A stretch of 40,823 nucleotides of DNA from Candidatus Omnitrophota bacterium (lineage in GTDB: Bacteria > Omnitrophota > Gorgyraeia > Gorgyraeales > Gorgyraeaceae), in assembly GCA_026387235.1 (NCBI GenBank), contig JAPLMD010000024.1, forward strand, positions 1 through 40,823, read 5' to 3'. The notes under the pieces were generated by a model that did no database searches, was not told the DNA's origin, and saw only the letters and a program-made list of their open reading frames with translations. A program made the translations under genes and the position numbers. Shown here piece after piece: positions 1 through 40,823 of this stretch; positions within the stretch are counted from its first letter, which is position 1, and each line of letters starts with the position of its first letter.

Positions 1-318
1 ACTAGGCGTGGCATTGGAACTCTCTATGGTTCCCGTCATTAACTCCGAAGAAAAAAGGGTAATAAGAATAGAGCTTTTAATTTTTAGAGGAAGAGAAGCA
101 AAAGTAGAAGAATTATTTTTAAAAAGCAGGGCATGTTTGGAAAGAACAGGAGCAAAAAATTTATTATCAATAAAGGTGCCCAACCCTTCGTCCCAAGCAT
201 TAAAAATAGCAGTGGAGCAAGCGATATAAAGTTTTTGCGTGGTGCAAAGCACCCCTCTGAGAAGAATTAATTCTTGCAAGATTTTTATGCAGAGTTTTTG
301 TTTTTCCAAGTCTTTCAT
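1..318 (-). CDS. Possible N-terminal part of an unidentified protein (runs off left edge)
   Basis: A minus-strand reading frame starts at ATG 316-318 and stays open to the window edge (106 codons without a stop). It has a good ribosome binding site, AAGGAAGAGG, four bases before the start, and it follows nth in the same direction after a 46-bp gap. The N-terminal 25 residues look like a normal amphipathic helix, but the rest is rich in Ser, Thr and Phe, and I recognise no domain. A competing plus-strand frame (2-229, open from the left edge, ending TAA) covers the same bases and has a Lys/Glu/Arg-rich composition with codons closer to the neighbours. Only one is likely real, and I cannot decide from this sequence. 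Confidence 0.3.
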   Translation of the reverse strand, partial: MKDLEKQKLCIKILQELILLRGVLCTTQKLYIACSTAIFNAWDEGLGTFIDNKFFAPVLSKHALLFKNNSSTFASLPLKIKSSILITLFSSELMTGTIESSNATPS

Positions 319-364
319 TTTTCCTCTTCCTTAATTAACTTGTAGAATAATTATAGCCGGGAAA

Positions 365-1009
365 TTAAGAAAAAAGAGATTTTTTTCCTTTAAAAGCCGA
401 CGGGCACAATTTATTTAACTTACATTCGCCGCACAATGGTTTTCTGGCATTACAAATCTTTCTTCCGTGCAAAATCAATAAATGAGAAAATACAGCCCAT
501 TCTGTCTTTGGAACTACTTTCATTAAATCATTTTCTATCTTATCCGGCTCAGTATTTTTTGTAAGGCCCAAACGGCATGATAACCTTATAACGTGCGTAT
601 CAACCACTATGCCGGCTATTTTCCCGAATCCGGAAGACAGGATAACATTGGCTGTTTTTCTGCCTACGCCCGGAAGGCCTGTCAGCTCCTCCATGGTATC
701 CGGCACCCTAGCGTTAAATCCGCTTAAAATCTTATTCGCCGAGCCTATGATGCTTTTTGCCTTATTCCTGTAAAAGCCCGTTGAATGTATTGCCTTTTCA
801 AATTCCTCAGGGTCAGCTTCTGCAAAATCAGAAATATTTTTATATTTTTTAAATAAAACCGGCGTTACCTTGTTCACCCTCACGTCCGTGCACTGCGCAG
901 AAAGAATGGTGGCAACCAAAAGCTGCCAGGTATTTTTAAATCTAAGCGCTATCTTCGCATCAGGGTATTCTTTTTTTAGAATCCTTATTATTTCTTTGAT
1001 ATTTGTCAT
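365..1009 (-). CDS. nth: Endonuclease III, DNA glycosylase/AP lyase
   Basis: This is a base-excision repair enzyme that removes oxidised pyrimidines and cleaves the abasic site, acting in the cytoplasm. The 214-residue length is typical. The helix-hairpin-helix is seen at residues 111-120 (GLPGVGRKTA), with catalytic Lys118, and the catalytic Asp137 lies in VVDTHV. The C-terminal [4Fe-4S] loop is intact: C186-x6-C193-x2-C196-x5-C202. The start ATG overlaps the stop of the upstream TauE-like gene by 4 bp, so the two are translationally coupled. A second, different oxidative-damage glycosylase (Ogg type) lies at 15.0 kb. Confidence 0.95.
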   Translation of the reverse strand: MTNIKEIIRILKKEYPDAKIALRFKNTWQLLVATILSAQCTDVRVNKVTPVLFKKYKNISDFAEADPEEFEKAIHSTGFYRNKAKSIIGSANKILSGFNARVPDTMEELTGLPGVGRKTANVILSSGFGKIAGIVVDTHVIRLSCRLGLTKNTEPDKIENDLMKVVPKTEWAVFSHLLILHGRKICNARKPLCGECKLNKLCPSAFKGKKSLFS

Positions 1010-1365
1010 TTGCCAAAAAACATATATACGGAAATACCCAATAATATTACGGCGAATACCTTTTTAAGAATCGGGCTTGGAACTGCCTGCACAAAAGCCG
1101 CGCCTATAAAACCACCTACGATAAATCCAAGGGCTATAAATAAAGCTGCTCTTACATTTACGTTTCCTGCCTTGTAATATTTTATCACAGCCAGAATTCC
1201 TACTGGTAAAAGAAGCGCGGCAAGAGCAGTGCCCTGGGCAAGATGCTGAGAAAATTTAAAAATATAAACAAGGGCAGGGATTAATATTATAGCCCCTCCT
1301 ATGCCGAAAAATCCTGAAGATATCCCCGACGCAAGTCCTATTAATATACTTAAAATATTGTCCAT
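1006..1365 (-). CDS. Half-size TauE/SafE-family membrane permease
   Basis: This is a 119-residue integral membrane protein with about four hydrophobic helices and the glycine-rich opening GxxSGxxGIGG seen in the TauE/SafE (anion, sulfite or organosulfonate exporter) superfamily. Full-length members have 7-8 helices, so this is a half-size version that would need to dimerise. The frame is intact from start to stop and the gene is coupled to nth by a 4-bp overlap, so it looks like a genuine short form rather than a fragment. The start lies only 9 bp from the outer end of the inverted-repeat element at 1374-1671, so its promoter may sit in or across that element. The substrate is unknown. Confidence 0.8.
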   Translation of the reverse strand: MDNILSILIGLASGISSGFFGIGGAIILIPALVYIFKFSQHLAQGTALAALLLPVGILAVIKYYKAGNVNVRAALFIALGFIVGGFIGAAFVQAVPSPILKKVFAVILLGISVYMFFGK

Positions 1366-1373
1366 ATTTGAAT

Positions 1374-1671
1374 ATGCTTTGCCTAGACTATGCGAGTTGA
1401 AAGGCCTTTTTGTCCCGAGCTGGCACGGTGTTTCTCTGCTCCGGTAGGCTTTCGAAAAGACGCTTGGCCGCCCCAGCGGGTCGGCCTTCGCTCCGTTTTT
1501 CTTCTCGCTCGTCTGCCACAGTTCCTGTGGCAGACACCATGCCCGCTCGAAGAAAAAAGGCTTTTCTCAAAGCCTACCGGAGCAGAGAAACGAGCGAGGG
1601 AGAAAACGGAGCGAAATTTTCTCGCTGGGAAAATTTCGCGTCCTTGAAACTCGCTAGTCTAGGCAAAGCAT
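1374..1671. repeat. Non-coding multi-arm inverted-repeat element (about 298 bp)
   Basis: This fills the only gene-free stretch above 300 bp. The outer arms 1374-1390 (ATGCTTTGCCTAGACTA) and 1655-1671 are perfect 17-bp inverted repeats and continue for 7 more bases after a one-base bulge. A 23-bp perfect pair (1430-1452 with 1569-1591) and an imperfect 23-bp pair (1489-1511 with 1591-1613) are interleaved rather than nested. Small hairpins lie at 1511-1535 (11-bp stem, 3-base loop) and 1612-1638 (10-bp stem). It is more GC-rich than its surroundings. The short open frames across it look like by-products of the palindromes. There is no transposase and no clear target-site duplication. It could be a MITE-like or dispersed structured repeat. 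Confidence 0.8.
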
Positions 1672-1678
1672 CCTATTG

Positions 1679-1707
1679 TTTACTTTATTCAGCCTATATG
1701 TTAAATT
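1679..1707 (+). promoter_or_regulatory. Promoter for the oxidase-racemase pair, leaderless geometry
   Basis: TTTACT (1679-1684), a 17-bp spacer, then TAAATT (1702-1707). The -10 ends exactly six bases before the ATG at 1714, and no ribosome binding site precedes the start. Transcription would therefore begin at or next to the start codon. Confidence 0.5.
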
Positions 1708-1713
1708 ATACCT

Positions 1714-3162
1714 ATGATTATAAAGACAGACGCTGATATTATCAAGGGATATTTTGAAGACTATTCAGGCCTTCTGGGAGGCTATGCAGATAAGGTCATA
1801 TTGCCTGACAATGAAAAAGAAGCCAGGGATTGCCTGCTTGAAGCAAGCGCTAAAAAAGTCCCGGTTACAATATCAGGAGGCGGCACAGGCGTTACCGGCG
1901 CAAGGATACCTTTCGGCGGGTGGGTAATTGCCACGGAACGCTTTAATAAAATAATAGAAATAAACGAGCAATCCTCAACTGCAACTCTCCAACCCGGAGT
2001 AAGGCTTTCTGATCTTGAAAATGAGCTTTCAAAAAAAGGCCTCACATATCTTCCTGACCCTACGGAACCAAACGCTTTTATCGGAGGCACCATATCCACA
2101 AACGCCTCAGGCGCAAAAGGTTTTAAATACGGCTCAACGCGCAATTACGTAAAAAGACTCAAGGTTCTTCTTTCTACAGGAGATATTATTGATATAAAAC
2201 GCGGAGATTATTTTATAAGCAGGGGCCGGCCATTCTCTCTTAAATTAAAAAATAAAGAAATAAAAATTAAAATCCCGGATTATTCAATGCCTGAAATAAA
2301 AACAGCCGCAGGTTATTATGTCAAAGACCGCATGGACCTTCTGGATTTATTCATAGGCCATGAAGGGACGCTGGGTTTCATACTTGAGACCGATATAGCG
2401 CTGAGTAAAAGGCCCGAAGGCGTAATGGGTTTTTTCAGTTTTTTCTCTTCCGAAGACGACGCGATCAGCTTCGTAAGGGACGCTAAAACCTATAATGCAA
2501 TGTCCCTGGAATACATGGACGAAAATTCCCTCTCCCTTCTCAGGACAAAATACCCTAACATACCGAAATCCGCAAAGGGCCTGATATATTTTGAGCAGGA
2601 CTACAAAAAAGAATCCGAGCCTCAGCTTATAGATTCATGGACGAGGCTTCTTGAAAAACACAAGGCCCTGACGGAAGATTCATATTTTGCGGACTCTGAC
2701 AAAGAGAGGGCGAAGTTAAAGGAATTAAGGCACGCCCTTCCCGATGCAGTAAACGAGATTGTGAAAAAAAATAAAATGCCGAAAGTAGGAACAGACATAG
2801 CCGTACCTGATGCTGGATTCAGGGAAATGCTGAAATTCTACAAGGAAAAACTTGCGTCTTCCGGGATAGCTTACTTGATATTCGGCCACATAGGCGAAAG
2901 CCACATGCACGTAAACATGCTTCCCAGGACAGAGGAAGAATTTAAAAAAAGCCAACAGGTATACATGGAATTCGCTAGAAAGGCAGTCGGCATGGGTGGC
3001 ACGGTTTCCGCGGAGCATGGCATAGGAAAACTAAAACATCACTTTCTCGAAATAATGTACGGAAAGGATAATTTAAAACAGATGGCGCTTCTTAAAAAAT
3101 CGCTGGACCCGTCCTGCATATTAGGTCTTGATAATATATTTCCGAAGGAACTCCTAAGATGA
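1714..3162 (+). CDS. FAD-binding oxidase, GlcD / D-lactate dehydrogenase type
   Basis: A 482-residue flavoprotein of the FAD-binding type 4 (PCMH) family that oxidises 2-hydroxy acids such as D-lactate or glycolate. The N-terminal FAD domain shows ISGGGTGVTGAR near residue 53 and the PDPTEPNAFIGGTISTNASG stretch. The C-terminal FAD-oxidase domain carries the conserved HIGESHMHVN and GGTVSAEHGIGK motifs near the end. There is no separate Fe-S subunit (GlcF type) next to it. Its stop overlaps the start of the LarA-like gene (ATGA), so the pair is one operon, which favours lactate as substrate: the racemase would supply the D-isomer. The electron acceptor is not shown by the sequence. Confidence 0.85.
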   Translation: MIIKTDADIIKGYFEDYSGLLGGYADKVILPDNEKEARDCLLEASAKKVPVTISGGGTGVTGARIPFGGWVIATERFNKIIEINEQSSTATLQPGVRLSDLENELSKKGLTYLPDPTEPNAFIGGTISTNASGAKGFKYGSTRNYVKRLKVLLSTGDIIDIKRGDYFISRGRPFSLKLKNKEIKIKIPDYSMPEIKTAAGYYVKDRMDLLDLFIGHEGTLGFILETDIALSKRPEGVMGFFSFFSSEDDAISFVRDAKTYNAMSLEYMDENSLSLLRTKYPNIPKSAKGLIYFEQDYKKESEPQLIDSWTRLLEKHKALTEDSYFADSDKERAKLKELRHALPDAVNEIVKKNKMPKVGTDIAVPDAGFREMLKFYKEKLASSGIAYLIFGHIGESHMHVNMLPRTEEEFKKSQQVYMEFARKAVGMGGTVSAEHGIGKLKHHFLEIMYGKDNLKQMALLKKSLDPSCILGLDNIFPKELLR

Positions 3163-4250
3163 AAACTATAATCGCTGTCCCTGATTTTACGCGCGAAGCC
3201 CATTTAAAAAAGATACTGCCCGGCCTTTTGAATAAACTGGCAGAAAAAGGCGTCCGGTATAAAGACATGGAAATACTCATCGGGACCGGGTTGCACAGGC
3301 AGCCTACCAAAAAAGAGATAGGATATAATCTCGGCAGCATCGCGGACAAAGTAAAAATATCTTCTCATAATTATAAAAATGTTTTCTACGCCGCAAGGTC
3401 AAAAAGAAATATCCCCGTATATCTGGATAAAAAATTAAAAAACGCTGATTCCATAATAACCGTCGGGGTGGTAGAGCCGCATCTTTACGCAGGATATAGC
3501 GGCGGCGTAAAGGTCCTCTCGATAGGCCTGGCCGGGGAAAAAACAATAAACGCAACGCACCATCCAAAATTCCTGGATCATCCGGGCACAAGGATATGTT
3601 CTGTAAAAAATAACCCTTTCCAGGATTTTATACAGGAAACAGCTTCCATCCTCCCGGTCAAATATTCCGTGAATATAATAAATGATGAAAACGGAAAAAT
3701 GGTGAAGGTATTTGAAGGAAAACCCGGGCCGTGTTTCAGAAAAGCAATCGGCTATTCAAGAAAAGTTTTCGAGAAGAAAATAAACCGGTATTTTGACGTA
3801 ATCATATGCGATATCCCATCTTCAAAAGGTATAAATATATACCAGGCATCGCGGCCGTTTAATTATGTGGCTAACGCCAGAAGCCCTGTCATAAAAAATA
3901 CATCTCTTATACTTGTAAACGCGGGCCTAGAAGAAGGTTTTGGAAAAGGCCTTGGCGAAAAACGTTTTATGAAAAAGATGCTGGAAATGAGGCATCCGGA
4001 TAAACTGATAAGCGAGATCAAAAAGGGCGGATGCCTGGCAGGAGAACATCGCGCCTACATGGTGGCAAAAGCCCTGAAAAAAGCAAATTTAGGGTTTATA
4101 TCCGGGAATGCCCGTTTTTATAGAAATAAAGGCCTTCCGTTTTTATTTTTCGAAGGCCTCGATGAAGCTAAAAAATATATAAGAAAAAACTTCAAAAATC
4201 CAAAAATATATTACCTCAAAAACGCGTTTGCTACTGTATTGAATTATTAA
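3159..4250 (+). CDS. larA: LarA-family nickel-pincer lactate racemase-like protein
   Basis: A DUF2088/LarA-family protein of 363 residues. With a constant offset from the studied clostridial LarA, the key positions fall into place: His46 (in GTGLHR), His108 (VEPH), Lys118 (GYSGGVK), His134 (NATHH), and Gln229 (YQASR). From what I remember of the family, these match the catalytic histidines, the cofactor-linking lysine, the nickel histidine and a substrate glutamine. The lysine three residues after that glutamine appears as Arg232. Activity would need the nickel-pincer cofactor made by LarB, LarC and LarE, none of which is in this window. It overlaps the oxidase gene by 4 bp. Another 2-hydroxyacid substrate is possible. 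Its 3' end overlaps the convergent gene by 4 bp. Confidence 0.75.
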   Translation: MKTIIAVPDFTREAHLKKILPGLLNKLAEKGVRYKDMEILIGTGLHRQPTKKEIGYNLGSIADKVKISSHNYKNVFYAARSKRNIPVYLDKKLKNADSIITVGVVEPHLYAGYSGGVKVLSIGLAGEKTINATHHPKFLDHPGTRICSVKNNPFQDFIQETASILPVKYSVNIINDENGKMVKVFEGKPGPCFRKAIGYSRKVFEKKINRYFDVIICDIPSSKGINIYQASRPFNYVANARSPVIKNTSLILVNAGLEEGFGKGLGEKRFMKKMLEMRHPDKLISEIKKGGCLAGEHRAYMVAKALKKANLGFISGNARFYRNKGLPFLFFEGLDEAKKYIRKNFKNPKIYYLKNAFATVLNY

Positions 4251-4936
4251 AAATCTCTGCTGATTCCAATGGCCAGCTCTTCCCCGTCCGCGAACATGCC
4301 TTCTACATTTAACCTTGTATCTTTCGCAATAATATAATCCGCGCCGATTACAACCCCAAACATTTTTTCTGATTTAATGCGACGCCTGTCGTGGTCATTC
4401 ACCCATTTTATAAAATCCACTGTTCCGTATCTTGCGCCGAGATAAGGCACGAGATTCCCTATGTCTTTTGATACCAATACCGAACCCTGCCAGTCGTCTA
4501 TTATAACCCTGTGTTTATCGCTTGCCGGGCATGTAGAGCGCGGGTGAACGCTTATGTGCTGGAAACCCGCTACAGTCTTTATGCCAAGATCTTTATTTTC
4601 ATACCCTTTTATCCTGAAACCATACCCTCCCGCAAAACTCGTATTATAATTTAAATTTCCCGGGTTGGAATTATGCCACGCCACGTCCCCCACACCTATC
4701 TTACCGTCAAAACATATCCAGTTAAATACGCCGTAAGAAACTGTTAAAAAATACCTATTATCGCTCGTTCCTCCCTGATCATCCTTCAGGTTTCTATCCA
4801 TGAGAAAATCTCCCTGGAGCCCCAGTATCAATCTCTTTTCCTTAGGCATGTAGGTTCCGTAACAAGGCGCGGCGTAAGTAACGCCGGAGCACAGTATGTT
4901 TAAAACTATCGCGAAAAATAAAAACCTTTTGAGCAT
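4247..4936 (-). CDS. Probable outer-membrane beta-barrel protein
   Basis: 229 residues with a clear signal peptide (MLKRFLFFAIVLNILCSGVTYA). The mature part has alternating strands, Gly and aromatic residues (GGYGFRIKGY, YLGARYGTVDF, GVVIGADYIIAK) and ends in phenylalanine (GISRDF), as expected of an outer-membrane barrel inserted by the BAM complex. I do not recognise a specific family. It is followed closely by nothing on its own strand, because its stop overlaps the convergent larA stop. It lies 13 bp downstream of the carboxypeptidase gene and probably shares its transcript. The presence of this gene supports a diderm cell envelope. Confidence 0.6.
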   Translation of the reverse strand: MLKRFLFFAIVLNILCSGVTYAAPCYGTYMPKEKRLILGLQGDFLMDRNLKDDQGGTSDNRYFLTVSYGVFNWICFDGKIGVGDVAWHNSNPGNLNYNTSFAGGYGFRIKGYENKDLGIKTVAGFQHISVHPRSTCPASDKHRVIIDDWQGSVLVSKDIGNLVPYLGARYGTVDFIKWVNDHDRRRIKSEKMFGVVIGADYIIAKDTRLNVEGMFADGEELAIGISRDF

Positions 4937-4949
4937 AAATTTATCCCTG

Positions 4950-5756
4950 TTAAAATAATTTTCTGCCTTTTTCTGCCAGTTCCTTCAGATCAGGCCATAA
5001 TTTTTTTCCTTTCAACATGACCACTATCAGATTATGCCTTTTATCATAACTAATATAACCTGCAAAACACTGCTTGGCCCTTATAGTATACCCTGTCTTT
5101 CCTAAAATCAAATAAGAAGTCTTTTTCCATAAGCTTTTATTATGGTTCCTTAATTTTATACGCCTCCCTGTGTTTAATTCCGTTATCTCTGTTTCTTTTA
5201 TGCCTAGGATATCTAGAAGTCTTTTATCTTTTGTAGCCTCGCGTACTATCAAAGCCATGTCATAAGCGGTAGAATACTGGCCTTTTGCGGGCAATCCATT
5301 TGAAGTTTTAAAATTCGTATTGCGGCAGCCAAGCCTCCTCGCCATATCATTCATAATGCTGACGAAATCTTTTTCCGTACCTGCCACGCTTTCAGCCAGC
5401 GCCACGCTAGCGTCATTTCCTGAATTTAATAAAAGCGCTTTAAGCATATCCTCAGTAGAGTACACCTCTCCTTTTTTAATATCTACCTTGCTTGGAGGCA
5501 TGCACGTAGCGCACCTTGAAACAATCACCTTTTTATCAAGGCTGGATTTTTTCAGAACTACGAGAGCGGTCATTATCTTTGCGGTAGAGGCCGGGGCGAG
5601 TTTGATATGCGGGTTTTTTGAATACAGGACCTTTTTATTCCATCCGTTCATAAGCACAACGGAATTCGCCGTGATATGAATAGCTTCTTTTGCGAGAAGA
5701 TTCGCGCTTAAGCTTGAAGATATAACAAATATGAATATGAGGATTCTTCGAAACAT
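4950..5756 (-). CDS. D-alanyl-D-alanine carboxypeptidase (peptidase S11, DacA/DacF type)
   Basis: An exported penicillin-binding protein that trims the terminal D-Ala of peptidoglycan stem peptides. There is an N-terminal signal peptide over about 22 residues. All three active-site motifs are present: S57-x-x-K60 (ASTAKIMTAL), S112-G-N114 (NSGNDAS) and K220-T-G222 (GKTGYT). The length of 268 residues covers the catalytic domain only. The C-terminal beta domain and amphipathic anchor of classic PBP5 are missing, as in shorter DacF-like enzymes. A CATC pair near residue 82 is unusual. The start follows directly after the stop of the upstream membrane protein gene. Confidence 0.92.
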   Translation of the reverse strand: MFRRILIFIFVISSSLSANLLAKEAIHITANSVVLMNGWNKKVLYSKNPHIKLAPASTAKIMTALVVLKKSSLDKKVIVSRCATCMPPSKVDIKKGEVYSTEDMLKALLLNSGNDASVALAESVAGTEKDFVSIMNDMARRLGCRNTNFKTSNGLPAKGQYSTAYDMALIVREATKDKRLLDILGIKETEITELNTGRRIKLRNHNKSLWKKTSYLILGKTGYTIRAKQCFAGYISYDKRHNLIVVMLKGKKLWPDLKELAEKGRKLF

Positions 5757-6038
5757 TTAACCTTGATGCATTTCACGGGTTTCTCTAGATACGTCTTCGA
5801 GGGCTATCTTTGCGCGCTCGAGTTCAGCGGCAAGCCTGGTGGTTATAATCAAGTGTCTATAAGAAAGCAGGCTGAACGCCAGGTTCAGAAACGCGAGTAA
5901 AAGCAGAAATATATTAACCTTGGTATTGAGCAAAAAATACAGGAAGAAAAACATGCCGAGTATTATGAGAAGCCTGTTCACTCTCCCGACTACTTCTATA
6001 AATATTTCATCGCTGGTTAATTTTTCCATATCTCGCAT
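5757..6038 (-). CDS. Small membrane protein of unknown function
   Basis: 93 residues with two hydrophobic stretches (about residues 23-42 and 43-62) followed by a charged, probably coiled-coil tail (RLAAELERAKIALEDVSRETREM). Layout suggests two membrane helices with the tail in the cytoplasm. No family is recognised. An internal ATG at 6029 (MEKLTSDE) is an equally good start. Neither has a strong ribosome binding site. The stop directly abuts the carboxypeptidase start codon, so it is first in that envelope operon. Confidence 0.6.
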   Translation of the reverse strand: MRDMEKLTSDEIFIEVVGRVNRLLIILGMFFFLYFLLNTKVNIFLLLLAFLNLAFSLLSYRHLIITTRLAAELERAKIALEDVSRETREMHQG

Positions 6039-6071
6039 CCGGAAATACCCGACTGGTTTCTATAAGCACAA

Positions 6072-6080
6072 ATTATACCA
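6072..6080 (-). promoter_or_regulatory. Extended -10 promoter for the envelope operon
   Basis: TGGTATAAT reads on the minus strand at 6072-6080. No convincing -35 lies at 16-18 bp, so the extended TG motif probably compensates. It would give a leader of roughly 26-35 bases. Confidence 0.45.
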
Positions 6081-6104
6081 TTTTTGCAATATTTAGTATA
6101 TATC

Positions 6105-6134
6105 AAAAATCACCCTTCGACAAGCTCAGGGTGA
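6105..6134 (-). terminator. Terminator built from a REP-like repeat, downstream of nadE
   Basis: On the minus strand TCACCCT, an 11-base loop and AGGGTGA form a 7-bp stem, followed directly by TTTTT (6105-6109 on the plus strand). The core CCCTGAGCTTGTCGAAGGG is a sequence I have seen as a dispersed repeat in many bacterial genomes. A further GTCGAA near 6172-6177 pairs with the loop TTCGAC, so the repeat unit may extend to about 6178. Confidence 0.55.
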
Positions 6135-6181
6135 TACTGAGCGGCGGCCTTTTGTTCGCCATGAATGCCTAGTCGAACGTA

Positions 6182-7807
6182 TCAATGCGGCGTAAATTTA
6201 TTTGTTATAGGCATACGCCTATCTTTTCCAAATGCCATAGGCGTAATCTTTACGCCCGGCGGTGCCTGGCGCCTCTTATATTCACTGCGGTCTATCATGT
6301 TCAATGTCTTTTTCACAATGTCTTTATGGCCTACCCTTTTTACTATTTCGTCAAAACCTTTGTTTTTTTCGACATAAAGGTCTATAACCCTGTCTAAAAA
6401 ATCATAAGGCGGCAAAGTATCCTGGTCTTTCTGATTAGGCCTTAATTCAGCGGTAGGAGCTCTTTTGAAAACACTCTTGGGAATGATGTCATTGCCTTCT
6501 CTTTTATTTCTATATTCCGCCAGTTCGTAAACAAGCTTCTTAGGCGCGTCTTTTATCACGCTGAAGCCGCCTGCCATATCTCCGTACAAAGTGCAATAAC
6601 CCGCGCTGGTTTCGCTTTTATTACCGGTATTAAGCACCAGGTACCCGAACTTATTCGAAAAGGCCATTAGTATATTGCCTCGTATCCTGGCCTGAATATT
6701 TTCTTCCGCTATGTTAGGGCTTGAGCCTTTAAAATGCAGGCTCAATGTCTTTAGGTAAGAGCCGAATATATTATCTATTGATATTTTATGGAATTTTATT
6801 CCCAGGTTACCTGCTATTATTCCCGCATCTTTCTGCGTTTCGATTGAAGAATATCTGGACGGCATGCTGATTGCCAGGACATTCCCTCTGCCAAGTGCAT
6901 CTGCTGCAATACATGCCACAAGCGCTGAATCTATTCCTCCGCTAAGGCCTAAAGCAACCTTATTAAAATTATTTTTGCGCACATAATCCTTTAAACCCAG
7001 CGTGAGCGCGGAATATATCTCTTCATACTCGGAGATTGGTTTAGTTTTTGAATGCGTTTTCTTCTGCTTTTTCGATAAATCCAGGTCAAATATCAATAAA
7101 TCCTCATCAAATGCCTTTGCCTGCGCAATAACCAAACCGTCTTTTCCGAATAAAGCGCTCCTGCCGTCAAACACCAGTTCATCCTGCCCGCCAACGAGAT
7201 TACAGTAAACTATAGGGATTCCGAATCTTTTTGCCTTGGCCCCTATTACCTTCTCCCGTTCTCTGATCTTATTAATATGATAAGGCGACGCGGAAATATT
7301 AACTAAAAATTGCGCCTTTGAAAAAGCCCTCTCTTCTATCCGGCTTTGCTGCGTCCAAATGTCTTCGCATATATTTAATCCAAAAGAAAAATCCTTTGTC
7401 TTCACCAGCGCATTTCTCAAACCAGGCTTAAAGTATCTTTTTTCGTCAAAAATGCCGTAATTCGGCAGATGCATTTTGTGGTACACGCAGATTATTTTTT
7501 TATTGCATATCACTGCCGCGCTATTGTATATATCCCCATCTTTCTCATCCACAAATCCCACTATCGCGATCGTATCGCCTGTTTTTTGAGATATATTTTT
7601 CAGGCATTTGAAATTCTCTTTTATGAAATGCGGCTTTAAAAGCAAATCTTCGGGCGGATAGCCTGTTATACTGAGTTCCGGAAATACAACCAAATCAATA
7701 TCTTTGGAAGCTGCCTCTTTCATGCAGGATAATATCTTATTAGAATTACCCTCAAGGTCGCCTACTGTAGTATTTATCTGGCCTATTGCTATTCTGATAT
7801 GTTTCAT
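6182..7807 (-). CDS. nadE: Glutamine-dependent NAD+ synthetase
   Basis: This catalyses the last step of NAD synthesis: amidation of nicotinate adenine dinucleotide using glutamine and ATP. The N-terminal nitrilase-like glutaminase domain carries the triad Glu44 (VFPELS), Lys111 (VYHKMHLP) and Cys147 (GLNICEDIW). The C-terminal synthetase domain has the PP-loop LSGGIDSALV and the downstream NTGNKSE motif. At 541 residues it matches the bacterial two-domain form, so no separate glutaminase is needed. It is a single-gene unit with a REP-like terminator behind it and a divergent promoter region in front. Confidence 0.95.
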   Translation of the reverse strand: MKHIRIAIGQINTTVGDLEGNSNKILSCMKEAASKDIDLVVFPELSITGYPPEDLLLKPHFIKENFKCLKNISQKTGDTIAIVGFVDEKDGDIYNSAAVICNKKIICVYHKMHLPNYGIFDEKRYFKPGLRNALVKTKDFSFGLNICEDIWTQQSRIEERAFSKAQFLVNISASPYHINKIREREKVIGAKAKRFGIPIVYCNLVGGQDELVFDGRSALFGKDGLVIAQAKAFDEDLLIFDLDLSKKQKKTHSKTKPISEYEEIYSALTLGLKDYVRKNNFNKVALGLSGGIDSALVACIAADALGRGNVLAISMPSRYSSIETQKDAGIIAGNLGIKFHKISIDNIFGSYLKTLSLHFKGSSPNIAEENIQARIRGNILMAFSNKFGYLVLNTGNKSETSAGYCTLYGDMAGGFSVIKDAPKKLVYELAEYRNKREGNDIIPKSVFKRAPTAELRPNQKDQDTLPPYDFLDRVIDLYVEKNKGFDEIVKRVGHKDIVKKTLNMIDRSEYKRRQAPPGVKITPMAFGKDRRMPITNKFTPH

Positions 7808-7821
7808 AGTGATATTTACCC

Positions 7822-7850
7822 TTGTATCTTAAGCATAGATTATATATAAT
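7822..7850 (+). promoter_or_regulatory. Sigma-70 type promoter for the DxNxDG repeat protein
   Basis: TTGTAT (7822-7827), 17-bp spacer, TATAAT (7845-7850). The gene starts at 7880 with AGGAG at 7863-7867. The ATTATATATAAT core is itself palindromic and may also serve nadE on the other strand. Confidence 0.5.
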
Positions 7851-7879
7851 ATTAGCACAACTAGGAGAAATACGCAAAT

Positions 7880-8413
7880 ATGCATAAAATAATCATTTCC
7901 CATATAATTATTTTGTTCGGCCTCAGCGCCTCTTTATGCTTTGCTGAAGAAATAAAAAAAGAAGACAAGAATAATGACGGCAAGCCTGACATGTGGATAT
8001 ATTATGACGATAACAAAAGGCCTGTTAAGATAGAGAGCGACAGAAACTATGACGGCAGGCCTGACCTCTGGATATCCTATGGAAAAAAAGGCCAGAGACG
8101 GACAGTGATTGATCTGAACTTTGACGGCAGGCCTGACATGTATTCATATTACCAGTACGGCCAGCGCGTAAAATTAGAAATAGATTTTGATTACGACGGA
8201 AACTTAGATCAGATAAACAAATATATGGACAATAAAATTGTAAAGATGCAGAAACTGGATAAAAAAACAGGCAAGCTTGAAACAGTCTTTGACAAATCAG
8301 GCCTTTATCTATCTCAAAAGAAAAACGCCCAGGAATACAAACAAAAGACCGAACCCCTTACTGATAGTAAAACCCTCCCCGAAAAAAATAAAACCAAGCA
8401 AAAAAGAAATTAA
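7880..8413 (+). CDS. Secreted protein with four DxNxDGxxD calcium-binding-type repeats
   Basis: 177 residues with a signal peptide ending near residue 22 (LSASLCFA). Four units at a period of 24-25 residues start at Asp29, Asp54, Asp78 and Asp102: DKNNDGKPD, DRNYDGRPD, DLNFDGRPD and DFDYDGNLD. Each is followed by an aromatic strand such as MWIYYDDN or LWISYGKK. The Asp/Asn spacing resembles EF-hand-like and thrombospondin type-3 calcium loops, so calcium-dependent folding outside the cytoplasm is likely. The last 40 residues are a low-complexity Lys/Gln/Thr tail. The last 105 bp overlap the 3' end of the convergent EamA gene, so the tail is coded opposite a conserved transmembrane helix. The function is unknown. 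Confidence 0.7.
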   Translation: MHKIIISHIIILFGLSASLCFAEEIKKEDKNNDGKPDMWIYYDDNKRPVKIESDRNYDGRPDLWISYGKKGQRRTVIDLNFDGRPDMYSYYQYGQRVKLEIDFDYDGNLDQINKYMDNKIVKMQKLDKKTGKLETVFDKSGLYLSQKKNAQEYKQKTEPLTDSKTLPEKNKTKQKRN

Positions 8414-8728
8414 TGGGTATGCCGCTGCAATAGGCACCATCTTTGAAACCTCGCCGTGTTTCAGGGCATTATAGAAAAATATCTGTCCAAGTATACTTGC
8501 AAGCATGCCGCCCATGAATAAAAATAAAATGGTCCTCGGTTCAGCCTTTAGCGCTGATTTGAATATATTAATATTGCAAAGGCTCATGATAATAGCACCT
8601 AGGATAACTCCTGCTGAGCGCACCAATACGCCTGACAAAGGCTCTATATTCTTAAGTCCTGTCTTTTCCAGTATAGGCGCTATGCCCCACACTAACGCTG
8701 CCAGTATCGCAAAATAAAACGGTTTCAT
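8309..8728 (-). CDS. EamA-family half-size transporter (DMT superfamily)
   Basis: 139 residues containing one EamA repeat with about five hydrophobic helices, beginning MKPFYFAILAALVWGIAPIL and ending in the characteristic helix GFGLLFVFLGVFLLR. Most family members have two repeats. Single-repeat forms of about this size are known and would work as dimers. AGGAG lies upstream of the ATG. Substrates of the family vary (metabolites, amino acids, drugs), and none can be assigned here. Its 3' end overlaps the plus-strand secreted protein gene by 105 bp. Confidence 0.8.
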   Translation of the reverse strand: MKPFYFAILAALVWGIAPILEKTGLKNIEPLSGVLVRSAGVILGAIIMSLCNINIFKSALKAEPRTILFLFMGGMLASILGQIFFYNALKHGEVSKMVPIAAAYPLISFLLGFIFFGEGFTISKGFGLLFVFLGVFLLR

Positions 8729-8843
8729 ATTCTTCTCCTATCGTTATTTAAAGTTCAGATATAAGATAGCAGATATCATTTACAAACACAACAACTTTAC
8801 ACTCAAGCAATACTCATTTTGTAAACTTATTTAAAATTAATTG

Positions 8844-8852
8844 TGATATAAT
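8844..8852 (+). promoter_or_regulatory. Extended -10 promoter of era, leaderless geometry
   Basis: TGATATAAT at 8844-8852, followed by only six bases (GCTTTT) before the era ATG at 8859. There is no Shine-Dalgarno sequence and no -35 at normal spacing (TTGTAA is 22 bp away). Confidence 0.5.
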
Positions 8853-8858
8853 GCTTTT

Positions 8859-9740
8859 ATGTTCAAAGCCGGAAAAGTAGCGATAATCGGAAGGCCGAAC
8901 GTAGGAAAATCCACGCTTCTCAACGTGCTCGTTAAGGAAAAGGTCTGCATCGTATCTGAAAAACCCGAGACCACGCGCGATAATATCCAGGGCATAATAT
9001 CAGATAAGGATTTTCAGGTAGTATTCGTAGATACCCCGGGCATGCACAGGCCGAAGAACCTTCTCGGAAAACTGATGGTGCGCAAGGCTCAAGCCTCTCT
9101 CACGGAAACAGACTTAAATCTTGTACTTATAGACGCGCGCAACGGAATAACAAAAGAGGATATAGAAATATTCAATCTCATGCCGGTAAAATTAAATATC
9201 CTCATCATAAATAAAATAGATGGCATTGATAGGCGGCATATCCTGCCTATCATTGAAAAAGCCCACAAATTTAATTTCAAAGAAATAATACCTATATCAG
9301 CTTTAAAAAAAGACGGCACAGATATTGTGTTTAAAAAAATACTGGAATACCTGCCTGAAGGTTTTCCGCTTTTCCCGGAAGACCAGCTGACTGATAAAAA
9401 TGAGCGGTTTATGGTGCAGGAAATCATCAGGGAAAAAACACTGGAAATAACTTATCAGGAGGTACCTCATTCCATAGCTGTGACCGTTGAAGAGATGAAA
9501 GAAAAAAAAGACAGGGAAAATAAAGACATCATCTACATAAGAGCTAACATCTATTGCGAAAAAACCAGCCAGAAAGGCATCATCATAGGCAAGGACGGCA
9601 GGATGCTCAAGAAAATAGGCGAGGTTTCAAGAAAAGACATAGAAACTTTCCTGCAGAAAAAGGTCTTCCTGGATCTATGGGTCAAGGTGTACGAAAACTG
9701 GAGAAAAGACTCTTTTGCCCTGAAAAATCTGGGTTATTAA
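8859..9740 (+). CDS. era: GTPase Era, 30S ribosome assembly factor
   Basis: This assists 16S rRNA maturation and small-subunit assembly. At 293 residues it is typical. The G1 motif is GRPNVGKS near residue 11, the switch region TTRDNIQG contains G2, G3 is DTPG near residue 60, and G4 is NKID near residue 118. The C-terminal KH RNA-binding domain shows IIIGKDGRMLKKIG near residue 240. It stands alone on the plus strand between two minus-strand genes. The start follows the -10 box by six bases and lacks a ribosome binding site, so the mRNA is probably leaderless. Confidence 0.96.
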   Translation: MFKAGKVAIIGRPNVGKSTLLNVLVKEKVCIVSEKPETTRDNIQGIISDKDFQVVFVDTPGMHRPKNLLGKLMVRKAQASLTETDLNLVLIDARNGITKEDIEIFNLMPVKLNILIINKIDGIDRRHILPIIEKAHKFNFKEIIPISALKKDGTDIVFKKILEYLPEGFPLFPEDQLTDKNERFMVQEIIREKTLEITYQEVPHSIAVTVEEMKEKKDRENKDIIYIRANIYCEKTSQKGIIIGKDGRMLKKIGEVSRKDIETFLQKKVFLDLWVKVYENWRKDSFALKNLGY

Positions 9741-9742
9741 AA

Positions 9743-10444
9743 CTACAATCCTAAAAACTGTATCGCCAATCCGCAAAGCAGTATTGTGCCGCCTGCCAAA
9801 GCATGAGTGTAGCGCTCAATTTTCCCCAAAGGAATCAGCTTAATCCCGAAGAATGAAATCATTACTATGCTAAACATGGTAATGATGGTAGTCGCGCCGA
9901 ATATTATTGTTACCCACAATACCCCTAAAAGGTTATTTTTTGCTGCCGGGTACATAAGGATAGGTATCAGAGGCTCGCATGGCCCGAAAACAAATATTGT
10001 AAACAGTACCCATGGAGTTATGTTGGCCTTCCTATCTTCATCATGAACATGAGCGTGCTCGTGTTTGTGGGAATGCGCGTGCTCATGATCTGCGTCATCC
10101 ATGTGGCTATGTATGTGCTTGTGGGGCTTATTTTTTAACGCGCTATGAATGCCCCAGACAAAATAAGTAACCCCGAATATTATTAATAACCAACCTGCTA
10201 TATTCCCCCTGAACGATTCAAGCGCCTTTAATTTCATTACCTCTATTCCGAAAAAAATTCCTACAAAACCAATAAGGACAGAGCTCATGATATGGCCTAT
10301 GCCGCACAAAAACGTCAATATGGCGGTCTTCGCCATGGACCATTTTCTTGCCTTTGCCATCACTATAAACGGGATATAATGATCAGGTCCGAAAACAGTG
10401 TGTAAAAAACCTATAGTAGCAGCTGTAATATATAATGTTACCAT
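9743..10444 (-). CDS. Nickel/cobalt-type transporter with His-rich loop (UreH/RcnA-like)
   Basis: A 233-residue membrane protein with about six helices. The GPDHYIPF motif near residue 19 resembles the HxxxxDH-type metal motif of the NicO and UreH-like families. The central cytoplasmic or periplasmic loop is extremely His-rich (about residues 108-136, with repeated HxH and HEHAH units), as expected for binding Ni2+, Co2+ or Zn2+. Direction (uptake or efflux) cannot be read from the sequence. It is the last gene of the long minus-strand run, starting one base after the GH94-like stop, and it ends two bases from the convergent era stop. The LarA-like protein at 3.2 kb is a possible nickel user. 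Confidence 0.75.
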   Translation of the reverse strand: MVTLYITAATIGFLHTVFGPDHYIPFIVMAKARKWSMAKTAILTFLCGIGHIMSSVLIGFVGIFFGIEVMKLKALESFRGNIAGWLLIIFGVTYFVWGIHSALKNKPHKHIHSHMDDADHEHAHSHKHEHAHVHDEDRKANITPWVLFTIFVFGPCEPLIPILMYPAAKNNLLGVLWVTIIFGATTIITMFSIVMISFFGIKLIPLGKIERYTHALAGGTILLCGLAIQFLGL

Positions 10445-10445
10445 A

Positions 10446-13400
10446 TTAAATTAAATTTATATCTATTCTTCTTACTTTTCTGTTTCTTACGTCTAAGGAA
10501 TAAGGCTGGCCTATTATATCTTTTTGGATGTCAATTTTCCTTCCGTCATTATATTCTAATACAATAGAATTTACCTTTACGGAATTTTTTCCAACCGTGT
10601 CTTTCATTTTAGGATTGTGGTAAACTACGAGGGTTTTACCTAAAAATTTAAAAGCGTACGTATTCTCCGGAAAACCTCTGCCGGGATTTTTCGTAAAAAG
10701 CCAGGAAGGCAGCATAGGGCTGAATTTCAGGCTCAGCCCGCCTTTTTCATTTACAAAAAACGGTTCTTTGCCCGCGCTCATCAATAACCATACATTCAGC
10801 ATTTCCGCTGTTGAGCCGCTCAGGCGCGCCACAAAACCCCTGCCATGCATCTTCGCGTCTGGAAAAGCGCTGGAAACTATAAAAGAAGAATTTTCAAAGA
10901 TGCTTCTTTTATATCTCTCCGGCCTCTGGAACGGGACCAGGGTATTCTTAAACTCCGCGAAAAATTCTTCATAAAGGCCTTTTTTCAATATTTCCAGAAG
11001 ATATTTATATTCCATGTGAAGCCATACGGATTCATTCTCCAGCCAGCCCGGGGTAAATATGCTGGAGCGGCCCACTTCTTTGGACACGCCCTCCAGAGGT
11101 TCGTTAATCCTATACATCTTTAATTTTGCGTCATATATTTTCGTTTTCTTAAGAGACGCGTATAAAACCTTTGCTTTTTCCTTATCAGGTTCTATCTTCA
11201 ATGCCCTCACAGGCCCTTCCAGGAATAAAGGCAGCCTGATATTTTTAAACGCTGTCGGCTTTACTAAAGGCAGCCCTTTTATCGGGTCCAGCTTGCCTAA
11301 TAGTTCATATTTTACAACCTCATTTATAAAATAGGTGGTATACGCCTTTTTTACAGGGTCATACGCCTTTTTAACCGCGCTGTCTATCTTTATAAGAAAA
11401 CTATTCATTGTTTCTTTTAAATCTTTGGCGCTCAAATTCCTCTCTATGCCCGTAAAACCAAATTTAACTTTCTGCCTGTATTCTTCTTTGAAAGAATTGG
11501 CTTTGTCCCAATAATAAAAATCATTTCCCTTTTCTTTTATGGTGGTTTCCAGATTTTTTATAAAATCATGCAATTCTTCCGGAAGATTGACATTATAATT
11601 GCCGTTAGGGCCAAGCTTATTCAGAGAATTAAGCGTAAATACAACCTGGCGTTTTAATTCAAAAACTTCAGGCGTAGACGATCCGAAAAGACCCGGCAGG
11701 CCATTCATCGAATCGCACCAGCCCGGCTTATCAGCCTCCATTTCAATGCCGATGCCGAACGGGTCAAGCGAAGAAATCTTATTGGCTGTGATGCAAAGCA
11801 TTTTTACTAAAAGCGTGGTTTTATAAATATTGCCTTTTCCGTTATTTGTCCGCATCAAATGAGAATCGCAGGCGCGCTGTTTTATCAGATGAGTTTTTTT
11901 AGCGTCATGCTCCAATGAATGATATTGCCTTATAACGCCTTCACTTTTTAATAAATACCTTGCTGAGCGGGGTTTCACGCAGAACATATTATCATAAAAA
12001 GTAAATTCTTTTTTATCTAAAAGGATTTCCTTTAACTTGTCCGGAAATACGCCCAGGAAACTTTCAACCAGATCCAGATTATACGTCCAGTGGTCTACCC
12101 AGTACCCTTCTCCGTGCTCTGCGTCATAAATAGTAACGCAGTTCTTTGACAAAATGTCCAGAAGAGCGTACCAGGATATTTTTAATTTTATGCCCAGTTT
12201 TTCTATTTCCATGAATAACTTACCCGGCGTAAATTCGGCTGATAAAACAGTCCTTAATTTTTCGAAATCAGATTCCTGGATATTGCCCTTGAGGGCTTTT
12301 TTTATTGAATCCGCTTCTTTCAATTTGAACTTTACGCCTTTTAAAATCAATGGATTATAGCCATCCGCCTGTATCAAGTTATAAAAATACAGTATATTGA
12401 AATCCTTTATGTCCGGATTAAAGAATACATCGTTTCTGCGGTTCTGGTTGGTATCCCTGTAATTACTATCGCCCTGTGAAAAATAAGCCGGCTCTATTGA
12501 GAATTTATTGTAATCCCTTTCCAGGTCTCCGTGCTTGCGGGAATACACGTAAAACGCGTAAGTATGGGCATTGGAGCAGGCGATTGGAATTCCGCCTCTT
12601 AACACATTATCTAAAAACGCCTGGCCGCAATACGCGTCATATTTCTTATCAGCGCTGACGGTAAAAATATTATCCTGGATCTCATTTATTATATTTTTAT
12701 TCTCTTCCCTTTTTGAAATAAAGAATTGCTCTTTAGTCAATTCAGGGAGGAAAGAGTTCAATTTATTCTTTGAGCTCATATGGCCTGATAGAGTATAAAG
12801 TTTAACCTCCTCGCCTTTCCTGAGCTTAAAAGCCGCGTAAGCCATGGCGCTTGGCAATTTATTTTGATTCATCTGGTTCTTTGATATCCTGAACTTATTA
12901 CCGTTCACAAAATTTACAGGATACGAAAAGTCCGTTATCTGGCCGAATATGGCCTCCGGATCAACCGCGACAGGCAGCGCCTTGCCTGAAATAGAAGCCA
13001 AATAGAAATTGCCTTCTTCTACAAACTTGACCTCTGACGCGTCCTTTGGATCAACTTTTAACCTGTAAAAAGGCGCGTTGTTTTCCAGGTTCTCAACAAG
13101 CATCCATGCCTCAATAGTGCGCCTCATTTTTTGTAAAAAGAAATTAGAAGTGCCGTAAGGAATTATCATAGGCGTGCCGTCTAGCGCTTCAACGGAGATG
13201 TCTTTTTTGGAAATATTCTTGATAGCGGCTATCCTCGCGAGTCCCGCAAAAGGCTGGTTCGGTATTGTGAAATACTTTATTTCCACGCTTAAACCAAGCG
13301 TGGAATTTATCTCCTCAATCCTCAATTCATGGCCGCTGACAAACATGCGCTGTTTTATAACAGCTTCTGTCTCTCCTGAATAGGATTTAAAAGGTTCATA

Positions 13401-13688
13401 GAAAATATTATTTTCCCCTTTTTTGATTTTCAAAAACGTGCGAAAACCCTGGGATGAAACTAATTGATACGCCCTGTTTGCCGGGAAAAATTCCATTATT
13501 GAGCTGTCTTTGCCGTTCACTCCAAAACTGCAGACAGCCTGGCCCCTGTTAACATAGAAAACCCACATTGGTATGCCGAATAATCCTGCTATGCCAGGCA
13601 GGAAATTCGAAAACGCCCCTGCCAGATTATAGTTTTCTATCACAAATTCATTATTCGAATCTATATAATATTTTACCTTTTTGTCCAT
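10446..13688 (-). CDS. GH94-like glycoside phosphorylase family protein (cellobiose phosphorylase-like)
   Basis: 1080 residues from the chosen ATG at 13688. A TTG start 36 bp upstream would overlap the GH5 gene and is less likely. The C-terminal half has the (alpha/alpha)6-barrel signatures of family GH94, including QGDSNYRDTNQNRR near residue 405 and KPGWCDSMNG near residue 655. In the latter the Asp sits where GH94 enzymes carry their catalytic acid (family motif GDWNDGMN). The N-terminal part matches the beta-sandwich of these enzymes. No signal peptide or membrane helices are seen, so it is cytoplasmic. It would phosphorolyse a beta-glucosidic disaccharide or oligosaccharide, but the specificity cannot be read. 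The GH5 gene is directly upstream. Confidence 0.75.
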   Translation of the reverse strand: MDKKVKYYIDSNNEFVIENYNLAGAFSNFLPGIAGLFGIPMWVFYVNRGQAVCSFGVNGKDSSIMEFFPANRAYQLVSSQGFRTFLKIKKGENNIFYEPFKSYSGETEAVIKQRMFVSGHELRIEEINSTLGLSVEIKYFTIPNQPFAGLARIAAIKNISKKDISVEALDGTPMIIPYGTSNFFLQKMRRTIEAWMLVENLENNAPFYRLKVDPKDASEVKFVEEGNFYLASISGKALPVAVDPEAIFGQITDFSYPVNFVNGNKFRISKNQMNQNKLPSAMAYAAFKLRKGEEVKLYTLSGHMSSKNKLNSFLPELTKEQFFISKREENKNIINEIQDNIFTVSADKKYDAYCGQAFLDNVLRGGIPIACSNAHTYAFYVYSRKHGDLERDYNKFSIEPAYFSQGDSNYRDTNQNRRNDVFFNPDIKDFNILYFYNLIQADGYNPLILKGVKFKLKEADSIKKALKGNIQESDFEKLRTVLSAEFTPGKLFMEIEKLGIKLKISWYALLDILSKNCVTIYDAEHGEGYWVDHWTYNLDLVESFLGVFPDKLKEILLDKKEFTFYDNMFCVKPRSARYLLKSEGVIRQYHSLEHDAKKTHLIKQRACDSHLMRTNNGKGNIYKTTLLVKMLCITANKISSLDPFGIGIEMEADKPGWCDSMNGLPGLFGSSTPEVFELKRQVVFTLNSLNKLGPNGNYNVNLPEELHDFIKNLETTIKEKGNDFYYWDKANSFKEEYRQKVKFGFTGIERNLSAKDLKETMNSFLIKIDSAVKKAYDPVKKAYTTYFINEVVKYELLGKLDPIKGLPLVKPTAFKNIRLPLFLEGPVRALKIEPDKEKAKVLYASLKKTKIYDAKLKMYRINEPLEGVSKEVGRSSIFTPGWLENESVWLHMEYKYLLEILKKGLYEEFFAEFKNTLVPFQRPERYKRSIFENSSFIVSSAFPDAKMHGRGFVARLSGSTAEMLNVWLLMSAGKEPFFVNEKGGLSLKFSPMLPSWLFTKNPGRGFPENTYAFKFLGKTLVVYHNPKMKDTVGKNSVKVNSIVLEYNDGRKIDIQKDIIGQPYSLDVRNRKVRRIDINLI

Positions 13689-13701
13689 TTGGGTAATTCT
13701 A

Positions 13702-14895
13702 TCAGATACTCTTAAAACTGGCAAGTAAATTAGATAGGGCCTTATTTTCCGCGAAATTCCTGGTTTTCCAGGATTCCACTATTTCTTTTTTATGCTTCTT
13801 CCACAACGCGTAGAAATTCTCAAAACCATATACCGGGCCTTGCCGGTTAACCCAGAGAGGGTTCCCGAGATATTGATAAATTCCGTCCGGAAACGCGTTG
13901 TTTCCCACGGCCTTATACGTCCAGTATGTCCAATGGAACCCAAATTCTTTAAAACATTTCAGCGTATCTTTAACCCAGGCCAATTCGCCGCAGCATCCCG
14001 CTGGGTATCTCGAAGTTACCCCGAATTCTCCGGTAAAAATAGGCACGTTCCATTTTTTTGAATAATTATAATATCCTTTGAGCTGCTTTCTTATAGTATC
14101 CGCATCCCAGTATTCTCCCATTATATCGCCGGGATATTTCAGCCCATGATGAAAATTAAAAGTAAACTCCAACGGAGGGTAATAATGAACGCTGTAGGAC
14201 AGGTTGTCCGCGAATGGCGAACCTATATCTTCCAGGCGCTGCCCCCAGAGGTTACCTTCCAGAAATATTATATGATTTTTATCGCTAGCCCTTATGCGCT
14301 TGACGAGTTTTACGTAAAGACCCCGGAGTTTCTTGCCGGCGTCGGACGTTTTGATCACGGATTCATTTAAGACATCATAACCCGCCACTATCTGCTCGTC
14401 CTTAAAAGTATCTGCCAGTAATTCCCACAGCTTAAAAAACTTTTCCTGATGCCTTTTATTTTTCCAAAACCCTGCCTTGCCGTCGCTATCGCTATGCCAG
14501 TCTTCATTCTGGGAGCCGGGCGCGGCGTGCATGTCCAGTATGCAGTAAATCCTGTATTTTTCGCAGAGCCTGACTGCTTTTTTAAGTATTTTTAAACCGT
14601 CTTCTTTTTCTATTAACCTGTAATTGAAAGGGAGCCTGATGCAGTTGAAACCAAGCGATGATATATTCTTAAAATCAGCTTCTGTTATAAAATTATTCCT
14701 GTAGAGCTTTGTGAAGTTATCCAGTTCCTTTTGGCCCCAGCGTTTTTTGAACTCGGCTTTGAAAATCCTTTCCGCTATATTCCTCCCATGGAGAATATAC
14801 CCCTCCATCATGAGCCATCCGCCGAGGTTCACGCCGTGGAGAAAAACCTTCCTGCCCTTTGAATCAACAATGGTGTTATTCTTCGTCTTTAGCAT
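13702..14895 (-). CDS. Glycoside hydrolase family 5 enzyme, cytoplasmic
   Basis: 397 residues forming a single (beta/alpha)8 catalytic domain. The N-terminus shows GVNLGGWLMMEGY, the strand motif LGFNCIRLPFNYR lies near residue 81, the acid/base Glu178 is in YDVLNES and the nucleophile Glu290 is in FTGEFG. No signal peptide or carbohydrate-binding module is present, so it acts inside the cell, as some exo-beta-glucanase-like GH5 members do. The pairing with a GH94-like phosphorylase 13 bp downstream suggests stepwise breakdown of a beta-glucan or oligosaccharide. The start has almost no ribosome binding site. A short frame with a strong one ends 14 bp upstream and could couple translation. 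Confidence 0.85.
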   Translation of the reverse strand: MLKTKNNTIVDSKGRKVFLHGVNLGGWLMMEGYILHGRNIAERIFKAEFKKRWGQKELDNFTKLYRNNFITEADFKNISSLGFNCIRLPFNYRLIEKEDGLKILKKAVRLCEKYRIYCILDMHAAPGSQNEDWHSDSDGKAGFWKNKRHQEKFFKLWELLADTFKDEQIVAGYDVLNESVIKTSDAGKKLRGLYVKLVKRIRASDKNHIIFLEGNLWGQRLEDIGSPFADNLSYSVHYYPPLEFTFNFHHGLKYPGDIMGEYWDADTIRKQLKGYYNYSKKWNVPIFTGEFGVTSRYPAGCCGELAWVKDTLKCFKEFGFHWTYWTYKAVGNNAFPDGIYQYLGNPLWVNRQGPVYGFENFYALWKKHKKEIVESWKTRNFAENKALSNLLASFKSI

Positions 14896-14909
14896 AAATT
14901 ATGGGCAGT

Positions 14910-14993
14910 TTAGGCTCGTGCCCGGGAGCAAAAACTGCAGCCCTCTTTGCAATGAGCAACAGGCCTCAACATATAATGAATCGTGACCTTCAT
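14910..14993 (-). CDS. Possible 27-aa Cys-rich peptide or leader ORF
   Basis: A short frame with a perfect GGAGG five bases before its ATG, in the otherwise empty 113 bp between ogg and GH5. The peptide carries three cysteines in CKEGCSFC (residues 15-22) and ends with the basic SRARA. The strong initiation site and its place in the operon argue for translation. It could be a metal- or redox-sensing leader peptide, a coupling device for the weakly initiated GH5 gene, or the relic of a larger gene. No relative is recognised. Confidence 0.4.
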   Translation of the reverse strand: MKVTIHYMLRPVAHCKEGCSFCSRARA

Positions 14994-15008
14994 GATAACC
15001 TCCTTTTT

Positions 15009-15638
15009 TTATTTATATATGAACCCGGTCTCTTTGGACCAGAATAAAAGATCCAGTTCATCCATGGGAATATTTATCTTTTTGCAGAACTTCCCAAGTT
15101 TATTTTCTATATCAAGGTATTCTTTTTTAGTCAATGATTTCGGGATCTCGTTTATCACGCCATAATTTTTCAAGTTCTTGAGTATATGCACATCCAGTAT
15201 CGCGAGATCTTTCCCAAAACCTATATTTCTTAAAAAATGGCTGGCCTCTTTATAGCCTATACCCTTTACATTTTCAACAAGCCATTCCCTGGTTTTAAAT
15301 ATATCCTTTTGGTCTATATAATCTTTTATTGAGAAACAACCGTTCTTTTTGAATAGTCTCCTGGCATTCACGATAAACTCTGACTTTTTATTCAGAAATC
15401 TCGCCGCTTTAAGATATGGGCTTATGGCCTTTGGAGACCCGTTAAAAAGCAGGCCCTTGTTCTTTAATTCCTTTATTGCCTTGTCGCATTCAACTGCCTC
15501 TGCCTGAGGCGTCAATATGCAGAAACAAAGCTCTGAAAAAACATGCTTATCATCTTTTTTATAGCTATTCTCGAAATCCTTAAGCCTGTTTTTAATCAGT
15601 TTTTTATTCTTCCTGTAATATGCCGAAAGATTTTTCAT
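15009..15638 (-). CDS. ogg: N-glycosylase/DNA lyase, Ogg2-type 8-oxoguanine glycosylase
   Basis: 209 residues of the HhH-GPD superfamily, Ogg2 branch (best known from archaea and anaerobes). The helix-hairpin-helix reads VKGIGYKEASHFLRN, where the lysine is the predicted catalytic residue, followed by LAILDVHIL with the catalytic aspartate. There is no Fe-S loop, unlike nth. It excises 8-oxoguanine, in keeping with its position in a cluster against oxidative stress. It overlaps the upstream glutaredoxin-like gene by 4 bp. Confidence 0.85.
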   Translation of the reverse strand: MKNLSAYYRKNKKLIKNRLKDFENSYKKDDKHVFSELCFCILTPQAEAVECDKAIKELKNKGLLFNGSPKAISPYLKAARFLNKKSEFIVNARRLFKKNGCFSIKDYIDQKDIFKTREWLVENVKGIGYKEASHFLRNIGFGKDLAILDVHILKNLKNYGVINEIPKSLTKKEYLDIENKLGKFCKKINIPMDELDLLFWSKETGFIYK

Positions 15639-15868
15639 ATTCCAAGGGCTTTAGCTATGGCCTCTTTGTCAAAACCCACTATTATCCGGCCGTCTATATC
15701 CAGGACAGGCACTCCCATCTGGCCTGATTTATCCATCATCTCCTGGCTGGCCTGGCTGTTCATACCTACGTCTATATTTTCGAACTGTATATTATTTTTC
15801 TTTAAAAATTCTTTTGTCATCGCGCAATAAGAACAAGTAGAAGTGGAATATATTTTAACATTAGGCAT
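15635..15868 (-). CDS. Glutaredoxin-like protein (YruB/NrdH-type)
   Basis: 77 residues, a minimal thioredoxin fold. The redox motif CSYC is at residues 12-15 and the cis-proline lies in MGVPVLDIDG. The C-terminal IIVGFDKEAIAKAL is typical of small anaerobe glutaredoxins of the YruB group. It probably takes electrons from thioredoxin reductase and reduces protein disulfides. AGGAGG lies just upstream of the ATG. It overlaps ogg by 4 bp. Confidence 0.88.
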   Translation of the reverse strand: MPNVKIYSTSTCSYCAMTKEFLKKNNIQFENIDVGMNSQASQEMMDKSGQMGVPVLDIDGRIIVGFDKEAIAKALGI

Positions 15869-15876
15869 AGCGCCTC

Positions 15877-16446
15877 CTATTTAGATAGTGCAAGTTTTAC
15901 GCCTAACTCAAATGCCTTTTTTAAACAGCTGGGGTGATTTAAAATGCCTGCCTTCTCACCCACGCCGGAACAAAAAAGCTCTCCCTGATAATCCGCATTT
16001 ATAGTCGCGAATAAATTCTTGGCAATGGATTTTGCGTTTTCAAAAAAATCATTCCTCTTTGATCCTTCAACAGAAATAAATACAGCCTTTTTCTTTCTAT
16101 AGCCCGTATCTTTACTAAGCATATACTTCAAATGCCAGACACACTGAAATCTATCAATCATCATTTTTGTCTGAGCGCTTAAACTGCCGAAGAAAACAGG
16201 TGAAGCTAAAACCAGGATATCCGCATCTTTAATCTTCTTATACAGTTCATGCATGTCGTCATGGATCACGCACTCGCCGTCATCCCCGATACCTTCGCAT
16301 TCCTGGCATGGAGAAAATTTTAATTTATTGAGGATGACCTTTTCTATTTCAGCGCCTTTACTTCCAGCGCCTTCCAGGACTTTATCCAAAAGGATATCAG
16401 TGTTGCCGCCTATTCTAGGGCTGCCGTTTATACCTAATACTTTCAT
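15877..16446 (-). CDS. Flavodoxin-fold NAD(P)H:FMN oxidoreductase / iron-sulfur flavoprotein-like
   Basis: 189 residues from the ATG at 16446 (MKVLGINGSPR). A longer frame reaching back into the rubrerythrin gene is unlikely. GINGSPRIGGNTDILL is the FMN phosphate loop of the NADPH-dependent FMN reductase family. A Cys pair, PCQEC, at about residues 45-49 and another Cys in GECVIH resemble the compact cluster motif of iron-sulfur flavoproteins, but one cysteine of the full four may be missing. It likely passes electrons in the O2/peroxide defence chain. It starts two bases after the rubrerythrin stop. Confidence 0.8.
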   Translation of the reverse strand: MKVLGINGSPRIGGNTDILLDKVLEGAGSKGAEIEKVILNKLKFSPCQECEGIGDDGECVIHDDMHELYKKIKDADILVLASPVFFGSLSAQTKMMIDRFQCVWHLKYMLSKDTGYRKKKAVFISVEGSKRNDFFENAKSIAKNLFATINADYQGELFCSGVGEKAGILNHPSCLKKAFELGVKLALSK

Positions 16447-16448
16447 GA

Positions 16449-17021
16449 TTAATAATTCTCCGCCATTAGCTCGTAATACGCCTTTGGATGAGCGCACGCA
16501 GGGCATTTATCCGGCGCTTCCTGGCCTTCGTGCACGTAACCGCAATTGCGGCATTTCCATTTAACTGCCTTATCCTTTTTAAATACGGTCTTATCCTTCA
16601 CGTTCTTCCAGAGTTTTCTATACCTGGCTTCGTGCTGTTCCTCTACTTCTGCGATTTCTTTGAATTGATCCGCGACTTCATTTAATCCCTCTTTACGGGC
16701 AATTGCTTCAGAATCTTTGTATAGCTTTGTCCATTCCATTTTTTCGCCGTCAGCAGCTGCCTTCAGATTATCCAATGTCGCGCATATTACGCCTGCAGGA
16801 TAAGACGCCGTGATCTCCGCGTCTCCGCCTTCTAATAATTTGAAAAACCTCTTTGCGTGTTCCTTTTCAATATCAGCTGTTTCTAAAAATATTGCTGATA
16901 TCTGCTCGTAACCCTCTTTTTTCGCCGCGCCTGCAAAATAGGTGTAACGATTCCTTGCCTGCGATTCTCCGGCAAAAGCCGCTAGAAGATTTTTTTCTGT
17001 CTGACTGCCCTTTAATTTCAT
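16449..17021 (-). CDS. rbr: Rubrerythrin
   Basis: A 190-residue peroxide reductase of anaerobes. The N-terminal four-helix diiron domain shows the family motifs ESQARNRYTYFA and EKEHAKRFFKLL, then a second ExxEEQHEARY unit. The C-terminal rubredoxin domain has CRNCGYVHEGQEAPDKCPAC with both CxxC pairs. It reduces H2O2 to water using electrons from rubredoxin-type donors, here probably Hrb or the flavoprotein. It overlaps the FprA gene by 4 bp. Confidence 0.96.
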   Translation of the reverse strand: MKLKGSQTEKNLLAAFAGESQARNRYTYFAGAAKKEGYEQISAIFLETADIEKEHAKRFFKLLEGGDAEITASYPAGVICATLDNLKAAADGEKMEWTKLYKDSEAIARKEGLNEVADQFKEIAEVEEQHEARYRKLWKNVKDKTVFKKDKAVKWKCRNCGYVHEGQEAPDKCPACAHPKAYYELMAENY

Positions 17022-18184
17022 TTTATCGCCTCCTTTATTTTATTTTTAAGTTCAAATAACTCTTTCTCGTCAGGCACCCATTGCGCTTTTAACCCTTTTA
17101 CCGGCACTTCAAATTTACAAGCCTCCAAAATATTTTCTATATCGCTAACGCTCTGGCCTCCCCATCCATAAGATCCGAACGCTATGCCAATCCTGTTTTT
17201 AGGGGCGAGCCCTTTCATGTAAGTTAAAAAAGCTGACACGGAGGGAAGCATCCCATTATTCAGGGTGGGCGAACCAACGCATACATATTTCGCTTCCAAT
17301 ACAGAAGTCATGACGTCAGATATGTGGCTCGCCTGAAGATTCCTTATTTCGCACGGTATGTCTTTTTCTTCAAAAACGTCTTTTATCGCATAAGCCATGC
17401 TTTCCGTGCTATGCCACATGGTATCGTACACAATGACCGCTTTTTTATCGCATGCATTATTTGCCCATTTTTTATAACACCCTATTATATCCTTTATATT
17501 GCTCCTCCACATAAGGCCGTGGCTCGGGGCTATCATGTCTATATCCAGGCCTGAAACAGCCTCGAGGGCTTTATTTACCTGGACGCCGAACGGCAGGACA
17601 ATATTCGCGTAATATTTTGCAGCTTCATTCTTGACCCTGTCCCATCCGAACTCGTCGTCAAAGCGCTCGGTAGAGGCAATGTGCTGGCCGAACGCGTCAT
17701 TAGGCAGAAGCAGTTTTTCCTCCGGCACATAGGTAGCCATTGAATCAGGCCAATGAACCATCTGAATAAGCACAAAATTCAGATTTCTTTTTCCCAGATT
17801 AATCGAATCTCCTGTATTTACGGCCTTAAAATTCAGGTCTTTCTTAAAATGTTTTTTCAGCCCTTTTTCTCCGTTAGGAGAACAGACAATGACCGCGTTT
17901 TTAGCGATATCCAACATATCCAGGATGCTTCCGGAATGATCCATCTCAGTATGGTTAGAGATAATATAATCTATCTTGGAAGGGTCTATAACCTGCTTTA
18001 TCCTCTCCAGCATCTCATCAAACTTATAATGTTTGACAGTATCGACAAGCGCGATCTTTTTATCTACGATTAAATACGCATTATAAGTAGATCCCATCTG
18101 CGTAGAATACCCGTGAAAATTCCTCAGGTCCCAATCAATCCCTCCTACCCAGTATACGCCTTTTTTAATCTCTAACGGTTTCAT
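17018..18184 (-). CDS. fprA: Flavodiiron protein FprA (O2/NO reductase)
   Basis: 388 residues in two domains. The N-terminal metallo-beta-lactamase-like diiron domain has the H78-x-E80-x-D82 motif (NHTEMDHSG), a further ligand in VHWPDSM, and a late His in SHGLMWR. The C-terminal flavodoxin domain begins near residue 250 with VIVYDTMWHST and contains GSPTLNNGMLP. Such proteins reduce O2 to water or NO to N2O in the cytoplasm. The gene just upstream encodes Hrb, the known direct electron donor in acetogens. It overlaps rbr by 4 bp. Confidence 0.95.
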   Translation of the reverse strand: MKPLEIKKGVYWVGGIDWDLRNFHGYSTQMGSTYNAYLIVDKKIALVDTVKHYKFDEMLERIKQVIDPSKIDYIISNHTEMDHSGSILDMLDIAKNAVIVCSPNGEKGLKKHFKKDLNFKAVNTGDSINLGKRNLNFVLIQMVHWPDSMATYVPEEKLLLPNDAFGQHIASTERFDDEFGWDRVKNEAAKYYANIVLPFGVQVNKALEAVSGLDIDMIAPSHGLMWRSNIKDIIGCYKKWANNACDKKAVIVYDTMWHSTESMAYAIKDVFEEKDIPCEIRNLQASHISDVMTSVLEAKYVCVGSPTLNNGMLPSVSAFLTYMKGLAPKNRIGIAFGSYGWGGQSVSDIENILEACKFEVPVKGLKAQWVPDEKELFELKNKIKEAIK

Positions 18185-18188
18185 GATA

Positions 18189-18884
18189 TTATCCCGCTTT
18201 TACAAATTCGCTTTTCTTCGCCCCACAAACAGGGCAGGCCCACGAATCAGGTATATCCTCAAACGCGGTGCCAGGCTGTATGCCGCCGTCAGTATCTCCT
18301 GCCTCTGGGTCATATACATAATTACATACGGTGCAGATATATTTCTGCATAAACGGTTTATCCTTTTTAGCGGCTGTTTCCGATTTTATGAATGTCGGAG
18401 CTGTTTCAGGCGTTGTCCCGTGCTTTACCTGATGATAATAATCATACGTCATGGGCTTTCCTACCTTTAGAATCTTTGAATCTGTCACTTGTCCCAGGAA
18501 AATCGTATGAGTGCCGCAATCAAACTGGTTTATGACACTAGCCTCCAGGTAGCACAGCGCGTTGTCCAAAACCACCGGGCACCCTGAATCCAGTTTTATA
18601 AATTTTGTACCCTTGAATTTATCTTCCGTCTTTCCTGATTTAAATCCGAATTTCCCCACAAAAGCGAGAGGCGCATCTTCAGAAATCACTGATACGCTGA
18701 ATCTCTTGCTTGATTCAATGTATTCATGCGTGAGGTTTTTCTTATTGATGCTCACTGCCACGGTTATGGGCTCGCTCGTTATCTGAAAAAGGGTGTTTGC
18801 TATCTGGCCGTTAAAAAGCTCCCCTTTATTCGAGCTCACCACATACATCCCATAACCTATATTATGCAGGACATTCGGATCCAT
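18189..18884 (-). CDS. hrb: High-molecular-weight rubredoxin (flavin reductase-rubredoxin fusion)
   Basis: 231 residues. Residues 1-165 form an FMN-binding flavin-reductase domain ([23 protein letters not shown]). The C-terminal 55 residues are a complete rubredoxin with [12 protein letters not shown] and ACPVCGAK. As in Moorella, this fusion moves electrons from NAD(P)H through FMN and rubredoxin iron to FprA, whose gene follows four bases later. Confidence 0.93.
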
Positions 18885-18899
18885 TTTTACCCAGCTTCT

Positions 18900-20189
18900 T
18901 TATTTCTTCAATATCTTTTCAAGATCGTCTTTAGGATTAGTAACCAGCCTCAGATCAAATTTCTTCTGGAGCAAGCTAAATACATTCTTTGACAAAAACG
19001 CGGGCGGCGTAGGCCCTATATACATGCCCTTCACATTAAGATACAACAAACTCAAAAGAATCGCAACTGCTTTTTGCTCGAACCAGGAGAGGACCAGCGT
19101 TAGCGGCAAGCCGTTCACGTCTGTCTTGAATGCCCCTGCCAGCGCCTCTGCGATCTTTATAGCGGAATAAGCATTATTGCACTGGCCCACATCTATCAGC
19201 CTGGGAATACCGTCTATATCCCCGAAATCAAGTTTATTAAAACGGTATTTCCCGCACGCGAGGGTAAGTATCACGCAATCCTTCGGTACCATTTCCGCAA
19301 GTTCTGTGTAATAATTTCTGCCTGCCTTCGCCCCGTCGCAGCCGCCTATTAAAAAGAAATGTTTTATCTTGCCGGATTTCACGGCGCTTATGATTTTATC
19401 CGCCAGGCCAAGGACCGCTGTATGATGGAAACCTGTCATTATTTTCTTGCCGGGGGCTTCTTTCAGCTCAGGCAGGCTCTTTGCCTTTTTTATCAATTCG
19501 CTGAAATCCCTTCCTTCTACCCTCTTGGAACCCGGAACGCCTGTTATACTTATAGTAAATAACCTGTCCAGATAGGTATTCTCCGGAGGTATAAGAACGC
19601 AGTTCGTCGTGGCTAAAATAGCGCCCGGAAATTCCTTGAATTCCTTTTTCTGTTCCTGCCACGCCCCTCCGTAATTACCGGCAAGATGTTTGAATTTTTT
19701 AAGTTCAGGATATCCGTGCGCCGGCAGCATTTCTCCGTGCGTATAGACATTTACTCCTGTTCCTTCTGTCTGTTTTAATAATTCATATAAATCCAGAAGA
19801 TCGTGGCCTGTTATGATTATGCCCGGGCCTTTTCTGGTGCCTGTCTCTACTGCAGTCGGCACAGGGATTCCAAATCTCCGGGTATGAGCCTTATCCAGAA
19901 GCTCCATTACCTTTATATTAATATATCCGCACTTCAAAACCAGCTCAATATACTGATTAATGTCAAAACTCACGTTTGTGACTGTCTTAAATAAAGCCTC
20001 ATGCATGAACGCGTCTACTTCTGTATCTATGGCTCCTAATTCCCTCGCGTGATACGCATACGCGGCAATGCCTTTTAACCCGAACAACAATGTATCCTGC
20101 AGGCTTTGTATATCCTCATTCTTCCCGCACACGCCTACCCTGGTGCATCCTGTCCCGCCAGCTGTTTGTTCACATTGATAACAAAACAT
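18900..20189 (-). CDS. hcp: Hybrid cluster protein / hydroxylamine reductase, short (class III-like)
   Basis: 429 residues. The N-terminal cluster ligands C3-x2-C6-x8-C15-x5-C21 (MFCYQCEQTAGGTGC) are intact, and the hybrid-cluster ligands are visible in HGEMLPAHGYPEL, ATTNCVLIPP, GGCDGAK and LACGKYRFN. Classic Hcp has about 550 residues. The shorter form, which lacks one helical bundle, occurs in anaerobic thermophiles and archaea. It reduces NO (and hydroxylamine), so it protects Fe-S enzymes. The Cys-rich protein and ferredoxin upstream are the usual partners of this form. Confidence 0.95.
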   Translation of the reverse strand: MFCYQCEQTAGGTGCTRVGVCGKNEDIQSLQDTLLFGLKGIAAYAYHARELGAIDTEVDAFMHEALFKTVTNVSFDINQYIELVLKCGYINIKVMELLDKAHTRRFGIPVPTAVETGTRKGPGIIITGHDLLDLYELLKQTEGTGVNVYTHGEMLPAHGYPELKKFKHLAGNYGGAWQEQKKEFKEFPGAILATTNCVLIPPENTYLDRLFTISITGVPGSKRVEGRDFSELIKKAKSLPELKEAPGKKIMTGFHHTAVLGLADKIISAVKSGKIKHFFLIGGCDGAKAGRNYYTELAEMVPKDCVILTLACGKYRFNKLDFGDIDGIPRLIDVGQCNNAYSAIKIAEALAGAFKTDVNGLPLTLVLSWFEQKAVAILLSLLYLNVKGMYIGPTPPAFLSKNVFSLLQKKFDLRLVTNPKDDLEKILKK

Positions 20190-20191
20190 GT

Positions 20192-20431
20192 TTACCCCGC
20201 TTTCTTTTTATATCTTCCGTATTTTTCCGCGCCTACGCATTCCTTTGCCATACTGCACCAGTCCAGACAAGAAGCTGGTAAGCGCCTTTTTGCCTTTTCT
20301 CTGCAATGAGGGCATTTTGTTTCTGCCTCGTCAGACCATATCTCTATTTCTCTGCCGCATGCGCATTTTATGTTCTCAGGAAAGGGTTCTTTGATCCTTT
20401 TAGAACCCGGACAACCGTCAAAAAAACTCAT
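20192..20431 (-). CDS. Cys-rich zinc-ribbon-like protein associated with Hcp
   Basis: 79 residues starting at ATG 20431 (MSFFDGCPGSK), overlapping the ferredoxin stop by 4 bp. There are eight cysteines: C7, C23, C25, C40, C43, C55, C59 and C65. KCACG with CPHC could form one metal knuckle, and SCLDWCSMAKEC a second. I recall the family as a recurrent neighbour of Hcp in anaerobes, often misnamed phosphohydrolase. It has no hydrolase motif. It may be a cluster or zinc-binding accessory factor. A longer frame reaching to 20533 lies inside the ferredoxin gene and is not used. Confidence 0.75.
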   Translation of the reverse strand: MSFFDGCPGSKRIKEPFPENIKCACGREIEIWSDEAETKCPHCREKAKRRLPASCLDWCSMAKECVGAEKYGRYKKKAG

Positions 20432-21114
20432 TTTACATTCCCCTGAATGTCTATGGTAATTTCCTTCGCCGGTATTTTTCTGCCGGATAATTTTAATGCC
20501 TCGCCGACTATCTGGTTCAGGCCGAAACAACACGGCACTTCCATATGCGCTACTGTTACGCTTTTTAGATCACCTCTCTTGAATATTTCCGCGAGTTTTT
20601 CAACGTATAAGCCGGCATCGTCGAGCTTAGGGCAGCATATAATCAGCGTTTTCCCCCTTAAAAACTCCTGATGAAAATCAGGACATGAAAATCCGACGCA
20701 ATCCGCAGCTATCAATAAATCTGAGTTCTTCAGATACGGCGCTTCAGGTGGCACCAGCATCAGCTGCACGGGCCAGTTTGTAAGTTCGGATTGAATTTTT
20801 AAGGTTGGTTTAAACGATTTAACAGCAGTGCCAGGGCACCCGCACGCTAGCTTCTTATCCTCTTTCTTTTTTATCTCTGCCAGATGCCTTTTTGTCTCTT
20901 CTTCGTTAAATGCCGCTGACTCTCTTTCTTCAATGGTTATTGCGCCTTCGGGACAATGACCGAGGCACGCGCCAAGGCCATCGCAGTAAATCTCTTTTAC
21001 AAGAGCTGCCTTCCCGTTTATTATTTTCAACGCGCCTTCAGCGCAATTCGGGATACATAGCCCGCAGCCTGTGCATCTTTCTTCGTCTATCTTTACAATT
21101 TTACGTTTTGACAT
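20428..21114 (-). CDS. Ferredoxin-domain protein of the Hcp operon
   Basis: 228 residues. The N-terminal domain has one full cluster motif (CTGCGLCIPNCAEGA) and a second motif in which the second cysteine is replaced by leucine (CDGLGACLGHCPEGA), so the second cluster may be 3Fe-4S or altered. A linker with ACGCPG follows. The C-terminal 130 residues contain further cysteines (CVGFSCPDFH, ICCPKLDD, VPCCFG). The CxCPG plus CC pattern is usual for the ferredoxin encoded with Hcp. It is likely the electron donor to Hcp. It starts two bases after the Rrf2 gene. Confidence 0.88.
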   Translation of the reverse strand: MSKRKIVKIDEERCTGCGLCIPNCAEGALKIINGKAALVKEIYCDGLGACLGHCPEGAITIEERESAAFNEEETKRHLAEIKKKEDKKLACGCPGTAVKSFKPTLKIQSELTNWPVQLMLVPPEAPYLKNSDLLIAADCVGFSCPDFHQEFLRGKTLIICCPKLDDAGLYVEKLAEIFKRGDLKSVTVAHMEVPCCFGLNQIVGEALKLSGRKIPAKEITIDIQGNVK

Positions 21115-21116
21115 GC

Positions 21117-21515
21117 CTACCCCGCTAAAGATTTTATGGTTATCTTATCAAGTTCTTTAATAACGGTTGAATTAATAGATTTTATCTTTTTCCTTAAACT
21201 GCATACGCCTTTATTAGGGCAGGCCTTTCCCTTAAGCAGGCAATTTGTAAGATCTATGTCGCCCTGAAACACCCTCATAATGTCAGTTACCTTTATATCT
21301 CCGGGCTTCAGTAAAAAAGTAAATCCGCCTGTTTTTCCTTTACGAGAAGACAGCATCTTTTCCCCCGCTAACTTCTGCAATATCCTTCTTAAAAATACCT
21401 TTGGAAGCTTTCCTTTTGAAGCGATCTCGTCTACCGTGGCTGTCCTGCCCTTGAGCTTTGCCATATATATCAAAGCCCTGAGCGCGTAATCCGTATCCCT
21501 CGTTACAAATCTCAT
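21117..21515 (-). CDS. Rrf2-family Fe-S transcription regulator
   Basis: 132 residues. The N-terminal winged helix-turn-helix (DTDYALRALIYMAK, LPKVFLRRILQKLAGEKML, SSRKGKTGGF) is followed by three cysteines C92-x6-C99-x5-C105, the cluster-binding pattern of Rrf2 proteins such as IscR and NsrR. It is the first gene of the Hcp run and its promoter sits inside a perfect inverted repeat. It therefore probably represses itself and the downstream genes until its cluster is damaged by NO or O2. Confidence 0.92.
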   Translation of the reverse strand: MRFVTRDTDYALRALIYMAKLKGRTATVDEIASKGKLPKVFLRRILQKLAGEKMLSSRKGKTGGFTFLLKPGDIKVTDIMRVFQGDIDLTNCLLKGKACPNKGVCSLRKKIKSINSTVIKELDKITIKSLAG

Positions 21516-21527
21516 GTCCCGCCTTTC

Positions 21528-21560
21528 TTCTAAATGATATCATCTTAGTATCATTTAGAA
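21528..21560. promoter_or_regulatory. Perfect inverted-repeat operator for the Rrf2 operon
   Basis: TTCTAAATGATA (21528-21539), a 9-bp spacer, then TATCATTTAGAA (21549-21560): a perfect 12-bp inverted repeat. The spacer contains the -10 box of the promoter. The AAATGATA half-site resembles Rrf2/NsrR-type AT-rich half-sites. Confidence 0.8.
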
Positions 21561-21570
21561 AATATGTCAA
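21542..21570 (-). promoter_or_regulatory. Strong sigma-70 promoter of the Rrf2-Hcp operon
   Basis: On the minus strand TTGACA (21565-21570), exactly 17 bp, then TAAGAT (21542-21547). The Rrf2 start codon is 26 bases further on, with a GGCGGGAC ribosome binding site. Confidence 0.8.
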
Positions 21571-21602
21571 GTAAAATTTTAAAATATTTTTTTGATTTGT
21601 TT

Positions 21603-22235
21603 TTAAAAGAATGCCTCGCCTGCCTTTTTGGCAATCTTTTTAGCGGCGTCTATTTTTTGTTTTTGGATCTCCGGGCCGAGCGCGTCCATCGGCTGGCTGT
21701 TAATAAAAGTGATATCGGTTATGCCCGCTAATCCGAATACCGCTCTCAAGTATGGCTCCTGAAAATCATAGGAATGGGACGGGCTGTCAGGGCCGTAATC
21801 TCCGCCCCGGCTCGTGATAATAATCATCTTTTTATTTTTTACAAGGCCCTCCGGCCCTTTCTCGGTATATCTGAAAAGATATCTCGGCTGGAGTATTACA
21901 TCTATATAATGCTTTAAATAATACGGGATGCTGAAATTCCACATAGGAGAGCTTATGACATAGCCGTCTGCCGAAAGAAATCTTTCTATATGCTTAATAA
22001 TGTCGTTCCACGCGGGTTTTAAATCTTCAGGCAGGTCCTTCCCTCCGAGTAATACGTATTTTCCGCTCACAGCTTTCATTGTCATCGGCGGGAGCTTTTC
22101 CTTTGTAACATCCAGAGTATCCACCCTGCAATCAGGGTCATTGTTTTCCAACCCTTCAAAAAAAGCCTCTGTAACCCTGAGCGTCCTGGAATCCTCTTCT
22201 CTCGGCGTTGCGATTATGTGTAATAATTTGCTCAT
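21603..22235 (-). CDS. FMN-dependent NADH azoreductase (AzoR/acyl-carrier-phosphodiesterase-like)
   Basis: 210 residues from ATG 22235 (MSKLLHIIATPR), which has GAGAGG upstream. A GTG two codons earlier is possible. The flavodoxin-like fold shows the family signature SSPMWNFSIPYYLKHYID near residue 95 and the SRGGDYG loop near residue 143. AzoR reduces quinones and azo compounds by two electrons and is linked to electrophile and thiol stress. It lies upstream of the Rrf2 promoter, with no terminator between. Confidence 0.88.
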   Translation of the reverse strand: MSKLLHIIATPREEDSRTLRVTEAFFEGLENNDPDCRVDTLDVTKEKLPPMTMKAVSGKYVLLGGKDLPEDLKPAWNDIIKHIERFLSADGYVISSPMWNFSIPYYLKHYIDVILQPRYLFRYTEKGPEGLVKNKKMIIITSRGGDYGPDSPSHSYDFQEPYLRAVFGLAGITDITFINSQPMDALGPEIQKQKIDAAKKIAKKAGEAFF

Positions 22236-22251
22236 GCACACCTCTCTTTTA

Positions 22252-22596
22252 TTATCTTGGCGCTATTATTTCTTTTGCCAGCTTTCCGCTTATATTGCAG
22301 TAGCCCTCTACCGATATCTTATCCCCTGCCTTGGCGTCAGGTATCAGATAGCTGACTTTCTGGTTAATGTTATTGTCCTGTCTGCTTATGGCATGGCTTA
22401 TTATTTCTCCCCCGTTAAGCCCCACGTTAACCTTATAGATATAATGCTTATTAACATCGCTCACATTGTGCATGATAAGCGCTGTTAAAATTTTCGTTTT
22501 GGAATCGTATGTTATTTTTATGTCTGAAGGCGGATGAGCGTATGCGAGCGAACACATTAAAAAACTTAGAATCAAAAATATGGCTATTTTCTTCAT
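22252..22596 (-). CDS. Exported superoxide-reductase-like (neelaredoxin fold) protein
   Basis: 114 residues with a signal peptide (MKKIAIFLILSFLMCSLAYA). The mature part aligns by eye with the cytoplasmic superoxide reductase at 27.2 kb: HNVSDVNKHYIYKVNVGLNG against HPNTTAHHIRWIEIYFLPNG, and EGYCNISGKLAKEI against SSYCNIHGLWQSSKEI. The Cys iron ligand and two of the His ligand positions are kept, but the His three residues after the Cys is Ser, and the first two His positions are separated by two extra residues. Metal binding is therefore uncertain. It overlaps the RnfD-like gene by 4 bp, so the two probably work together at the membrane outer face. Confidence 0.6.
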   Translation of the reverse strand: MKKIAIFLILSFLMCSLAYAHPPSDIKITYDSKTKILTALIMHNVSDVNKHYIYKVNVGLNGGEIISHAISRQDNNINQKVSYLIPDAKAGDKISVEGYCNISGKLAKEIIAPR

Positions 22597-23327
22597 TTTC
22601 CCCTCCTCTTGTTTAATAAAGGCGTAAATAAATTAAAACAGGCCAGGGCCAATAATTCCGATTCCTTGATCCCAAGCGCGTATAAAATAAAAATCAAAGC
22701 CCCTGCGCCTGAACCGAATATTATTTTACCTGACTTTGTCATTGGCGTTGTCATCGGCTCCACCAGCATTATAAAAATAAAGAAATAATTTAAATAACCC
22801 AGTATGTTAAGAATTGGGACGGCCTGAATAACAGCCTGGCCCCCGAATAGAATAAAAGAAGCGATAAAATAACTTACGATAAGCTCCAATTTTTTTATTT
22901 TAAACGAAGCGTAAATGCCGAAAGGGGCAATGATATACCATAGATACGCGCCTTTCCATTCCGTGGAAGCCCCCAGAAGAAATACGGAAACTAAAATCCC
23001 GAATGCCGCAGGATTAAAAAAATGCCTGCCGCGAAATCTTATTATATGCTTGGAAACTATCGCAAATAAAGCTGCCAGCGCTATCAGCCCCCATTTTTCC
23101 GAACCGGATAACACGCATCCTATAATCAAGCCTGTTATGATAGAACTCTCTCCCAAGACAAATTCTTTTTTCTTTAAATAAGAGATTATGGAATCTGCCA
23201 GAATAGACACTATAACGCTGACGCATAAGCCCGATAAAAACCTGATATCTTTTTCTAAAAAGGCTATATACGCGGAGAACAGCAAAAGAAAAATGCCTAA
23301 TTGGACTTTTATTGATTTTATATTCAT
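22593..23327 (-). CDS. Orphan RnfD/NqrB-like membrane protein
   Basis: 244 residues, about nine hydrophobic helices, of the NQR2/RnfD/RnfE family. GRHFFNPAAFGILVS near residue 100 and EPMTTPMTKSGKIIFG near residue 195 are family hallmarks. In Rnf and Nqr complexes this subunit carries covalent FMN on Thr in an SGAT motif. Here I see only SGAG, so FMN attachment is doubtful. No other rnf gene (A, B, C, E, G) or apbE is present. It overlaps the exported protein gene by 4 bp. Its ribosome binding site lies in the end of a 54-base perfect palindrome. Confidence 0.75.
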   Translation of the reverse strand: MNIKSIKVQLGIFLLLFSAYIAFLEKDIRFLSGLCVSVIVSILADSIISYLKKKEFVLGESSIITGLIIGCVLSGSEKWGLIALAALFAIVSKHIIRFRGRHFFNPAAFGILVSVFLLGASTEWKGAYLWYIIAPFGIYASFKIKKLELIVSYFIASFILFGGQAVIQAVPILNILGYLNYFFIFIMLVEPMTTPMTKSGKIIFGSGAGALIFILYALGIKESELLALACFNLFTPLLNKRRGK

Positions 23328-23334
23328 GCATTAG

Positions 23335-23388
23335 ACCTTGTCCACCTGACAGGTGAGCCATCTGGCTCACCTGTCAGGTGGACAAGGT
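23335..23388. repeat. 54-base perfect palindrome between disulfide reductase and rnfD-like genes
   Basis: Two 26-base arms (23335-23360 and 23363-23388) are perfectly complementary around a two-base centre. Each arm also contains the near self-complementary CACCTGACAGGTG. It begins 6 bases after the upstream stop and ends 7 bases before the RnfD-like start, so the AAGGT ribosome binding site is buried in the stem. There is no T-tract, so it is not a standard terminator. Confidence 0.9.
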
Positions 23389-23394
23389 AAAGTA

Positions 23395-24306
23395 TTATTT
23401 CAGCCGCGCTAAATACCTGAAAGCGCCCAGCGCTGCCTTTGCGCCGTCGCCGGCAGCTATCACGATCTGTTTTTCAGGCACGCTCGTGACGTCGCCAGCG
23501 GCAAATATCCCAGGCACGTTAGTCTCATTCGCGCAATTGACCTTTATTTCGCCTCTTTCATTTTTATCCAGGTCTTTCGCGAACCACGAATTAGGCATAA
23601 GGCCTATTTCTATAAACACGCCTTTTACTTCCAGGTATTCTTTTCTGCCCCGGGTGTCTATATTTATGCCTTTAACAAATTTTTCCCCGGTTATAGATTC
23701 TACCCTTGCATTGCGCAGGATCCTGACCTTCGGGCTATTCTTTATCTTCTCCTGCATGACAGAATCGCCTGTAAAATCATCTGTTATATTTATAAGGTAA
23801 ACTTTATTGGCGATATTCATCATCTGTATGGCTGCGTCCAAGGCTGAATTGCCCCCGCCTATCACCGCAACGTCCTTTCCCGCGAAAAGCGGGCCGTCGC
23901 ACGTAACGCAGTACGCGACGCCTTTATTCTTATACTCTTTTTCTCCGCTCACGCCTATTTCTTTTGCTTTCTTGCCGGTTGCGATTATTGCTGTTTTTGC
24001 TTCGTAACCCGCTTTTGTAGTCTTGATATAAATTACCTTGTCCTTCTTCTCCAATTCTATGACCTCTTCGTTTTCCTTCATCTGAATCCCGTATTTCTGC
24101 ATGTGTTCCTGGAGCTTCGCCACAAGTTCCGGTCCTGTCACAAACTGGTAACCCGGATAATTTTCCACATCAGAGCTCCACGCTGCCTGGCCTCCCACGT
24201 CTTTGGTAATCACCAGGAAATTCATTTTCTTGCGGGCGGCGTAAACGCTGGCAGTTATGCCGGCCGGTCCGGCTCCTATAATAATAAGATCCAGAACCAT
24301 TCTCAT
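23395..24306 (-). CDS. Thioredoxin-reductase-like disulfide reductase, AhpF-like (non-NADPH) type
   Basis: 303 residues with FAD motif IIGAGPAGITAS, active-site C133-x-x-C136 (YCVTCDG) and the second nucleotide-binding motif VIGGGNSALDAA. The HRRxxxR sequence that binds the NADPH 2'-phosphate is absent. VYLINITDDFTGDSVMQEKI stands there instead, resembling the NADH-linked C-terminal domain of AhpF or the ferredoxin-linked relatives in anaerobes. So NADPH use is unlikely. It overlaps the PNPOx-like gene by 4 bp and follows the ferredoxin-oxidoreductase genes. Compare the conventional TrxB at 36.4 kb. Confidence 0.88.
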   Translation of the reverse strand: MRMVLDLIIIGAGPAGITASVYAARKKMNFLVITKDVGGQAAWSSDVENYPGYQFVTGPELVAKLQEHMQKYGIQMKENEEVIELEKKDKVIYIKTTKAGYEAKTAIIATGKKAKEIGVSGEKEYKNKGVAYCVTCDGPLFAGKDVAVIGGGNSALDAAIQMMNIANKVYLINITDDFTGDSVMQEKIKNSPKVRILRNARVESITGEKFVKGINIDTRGRKEYLEVKGVFIEIGLMPNSWFAKDLDKNERGEIKVNCANETNVPGIFAAGDVTSVPEKQIVIAAGDGAKAALGAFRYLARLK

Positions 24307-24767
24307 GCCTTTCTTTTTATATGCCAGGGAATGAGGTCTATAACCTCGTCAACGTCTACCGCTATCAGGTACTCGGGCCCGGGCAGAAGCGCCTCAGGAT
24401 GAGTTGCATGGCCCTTTTCTCCCCGCACATTCTTTAAAAGCCTGTGCGATATCCTGCTCGTGATCTTATTTTCCCATAATTTTAATATGCGCTCATTGAC
24501 CTTATTCTTCGGCACTATCTTCGCCTTTCCTTTAAGGCAATATCCCGTGAATTTATGCTCGTCAACAGCGGTTATGCTTATGGCCGGATTATTTTTAAGA
24601 TTTTCATATGTCCCTGCCATGTAAAGGTCCAGAAGATAGGCCTTGCCGGATTCATCTATCTCCACTATGCCTTTACATGAATTATGCGGGTACCCTTTTT
24701 TATCGATGGTGGATATTATCGCGAAATGCTGGTTATGAAAAAATTGAACAATATCAGGCTTTATCAT
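24303..24767 (-). CDS. Pyridoxamine 5'-phosphate oxidase-family flavin-binding protein
   Basis: 154 residues from ATG 24767 (MIKPDIVQFF), which overlaps the korB stop by 14 bp. The split-barrel fold typical of the family is shown by AIISTIDKKGYPHNS near residue 17 and by AGTYENLKNNPAISITAVDE. There is no PdxH-specific signature, so it is one of the general FMN- or F420-binding proteins. It may be a redox protein in the ferredoxin-linked operon. The longer frame to 24815 is inside korB and is rejected. Confidence 0.8.
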   Translation of the reverse strand: MIKPDIVQFFHNQHFAIISTIDKKGYPHNSCKGIVEIDESGKAYLLDLYMAGTYENLKNNPAISITAVDEHKFTGYCLKGKAKIVPKNKVNERILKLWENKITSRISHRLLKNVRGEKGHATHPEALLPGPEYLIAVDVDEVIDLIPWHIKRKA

Positions 24768-25533
24768 TTGACGGTCTCTTTTTATAAAATACCCCGAGTG
24801 GTATTTTGGAATCAATATTATAATCCCATTCCCTTATTTTTTCCATGGCTTGCTTGTAGTCTCCCGGGTCGTGGTCTTTTAATTCATAGACCCTTTTATT
24901 ATAATAATCGTACATATTGAAAAACGTGACGCACACCTGAAGAACATCCACCAGGCTGAAACCTTCATGCGCAAGCGCTTCTTTGAATATCTTTTTGAGA
25001 AATTCTATACCGTGCGAATAACCTCTCGCTATAAAACCCGCCTTGCCGGCCATCATCAGTTCAAGCGGATTTATAGGCAGTTCTTTGGTGCCGGCCGGCG
25101 TGGAGCGGCCCTTGAAGCCTAAAGGCGACGTGGGCGTATACTGCCCCGTGGTAAGCCCGTAGACCCTGTTATTATGGATTATAATATTTATATCGATGCC
25201 TCTTTTTGCCGCGAATATCAGATGTTCCAGGCCTTCTCCGTAAGTATCGCCGTCGCCTGCAAAACCTATCACCTTCAGTTTTGGATTCGCAATCTTTATA
25301 GCCTCGCACACAGGCACCACCCGACCGTGCAGGGAATAGAAGCTGTTCACATTAAGATAATCGGCTATTTTCGCGTGGCAGCCTATGCCGGAAACAATTA
25401 CTATATTTTCGGCCGGCAGGCCCTCTTCGATCAATTCGCCCAATACCGCCTTTATTGAATTCAGTATCGCAAAATTCCCGCATCCCGGGCACCACGTATT
25501 CTTCGCGTATGTGGCTAAATTAACATTTTTCAT
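24754..25533 (-). CDS. 2-oxoacid:ferredoxin oxidoreductase, beta subunit (TPP-binding)
   Basis: 259 residues. C15-x-x-C18 (WCPGCGNF) supplies cluster ligands. The thiamine diphosphate site reads GFAGDGDTYGEGLEHL, followed by HNNRVYGLTTGQYTPTS. With the alpha/gamma fusion two bases away it makes the enzyme that converts a 2-oxoacid plus CoA to acyl-CoA, CO2 and reduced ferredoxin. Whether the substrate is 2-oxoglutarate, pyruvate or a branched-chain acid cannot be told. A KorB-like size and motif pattern favour 2-oxoglutarate or isovalerate types. Confidence 0.93.
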   Translation of the reverse strand: MKNVNLATYAKNTWCPGCGNFAILNSIKAVLGELIEEGLPAENIVIVSGIGCHAKIADYLNVNSFYSLHGRVVPVCEAIKIANPKLKVIGFAGDGDTYGEGLEHLIFAAKRGIDINIIIHNNRVYGLTTGQYTPTSPLGFKGRSTPAGTKELPINPLELMMAGKAGFIARGYSHGIEFLKKIFKEALAHEGFSLVDVLQVCVTFFNMYDYYNKRVYELKDHDPGDYKQAMEKIREWDYNIDSKIPLGVFYKKRPSNDKA

Positions 25534-25535
25534 CG

Positions 25536-27194
25536 TCAGCCCTGTAAACTTACCTGCAGTTTTTGCTCCAGCTCGTCCAGCGAGAACGGCCTTCCGTCGT
25601 ATTTTAATATTCTTTCATCCGCATTTATGCCATAACATTTAACAAAATCTGCCAGTTGTCCCGTAGCATTATTCTCAACGCATATTATCTTTTTGACTCC
25701 CCTTAGCGCTTCTTTGAATTGTTTCAAAGGAAACGGCGAAAACACGATCGGCTGCACGACTCTTAAGCCGAGTTTCTCGCCAGCCTCAACGCATACCCCT
25801 TTATTGGACCCCCAGAATAAAAGAGCGGTCGGCGAATCTTTACTGCCGTAAATTTTTACAGTTTCATATTGTTCCAATTCTTCGAGGAGATAACCGGCCT
25901 TGCGGAGCCTTTTATCCTGCATCATAACAGTCAGGTCTTTATCCTCGGTAGTCACGCCGAATTCGTCATGTTCATAACTGTTGACTTTTACGATAGCGCC
26001 TTTATCGGAAGGAAACGCGAGAGGAGAAATCCCGTTTTTAGTATTTTGATATCTTTTATATTCGCTCTTTTTATCCCACAACAAAGGTCCGCGGCTGTCT
26101 ATTTTTCCGGCCAAATCCTCATCAAAACTATATGTCCCTTCATTCAAGGTCTTGTCGCAGAGAATAATCGCGGGTATCTGATATTTCCACGCCATGTTTA
26201 AAGAAACAGCTGACCAGTAATAAGCCTCTTCCGCGTCCCCGGGCGCCGCTACAAAACGGCTGAATTCCCCCTGGCCTGCGCTCAAAGCAAAATTTAATTC
26301 TGTCTGGCCCGTATAAGTAGGAAGGCCTGTGCTTGGGCCCGGCCTTTGGCCAAGTAATACTACCACAGGCAGCTCTGCCATCCCGCTGAAACTCAGCCCT
26401 TCTGTCATCAGGCAAAACCCTCCGCCAGACGTCCCCACCGCAACCCTTTCGCCGGCGTATGAAAAACCCATTGCCATGAGCATCACCGCTATCTCATTTT
26501 CAGGGTGAATCACTTTTAACGAAAACTCTTCCGCAGCCCCTGCCAAAAAATGCAGCACCCCGGAACTGGGCGTCATAGGATAAGCAATGTACGTCTTCAT
26601 CCCCCCTTTAATAAGGCCCCGGCCTATTGCCTCGCTTCCCGTGACCAGAGGCAATATTTTTTGTTTCAATTTTTCTATTTTAATAAGCTCTTTTGCTTCG
26701 CTGAACCCGCGGAATGCCACTTTAAGATTTAAATCTATTTCCCTGGACATATCTTTTCTAAAAACATTTTCCATCGCGTCTTTATCTACGCCGATAGCCC
26801 TGCACATCGCTCCTATGATGCAGGAATTGCGCATCAAGTCAAGGCCGCCTGTCTCTTTTATTATAGCGCCGACCGGAATGCCTGTTCCTTTATCCGACTT
26901 GACTGAATTTGAATCGTAGATGATGATGGATTTATCGCTTAGCCTGGATTTGTGAAAATCAATGCTGTCCTGGTTTAACGCGAGGAGTATATCTACCGCA
27001 TCCTTGTGAGCGGCTATTTTATCTCCGGAGCATCTTATTATTGAAAAGGTATGCCCGCCTCTTATTACAGAAGGATAATCTCTGTAGATATAAACGCGGT
27101 ATCCAAGCGAGGCCAGAATGTCTCCGATAATCAGGCTTGATTTATCGATACCATCCCCTGCTCTTCCGGCGATAAGTATTGAAAGGTTGTCCAT
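25536..27194 (-). CDS. 2-oxoacid:ferredoxin oxidoreductase, fused gamma-alpha subunit
   Basis: 552 residues. Residues 1-190 are the gamma domain (AGRAGDGIDKSSLIIGDIL, YPSVIRGGHTF). Residues 195-552 are the alpha domain (GSEAIGRGLIKGG, YPMTPSSGVLHFLA, GTSGGGFCLMTEGLSFSG, GQRPGPSTGLPTYTGQ). The gamma-alpha fusion with a separate beta subunit is the KorAB layout. It generates the low-potential ferredoxin that likely feeds the neighbouring reductases. No delta (8-Fe ferredoxin) subunit gene is adjacent. The beta gene follows after two bases. Confidence 0.93.
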   Translation of the reverse strand: MDNLSILIAGRAGDGIDKSSLIIGDILASLGYRVYIYRDYPSVIRGGHTFSIIRCSGDKIAAHKDAVDILLALNQDSIDFHKSRLSDKSIIIYDSNSVKSDKGTGIPVGAIIKETGGLDLMRNSCIIGAMCRAIGVDKDAMENVFRKDMSREIDLNLKVAFRGFSEAKELIKIEKLKQKILPLVTGSEAIGRGLIKGGMKTYIAYPMTPSSGVLHFLAGAAEEFSLKVIHPENEIAVMLMAMGFSYAGERVAVGTSGGGFCLMTEGLSFSGMAELPVVVLLGQRPGPSTGLPTYTGQTELNFALSAGQGEFSRFVAAPGDAEEAYYWSAVSLNMAWKYQIPAIILCDKTLNEGTYSFDEDLAGKIDSRGPLLWDKKSEYKRYQNTKNGISPLAFPSDKGAIVKVNSYEHDEFGVTTEDKDLTVMMQDKRLRKAGYLLEELEQYETVKIYGSKDSPTALLFWGSNKGVCVEAGEKLGLRVVQPIVFSPFPLKQFKEALRGVKKIICVENNATGQLADFVKCYGINADERILKYDGRPFSLDELEQKLQVSLQG

Positions 27195-27205
27195 AAATCC
27201 GGCTT

Positions 27206-27601
27206 TTATTCCACTGCTATTTCTTTAGAGCTCTGCCAAAGGCCGTGTATGTTGCAATAAGAGGAGGCCAAAATCGCGCCGGACTTTTCTGTTTTAAATT
27301 TAAGATTTACTTCCGGGGCAGTGTAAACAGTGCTTGTATCCGGCCCCTGGGCTGACTCTCCGTGCGACGTAAACTCAAACTTCCCTATCTGGCATGGAAA
27401 TTTCTCTCCGTTCGGTAAAAAATAAATCTCGATCCAGCGTATATGATGGGCTGTGGTATTCGGATGGGCAATTTCTTTTCCAACGCTTGCTTTAACAGTA
27501 ACCGCTTCGCCTTTTTTTATCTTTTCAGGCGCATCTATAACAGGCGCGTGTTTTTCCTTTTTCCAATCAGCGCTCTGCAATAAATCTTTTAATTCTGCCA
27601 T
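27206..27601 (-). CDS. sor: Superoxide reductase (neelaredoxin, class II)
   Basis: 131 residues from ATG 27601, which has AGGAGG just upstream. A longer start 39 bp earlier overlaps the rubredoxin gene and is not used. The 1Fe catalytic centre ligands are all visible: EKH with the first His near residue 18, HPNTTAHH with two more, and YCNIHG with the Cys and last His near the C-terminus. The glutamate in GKE is the usual sixth ligand. There is no N-terminal desulforedoxin domain. It reduces superoxide to H2O2 in the cytoplasm, with rubredoxin from the adjacent gene as donor. Confidence 0.95.
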   Translation of the reverse strand: MAELKDLLQSADWKKEKHAPVIDAPEKIKKGEAVTVKASVGKEIAHPNTTAHHIRWIEIYFLPNGEKFPCQIGKFEFTSHGESAQGPDTSTVYTAPEVNLKFKTEKSGAILASSYCNIHGLWQSSKEIAVE

Positions 27602-27626
27602 AACCGCCTCCTTGCTGCTTATTGAA

Positions 27627-27764
27627 TCATAATTCTTCAAACTGGTCTTTACCTACTCCGCACTCAGGACACACCCAATCCTCCGGCAGATCCTGGAACG
27701 CCACGTTGTTATTCTCCTCAGGGTCATATATGTAACCGCATACAATACACCTGTATTTTTTCAT
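27627..27764 (-). CDS. rub: Rubredoxin (45 aa)
   Basis: A 45-residue protein too short for the usual cut-off but unmistakable: [14 protein letters not shown] at the start and [17 protein letters not shown] at the end, with iron ligands C6, C9, C32 and C35. The loop between the two knuckles is a little shorter than in standard rubredoxins of 52-54 residues. GGAGGTGC lies seven bases before the ATG. It is placed 25 bp before the superoxide reductase gene and should be its electron donor. Confidence 0.93.
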
Positions 27765-27793
27765 ATGCACCTCCGATTTTTACGAAGCAAAGA

Positions 27794-29287
27794 TCATCCC
27801 GACAAACACCGGGAAATCAACGCTTCCATCTCCGCGCTCTCGCCCTTACCTACCTTTATCAGGTAAGACGCAATGCTCAGATTTGCCCTTATTTTGAAAA
27901 GCTTAACCTGCGCCATAAAATCTAAAAATATATTATCTGACTCTTTGATATAAGTGTCAATAAAATCTGCTTCCATGCAATATTTGAGAATCTCGGGATG
28001 CGCGTAAAACTGATTTTGGAACTGCGATATGAAATACCCCACGTCAAACGAACGCGGAAATAAAATGGCGCTGCCGAAATCTATCGCTGAAATAAAAAGC
28101 GTGGTTATATCGTGCTGCCTGTCCTGGCCTATTATGATATTCTTCGGATGGTAATCCCCGTGATTCAATATAAATAACTCCCTGCGTTTTAAATATATCT
28201 CCTCTTCCTGCTCTTTTACGTAATTTATAACCGGTTCGATTTTTTTCAGATACGGGCTTTTTGACCTCGTAAAAGAATCCAGATATGAATCAAACCTTTT
28301 GCGCTCTTTCTTTATGACGCTTTCCGCGTCGCCTTCTCTTATGCCTTTATTATGAAACCTTGCCAGCCACCCGGCCGCCAGCTTAAAATAATCAATCCCT
28401 ATTTTTTTATCAACGTGCGTCAGTAAATCAAAAAGATTCTTACCTCTCTGTCCGCTCTCAATAATAAGCCTTTCTTTATCATTGACGTCTATTATGCCGG
28501 GCACTCTGAATTGCCCTTCCCCGAATCCATTCTTGTATAAAAACGCGATTATGCCGGAAGAAGACTTCGCGGCAGCCCATTTTTTATCGTCTGTTATATT
28601 TTTCAGTATAATCCTGTTCCTGGACTCGTCGTAGCCCTTAGTGCCGATAGTGATCTCCGTGACCACGATATTGGTTCCTGACTTCGGGATTTCTTTAAAA
28701 AACGGCTTGCATCTTGATTTTTTAATTTCCGCCACCACGTCCTGCATATTTAAAATCGGATGGTCGAACTGCGTGGGGTATGCCCCTGCCATGCCTTCAG
28801 CGTGGACGTCGCTTCCGCTGATAGCCGTAAACTTATATTTATGCCAGGTCTTCAGGCCGAGGTAATTTTCTTTCGGAGACTGATTCGTGCTGAATATCTC
28901 TATTGCGTCCAACATAGGATTTAATAATTTCTTCTCGTCCGGGATATTCCCGTTTCTGAAAGGATGCGCCCATACCAGCGCTGCTTCCGGAAAATTTTCC
29001 CTTAAATCTTTTAAACTTATTTTTTCTCCGATTGTAACTTCCGGGCCGAATACAAGGATGTGGCCAAAATCCGTTTCCACCTCCTGGCCAGCCATTATCA
29101 GAAAACTTTCTTCCAGTTCCGCCTCTACTCTCAAGGCATTTATCTCGTCCTCTCTCCAGAGATAATGGTGCTCAGTAATAATGACACCCTGCAGTTCTTT
29201 TTGCTTTACCTGCCTGGCAAGGGCTGTGGGGCCTATCTGGCTGCACTTGGAATATTTTGATGTATGGCAATGCATTTCTAACAGCAT
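27794..29287 (-). CDS. PHP-domain / aminoglycoside-phosphotransferase-like kinase fusion
   Basis: 497 residues. The N-terminal 190 residues are a PHP metal-dependent phosphoesterase domain with H6-x-H8, ITEHH at 37-41, Glu69, WAHPF at 106-110 and GSDVH at 158-162. The C-terminal 260 residues are an APH/choline-kinase-like fold with a catalytic loop HGDYHPKN at 376-383, a metal-binding AIDFG at 401-405 and a candidate ATP lysine in RIILKN near residue 229. The protein therefore joins a phosphoesterase and a kinase. The substrate is unknown, but a sugar, nucleoside or polyol is plausible. There is no signal peptide. A leaderless-type promoter precedes it. Confidence 0.85.
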   Translation of the reverse strand: MLLEMHCHTSKYSKCSQIGPTALARQVKQKELQGVIITEHHYLWREDEINALRVEAELEESFLIMAGQEVETDFGHILVFGPEVTIGEKISLKDLRENFPEAALVWAHPFRNGNIPDEKKLLNPMLDAIEIFSTNQSPKENYLGLKTWHKYKFTAISGSDVHAEGMAGAYPTQFDHPILNMQDVVAEIKKSRCKPFFKEIPKSGTNIVVTEITIGTKGYDESRNRIILKNITDDKKWAAAKSSSGIIAFLYKNGFGEGQFRVPGIIDVNDKERLIIESGQRGKNLFDLLTHVDKKIGIDYFKLAAGWLARFHNKGIREGDAESVIKKERKRFDSYLDSFTRSKSPYLKKIEPVINYVKEQEEEIYLKRRELFILNHGDYHPKNIIIGQDRQHDITTLFISAIDFGSAILFPRSFDVGYFISQFQNQFYAHPEILKYCMEADFIDTYIKESDNIFLDFMAQVKLFKIRANLSIASYLIKVGKGESAEMEALISRCLSG

Positions 29288-29293
29288 GAATAT

Positions 29294-29322
29294 ATAATAC
29301 CTTTCTATCGCCCTAAAGACAA
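29294..29322 (-). promoter_or_regulatory. Promoter of the PHP-kinase gene, leaderless geometry
   Basis: On the minus strand TTGTCT (29317-29322), 17-bp spacer, TATTAT (29294-29299), then six bases to the ATG at 29287. There is no ribosome binding site near the start. Confidence 0.55.
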
Positions 29323-29337
29323 CATTAAATTCTGGGC

Positions 29338-29374
29338 AAAAAAATCAGGCCCGGATCTTTACGATACCGGGCCT
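29338..29374 (-). terminator. Rho-independent terminator of the cold-shock gene
   Basis: AGGCCCGG (29347-29354) pairs with CCGGGCCT (29367-29374) across a short loop that has a further ATC/GAT pair. On the minus strand the stem is followed by a seven-T run (29338-29344). It lies 16 bp after the csp stop. Confidence 0.88.
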
Positions 29375-29390
29375 CATATTTTCCGTTGAG

Positions 29391-29591
29391 TTATACTTTT
29401 ACTACGTTTACAGCTTGTTCGCCCTTAGGACCATTCTGTATTTCGAATTCCACTTCCTGGCCTTCTTCTAAAGACTTGTAGCCTTCCCCCTGTATAACGC
29501 TGTGATGTACGAATACATCCTTACCGTTCTCAGGTGTAATAAATCCATAACCTTTCTGGTTATTGAACCACTTTACTTTTCCTCTTGCCAT
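29391..29591 (-). CDS. csp: Cold-shock domain protein (CspA family)
   Basis: A 66-residue RNA/DNA-binding OB-fold protein that melts RNA secondary structure. RNP1 reads GYGFITPE (residues 14-21) and RNP2 VFVHHS (26-31). The ribosome binding site is GGGGGT seven bases before the ATG. It has a proximal extended -10, an upstream strong promoter and an intervening terminator-like hairpin. Confidence 0.95.
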
Positions 29592-29615
29592 TAATCGCTA
29601 CCCCCTTTCATTAAA

Positions 29616-29624
29616 ATTATAGCA
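29616..29624 (-). promoter_or_regulatory. Proximal extended -10 promoter of csp
   Basis: TGCTATAAT on the minus strand, about 24 bases before the csp start. There is no good -35. Confidence 0.5.
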
Positions 29625-29635
29625 AATAATGGCAG

Positions 29636-29676
29636 AAACAAAAACGCCGCAAGGTTAGTACTCTTTACCTTACGGC
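29636..29676 (-). terminator. Terminator-like hairpin in the csp leader region
   Basis: GCCGTAAGGT and ACCTTGCGGC (plus-strand 29667-29676 and 29646-29655) form a 10-bp stem with one G-U pair and an 11-base loop, followed on the minus strand by GTTTTTGTTT. It lies between the distal promoter and csp, and also after the TPR gene. Confidence 0.7.
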
Positions 29677-29715
29677 TCCAGACATCTAATCCCTTATTTA
29701 CTACTAAATAACCTG
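29636..29715 (-). ncRNA. Candidate small RNA or attenuated leader upstream of csp
   Basis: A strong promoter (29722-29750) and a terminator-like hairpin (29636-29676) bracket about 80 bases with no reading frame. A transcript of this size could be a free small RNA or the terminated part of a long csp leader. No known RNA family is recognised. Confidence 0.4.
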
Positions 29716-29721
29716 GTAAAT

Positions 29722-29750
29722 ATTGTATGATTTTTACCCTTTTTTGTCAA
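29722..29750 (-). promoter_or_regulatory. Near-consensus sigma-70 promoter upstream of csp
   Basis: TTGACA (29745-29750), exactly 17 bp, TACAAT (29722-29727) on the minus strand, starting 17 bases after the TPR gene stop. Confidence 0.8.
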
Positions 29751-29767
29751 CAACTATTTTTATATCG

Positions 29768-31030
29768 CTATTGCTTCAGCCCTTTTGCGGCTTTTTCTAT
29801 GTTTTGAAATTCTTCACGCATACCCGGTTCATCCGGCGCCAGCGCCATGGCCTCCTGGATGTATTTATAAGCCTCTTTAAACCTTTTCTTCTTATATAAA
29901 AGCTCTGCTTTCGTGCTCAGGATCAGGCCGTTATTCGGATCTAACAAGATGGCCTTATCGATCATGATCAACCCTTTTTCAATATTTTTCCCTGTCTCAT
30001 AATACGAATACGCCTGATTATTATAAGCCGCTGCCAGAAGTTTTATTGTATCTTTATCATTGGCGCCGTTCTGAAACGCATATTCAAGTTTTTCTATGCC
30101 TTTATCATATTCATCCATGGCTAAAAATATATTTCCCATGGAATACGCCACTTTCAGGTTCCTGGGATCCAGCTTATGCGCTTTATTAAGCCATACAAGA
30201 GAATCTTCGAAATATGCCTTCTTATTAGTTTTAAATCCAAGATACAGATAAGTATTGGCTATGGATATATAAGTAGGGATGTAATTCTGATTTAATTCCA
30301 GGGCCTTATGAAAAGCCCCCATTATAGCAGATAAATTATTTTCCATATCATCGTGGGACAAATCTCTTATAGCTGTCCCCAATGCCCTGTGAGGCAAATG
30401 GTTACCCGGATTAACTTTTACGGATTCCCTAAAAAGCTCTATGATATCATTTTTATTCTTAATCTTATCAAAACAAGAGACGTATATTTCATAATAGAAA
30501 TCCATTTCTTTATCGAGCCCGCTCAATATTTTAAGTTCCAGGGCAGCTTCTTTATACCGGCCTTTTAAAATATAACATCTCAATAAATTCATGTGACTAT
30601 TGATATTTTTGGGATTAAATTTCAGAGATTTAAGCGCAGGTTTTTTGACTTCATCCACCTTGTCAAGGTTAAGGTATTCCCTGGCGAGATTTCCATAAAC
30701 TATGTCCCATTCGCTTTTTTCCGGAGTATATCTTATTTCCGATTTTAACGCCTCTAAAGCTTTATCATACGAGCCGGCGTAATCATAGATAAATGCCAGG
30801 GCGGCATAATTGGCTTCGTTTGTCGGATTTTTCTGAATCTCGGTTTGAATTTTATCCGCGGCTTCGTCTGCTTTGCCGGAATCCGCTCTCCCTGATAAAA
30901 ACTCTTCCATCAGAGACATGTCCAAAGGAGGTTTTTCCGCCAAGGCAGGAATGCCCATGCGGGCAGATGAACACGCGGCTATAAATATAATAGCTGCTAT
31001 AATAGCCTTATCTATTCTGATTATGCTCAT
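29768..31030 (-). CDS. TPR-repeat lipoprotein
   Basis: 420 residues. The N-terminus is a signal with a lipobox-like I17-A-A-C20, so it is probably anchored in a membrane facing the periplasm. The rest is about nine tetratricopeptide repeats, for example ANYAALAFIYDYAGSYDKALEAL, PTYISIANTYLYLG, and YSMGNIFLAMDEYDKGIEKLEYA. These build a protein-protein interaction scaffold. No enzyme domain is visible and the partner is unknown. It is a single-gene unit with its own promoter. Confidence 0.8.
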   Translation of the reverse strand: MSIIRIDKAIIAAIIFIAACSSARMGIPALAEKPPLDMSLMEEFLSGRADSGKADEAADKIQTEIQKNPTNEANYAALAFIYDYAGSYDKALEALKSEIRYTPEKSEWDIVYGNLAREYLNLDKVDEVKKPALKSLKFNPKNINSHMNLLRCYILKGRYKEAALELKILSGLDKEMDFYYEIYVSCFDKIKNKNDIIELFRESVKVNPGNHLPHRALGTAIRDLSHDDMENNLSAIMGAFHKALELNQNYIPTYISIANTYLYLGFKTNKKAYFEDSLVWLNKAHKLDPRNLKVAYSMGNIFLAMDEYDKGIEKLEYAFQNGANDKDTIKLLAAAYNNQAYSYYETGKNIEKGLIMIDKAILLDPNNGLILSTKAELLYKKKRFKEAYKYIQEAMALAPDEPGMREEFQNIEKAAKGLKQ

Positions 31031-31045
31031 ATATTACCGCCATAA

Positions 31046-31073
31046 AATATAGCATATTTTTATATTTAATCAA
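31046..31073 (-). promoter_or_regulatory. Promoter of the TPR lipoprotein gene
   Basis: TTGATT (31068-31073), 16-bp spacer, TATATT (31046-31051) on the minus strand. GGCGG lies before the start. The -35 overlaps the stop of the preceding gene. Confidence 0.5.
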
Positions 31074-31489
31074 GCATCAGGTCCGTTTGCGGGAATTCTG
31101 CGCAGTTCTTTCTTTTCGGAACGTATTTTTTTATACCTGAGCATTTTTTCTTTGGCCCTGCGGGAACGTTTTCGTTTCTGGCGCCTTATTTTCTCTATTT
31201 CCTTCTGCGCCTGGGCCTTTCTGCCCAGAACGAGTGATTCAATTTTATTAACGAGTATCCTCCTGGCAAAAAACCGGTTCAAAACTTGAGAACGTTCTTC
31301 CTGGCATTTGACTTCGATGCCGGTAGGTTTGTGTTTGAGATAAACGCACGAAGAAGTCTTGTTGACCTTTTGTCCGCCCTTCTTGCTCGAGTGTATGAAT
31401 TTCTCTTCCAGGTCAGCCTCTTTTATGCCCAATGAATCCATTTTTATTTTTAAGGCCTCTTCTTTGTCTCTGCTTACACTAAAATTCAT
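31070..31489 (-). CDS. Release-factor-like ribosome rescue protein (ArfB/RF-1 domain)
   Basis: 139 residues. The peptidyl-tRNA hydrolysis domain has the GGQ motif at residues 38-40 (SSKKGGQKVNKTSS). No stop-codon recognition domain is present. The C-terminal 45 residues are very basic (RRQKRKRSRRAKEKMLRYKK), matching the tail that enters the empty mRNA channel in ArfB (YaeJ). It should release stalled ribosomes without a stop codon. The basic tail is longer than in ArfB, and the related PrfH-type or mitochondrial C12orf65-like proteins are alternatives. Confidence 0.85.
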   Translation of the reverse strand: MNFSVSRDKEEALKIKMDSLGIKEADLEEKFIHSSKKGGQKVNKTSSCVYLKHKPTGIEVKCQEERSQVLNRFFARRILVNKIESLVLGRKAQAQKEIEKIRRQKRKRSRRAKEKMLRYKKIRSEKKELRRIPANGPDA

Positions 31490-31517
31490 ATCAACTCCTG
31501 CTGAATTTGCAAAACTA

Positions 31518-32522
31518 TTATTTGAATATTATATTCGCTATTATGCCAAAGATAATAACCTGCGGAACGGTAATGATGGGAAGCCATATGGCAACGCGCT
31601 TGCCGACATTGATCCATAGAAGCCCTATTTCAGTGTAGTCAGTTACCACGCCTGCCATGAGGAACACGAAGGCATTGCCTACCGCAGCTGTCTGGCGGAA
31701 GATTTCAAAAGCAAGAGGCGCTGTCCCCTCTGAACAGACCTCCATTATAGTAGCGAGGGCTAAGGTGGCTAGCATGCCTAGAAACGTGGGGCCCATGTAT
31801 TTCTGGAAGACTGCCTGCGGCACGTAAGAGCCTATAATGCTCGCGAGGCCCATGCCTATAAGTATCCACCACAAGACCATGTTAGCAAGCATTGTCATGC
31901 CGCTATATACGCCTTTCAAGTCTATAAATAATTGACGCCTTGAAATTTTATACTCTGAGGCCCTTTTTTTAAAATCCGCGGCTATAGAAAAATCTTCGCT
32001 GAGCTCTTTGGTGTTTTTATTTGTCTCGATAATGGCTTTTGATTCGAGCGCCTGATAAATAAGGCCTGTAATAATGGCAATGATAAGCGCAGATAAAATA
32101 ATATATAAAGCCCTGGCCAGGCCGAAAAACGCTATGAGCATCATGGTAATCGGAAGATTGGCCCAGGGGCTCGCCAAAAGAAATGTAACAACGCTAGGGT
32201 TCGAAGCGCCTTTTTTATGAAGCTCTATTGAAAGCGCGAGAATGCCGTGGCTGCAGGCGCTCATTAAAAATCCCAATAAGCCTGAATAAAGTATCGTGCG
32301 TTTATTAGGCTTGGCCAGTACGTGAGAGATATATTCTCTTGGCACAAAATGGTCTATCGCCCCTCCCAGGATAAAACCCAATAGCACTGCCCACCAGATT
32401 TTTCCAATGTACATTAATAGAGATTCTTTAAAAGGTTTGAGGAGCGGGAAAATGTATGATAAGCCGCAGAGTAAAGATAAAGTAAGTATTGCGAGGAAGG
32501 TTTTATTTTTAAATAATTTCAC
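31518..32522 (-). CDS. PF03773-type permease (ArsP-like superfamily), variant SACSHG
   Basis: 334 residues with about ten hydrophobic helices. FLMSACSHGILALSIELHKKGASNP near residue 88 corresponds to the Cys-containing loop that reads CSCSSIP in classic members such as the second permease here. LLASPWANLPITMM and GMLATLALATIMEVCSEGTAPLAFEIFRQTAA are family hallmarks. A central cytoplasmic loop lies near residue 180. The substrate is unknown. The start overlaps the Ca2+-ATPase stop by 4 bp, so a link with cation transport is likely. Confidence 0.8.
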   Translation of the reverse strand: MKLFKNKTFLAILTLSLLCGLSYIFPLLKPFKESLLMYIGKIWWAVLLGFILGGAIDHFVPREYISHVLAKPNKRTILYSGLLGFLMSACSHGILALSIELHKKGASNPSVVTFLLASPWANLPITMMLIAFFGLARALYIILSALIIAIITGLIYQALESKAIIETNKNTKELSEDFSIAADFKKRASEYKISRRQLFIDLKGVYSGMTMLANMVLWWILIGMGLASIIGSYVPQAVFQKYMGPTFLGMLATLALATIMEVCSEGTAPLAFEIFRQTAAVGNAFVFLMAGVVTDYTEIGLLWINVGKRVAIWLPIITVPQVIIFGIIANIIFK

Positions 32523-35215
32523 GGGGTTTTAGATGTGCTGTTTTTAATGAACTTAGCTATCTCCATCGCCCATAACGGAAACGAGGAGATGAGTATTACA
32601 AACGCCCAGTCAAAGGTTCCGAGAGGCTCTGTCTTAAAGATAGTCTGTAAAAACGGCTGATATACAACCAGCATCTGGAGGCTGAAAGAAATAAGCGTGG
32701 CAAGGATTAATTTTTTATTTGTAAGAAATCCTATCTTGAAAATAGATTCCCTGTTATTGCGGCAGTTAAATGAATGAAATAGCTGAGCGCATGATAGCAC
32801 GATAAACGCGGCTGTCCTCGCCCTGCCGATGCCTTCTTTTTCAATAAATAAGACGAAGCTGAAGGCAAACAAACTGCAGAACGCTATAAAAGCGCCCTGC
32901 CAGAGCATTAGAAACGCGTTTTCTTTTGTAATGACAGGTTCATCCGGTTTACGCGGAGGCCTGGACATTATATTTTTACTAACAGGGTCCACGCCCAAGG
33001 CAAGCGCAGGCAAGCCGTCTGTCACCAGATTTACCCAGAGTATCTGTATAGGTAAAAGCGGCACCGGAAGACCTATAAGAGATGAAACAAACATCACTAA
33101 AATCTCACCTACATTGCAAGAGAGAAGATAGTGTATGAATTTCTTTATGTTATCGTATATGCCCCTTCCTTCTTCTACCGCGGACACGATAGAGGCAAAA
33201 TTATCGTCTGTAATGATCATGTCGGAGACTTCTTTTGTAACGTCTGTGCCTGTAATGCCCATGCTGATACCTATGTCAGCTTCCTTTACAGCAGGGGCGT
33301 CATTTACGCCGTCCCCTGTCATTGCCACGACTTCGCCGCGCCTTCTCCACGCCCTTACGATCCTGAGTTTATGTTCAGGCGAAACCCTGGCGTAAACAGG
33401 GATATTTTCTATTATTTCATAAAGTTTATCGTCACTGAGTTTATTCAGCTCTTCTCCGGTAAGGGCCATGGAATCTTTTTTGAAAAATCCGAGTTCTTTG
33501 GCTATCGCGACCGCGGTATTCTTATGATCCCCTGTTATCATTACTGTTTTTATGCCGGCGGTGGAACATCTTTCAATAGCGTCCTTAACCTCTTCTCTCG
33601 CGGGGTCTATCATTGCCACAAGGCCTAAAAATACAATATCTTTTTCAATTGCTTCAGCTCTGTAGCTATCAGGCACTTTATCCATGTTCTTATATCCGAT
33701 GGCGAGGACCCTCATCGCGGACGAAGCGAGTCTCTCGTTGACCGCGAGAATTTCTTTTTTATCCTCATCTTCTAATTTCCTGGCGCCGCCCCTATCTTCT
33801 ATCTGGACACAGTCTTCTAAAAATATATCGGGCGCTCCTTTAATAAACGCGATTACCATGGCGTCATCGCGTCTTACTATGGTCATTTTTTTGCGCTCTG
33901 AATCAAAAGGTATTTCCTCAATAAAAGAAAACCTGTCTTCCAGGTCTTTTTTCCATATATTTATTTTGGCCGCGCAGCTGAGGATCGCGCCTTCTGTAGG
34001 GTCTCCTATGACTTTATAACCTGATTTGTCTTTAACCAGGTCTGCTCCGTTACAAAGCGCCGCGTAAGAAAGAAGTTTATTAAGCTCAGGATAATCAGGC
34101 GGGTCTATTGTTTTATAATCCCTTGTAAATTCTCCTTTTACGTCATAGCCGATTCCAGTGACATTGAATAACATCTTATTTACATAAACCGCCTGGACAG
34201 TCATTTCATTTTTAGTAAGAGTGCCTGTCTTATCAGAGCAAATGACAGTGGCGCAGCCAAGCGTTTCCACAGAAGGGAGCTTTCTTATTATGGCGTGACG
34301 TTTCACCATCCTTTGGACGCCCAGCGCCAGGGCAATGGTTACGACTGCAGGCAAGCCCTCAGGTATGGCGGCAACTGCCAAGCTCACTGAAGTTAAAAAT
34401 ACGTCTATAAGTTTACTGCCGCGCAGGATCTCCAGTAAAAATACAAGGCCTACCAGGCCGAAACAGATATAAACTATAAATTTCCCGAATGCTTCCAATC
34501 TCTTCTGTAAAGGCGTGACGTTATCTTCTACTCCCTGTATCATGCCTGCAATATTGCCCAGCTCCGTCTCCATGCCTGTTTCCGTTACAATGGCCCTGGC
34601 CTTGCCTGAAGCAATAGATGTGCCCATATAAACCATGTTTGCCCTGTCAGCTAAAGGAACATCTCCTTCCTTTAAAGAAAGCGTAGTCTTTACTACAGGA
34701 TGCGATTCGCCTGTGAGGCTCGCTTCGCTTACTGTAAAATTAGGCGTAACCCATATAAGCCGGCTGTCAGCAGGTATATTATCCCCTGCTTCCAGTTCAA
34801 TCAAATCTCCCGGGACTATTTTATAGGAATTTATGATTTGGCGATAACCGCCGCGGATAACCTTTGAATTAGGAGAGGAGAGTTTCTTTAAAGCGGCCAG
34901 GGATTTTTCCGCGCGGTATTCCTGGATAAACCCGAGCATCGCGTTTAATATTACAATCGCTACTATCGCGATAGCGTCTATCCATTCCTGCAGGAATCCC
35001 GAGACAAGCGCCGCGCCTATTAAAACCCAGATAATAAAATCCTTGAACTGGTCTATAAAAATATCCAGAGGATTGATCTCTTTTTTCTCTTTGAGCCGGT
35101 TGGGGCCATATTTCTCCAGCCTCGCGTCAGCTTCCTCGGGAGAAAGGCCCCCGGACGCGTCCACGCCAAGGGCCTTTTCTATTTCAACTATATCCAGTTC
35201 CCACCAGTTTTTCAT
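32519..35215 (-). CDS. P2A-type Ca2+-transporting ATPase (SERCA/PMR1-like)
   Basis: 898 residues. The phosphorylation motif CSDKTGTLTKNEMT and the hinge MTGDGVNDAPAVKEADIGI are intact. Calcium-site residues are visible in all three core helices: PEGLP in M4, NVGE in M5 (LSCNVGEILVMF) and NLVTDG in M6, matching both ion sites of SERCA. The A-domain TGES motif is present (ASLTGESHPV). It exports Ca2+ (possibly Mn2+) from the cytoplasm. The downstream permease overlaps by 4 bp. An exported Met/Cys/His-rich protein is just upstream. Confidence 0.93.
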   Translation of the reverse strand: MKNWWELDIVEIEKALGVDASGGLSPEEADARLEKYGPNRLKEKKEINPLDIFIDQFKDFIIWVLIGAALVSGFLQEWIDAIAIVAIVILNAMLGFIQEYRAEKSLAALKKLSSPNSKVIRGGYRQIINSYKIVPGDLIELEAGDNIPADSRLIWVTPNFTVSEASLTGESHPVVKTTLSLKEGDVPLADRANMVYMGTSIASGKARAIVTETGMETELGNIAGMIQGVEDNVTPLQKRLEAFGKFIVYICFGLVGLVFLLEILRGSKLIDVFLTSVSLAVAAIPEGLPAVVTIALALGVQRMVKRHAIIRKLPSVETLGCATVICSDKTGTLTKNEMTVQAVYVNKMLFNVTGIGYDVKGEFTRDYKTIDPPDYPELNKLLSYAALCNGADLVKDKSGYKVIGDPTEGAILSCAAKINIWKKDLEDRFSFIEEIPFDSERKKMTIVRRDDAMVIAFIKGAPDIFLEDCVQIEDRGGARKLEDEDKKEILAVNERLASSAMRVLAIGYKNMDKVPDSYRAEAIEKDIVFLGLVAMIDPAREEVKDAIERCSTAGIKTVMITGDHKNTAVAIAKELGFFKKDSMALTGEELNKLSDDKLYEIIENIPVYARVSPEHKLRIVRAWRRRGEVVAMTGDGVNDAPAVKEADIGISMGITGTDVTKEVSDMIITDDNFASIVSAVEEGRGIYDNIKKFIHYLLSCNVGEILVMFVSSLIGLPVPLLPIQILWVNLVTDGLPALALGVDPVSKNIMSRPPRKPDEPVITKENAFLMLWQGAFIAFCSLFAFSFVLFIEKEGIGRARTAAFIVLSCAQLFHSFNCRNNRESIFKIGFLTNKKLILATLISFSLQMLVVYQPFLQTIFKTEPLGTFDWAFVILISSFPLWAMEIAKFIKNSTSKTP

Positions 35216-35218
35216 ATA

Positions 35219-35614
35219 TTACTTTTTATCCTGCATCTTGCTGCACACGGGGCAGTTGCTCTTCATCTCTTCCATTGATTTTCTCATTGCTTCTGTGTCC
35301 ATTTTCATTTCAACTTCTTTTACGAGATTCATGTCCTTGTCATATTTTATTAACTTATTCCCAAGCACTACTACAACTCCTCCGTCATAAGTAGCCAATG
35401 TTTCCATGTCCATCATGCGCCTCACCATCATCTTATGCATGGGGCATATGCATTCGCCCTTCTCGGATCCTTTTTCTTTATCGCCGAACATCCTGCCGAA
35501 CATGCCGCCGCCATGGCGTTGCGGGCAGCTGCCTCCGCCTTCCTCCGCAAAAGACGCGCCGCTAAAATTGACAGTCAAAACAGCTATCGCGCAAATCAAT
35601 AACAATTTTCTCAT
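35219..35614 (-). CDS. Exported Met/Cys/His-rich protein, possible metal binder
   Basis: 131 residues with a signal peptide (cleavage near FAEE, residue 23). The mature part contains RHGGGMFGRMFG, then ECICPMHKMMVRRMMDMETL (C55, C57, one His and five Met in 20 residues) and ends with CPVCSKMQDKK. Such clusters suit binding of soft metals such as Cu+ or Ag+, though the CPxC pairs could bind zinc. The middle (TYDGGVVVVLGNKLIKYDKD) looks like a small beta domain. It lies between a ZIP metal transporter and the Ca2+-ATPase, 3 bp before the latter. No family is recognised. Confidence 0.6.
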   Translation of the reverse strand: MRKLLLICAIAVLTVNFSGASFAEEGGGSCPQRHGGGMFGRMFGDKEKGSEKGECICPMHKMMVRRMMDMETLATYDGGVVVVLGNKLIKYDKDMNLVKEVEMKMDTEAMRKSMEEMKSNCPVCSKMQDKK

Positions 35615-35627
35615 ACTGCCTCCTCTC

Positions 35628-36380
35628 TTATTCTATAAAAACCAGTAAAGCCATTATGCCTATCCCAAGCATAATGGAACCAAGCTGTAATAACGATGTG
35701 GAAATCTTCACGTGGTCTTCTTTGTGAAGTTCAGGTATCAGGTCGCTCCCTGCTATATATAAAAATCCGCCTGCTGTTATGGGCAGCAGGCATGTTGAAA
35801 AACCTTTTATCCTGGATTCAAGGATAAGGGCTATTATCGCGCCGACTACAGACGTAAGCGCAGAGATAAAATTTAAAAAAAGCGCCTTTTTTACAGACAT
35901 GCCGCTATATATAAGTATGCCGAAATCGCCTATCTCCTGAGGGATTTCATGCAATATTACCGCGAGAGTGGTTGCAACGCCTATCGGAACAGATACAGCA
36001 AAACTCGCGGCCACTATCATACCGTCCAGCATGTTATGCACCCCGTCTCCTATAAGATTAAGGGCTGCCACGGGATGGACATGCTCTTTGGAAGTAGGTA
36101 TATGACAATGCCTCCAGCGTATAAATTTTTCAAGTATGAAAAAAATAAAGATCCCGGCCAGGACATAAAACGAAGTTTTAAGATTAGCGCCTAACGCTTC
36201 AAATGACTGCGGCAACAGATGTATAAACGCATCGCCGAACAAACCGCCCACCGCAAAGCTCACCATGAATAAAAGCGCTGCTTTAAGCTTTGTCTTGTTC
36301 AGAGAGATGGTAACCGCGCCTATAAGCGATATCAGGCTTATTACAACCACGCTTCCTATTGTCCACAGCCAAACTTTCAT
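35628..36380 (-). CDS. ZIP-family divalent metal transporter
   Basis: 250 residues, eight predicted membrane helices. The binuclear metal site is shown by NLIGDGVHNMLDG near residue 110 and HEIPQEIGDFGIL near residue 144, typical of ZIP helices 4 and 5. A short His-containing loop (RWRHCHIPTSKEHVH) lies between helices 3 and 4. It imports Zn2+, Mn2+ or Fe2+. It starts 1 bp after the TrxB stop. Confidence 0.92.
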   Translation of the reverse strand: MKVWLWTIGSVVVISLISLIGAVTISLNKTKLKAALLFMVSFAVGGLFGDAFIHLLPQSFEALGANLKTSFYVLAGIFIFFILEKFIRWRHCHIPTSKEHVHPVAALNLIGDGVHNMLDGMIVAASFAVSVPIGVATTLAVILHEIPQEIGDFGILIYSGMSVKKALFLNFISALTSVVGAIIALILESRIKGFSTCLLPITAGGFLYIAGSDLIPELHKEDHVKISTSLLQLGSIMLGIGIMALLVFIE

Positions 36381-36381
36381 A

Positions 36382-37293
36382 TTATCTCTCGAGGTAATGC
36401 CGGCAGCTAAATGCCGCGGTTGCGCCTTCCCCGCAGGCAGTCACTACCTGTCTTAATAATTTTTTACGGCAGTCGCCGCACGCAAATATGCCTGCCTTTG
36501 AAGTCAGGCAATTGTCATCTGATATTATATAACCCGCCTCATCCAAAGGCACTGCACCTTTTAAAAAATCCGTATTAGGCTTATATCCTGCGAATATAAA
36601 AACCCCGTCGCAAGAAAAATCTGTCATGGCATTGGTTTTCACGTTCTTTATCTTTACGCCCGCGACTTTAGCGGCTCCGGTAATCTCCGTAACAACCGAA
36701 TCCCACGCAAATTCTATCTTTTTATCGGCAAATGCCCTTTCCTGCAGAATCTTAGTCCCGCGCAATACGTTTCTTCTATGTATAACAGTCGCTTTTTTTA
36801 CAAATCTTGTCAGAAAAAGCGCTTCTTCGAGCGCGGTATCTCCCCCTCCCACCACGACTATTTCTTTATTTTTAAATAACGCGCCGTCGCAAGTGCCGCA
36901 ATAAGATACACCCCTGCCCCTGAATTTATCCTCACCCGGGACATCCAATCTCTTAGGGCTCGCTCCGGCAGCAATGATGATTGACGAGGCAGTATAAGCC
37001 TTATCCTCTGTTAGTATCTGCCAGCCTGGTTTGGCTTCTTTAATTTCTCTTACTTCGGCTGCAATAAACTCTGTCCCGAATTTTCCAGCCTGCTTTTTAA
37101 ACTTTTCTATTAATTCAAAACCATTTACGCCATCGGGAAATCCCGGATAATTCTCTATATGGTCTGTCGTGACAGCCTGGCACGGGACAGAAAAACTCTC
37201 CACGATAAGCGTTTTGAGCCTCGCTCTGGAAGCGTATATGCCTGCTGTAAGGCCTGCGGGCCCTCCACCTATAATAATAACGTCATAATCCAT
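36382..37293 (-). CDS. trxB: Thioredoxin reductase (NADPH type)
   Basis: 303 residues. FAD motif IIIGGGPAGLTAG, redox centre C132-x-x-C135 (YCGTCDG) and NADPH motif VVVGGGDTALEEA followed by H172-R-R-x-x-x-R178 (HRRNVLR), which marks NADPH specificity. One oddity: the usual GGQ of the FAD region is PCQ (ESFSVPCQAVT). It likely supports arsenate reduction or thiol repair in the adjoining arsenic locus. The start lies about three bases after the predicted transcription start. Confidence 0.95.
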   Translation of the reverse strand: MDYDVIIIGGGPAGLTAGIYASRARLKTLIVESFSVPCQAVTTDHIENYPGFPDGVNGFELIEKFKKQAGKFGTEFIAAEVREIKEAKPGWQILTEDKAYTASSIIIAAGASPKRLDVPGEDKFRGRGVSYCGTCDGALFKNKEIVVVGGGDTALEEALFLTRFVKKATVIHRRNVLRGTKILQERAFADKKIEFAWDSVVTEITGAAKVAGVKIKNVKTNAMTDFSCDGVFIFAGYKPNTDFLKGAVPLDEAGYIISDDNCLTSKAGIFACGDCRKKLLRQVVTACGEGATAAFSCRHYLER

Positions 37294-37303
37294 GGTATTG
37301 GGT

Positions 37304-37312
37304 ATTATACCA
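37304..37312 (-). promoter_or_regulatory. Extended -10 promoter of trxB, almost leaderless
   Basis: TGGTATAAT on the minus strand; its -10 ends ten bases before the trxB ATG, so the leader would be only about 3 bases. It would let trxB and the downstream ZIP be expressed apart from acr3. Confidence 0.5.
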
Positions 37313-37326
37313 AATTCCCGGCAGGT

Positions 37327-38370
37327 TTAGGAGAAATATCTTTTCTTAAAATATAAAGCCACGCTCACCAGCCCTATAAGAACCGGCACCTCTACTAGAG
37401 GCCCGATGACCGCGGCGAACGCAGCCCCGGAATTTATTCCAAAAACCGAAACTGCAACTGCAATGGCTAATTCAAAATTATTGCTGGCAGCAGTAAATGA
37501 CAGAGTGGCGGTCTTTGAGTATCCGGCGTTAAGTTTTTTGCCCATATAAAATGAGATCAAAAACATCAGGACAAAATAAATTAAAAGCGGTATGGCGATC
37601 CGCACTACGTCCATGGGTATCTTCACAATATATTCGCCCTTAAGAGAAAACATGACCACAATAGTAAAAAGAAGCGCGATAAGCGTCAAAGGACTGATGG
37701 CAGGAATAAACTTCTTCTCATACCAATCTTTGCCTTTAAGTTTAATAAGACTGAAGCGGCTGATAATACCTGCCAAAAACGGAATCCCCAGATAAATAAA
37801 AACGCTCCACGCGATCTGCCCGATAGTAATACGCACTATTGCGCCCTTAAGGCCAAGCCATGCAGGAAAAAGAGTAATAAAAAGCCATGCATACACAGAG
37901 TAGAAAAGCACTTGAAAAACAGAATTAAAAGCCACCAGCCCCGCGCAATATTCTGTATCGCCTTTTGCGAGTTCGTTCCAGACAATGACCATGGCAATGC
38001 ACCGCGCCAAACCTATCATGATCAGCCCTGCCATGTATTCCGGATATCCGCGCAAAAATACCACTGCAAGAATAAACATAAGCACAGGCCCGATTACCCA
38101 GTTTTGGATAAGCGAAAGCGTCAGCACTTTTGTGTTGCGGAATACATCTCCCATCTCCTCGTATTTGACCTTAGCCAGAGGCGGATACATCATTAAAATT
38201 AAGCCTATAGCGATGGGAATGTTTGTTGTGCCTACCTGAAACTTATTCCAGAACCCGCCAATCTGAGGATAAAAATAACCGGACAAAACCCCTGCTGCCA
38301 TACCCAAAAATATCCATAGCGTCAAAAATCTGTCTAAAAATGATAATTTTTTTATAATATTTTCAGACAT
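37327..38370 (-). CDS. acr3: Arsenite efflux transporter Acr3
   Basis: 347 residues, ten helices of the BART superfamily. The family signature [22 protein letters not shown] lies near residue 120 and contains the cysteine known to be needed for As(III) transport, and [18 protein letters not shown] lies near residue 293. It exports arsenite using the proton gradient. The start has GGAGGCAGG upstream. It follows the ArsP-like permease by 29 bp. Confidence 0.95.
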
Positions 38371-38399
38371 TACCTGCCTCCTAGGATTTCTATATTTAT

Positions 38400-39359
38400 C
38401 TAAAGTAAAAGTTTTTGCAAGAAGTTAAACAAATAGCCTGTAAGAATTATAGCTAAAGTTGTTATGCTAAAAAAGATAGCTATTAATTTCAGTTTCATAG
38501 CTCTTCTCAACATTATCGCTTCAGGCAGGCTCAGCGCTGCGACAGCCATCATGAATGCTAAAGCAGTCCCCAAAGGAACTCCCTTCTGGAACAAGACAAC
38601 TGCGATAGGCACTATCGCGGCGCAGCTTCCATACATGGGAACGCCGATAATCGTGGCGATAGGCACAGAAAATACCCCTGTTTTACTGATTATTGCGTGA
38701 ACAGTCTCCTGCGGAATATAATTATGGATCAAAGCCCCCAGTCCCACGCCGATCAATACCCAGACCCAGAGTTTGCGCACAATGTTATTCGACTCCTGAA
38801 TACCGAAAATAACCCTTTGCCTGATCCCTTTATACTTTATTTCAGATACCTCTTCTGTATTTTCAGCTGCAATATCTTTTTCAATGTATTTCTCCAGTTT
38901 CATTCCGCCAAGGATAATACCTGAAACAATCCCTATAGCCATACCGCTTATTACATAGGCAAGCGTGATCTTCCAGCCAAAAAATCCCAGCATCAAAACA
39001 ACCAAATATTCGTTAATCAATGGGGACGTGATGAGAAAAGAAAAAGTTATCCCCAGAGGCACTCCTGCTTTTAAAAAACTTATAAAAATCGGTATTGAAG
39101 AGCATGAACAAAACGGCGTAACTGCGCCGAAGAGCGACGCAAAGAAGTTTCCCCAACCCTTGCTTCCGGTAATCCAGGCTTTAATTTTCTGCTGTGAAAT
39201 AAAACTCCGCAGGAATCCAATCGCCGCTATCAACACAAATAAAAGCAGTATGATTTTAACAAAATCGTAAATAAAGAAGTTTATGCTGGATCCTAATTTA
39301 GAACCGGAATCGAGCTTTAAAATAGAGTATGTCAGCCAATCAACTATTAACTGCAGCAT
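38400..39359 (-). CDS. ArsP-like permease (PF03773)
   Basis: 319 residues, about ten helices. The Cys motif [20 protein letters not shown] near residue 80 is the three-Cys centre of ArsP and related permeases, and [18 protein letters not shown] is the repeat half. ArsP exports trivalent organoarsenicals; other PF03773 members may handle other soft substrates. It overlaps the small double-CC protein gene by 13 bp. Confidence 0.88.
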
Positions 39360-39496
39360 GAACTGCCTCCCTTATTCGAAGGCTTGGAGCAGCATGGCTG
39401 AGATTTTGCTTTTTCCTCCATTTTCTTGTCTAATTTTTCAAACATTCTGGAGAAAAACCCTTTCTTTGTCTTTTTTTCTTCTGTTTTATCTTTCAT
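39347..39496 (-). CDS. Small double-CC protein coupled to the permease (49 aa)
   Basis: A missed short gene with AAAGGAG seven bases before its ATG. It starts two bases after the DUF134 stop and overlaps the permease by 13 bp. Residues 1-31 are a charged Lys/Glu-rich helix with [13 protein letters not shown]. The C-terminus carries two vicinal cysteine pairs, C35-C36 (QPCCSKPS) and C47-C48 (SSCCS at the very end). Vicinal Cys pairs bind As(III), Sb(III) or other thiophilic ions, as in ArsD. It may deliver metalloid to the permease or sense it. No family is recognised. Confidence 0.75.
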
Positions 39497-39498
39497 AT

Positions 39499-39795
39499 TT
39501 ATCTCCTTTCTATTCTACAGCAACCACCCTCAATCCTGATCGCCTTAATATTCACTAGTCCATCCGCTATCTTAGCGTGAGCCGAAGATATGATCCTGGA
39601 AAAAGTTGGCCGGGAGATCTTCATCTTTTTCGACGCATCTATCTGCTTTAATCCTTGCAGGCACGCCAGGCGCACCGCTTCAAATTCATCGAGCGTGAGA
39701 TACACGCTCTTTAATTTACTCAGCGGCCTGCATAAAGGCTTAAAACATCTTTCCTGCGGCGCGCATTTTATCCATCTGGTCTTCTTCGGCCTCAA
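39499..39795 (-). CDS. DUF134-family helix-turn-helix regulator with cysteines
   Basis: 98 residues from TTG 39795 (RPKKTRW) behind GGGAGGGG. The DUF134 pattern is shown by LTLDEFEAVRLACLQGLKQIDASKKMKISRPTF, a sigma-factor-like HTH. Cysteines C11, C17, C22, C45, C92 and C93 could form a metal or metalloid sensor. The perfect inverted repeat next to its promoter suggests self-regulation and control of the downstream double-CC peptide, permease and acr3. Confidence 0.88.
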   Translation of the reverse strand: MRPKKTRWIKCAPQERCFKPLCRPLSKLKSVYLTLDEFEAVRLACLQGLKQIDASKKMKISRPTFSRIISSAHAKIADGLVNIKAIRIEGGCCRIERR

Positions 39796-39808
39796 ACACC
39801 CCTCCCGG

Positions 39809-39834
39809 TAGTTATGAACATTCGTTCATAACTA
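39809..39834. promoter_or_regulatory. Perfect inverted repeat, probable DUF134 operator
   Basis: TAGTTATGAAC, ATTC, GTTCATAACTA: two perfect 11-bp arms with a 4-bp centre at 39809-39834. It lies between the -10 box and the start codon, over the likely transcription start. Confidence 0.8.
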
Positions 39835-39862
39835 ATTTACCACAAACAATTTTACATGTCAA
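39834..39862 (-). promoter_or_regulatory. Promoter of the DUF134-permease-acr3 operon
   Basis: TTGACA (39857-39862), exactly 17 bp, TAAATT (39834-39839) on the minus strand, touching the operator repeat. Confidence 0.75.
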
Positions 39863-39885
39863 GTTGTTATAAAAATAGGGAGTAC

Positions 39886-40710
39886 TTAAATATGAGGGCT
39901 GCTATTATTTTTTCTAATAAAAATCCGGGCTATTCTTTCTTCAACCTTTGGATGGAGCAGGACAATCAAAAGGCCTCCTATGATATTACCGAGAGTGACC
40001 GGGATCAGATTATTGAAGATGGTAAAAAAACTATGCGCAAATTCACCCTTTGCCATAAGCCCTGCCGGTAAGAAATACATATTGGCCACGGAGTGCTCAT
40101 AGCCTGACGCGACAAAAGTCATAATCGGAAAATAGATGCCCAATATCTTGCCTTCGATAGTTCTAGAGGCAATACACATAATTACAGCCAGGCACACAAG
40201 CATATTACACAGGATCCCCCGGTATAGCGCTTCAGTAAAACTCAATTGTAATTTTGCTTCACTGATCTTAACTGCCACAGCTCCTATTGAGGTTAAATCG
40301 CCGAGTTTTACAAGCAGCCCTGAATTAAACACCAGCCACGCTATAATAATAGAGCCCAGAAGATTACCTAAATATACTACCGCCCAATTGCGCAGAACCT
40401 TTCCATAAGAATATCTTTGATATATCAGCCCTATTGTCATCAGAATGTTCCCTGTAAAAAGTTCTGAACCTAATATAAGTACCAGCATAAGGCCTACGCT
40501 AAAAACGCTTCCTGCGAGAAACTTTGCAAATCCAGGATCCAGCGTGCCTCCGCTCAATACACTGGTTGCTACGCTGGCGCCGAAAGCAATATACATGCCC
40601 GCCAGGATCCCGAAAATAAAAAGCTCAAATACGGTTTCTTTCGCTTTCTTTTCCCCTCTTTCGCTTATGGCCTTTGACATCTCTAAAGGGCTTAAAAAAA
40701 GATTATCCAT
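39886..40710 (-). CDS. Formate/nitrite (FNT) family channel
   Basis: 274 residues with six helices. FNT signatures: AGMYIAFGASVATSV near residue 35, SVGLMLVLILGSELFTGNILM near residue 70, NWAVVYLGNLLGSII near residue 107 and SGYEHSVANMYFLPAGL near residue 201. Moves formate, nitrite, hydrosulfide or another small anion. AAAAAGGAG precedes the ATG. A possible promoter, TTGACG at 40752-40757 with AATAAT 19 bp later, is weak. The stop is 23 bp from the DUF134 promoter. In an anaerobe formate is a likely substrate, but nitrite fits the NO-defence genes. Confidence 0.9.
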   Translation of the reverse strand: MDNLFLSPLEMSKAISERGEKKAKETVFELFIFGILAGMYIAFGASVATSVLSGGTLDPGFAKFLAGSVFSVGLMLVLILGSELFTGNILMTIGLIYQRYSYGKVLRNWAVVYLGNLLGSIIIAWLVFNSGLLVKLGDLTSIGAVAVKISEAKLQLSFTEALYRGILCNMLVCLAVIMCIASRTIEGKILGIYFPIMTFVASGYEHSVANMYFLPAGLMAKGEFAHSFFTIFNNLIPVTLGNIIGGLLIVLLHPKVEERIARIFIRKNNSSPHI

Positions 40711-40823
40711 CTTTCTCCTTTTTTAAATTATTCTGACTGTTTCTATTCTATCGTCAAGGCGCAAAAAATACTACCACTTTATTTTCTTCATAGAAAAGTT
40801 CTGAGTTTATTGGGGTTACAGGC

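Follow-up and report, generated by a model that had tools for sequence, protein, structure and literature searches.

A stand-alone RnfD-like membrane protein coupled to an exported relative of superoxide reductase in Omnitrophota: a candidate redox unit of the cell envelope

A genome of Candidatus Omnitrophota (1.5 Mb, 95% completeness) carries two overlapping genes that encode a membrane protein resembling RnfD and NqrB and a small exported protein related to superoxide reductase (SOR). The fold, the ancestry, and the coupling of the genes are well supported; the conservation of putative metal ligands, the exchange of partners, and the neighborhood of stress genes are observed directly. The best overall explanation is that the pair is a minimal conduit across the envelope, serving an SOR-derived metalloprotein that would reduce an oxidant there. 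Our belief in this explanation and our doubt of it are about equally strong. No description of such a pair was found in the open-access literature.

Two coupled genes

The window analyzed here is a stretch of 40,823 nucleotides; the features that matter to the argument are collected in Table 1.

Table 1. Features of the gene pair and its surroundings, in coordinates of the window. Fractions over 89 count members of the aligned exported family.
Feature	Coordinates	Strand	Evidence or conservation
Exported SOR-like protein, 114 aa	22252..22596	-	ORF; AF2; Foldseek; profile match to SOR
RnfD/NqrB-like membrane protein, 244 aa	22593..23327	-	PF03116; AF2; Foldseek; RnfD/RsxD alignment
Shine-Dalgarno AGGAGGGG of exported gene, within the end of the membrane gene	22600..22607	-	
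Predicted signal peptide, residues 1-20, A-Y-A before His21	22537..22596	-	AxA-H pattern in homologues
His21, aligned with first SOR ligand; predicted first mature residue	22534..22536	-	
His43, aligned with second SOR ligand; invariant	22468..22470	-	89/89
His51, aligned with third SOR ligand	22444..22446	-	87/89
Cys100, aligned with axial Cys ligand	22297..22299	-	88/89
Ser103, replaces fourth SOR His ligand	22288..22290	-	His in 0/89
Cytoplasmic superoxide reductase, neelaredoxin type	27206..27640	-	PF01880 E 6.8e-33; near pair in 16/39 loci
Rrf2-type regulator	21117..21515	-	PF02082 E 5.5e-30; recurs close to pair
Hybrid cluster protein (Prismane)	18900..20189	-	PF03063 E 8.8e-138; recurs near pair

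Both reading frames lie where the original prediction had placed them, and the overlap that it described is also present. Here, the membrane gene and the exported gene share four nucleotides (ATGA), and a good Shine-Dalgarno sequence, AGGAGGGG, stands ahead of the exported gene.

When both genes are compared with those of the nearest relative (L002), substitutions are strongly skewed to synonymous sites; for the exported gene, pN is 0.10 and pS is 0.79. A profile search finds exported homologues in 115 of 384 Omnitrophota genomes, and a single-sequence search gives 111. With homologues so widespread and pN so far below pS, the pair is, on the evidence of sequence, more than a product of chance.

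The two genes are adjacent in approximately 36 Omnitrophota loci, 22 of them with the four-nucleotide overlap. The original prediction had been made to depend on conservation of the pair outside this genome. Such conservation is found across nine GTDB families within Omnitrophota (f1, f8, f18, f20, f32, f35, f36, f53, and f64); f53 and f64 lie outside the class of the window, and the pair thus occurs in more than one class. Co-occurrence tells the same story, as 44 of the 62 genomes that encode the membrane protein also encode the exported one, where about 19 would be expected. The named relatives are all Candidatus Omnitrophota, save one recorded as "bacterium." As to conservation outside Omnitrophota, a single-sequence scan gave only nine loci, apparently all from Omnitrophota, and a scan of plasmids gave no match. 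Among distant homologues of the exported protein, an RnfD-like partner is absent, which weighs against the explanation preferred here.

Between a thioredoxin-reductase-like gene and the RnfD-like gene lie two perfectly matching 26-nt arms, inverted about a loop of 2 nt (23335-23388). Some 18 further palindromic copies are dispersed in the genome, suggesting an element of the REP or MITE type.

The exported protein and its putative metal site

The case for common ancestry with SOR comes from comparison of profiles. When the mature part of the 89 aligned homologues was compared with SOR using hhalign, the match extended over the full mature length (probability 94.7%, E 5.9e-8), with the N-terminal part aligned less confidently. 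In this alignment, the columns (exported/SOR) pair H21 with H31, P23 with P33, H43 with H59, H51 with H65, C100 with C129, and S103 with H132, with two extra residues before H51. This bears out an alignment with the cytoplasmic SOR that had been made by eye, including its serine in place of the last histidine and its two-residue insertion. Individual members speak for the same relationship. Desulfoferrodox is matched by 41 of the 89 (best E 1.9e-5) and TIGR00332 by 42, more than are touched by any other family. These family-wide matches, together with the hhalign result, rule out a chance resemblance.

The protein of the window, taken by itself, is under every curated family cut-off (DUF6152 and TIGR00332 far below) and gives no match to PF01880 at E 1. 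The search against PF01880 proposed as a check has therefore a divided outcome, negative for the single protein and positive for the family profile. One family member (G163:C102, locus L095) just reaches the PF01880 cut-off. Weak single matches to DUF6152, PI3K-C2, and a biofilm protein were set aside, as the wider family does not support them.

The AF2 model (pLDDT 93.5) presents, after the signal peptide, a seven-strand beta-sandwich of about 94 amino acids. Foldseek matches it to SOR structures with E values from 2.6e-3 to 2.5e-2, and to Giardia SOR with TM scores of 0.59/0.69. The neelaredoxin fold that had been anticipated is thus seen in the model as a fold of the SOR/SoxZ type. Together, profiles and model make common ancestry with SOR and a neelaredoxin-type fold well supported.

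Few positions are conserved in the family, and these are mostly the putative ligands. Besides those counted in Table 1, A20 is found in 83 of the 89 sequences, H21 in 84, and P23 and G104 in all. At position 103, serine is found in 38 of the 39 members that are paired with an RnfD-like gene. The exported family therefore keeps three histidines and a cysteine of the Fe(His)4Cys ligand set, and the Glu-Lys that precedes the first histidine in SOR is missing from the exported protein. Because the fourth histidine and the Glu-Lys are absent, SOR-type catalysis is not assured. Nor should the protein be classed as an SOR, since it departs from the Fe(His)4Cys set and falls below the PF01880 cut-off.

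The pattern A/V/S-x-A is the classical signature of cleavage by signal peptidase I. In nearly all homologues, this pattern stands directly ahead of H21. Even the protein of locus L006, whose leader is quite different and Tat-like, has SA before HPP. Because the motif abuts H21 in almost every homologue, the mature protein probably starts with H21. The placement of a signal-peptidase motif immediately before the first histidine ligand, in nearly all members, is new here as a feature read from sequence.

Another Omnitrophota class encodes an exported SOR-like protein of a different kind, which bears HPM and CSKHG motifs (L170:139-588).

The membrane protein

The membrane protein is, by profile and by predicted fold, a true relative of RnfD and NqrB. 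It scores 71 bits against PF03116 (NQR2_RnfD_RnfE), for which the Pfam cut-off is 27.7. Its AF2 model (pLDDT 92.5) superimposes on RnfD structures with a Foldseek TMq of approximately 0.80.

Much that usually accompanies such a protein is missing. When the protein is aligned with E. coli RsxD and with the full RnfD encoded elsewhere in the genome, the segment with the threonine that carries covalent FMN proves to be absent. The protein consists of the membrane domain only, without the C-terminal NAD-binding domain PF00175. In place of an FMN-bind partner (NqrC/RnfG-type), it has the SOR-like protein, and no other Rnf or Nqr subunit is encoded near its gene. The original prediction had noted an orphan with no other rnf subunit around it. 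This holds for the window; a separate, normal and complete rnf cluster, with a full-length RnfD, sits on another contig. That complete cluster, and the conservation of the gene with a different partner, led us to reject the view that the gene is a remnant of an Rnf operon.

Because it has neither a covalent-FMN site nor an rnf operon, the membrane protein should not be classed as an Rnf subunit. The covalent-FMN site is likewise not conserved in the transmembrane subunits of Nqr/Rnf-like systems (PMC10979944). Canonical RnfD also binds riboflavin, nearer to the cytoplasmic side (PMC12174285).

Partners and neighbors

The exported partner of the membrane protein is SOR-like at 39 loci, a CuA cupredoxin at 11, and an exported MsrAB at one. 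Membrane genes that have no SOR-like neighbor are usually coupled to the exported cupredoxin, which carries the CuA motif CSVYCGxGHxxM; those 11 loci lie mostly beside CusA, CsoR, or YHS genes. The tree of the membrane proteins requires several changes of partner. This exchange is the main support for a role in electron transfer, which it favors because the partners exchanged (CuA cupredoxin, MsrAB, and a redoxin) are all redox proteins. To this extent it also favors the two-gene system with outward electron flow that had been proposed, in which the flow itself is our inference.

Several of these loci deserve mention in their own right. At L182, L183, L187, L188, L190, L191, L193, L195, and others, the RnfD-like gene is translationally coupled to a CuA-type cupredoxin gene, some of whose products bear a YHS domain; these are copper-efflux neighborhoods. 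Judged by sequence, this is seemingly a second undescribed pair. At L186:3986-5926, an MsrA-MsrB fusion that is probably exported is encoded immediately before the RnfD-like protein; a Rieske-like gene and an SOR gene adjoin the two. On a Metabacillus plasmid (L175:3339-4726), a gene for a membrane-anchored redoxin overlaps the RnfD-like gene. The exchange runs in the other direction as well: in four loci (L048, L010, L055, and L063), DoxX replaces the RnfD-like partner, and its gene overlaps the exported SOR-like gene. This replacement, too, favors a membrane protein that hands electrons outward to an exported redox protein.

The surroundings of the pair, in the window and in relatives, include genes for SOR, Rrf2, hybrid cluster protein (HCP), FprA, a rubredoxin-type flavoprotein, rubrerythrin, and ferredoxin. 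Among the 39 pair loci, Rrf2 is a neighbor in 16 and HCP in 11, SOR being counted in Table 1; these counts are not independent, as several loci come from one genus, and they span at least the families f1, f8, f36, and f42. The recurrence of these genes points to stress by O2 or NO. The cytoplasmic SOR is the only match to PF01880 in the genome.

In the window, genes for coping with redox stress are densely packed over positions 15009-27640: glutaredoxin, FMN reductase, rubrerythrin, FprA, flavin reductase-rubredoxin, HCP, ferredoxin, Rrf2, SOR, and 2-oxoacid:ferredoxin oxidoreductase.

Proposed function

The two genes may encode a minimal trans-envelope redox unit. Here, the RnfD-like protein would draw electrons from the side of the cytosol or of the membrane and deliver them to its exported partner, probably by way of a flavin that it binds non-covalently. 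Electron flow through the membrane protein is likely; its outward direction is the part that we infer. The exported protein, a diverged SOR, would serve as the terminal metalloprotein, with a predicted metal site built from His43, His51, Cys100, and His21. Signal peptidase would expose His21 as the mature N-terminus, and the free amine so created could stand in for the fourth histidine.

The unit would most likely reduce superoxide or a related oxidant, derived from O2 or NO, within the envelope, alongside other proteins encoded in this region, namely the cytoplasmic SOR, HCP, FprA, and rubrerythrin. Superoxide itself is a plausible substrate, proposed with caution because the fourth histidine ligand is lost. 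A broader reading would make the flavinylation-independent RnfD module a general conduit with an exchangeable exported end, one version of which carries an SOR-derived 3His-1Cys center with an N-terminal histidine for defense against oxidants in the envelope. This we offer tentatively, leaning slightly against it.

If true, these proposals would provide an envelope counterpart to the cytoplasmic SOR in anaerobes able to live at oxic-anoxic interfaces, and an envelope enzyme powered across the membrane by just two genes. They would provide a case where a metal site was remade around an N-terminus cut by signal peptidase. The findings also show that stand-alone RnfD-like proteins, for which Rnf subunit is the usual annotation, are parts of systems of their own, and they provide an uncurated protein family with a function that can be tested.

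Alternative explanations

The pair might instead handle copper or another metal. The exported protein would then be a copper binder with an N-terminal histidine, the RnfD-like protein would reduce or move the metal, and the oxidative-stress neighbors would reflect the toxicity of copper. The predicted N-terminal histidine is, of course, what is seen in CopC and the anglerases (PMC12537917). Further, where sister membrane proteins have a CuA cupredoxin as partner, CusA (7/11) and CsoR (3/11) are encoded alongside, and some distant exported homologues adjoin RND or CopA genes. Around the SOR-like pairs themselves, a minority of loci have copper or YHS-permease genes nearby (YHS-ArsP permease in 6 of 39, CopA in 4, CusA in 3), which keeps this explanation alive. 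However, SOR, HCP, and Rrf2 are commoner there than copper genes, no copper gene lies next to the pair in the window, and both the ligand set and the fold of the exported protein derive from SOR. On balance, we regard a role in metal handling, the foremost of the rival explanations, as unlikely.

Two other explanations begin from structure. RnfD groups structurally with transporters of urea and ammonium, Foldseek lists urea transporters and AmtB weakly among its matches, and the covalent flavin site is absent from the membrane protein; this might suggest a channel or transporter with an exported substrate-binding or regulatory subunit, or else a flow of electrons inward. The matches to RnfD and NqrB are far stronger (E 1.7e-8 versus 0.2), and every exchanged partner, whether CuA, MsrAB, or redoxin, is a redox protein, making these alternatives improbable. 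For the exported protein, the best Foldseek match is SoxYZ, with SoxZ as close as SOR or slightly closer, and members of the family touch PF08770 (16 of 89) and TIGR04490 (26). It might, then, be a SoxZ-like sulfur carrier, or a purely structural Ig-like protein free of metal. Against this, SOR beats SoxZ both in the number of members matched and in E values, and the histidine and cysteine ligands are the most conserved residues. SoxY was not found in the genome, and an identity as SoxYZ was rejected. We consider this explanation very improbable.

Comparison with known systems

The reading that we prefer, a conduit of two genes ending in an SOR-derived metalloprotein, has partial counterparts. 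With SOR and neelaredoxin (PF01880), among which Tat-exported SORs exist (PMC3116461), the exported protein shares the fold and the motif HxP...H...H...C..xG. It differs in having neither the fourth histidine nor the Glu-Lys, in a first histidine that is the predicted mature N-terminus, and in its partner membrane gene.

In its working, the pair most likely resembles the Nqr/Rnf-like conduits and would end in a metalloprotein. The two-subunit flavinylation systems of the Nqr/Rnf-like type (PMC8238504, PMC10979944) likewise combine an NqrB/RnfD-type subunit without covalent flavin and an exported redox protein. Those systems carry an NAD-binding domain and have an FMN-bind protein as partner (PMC10979944), whereas here there is no PF00175, no FMN-bind/NqrC protein, and no adjacent ApbE, and the exported partner is a predicted metalloprotein. 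The RnfD of canonical Rnf shares with the membrane protein its fold, the NPA motif, and the motif xxTxP...FG; the SSATPL segment for covalent FMN is missing here, and the gene lies outside an rnf operon.

In the N-terminal-histidine (histidine brace) metalloproteins CopC, the anglerases, and DUF4198, cleavage is likewise predicted right before a conserved histidine, and the mature proteins of CopC and other "signal-strapped" metalloproteins begin with histidine (PMC12537917). Unlike these, the exported protein is derived from SOR and would add a cysteine ligand and two further histidines. The DoxX-SodA-SseA complex of Mycobacterium (PMC6930017) also joins a small membrane protein to an enzyme that removes superoxide, and DoxX is the partner here in the four loci noted above; the enzyme is a different one, and the main membrane partner in Omnitrophota is RnfD-like.
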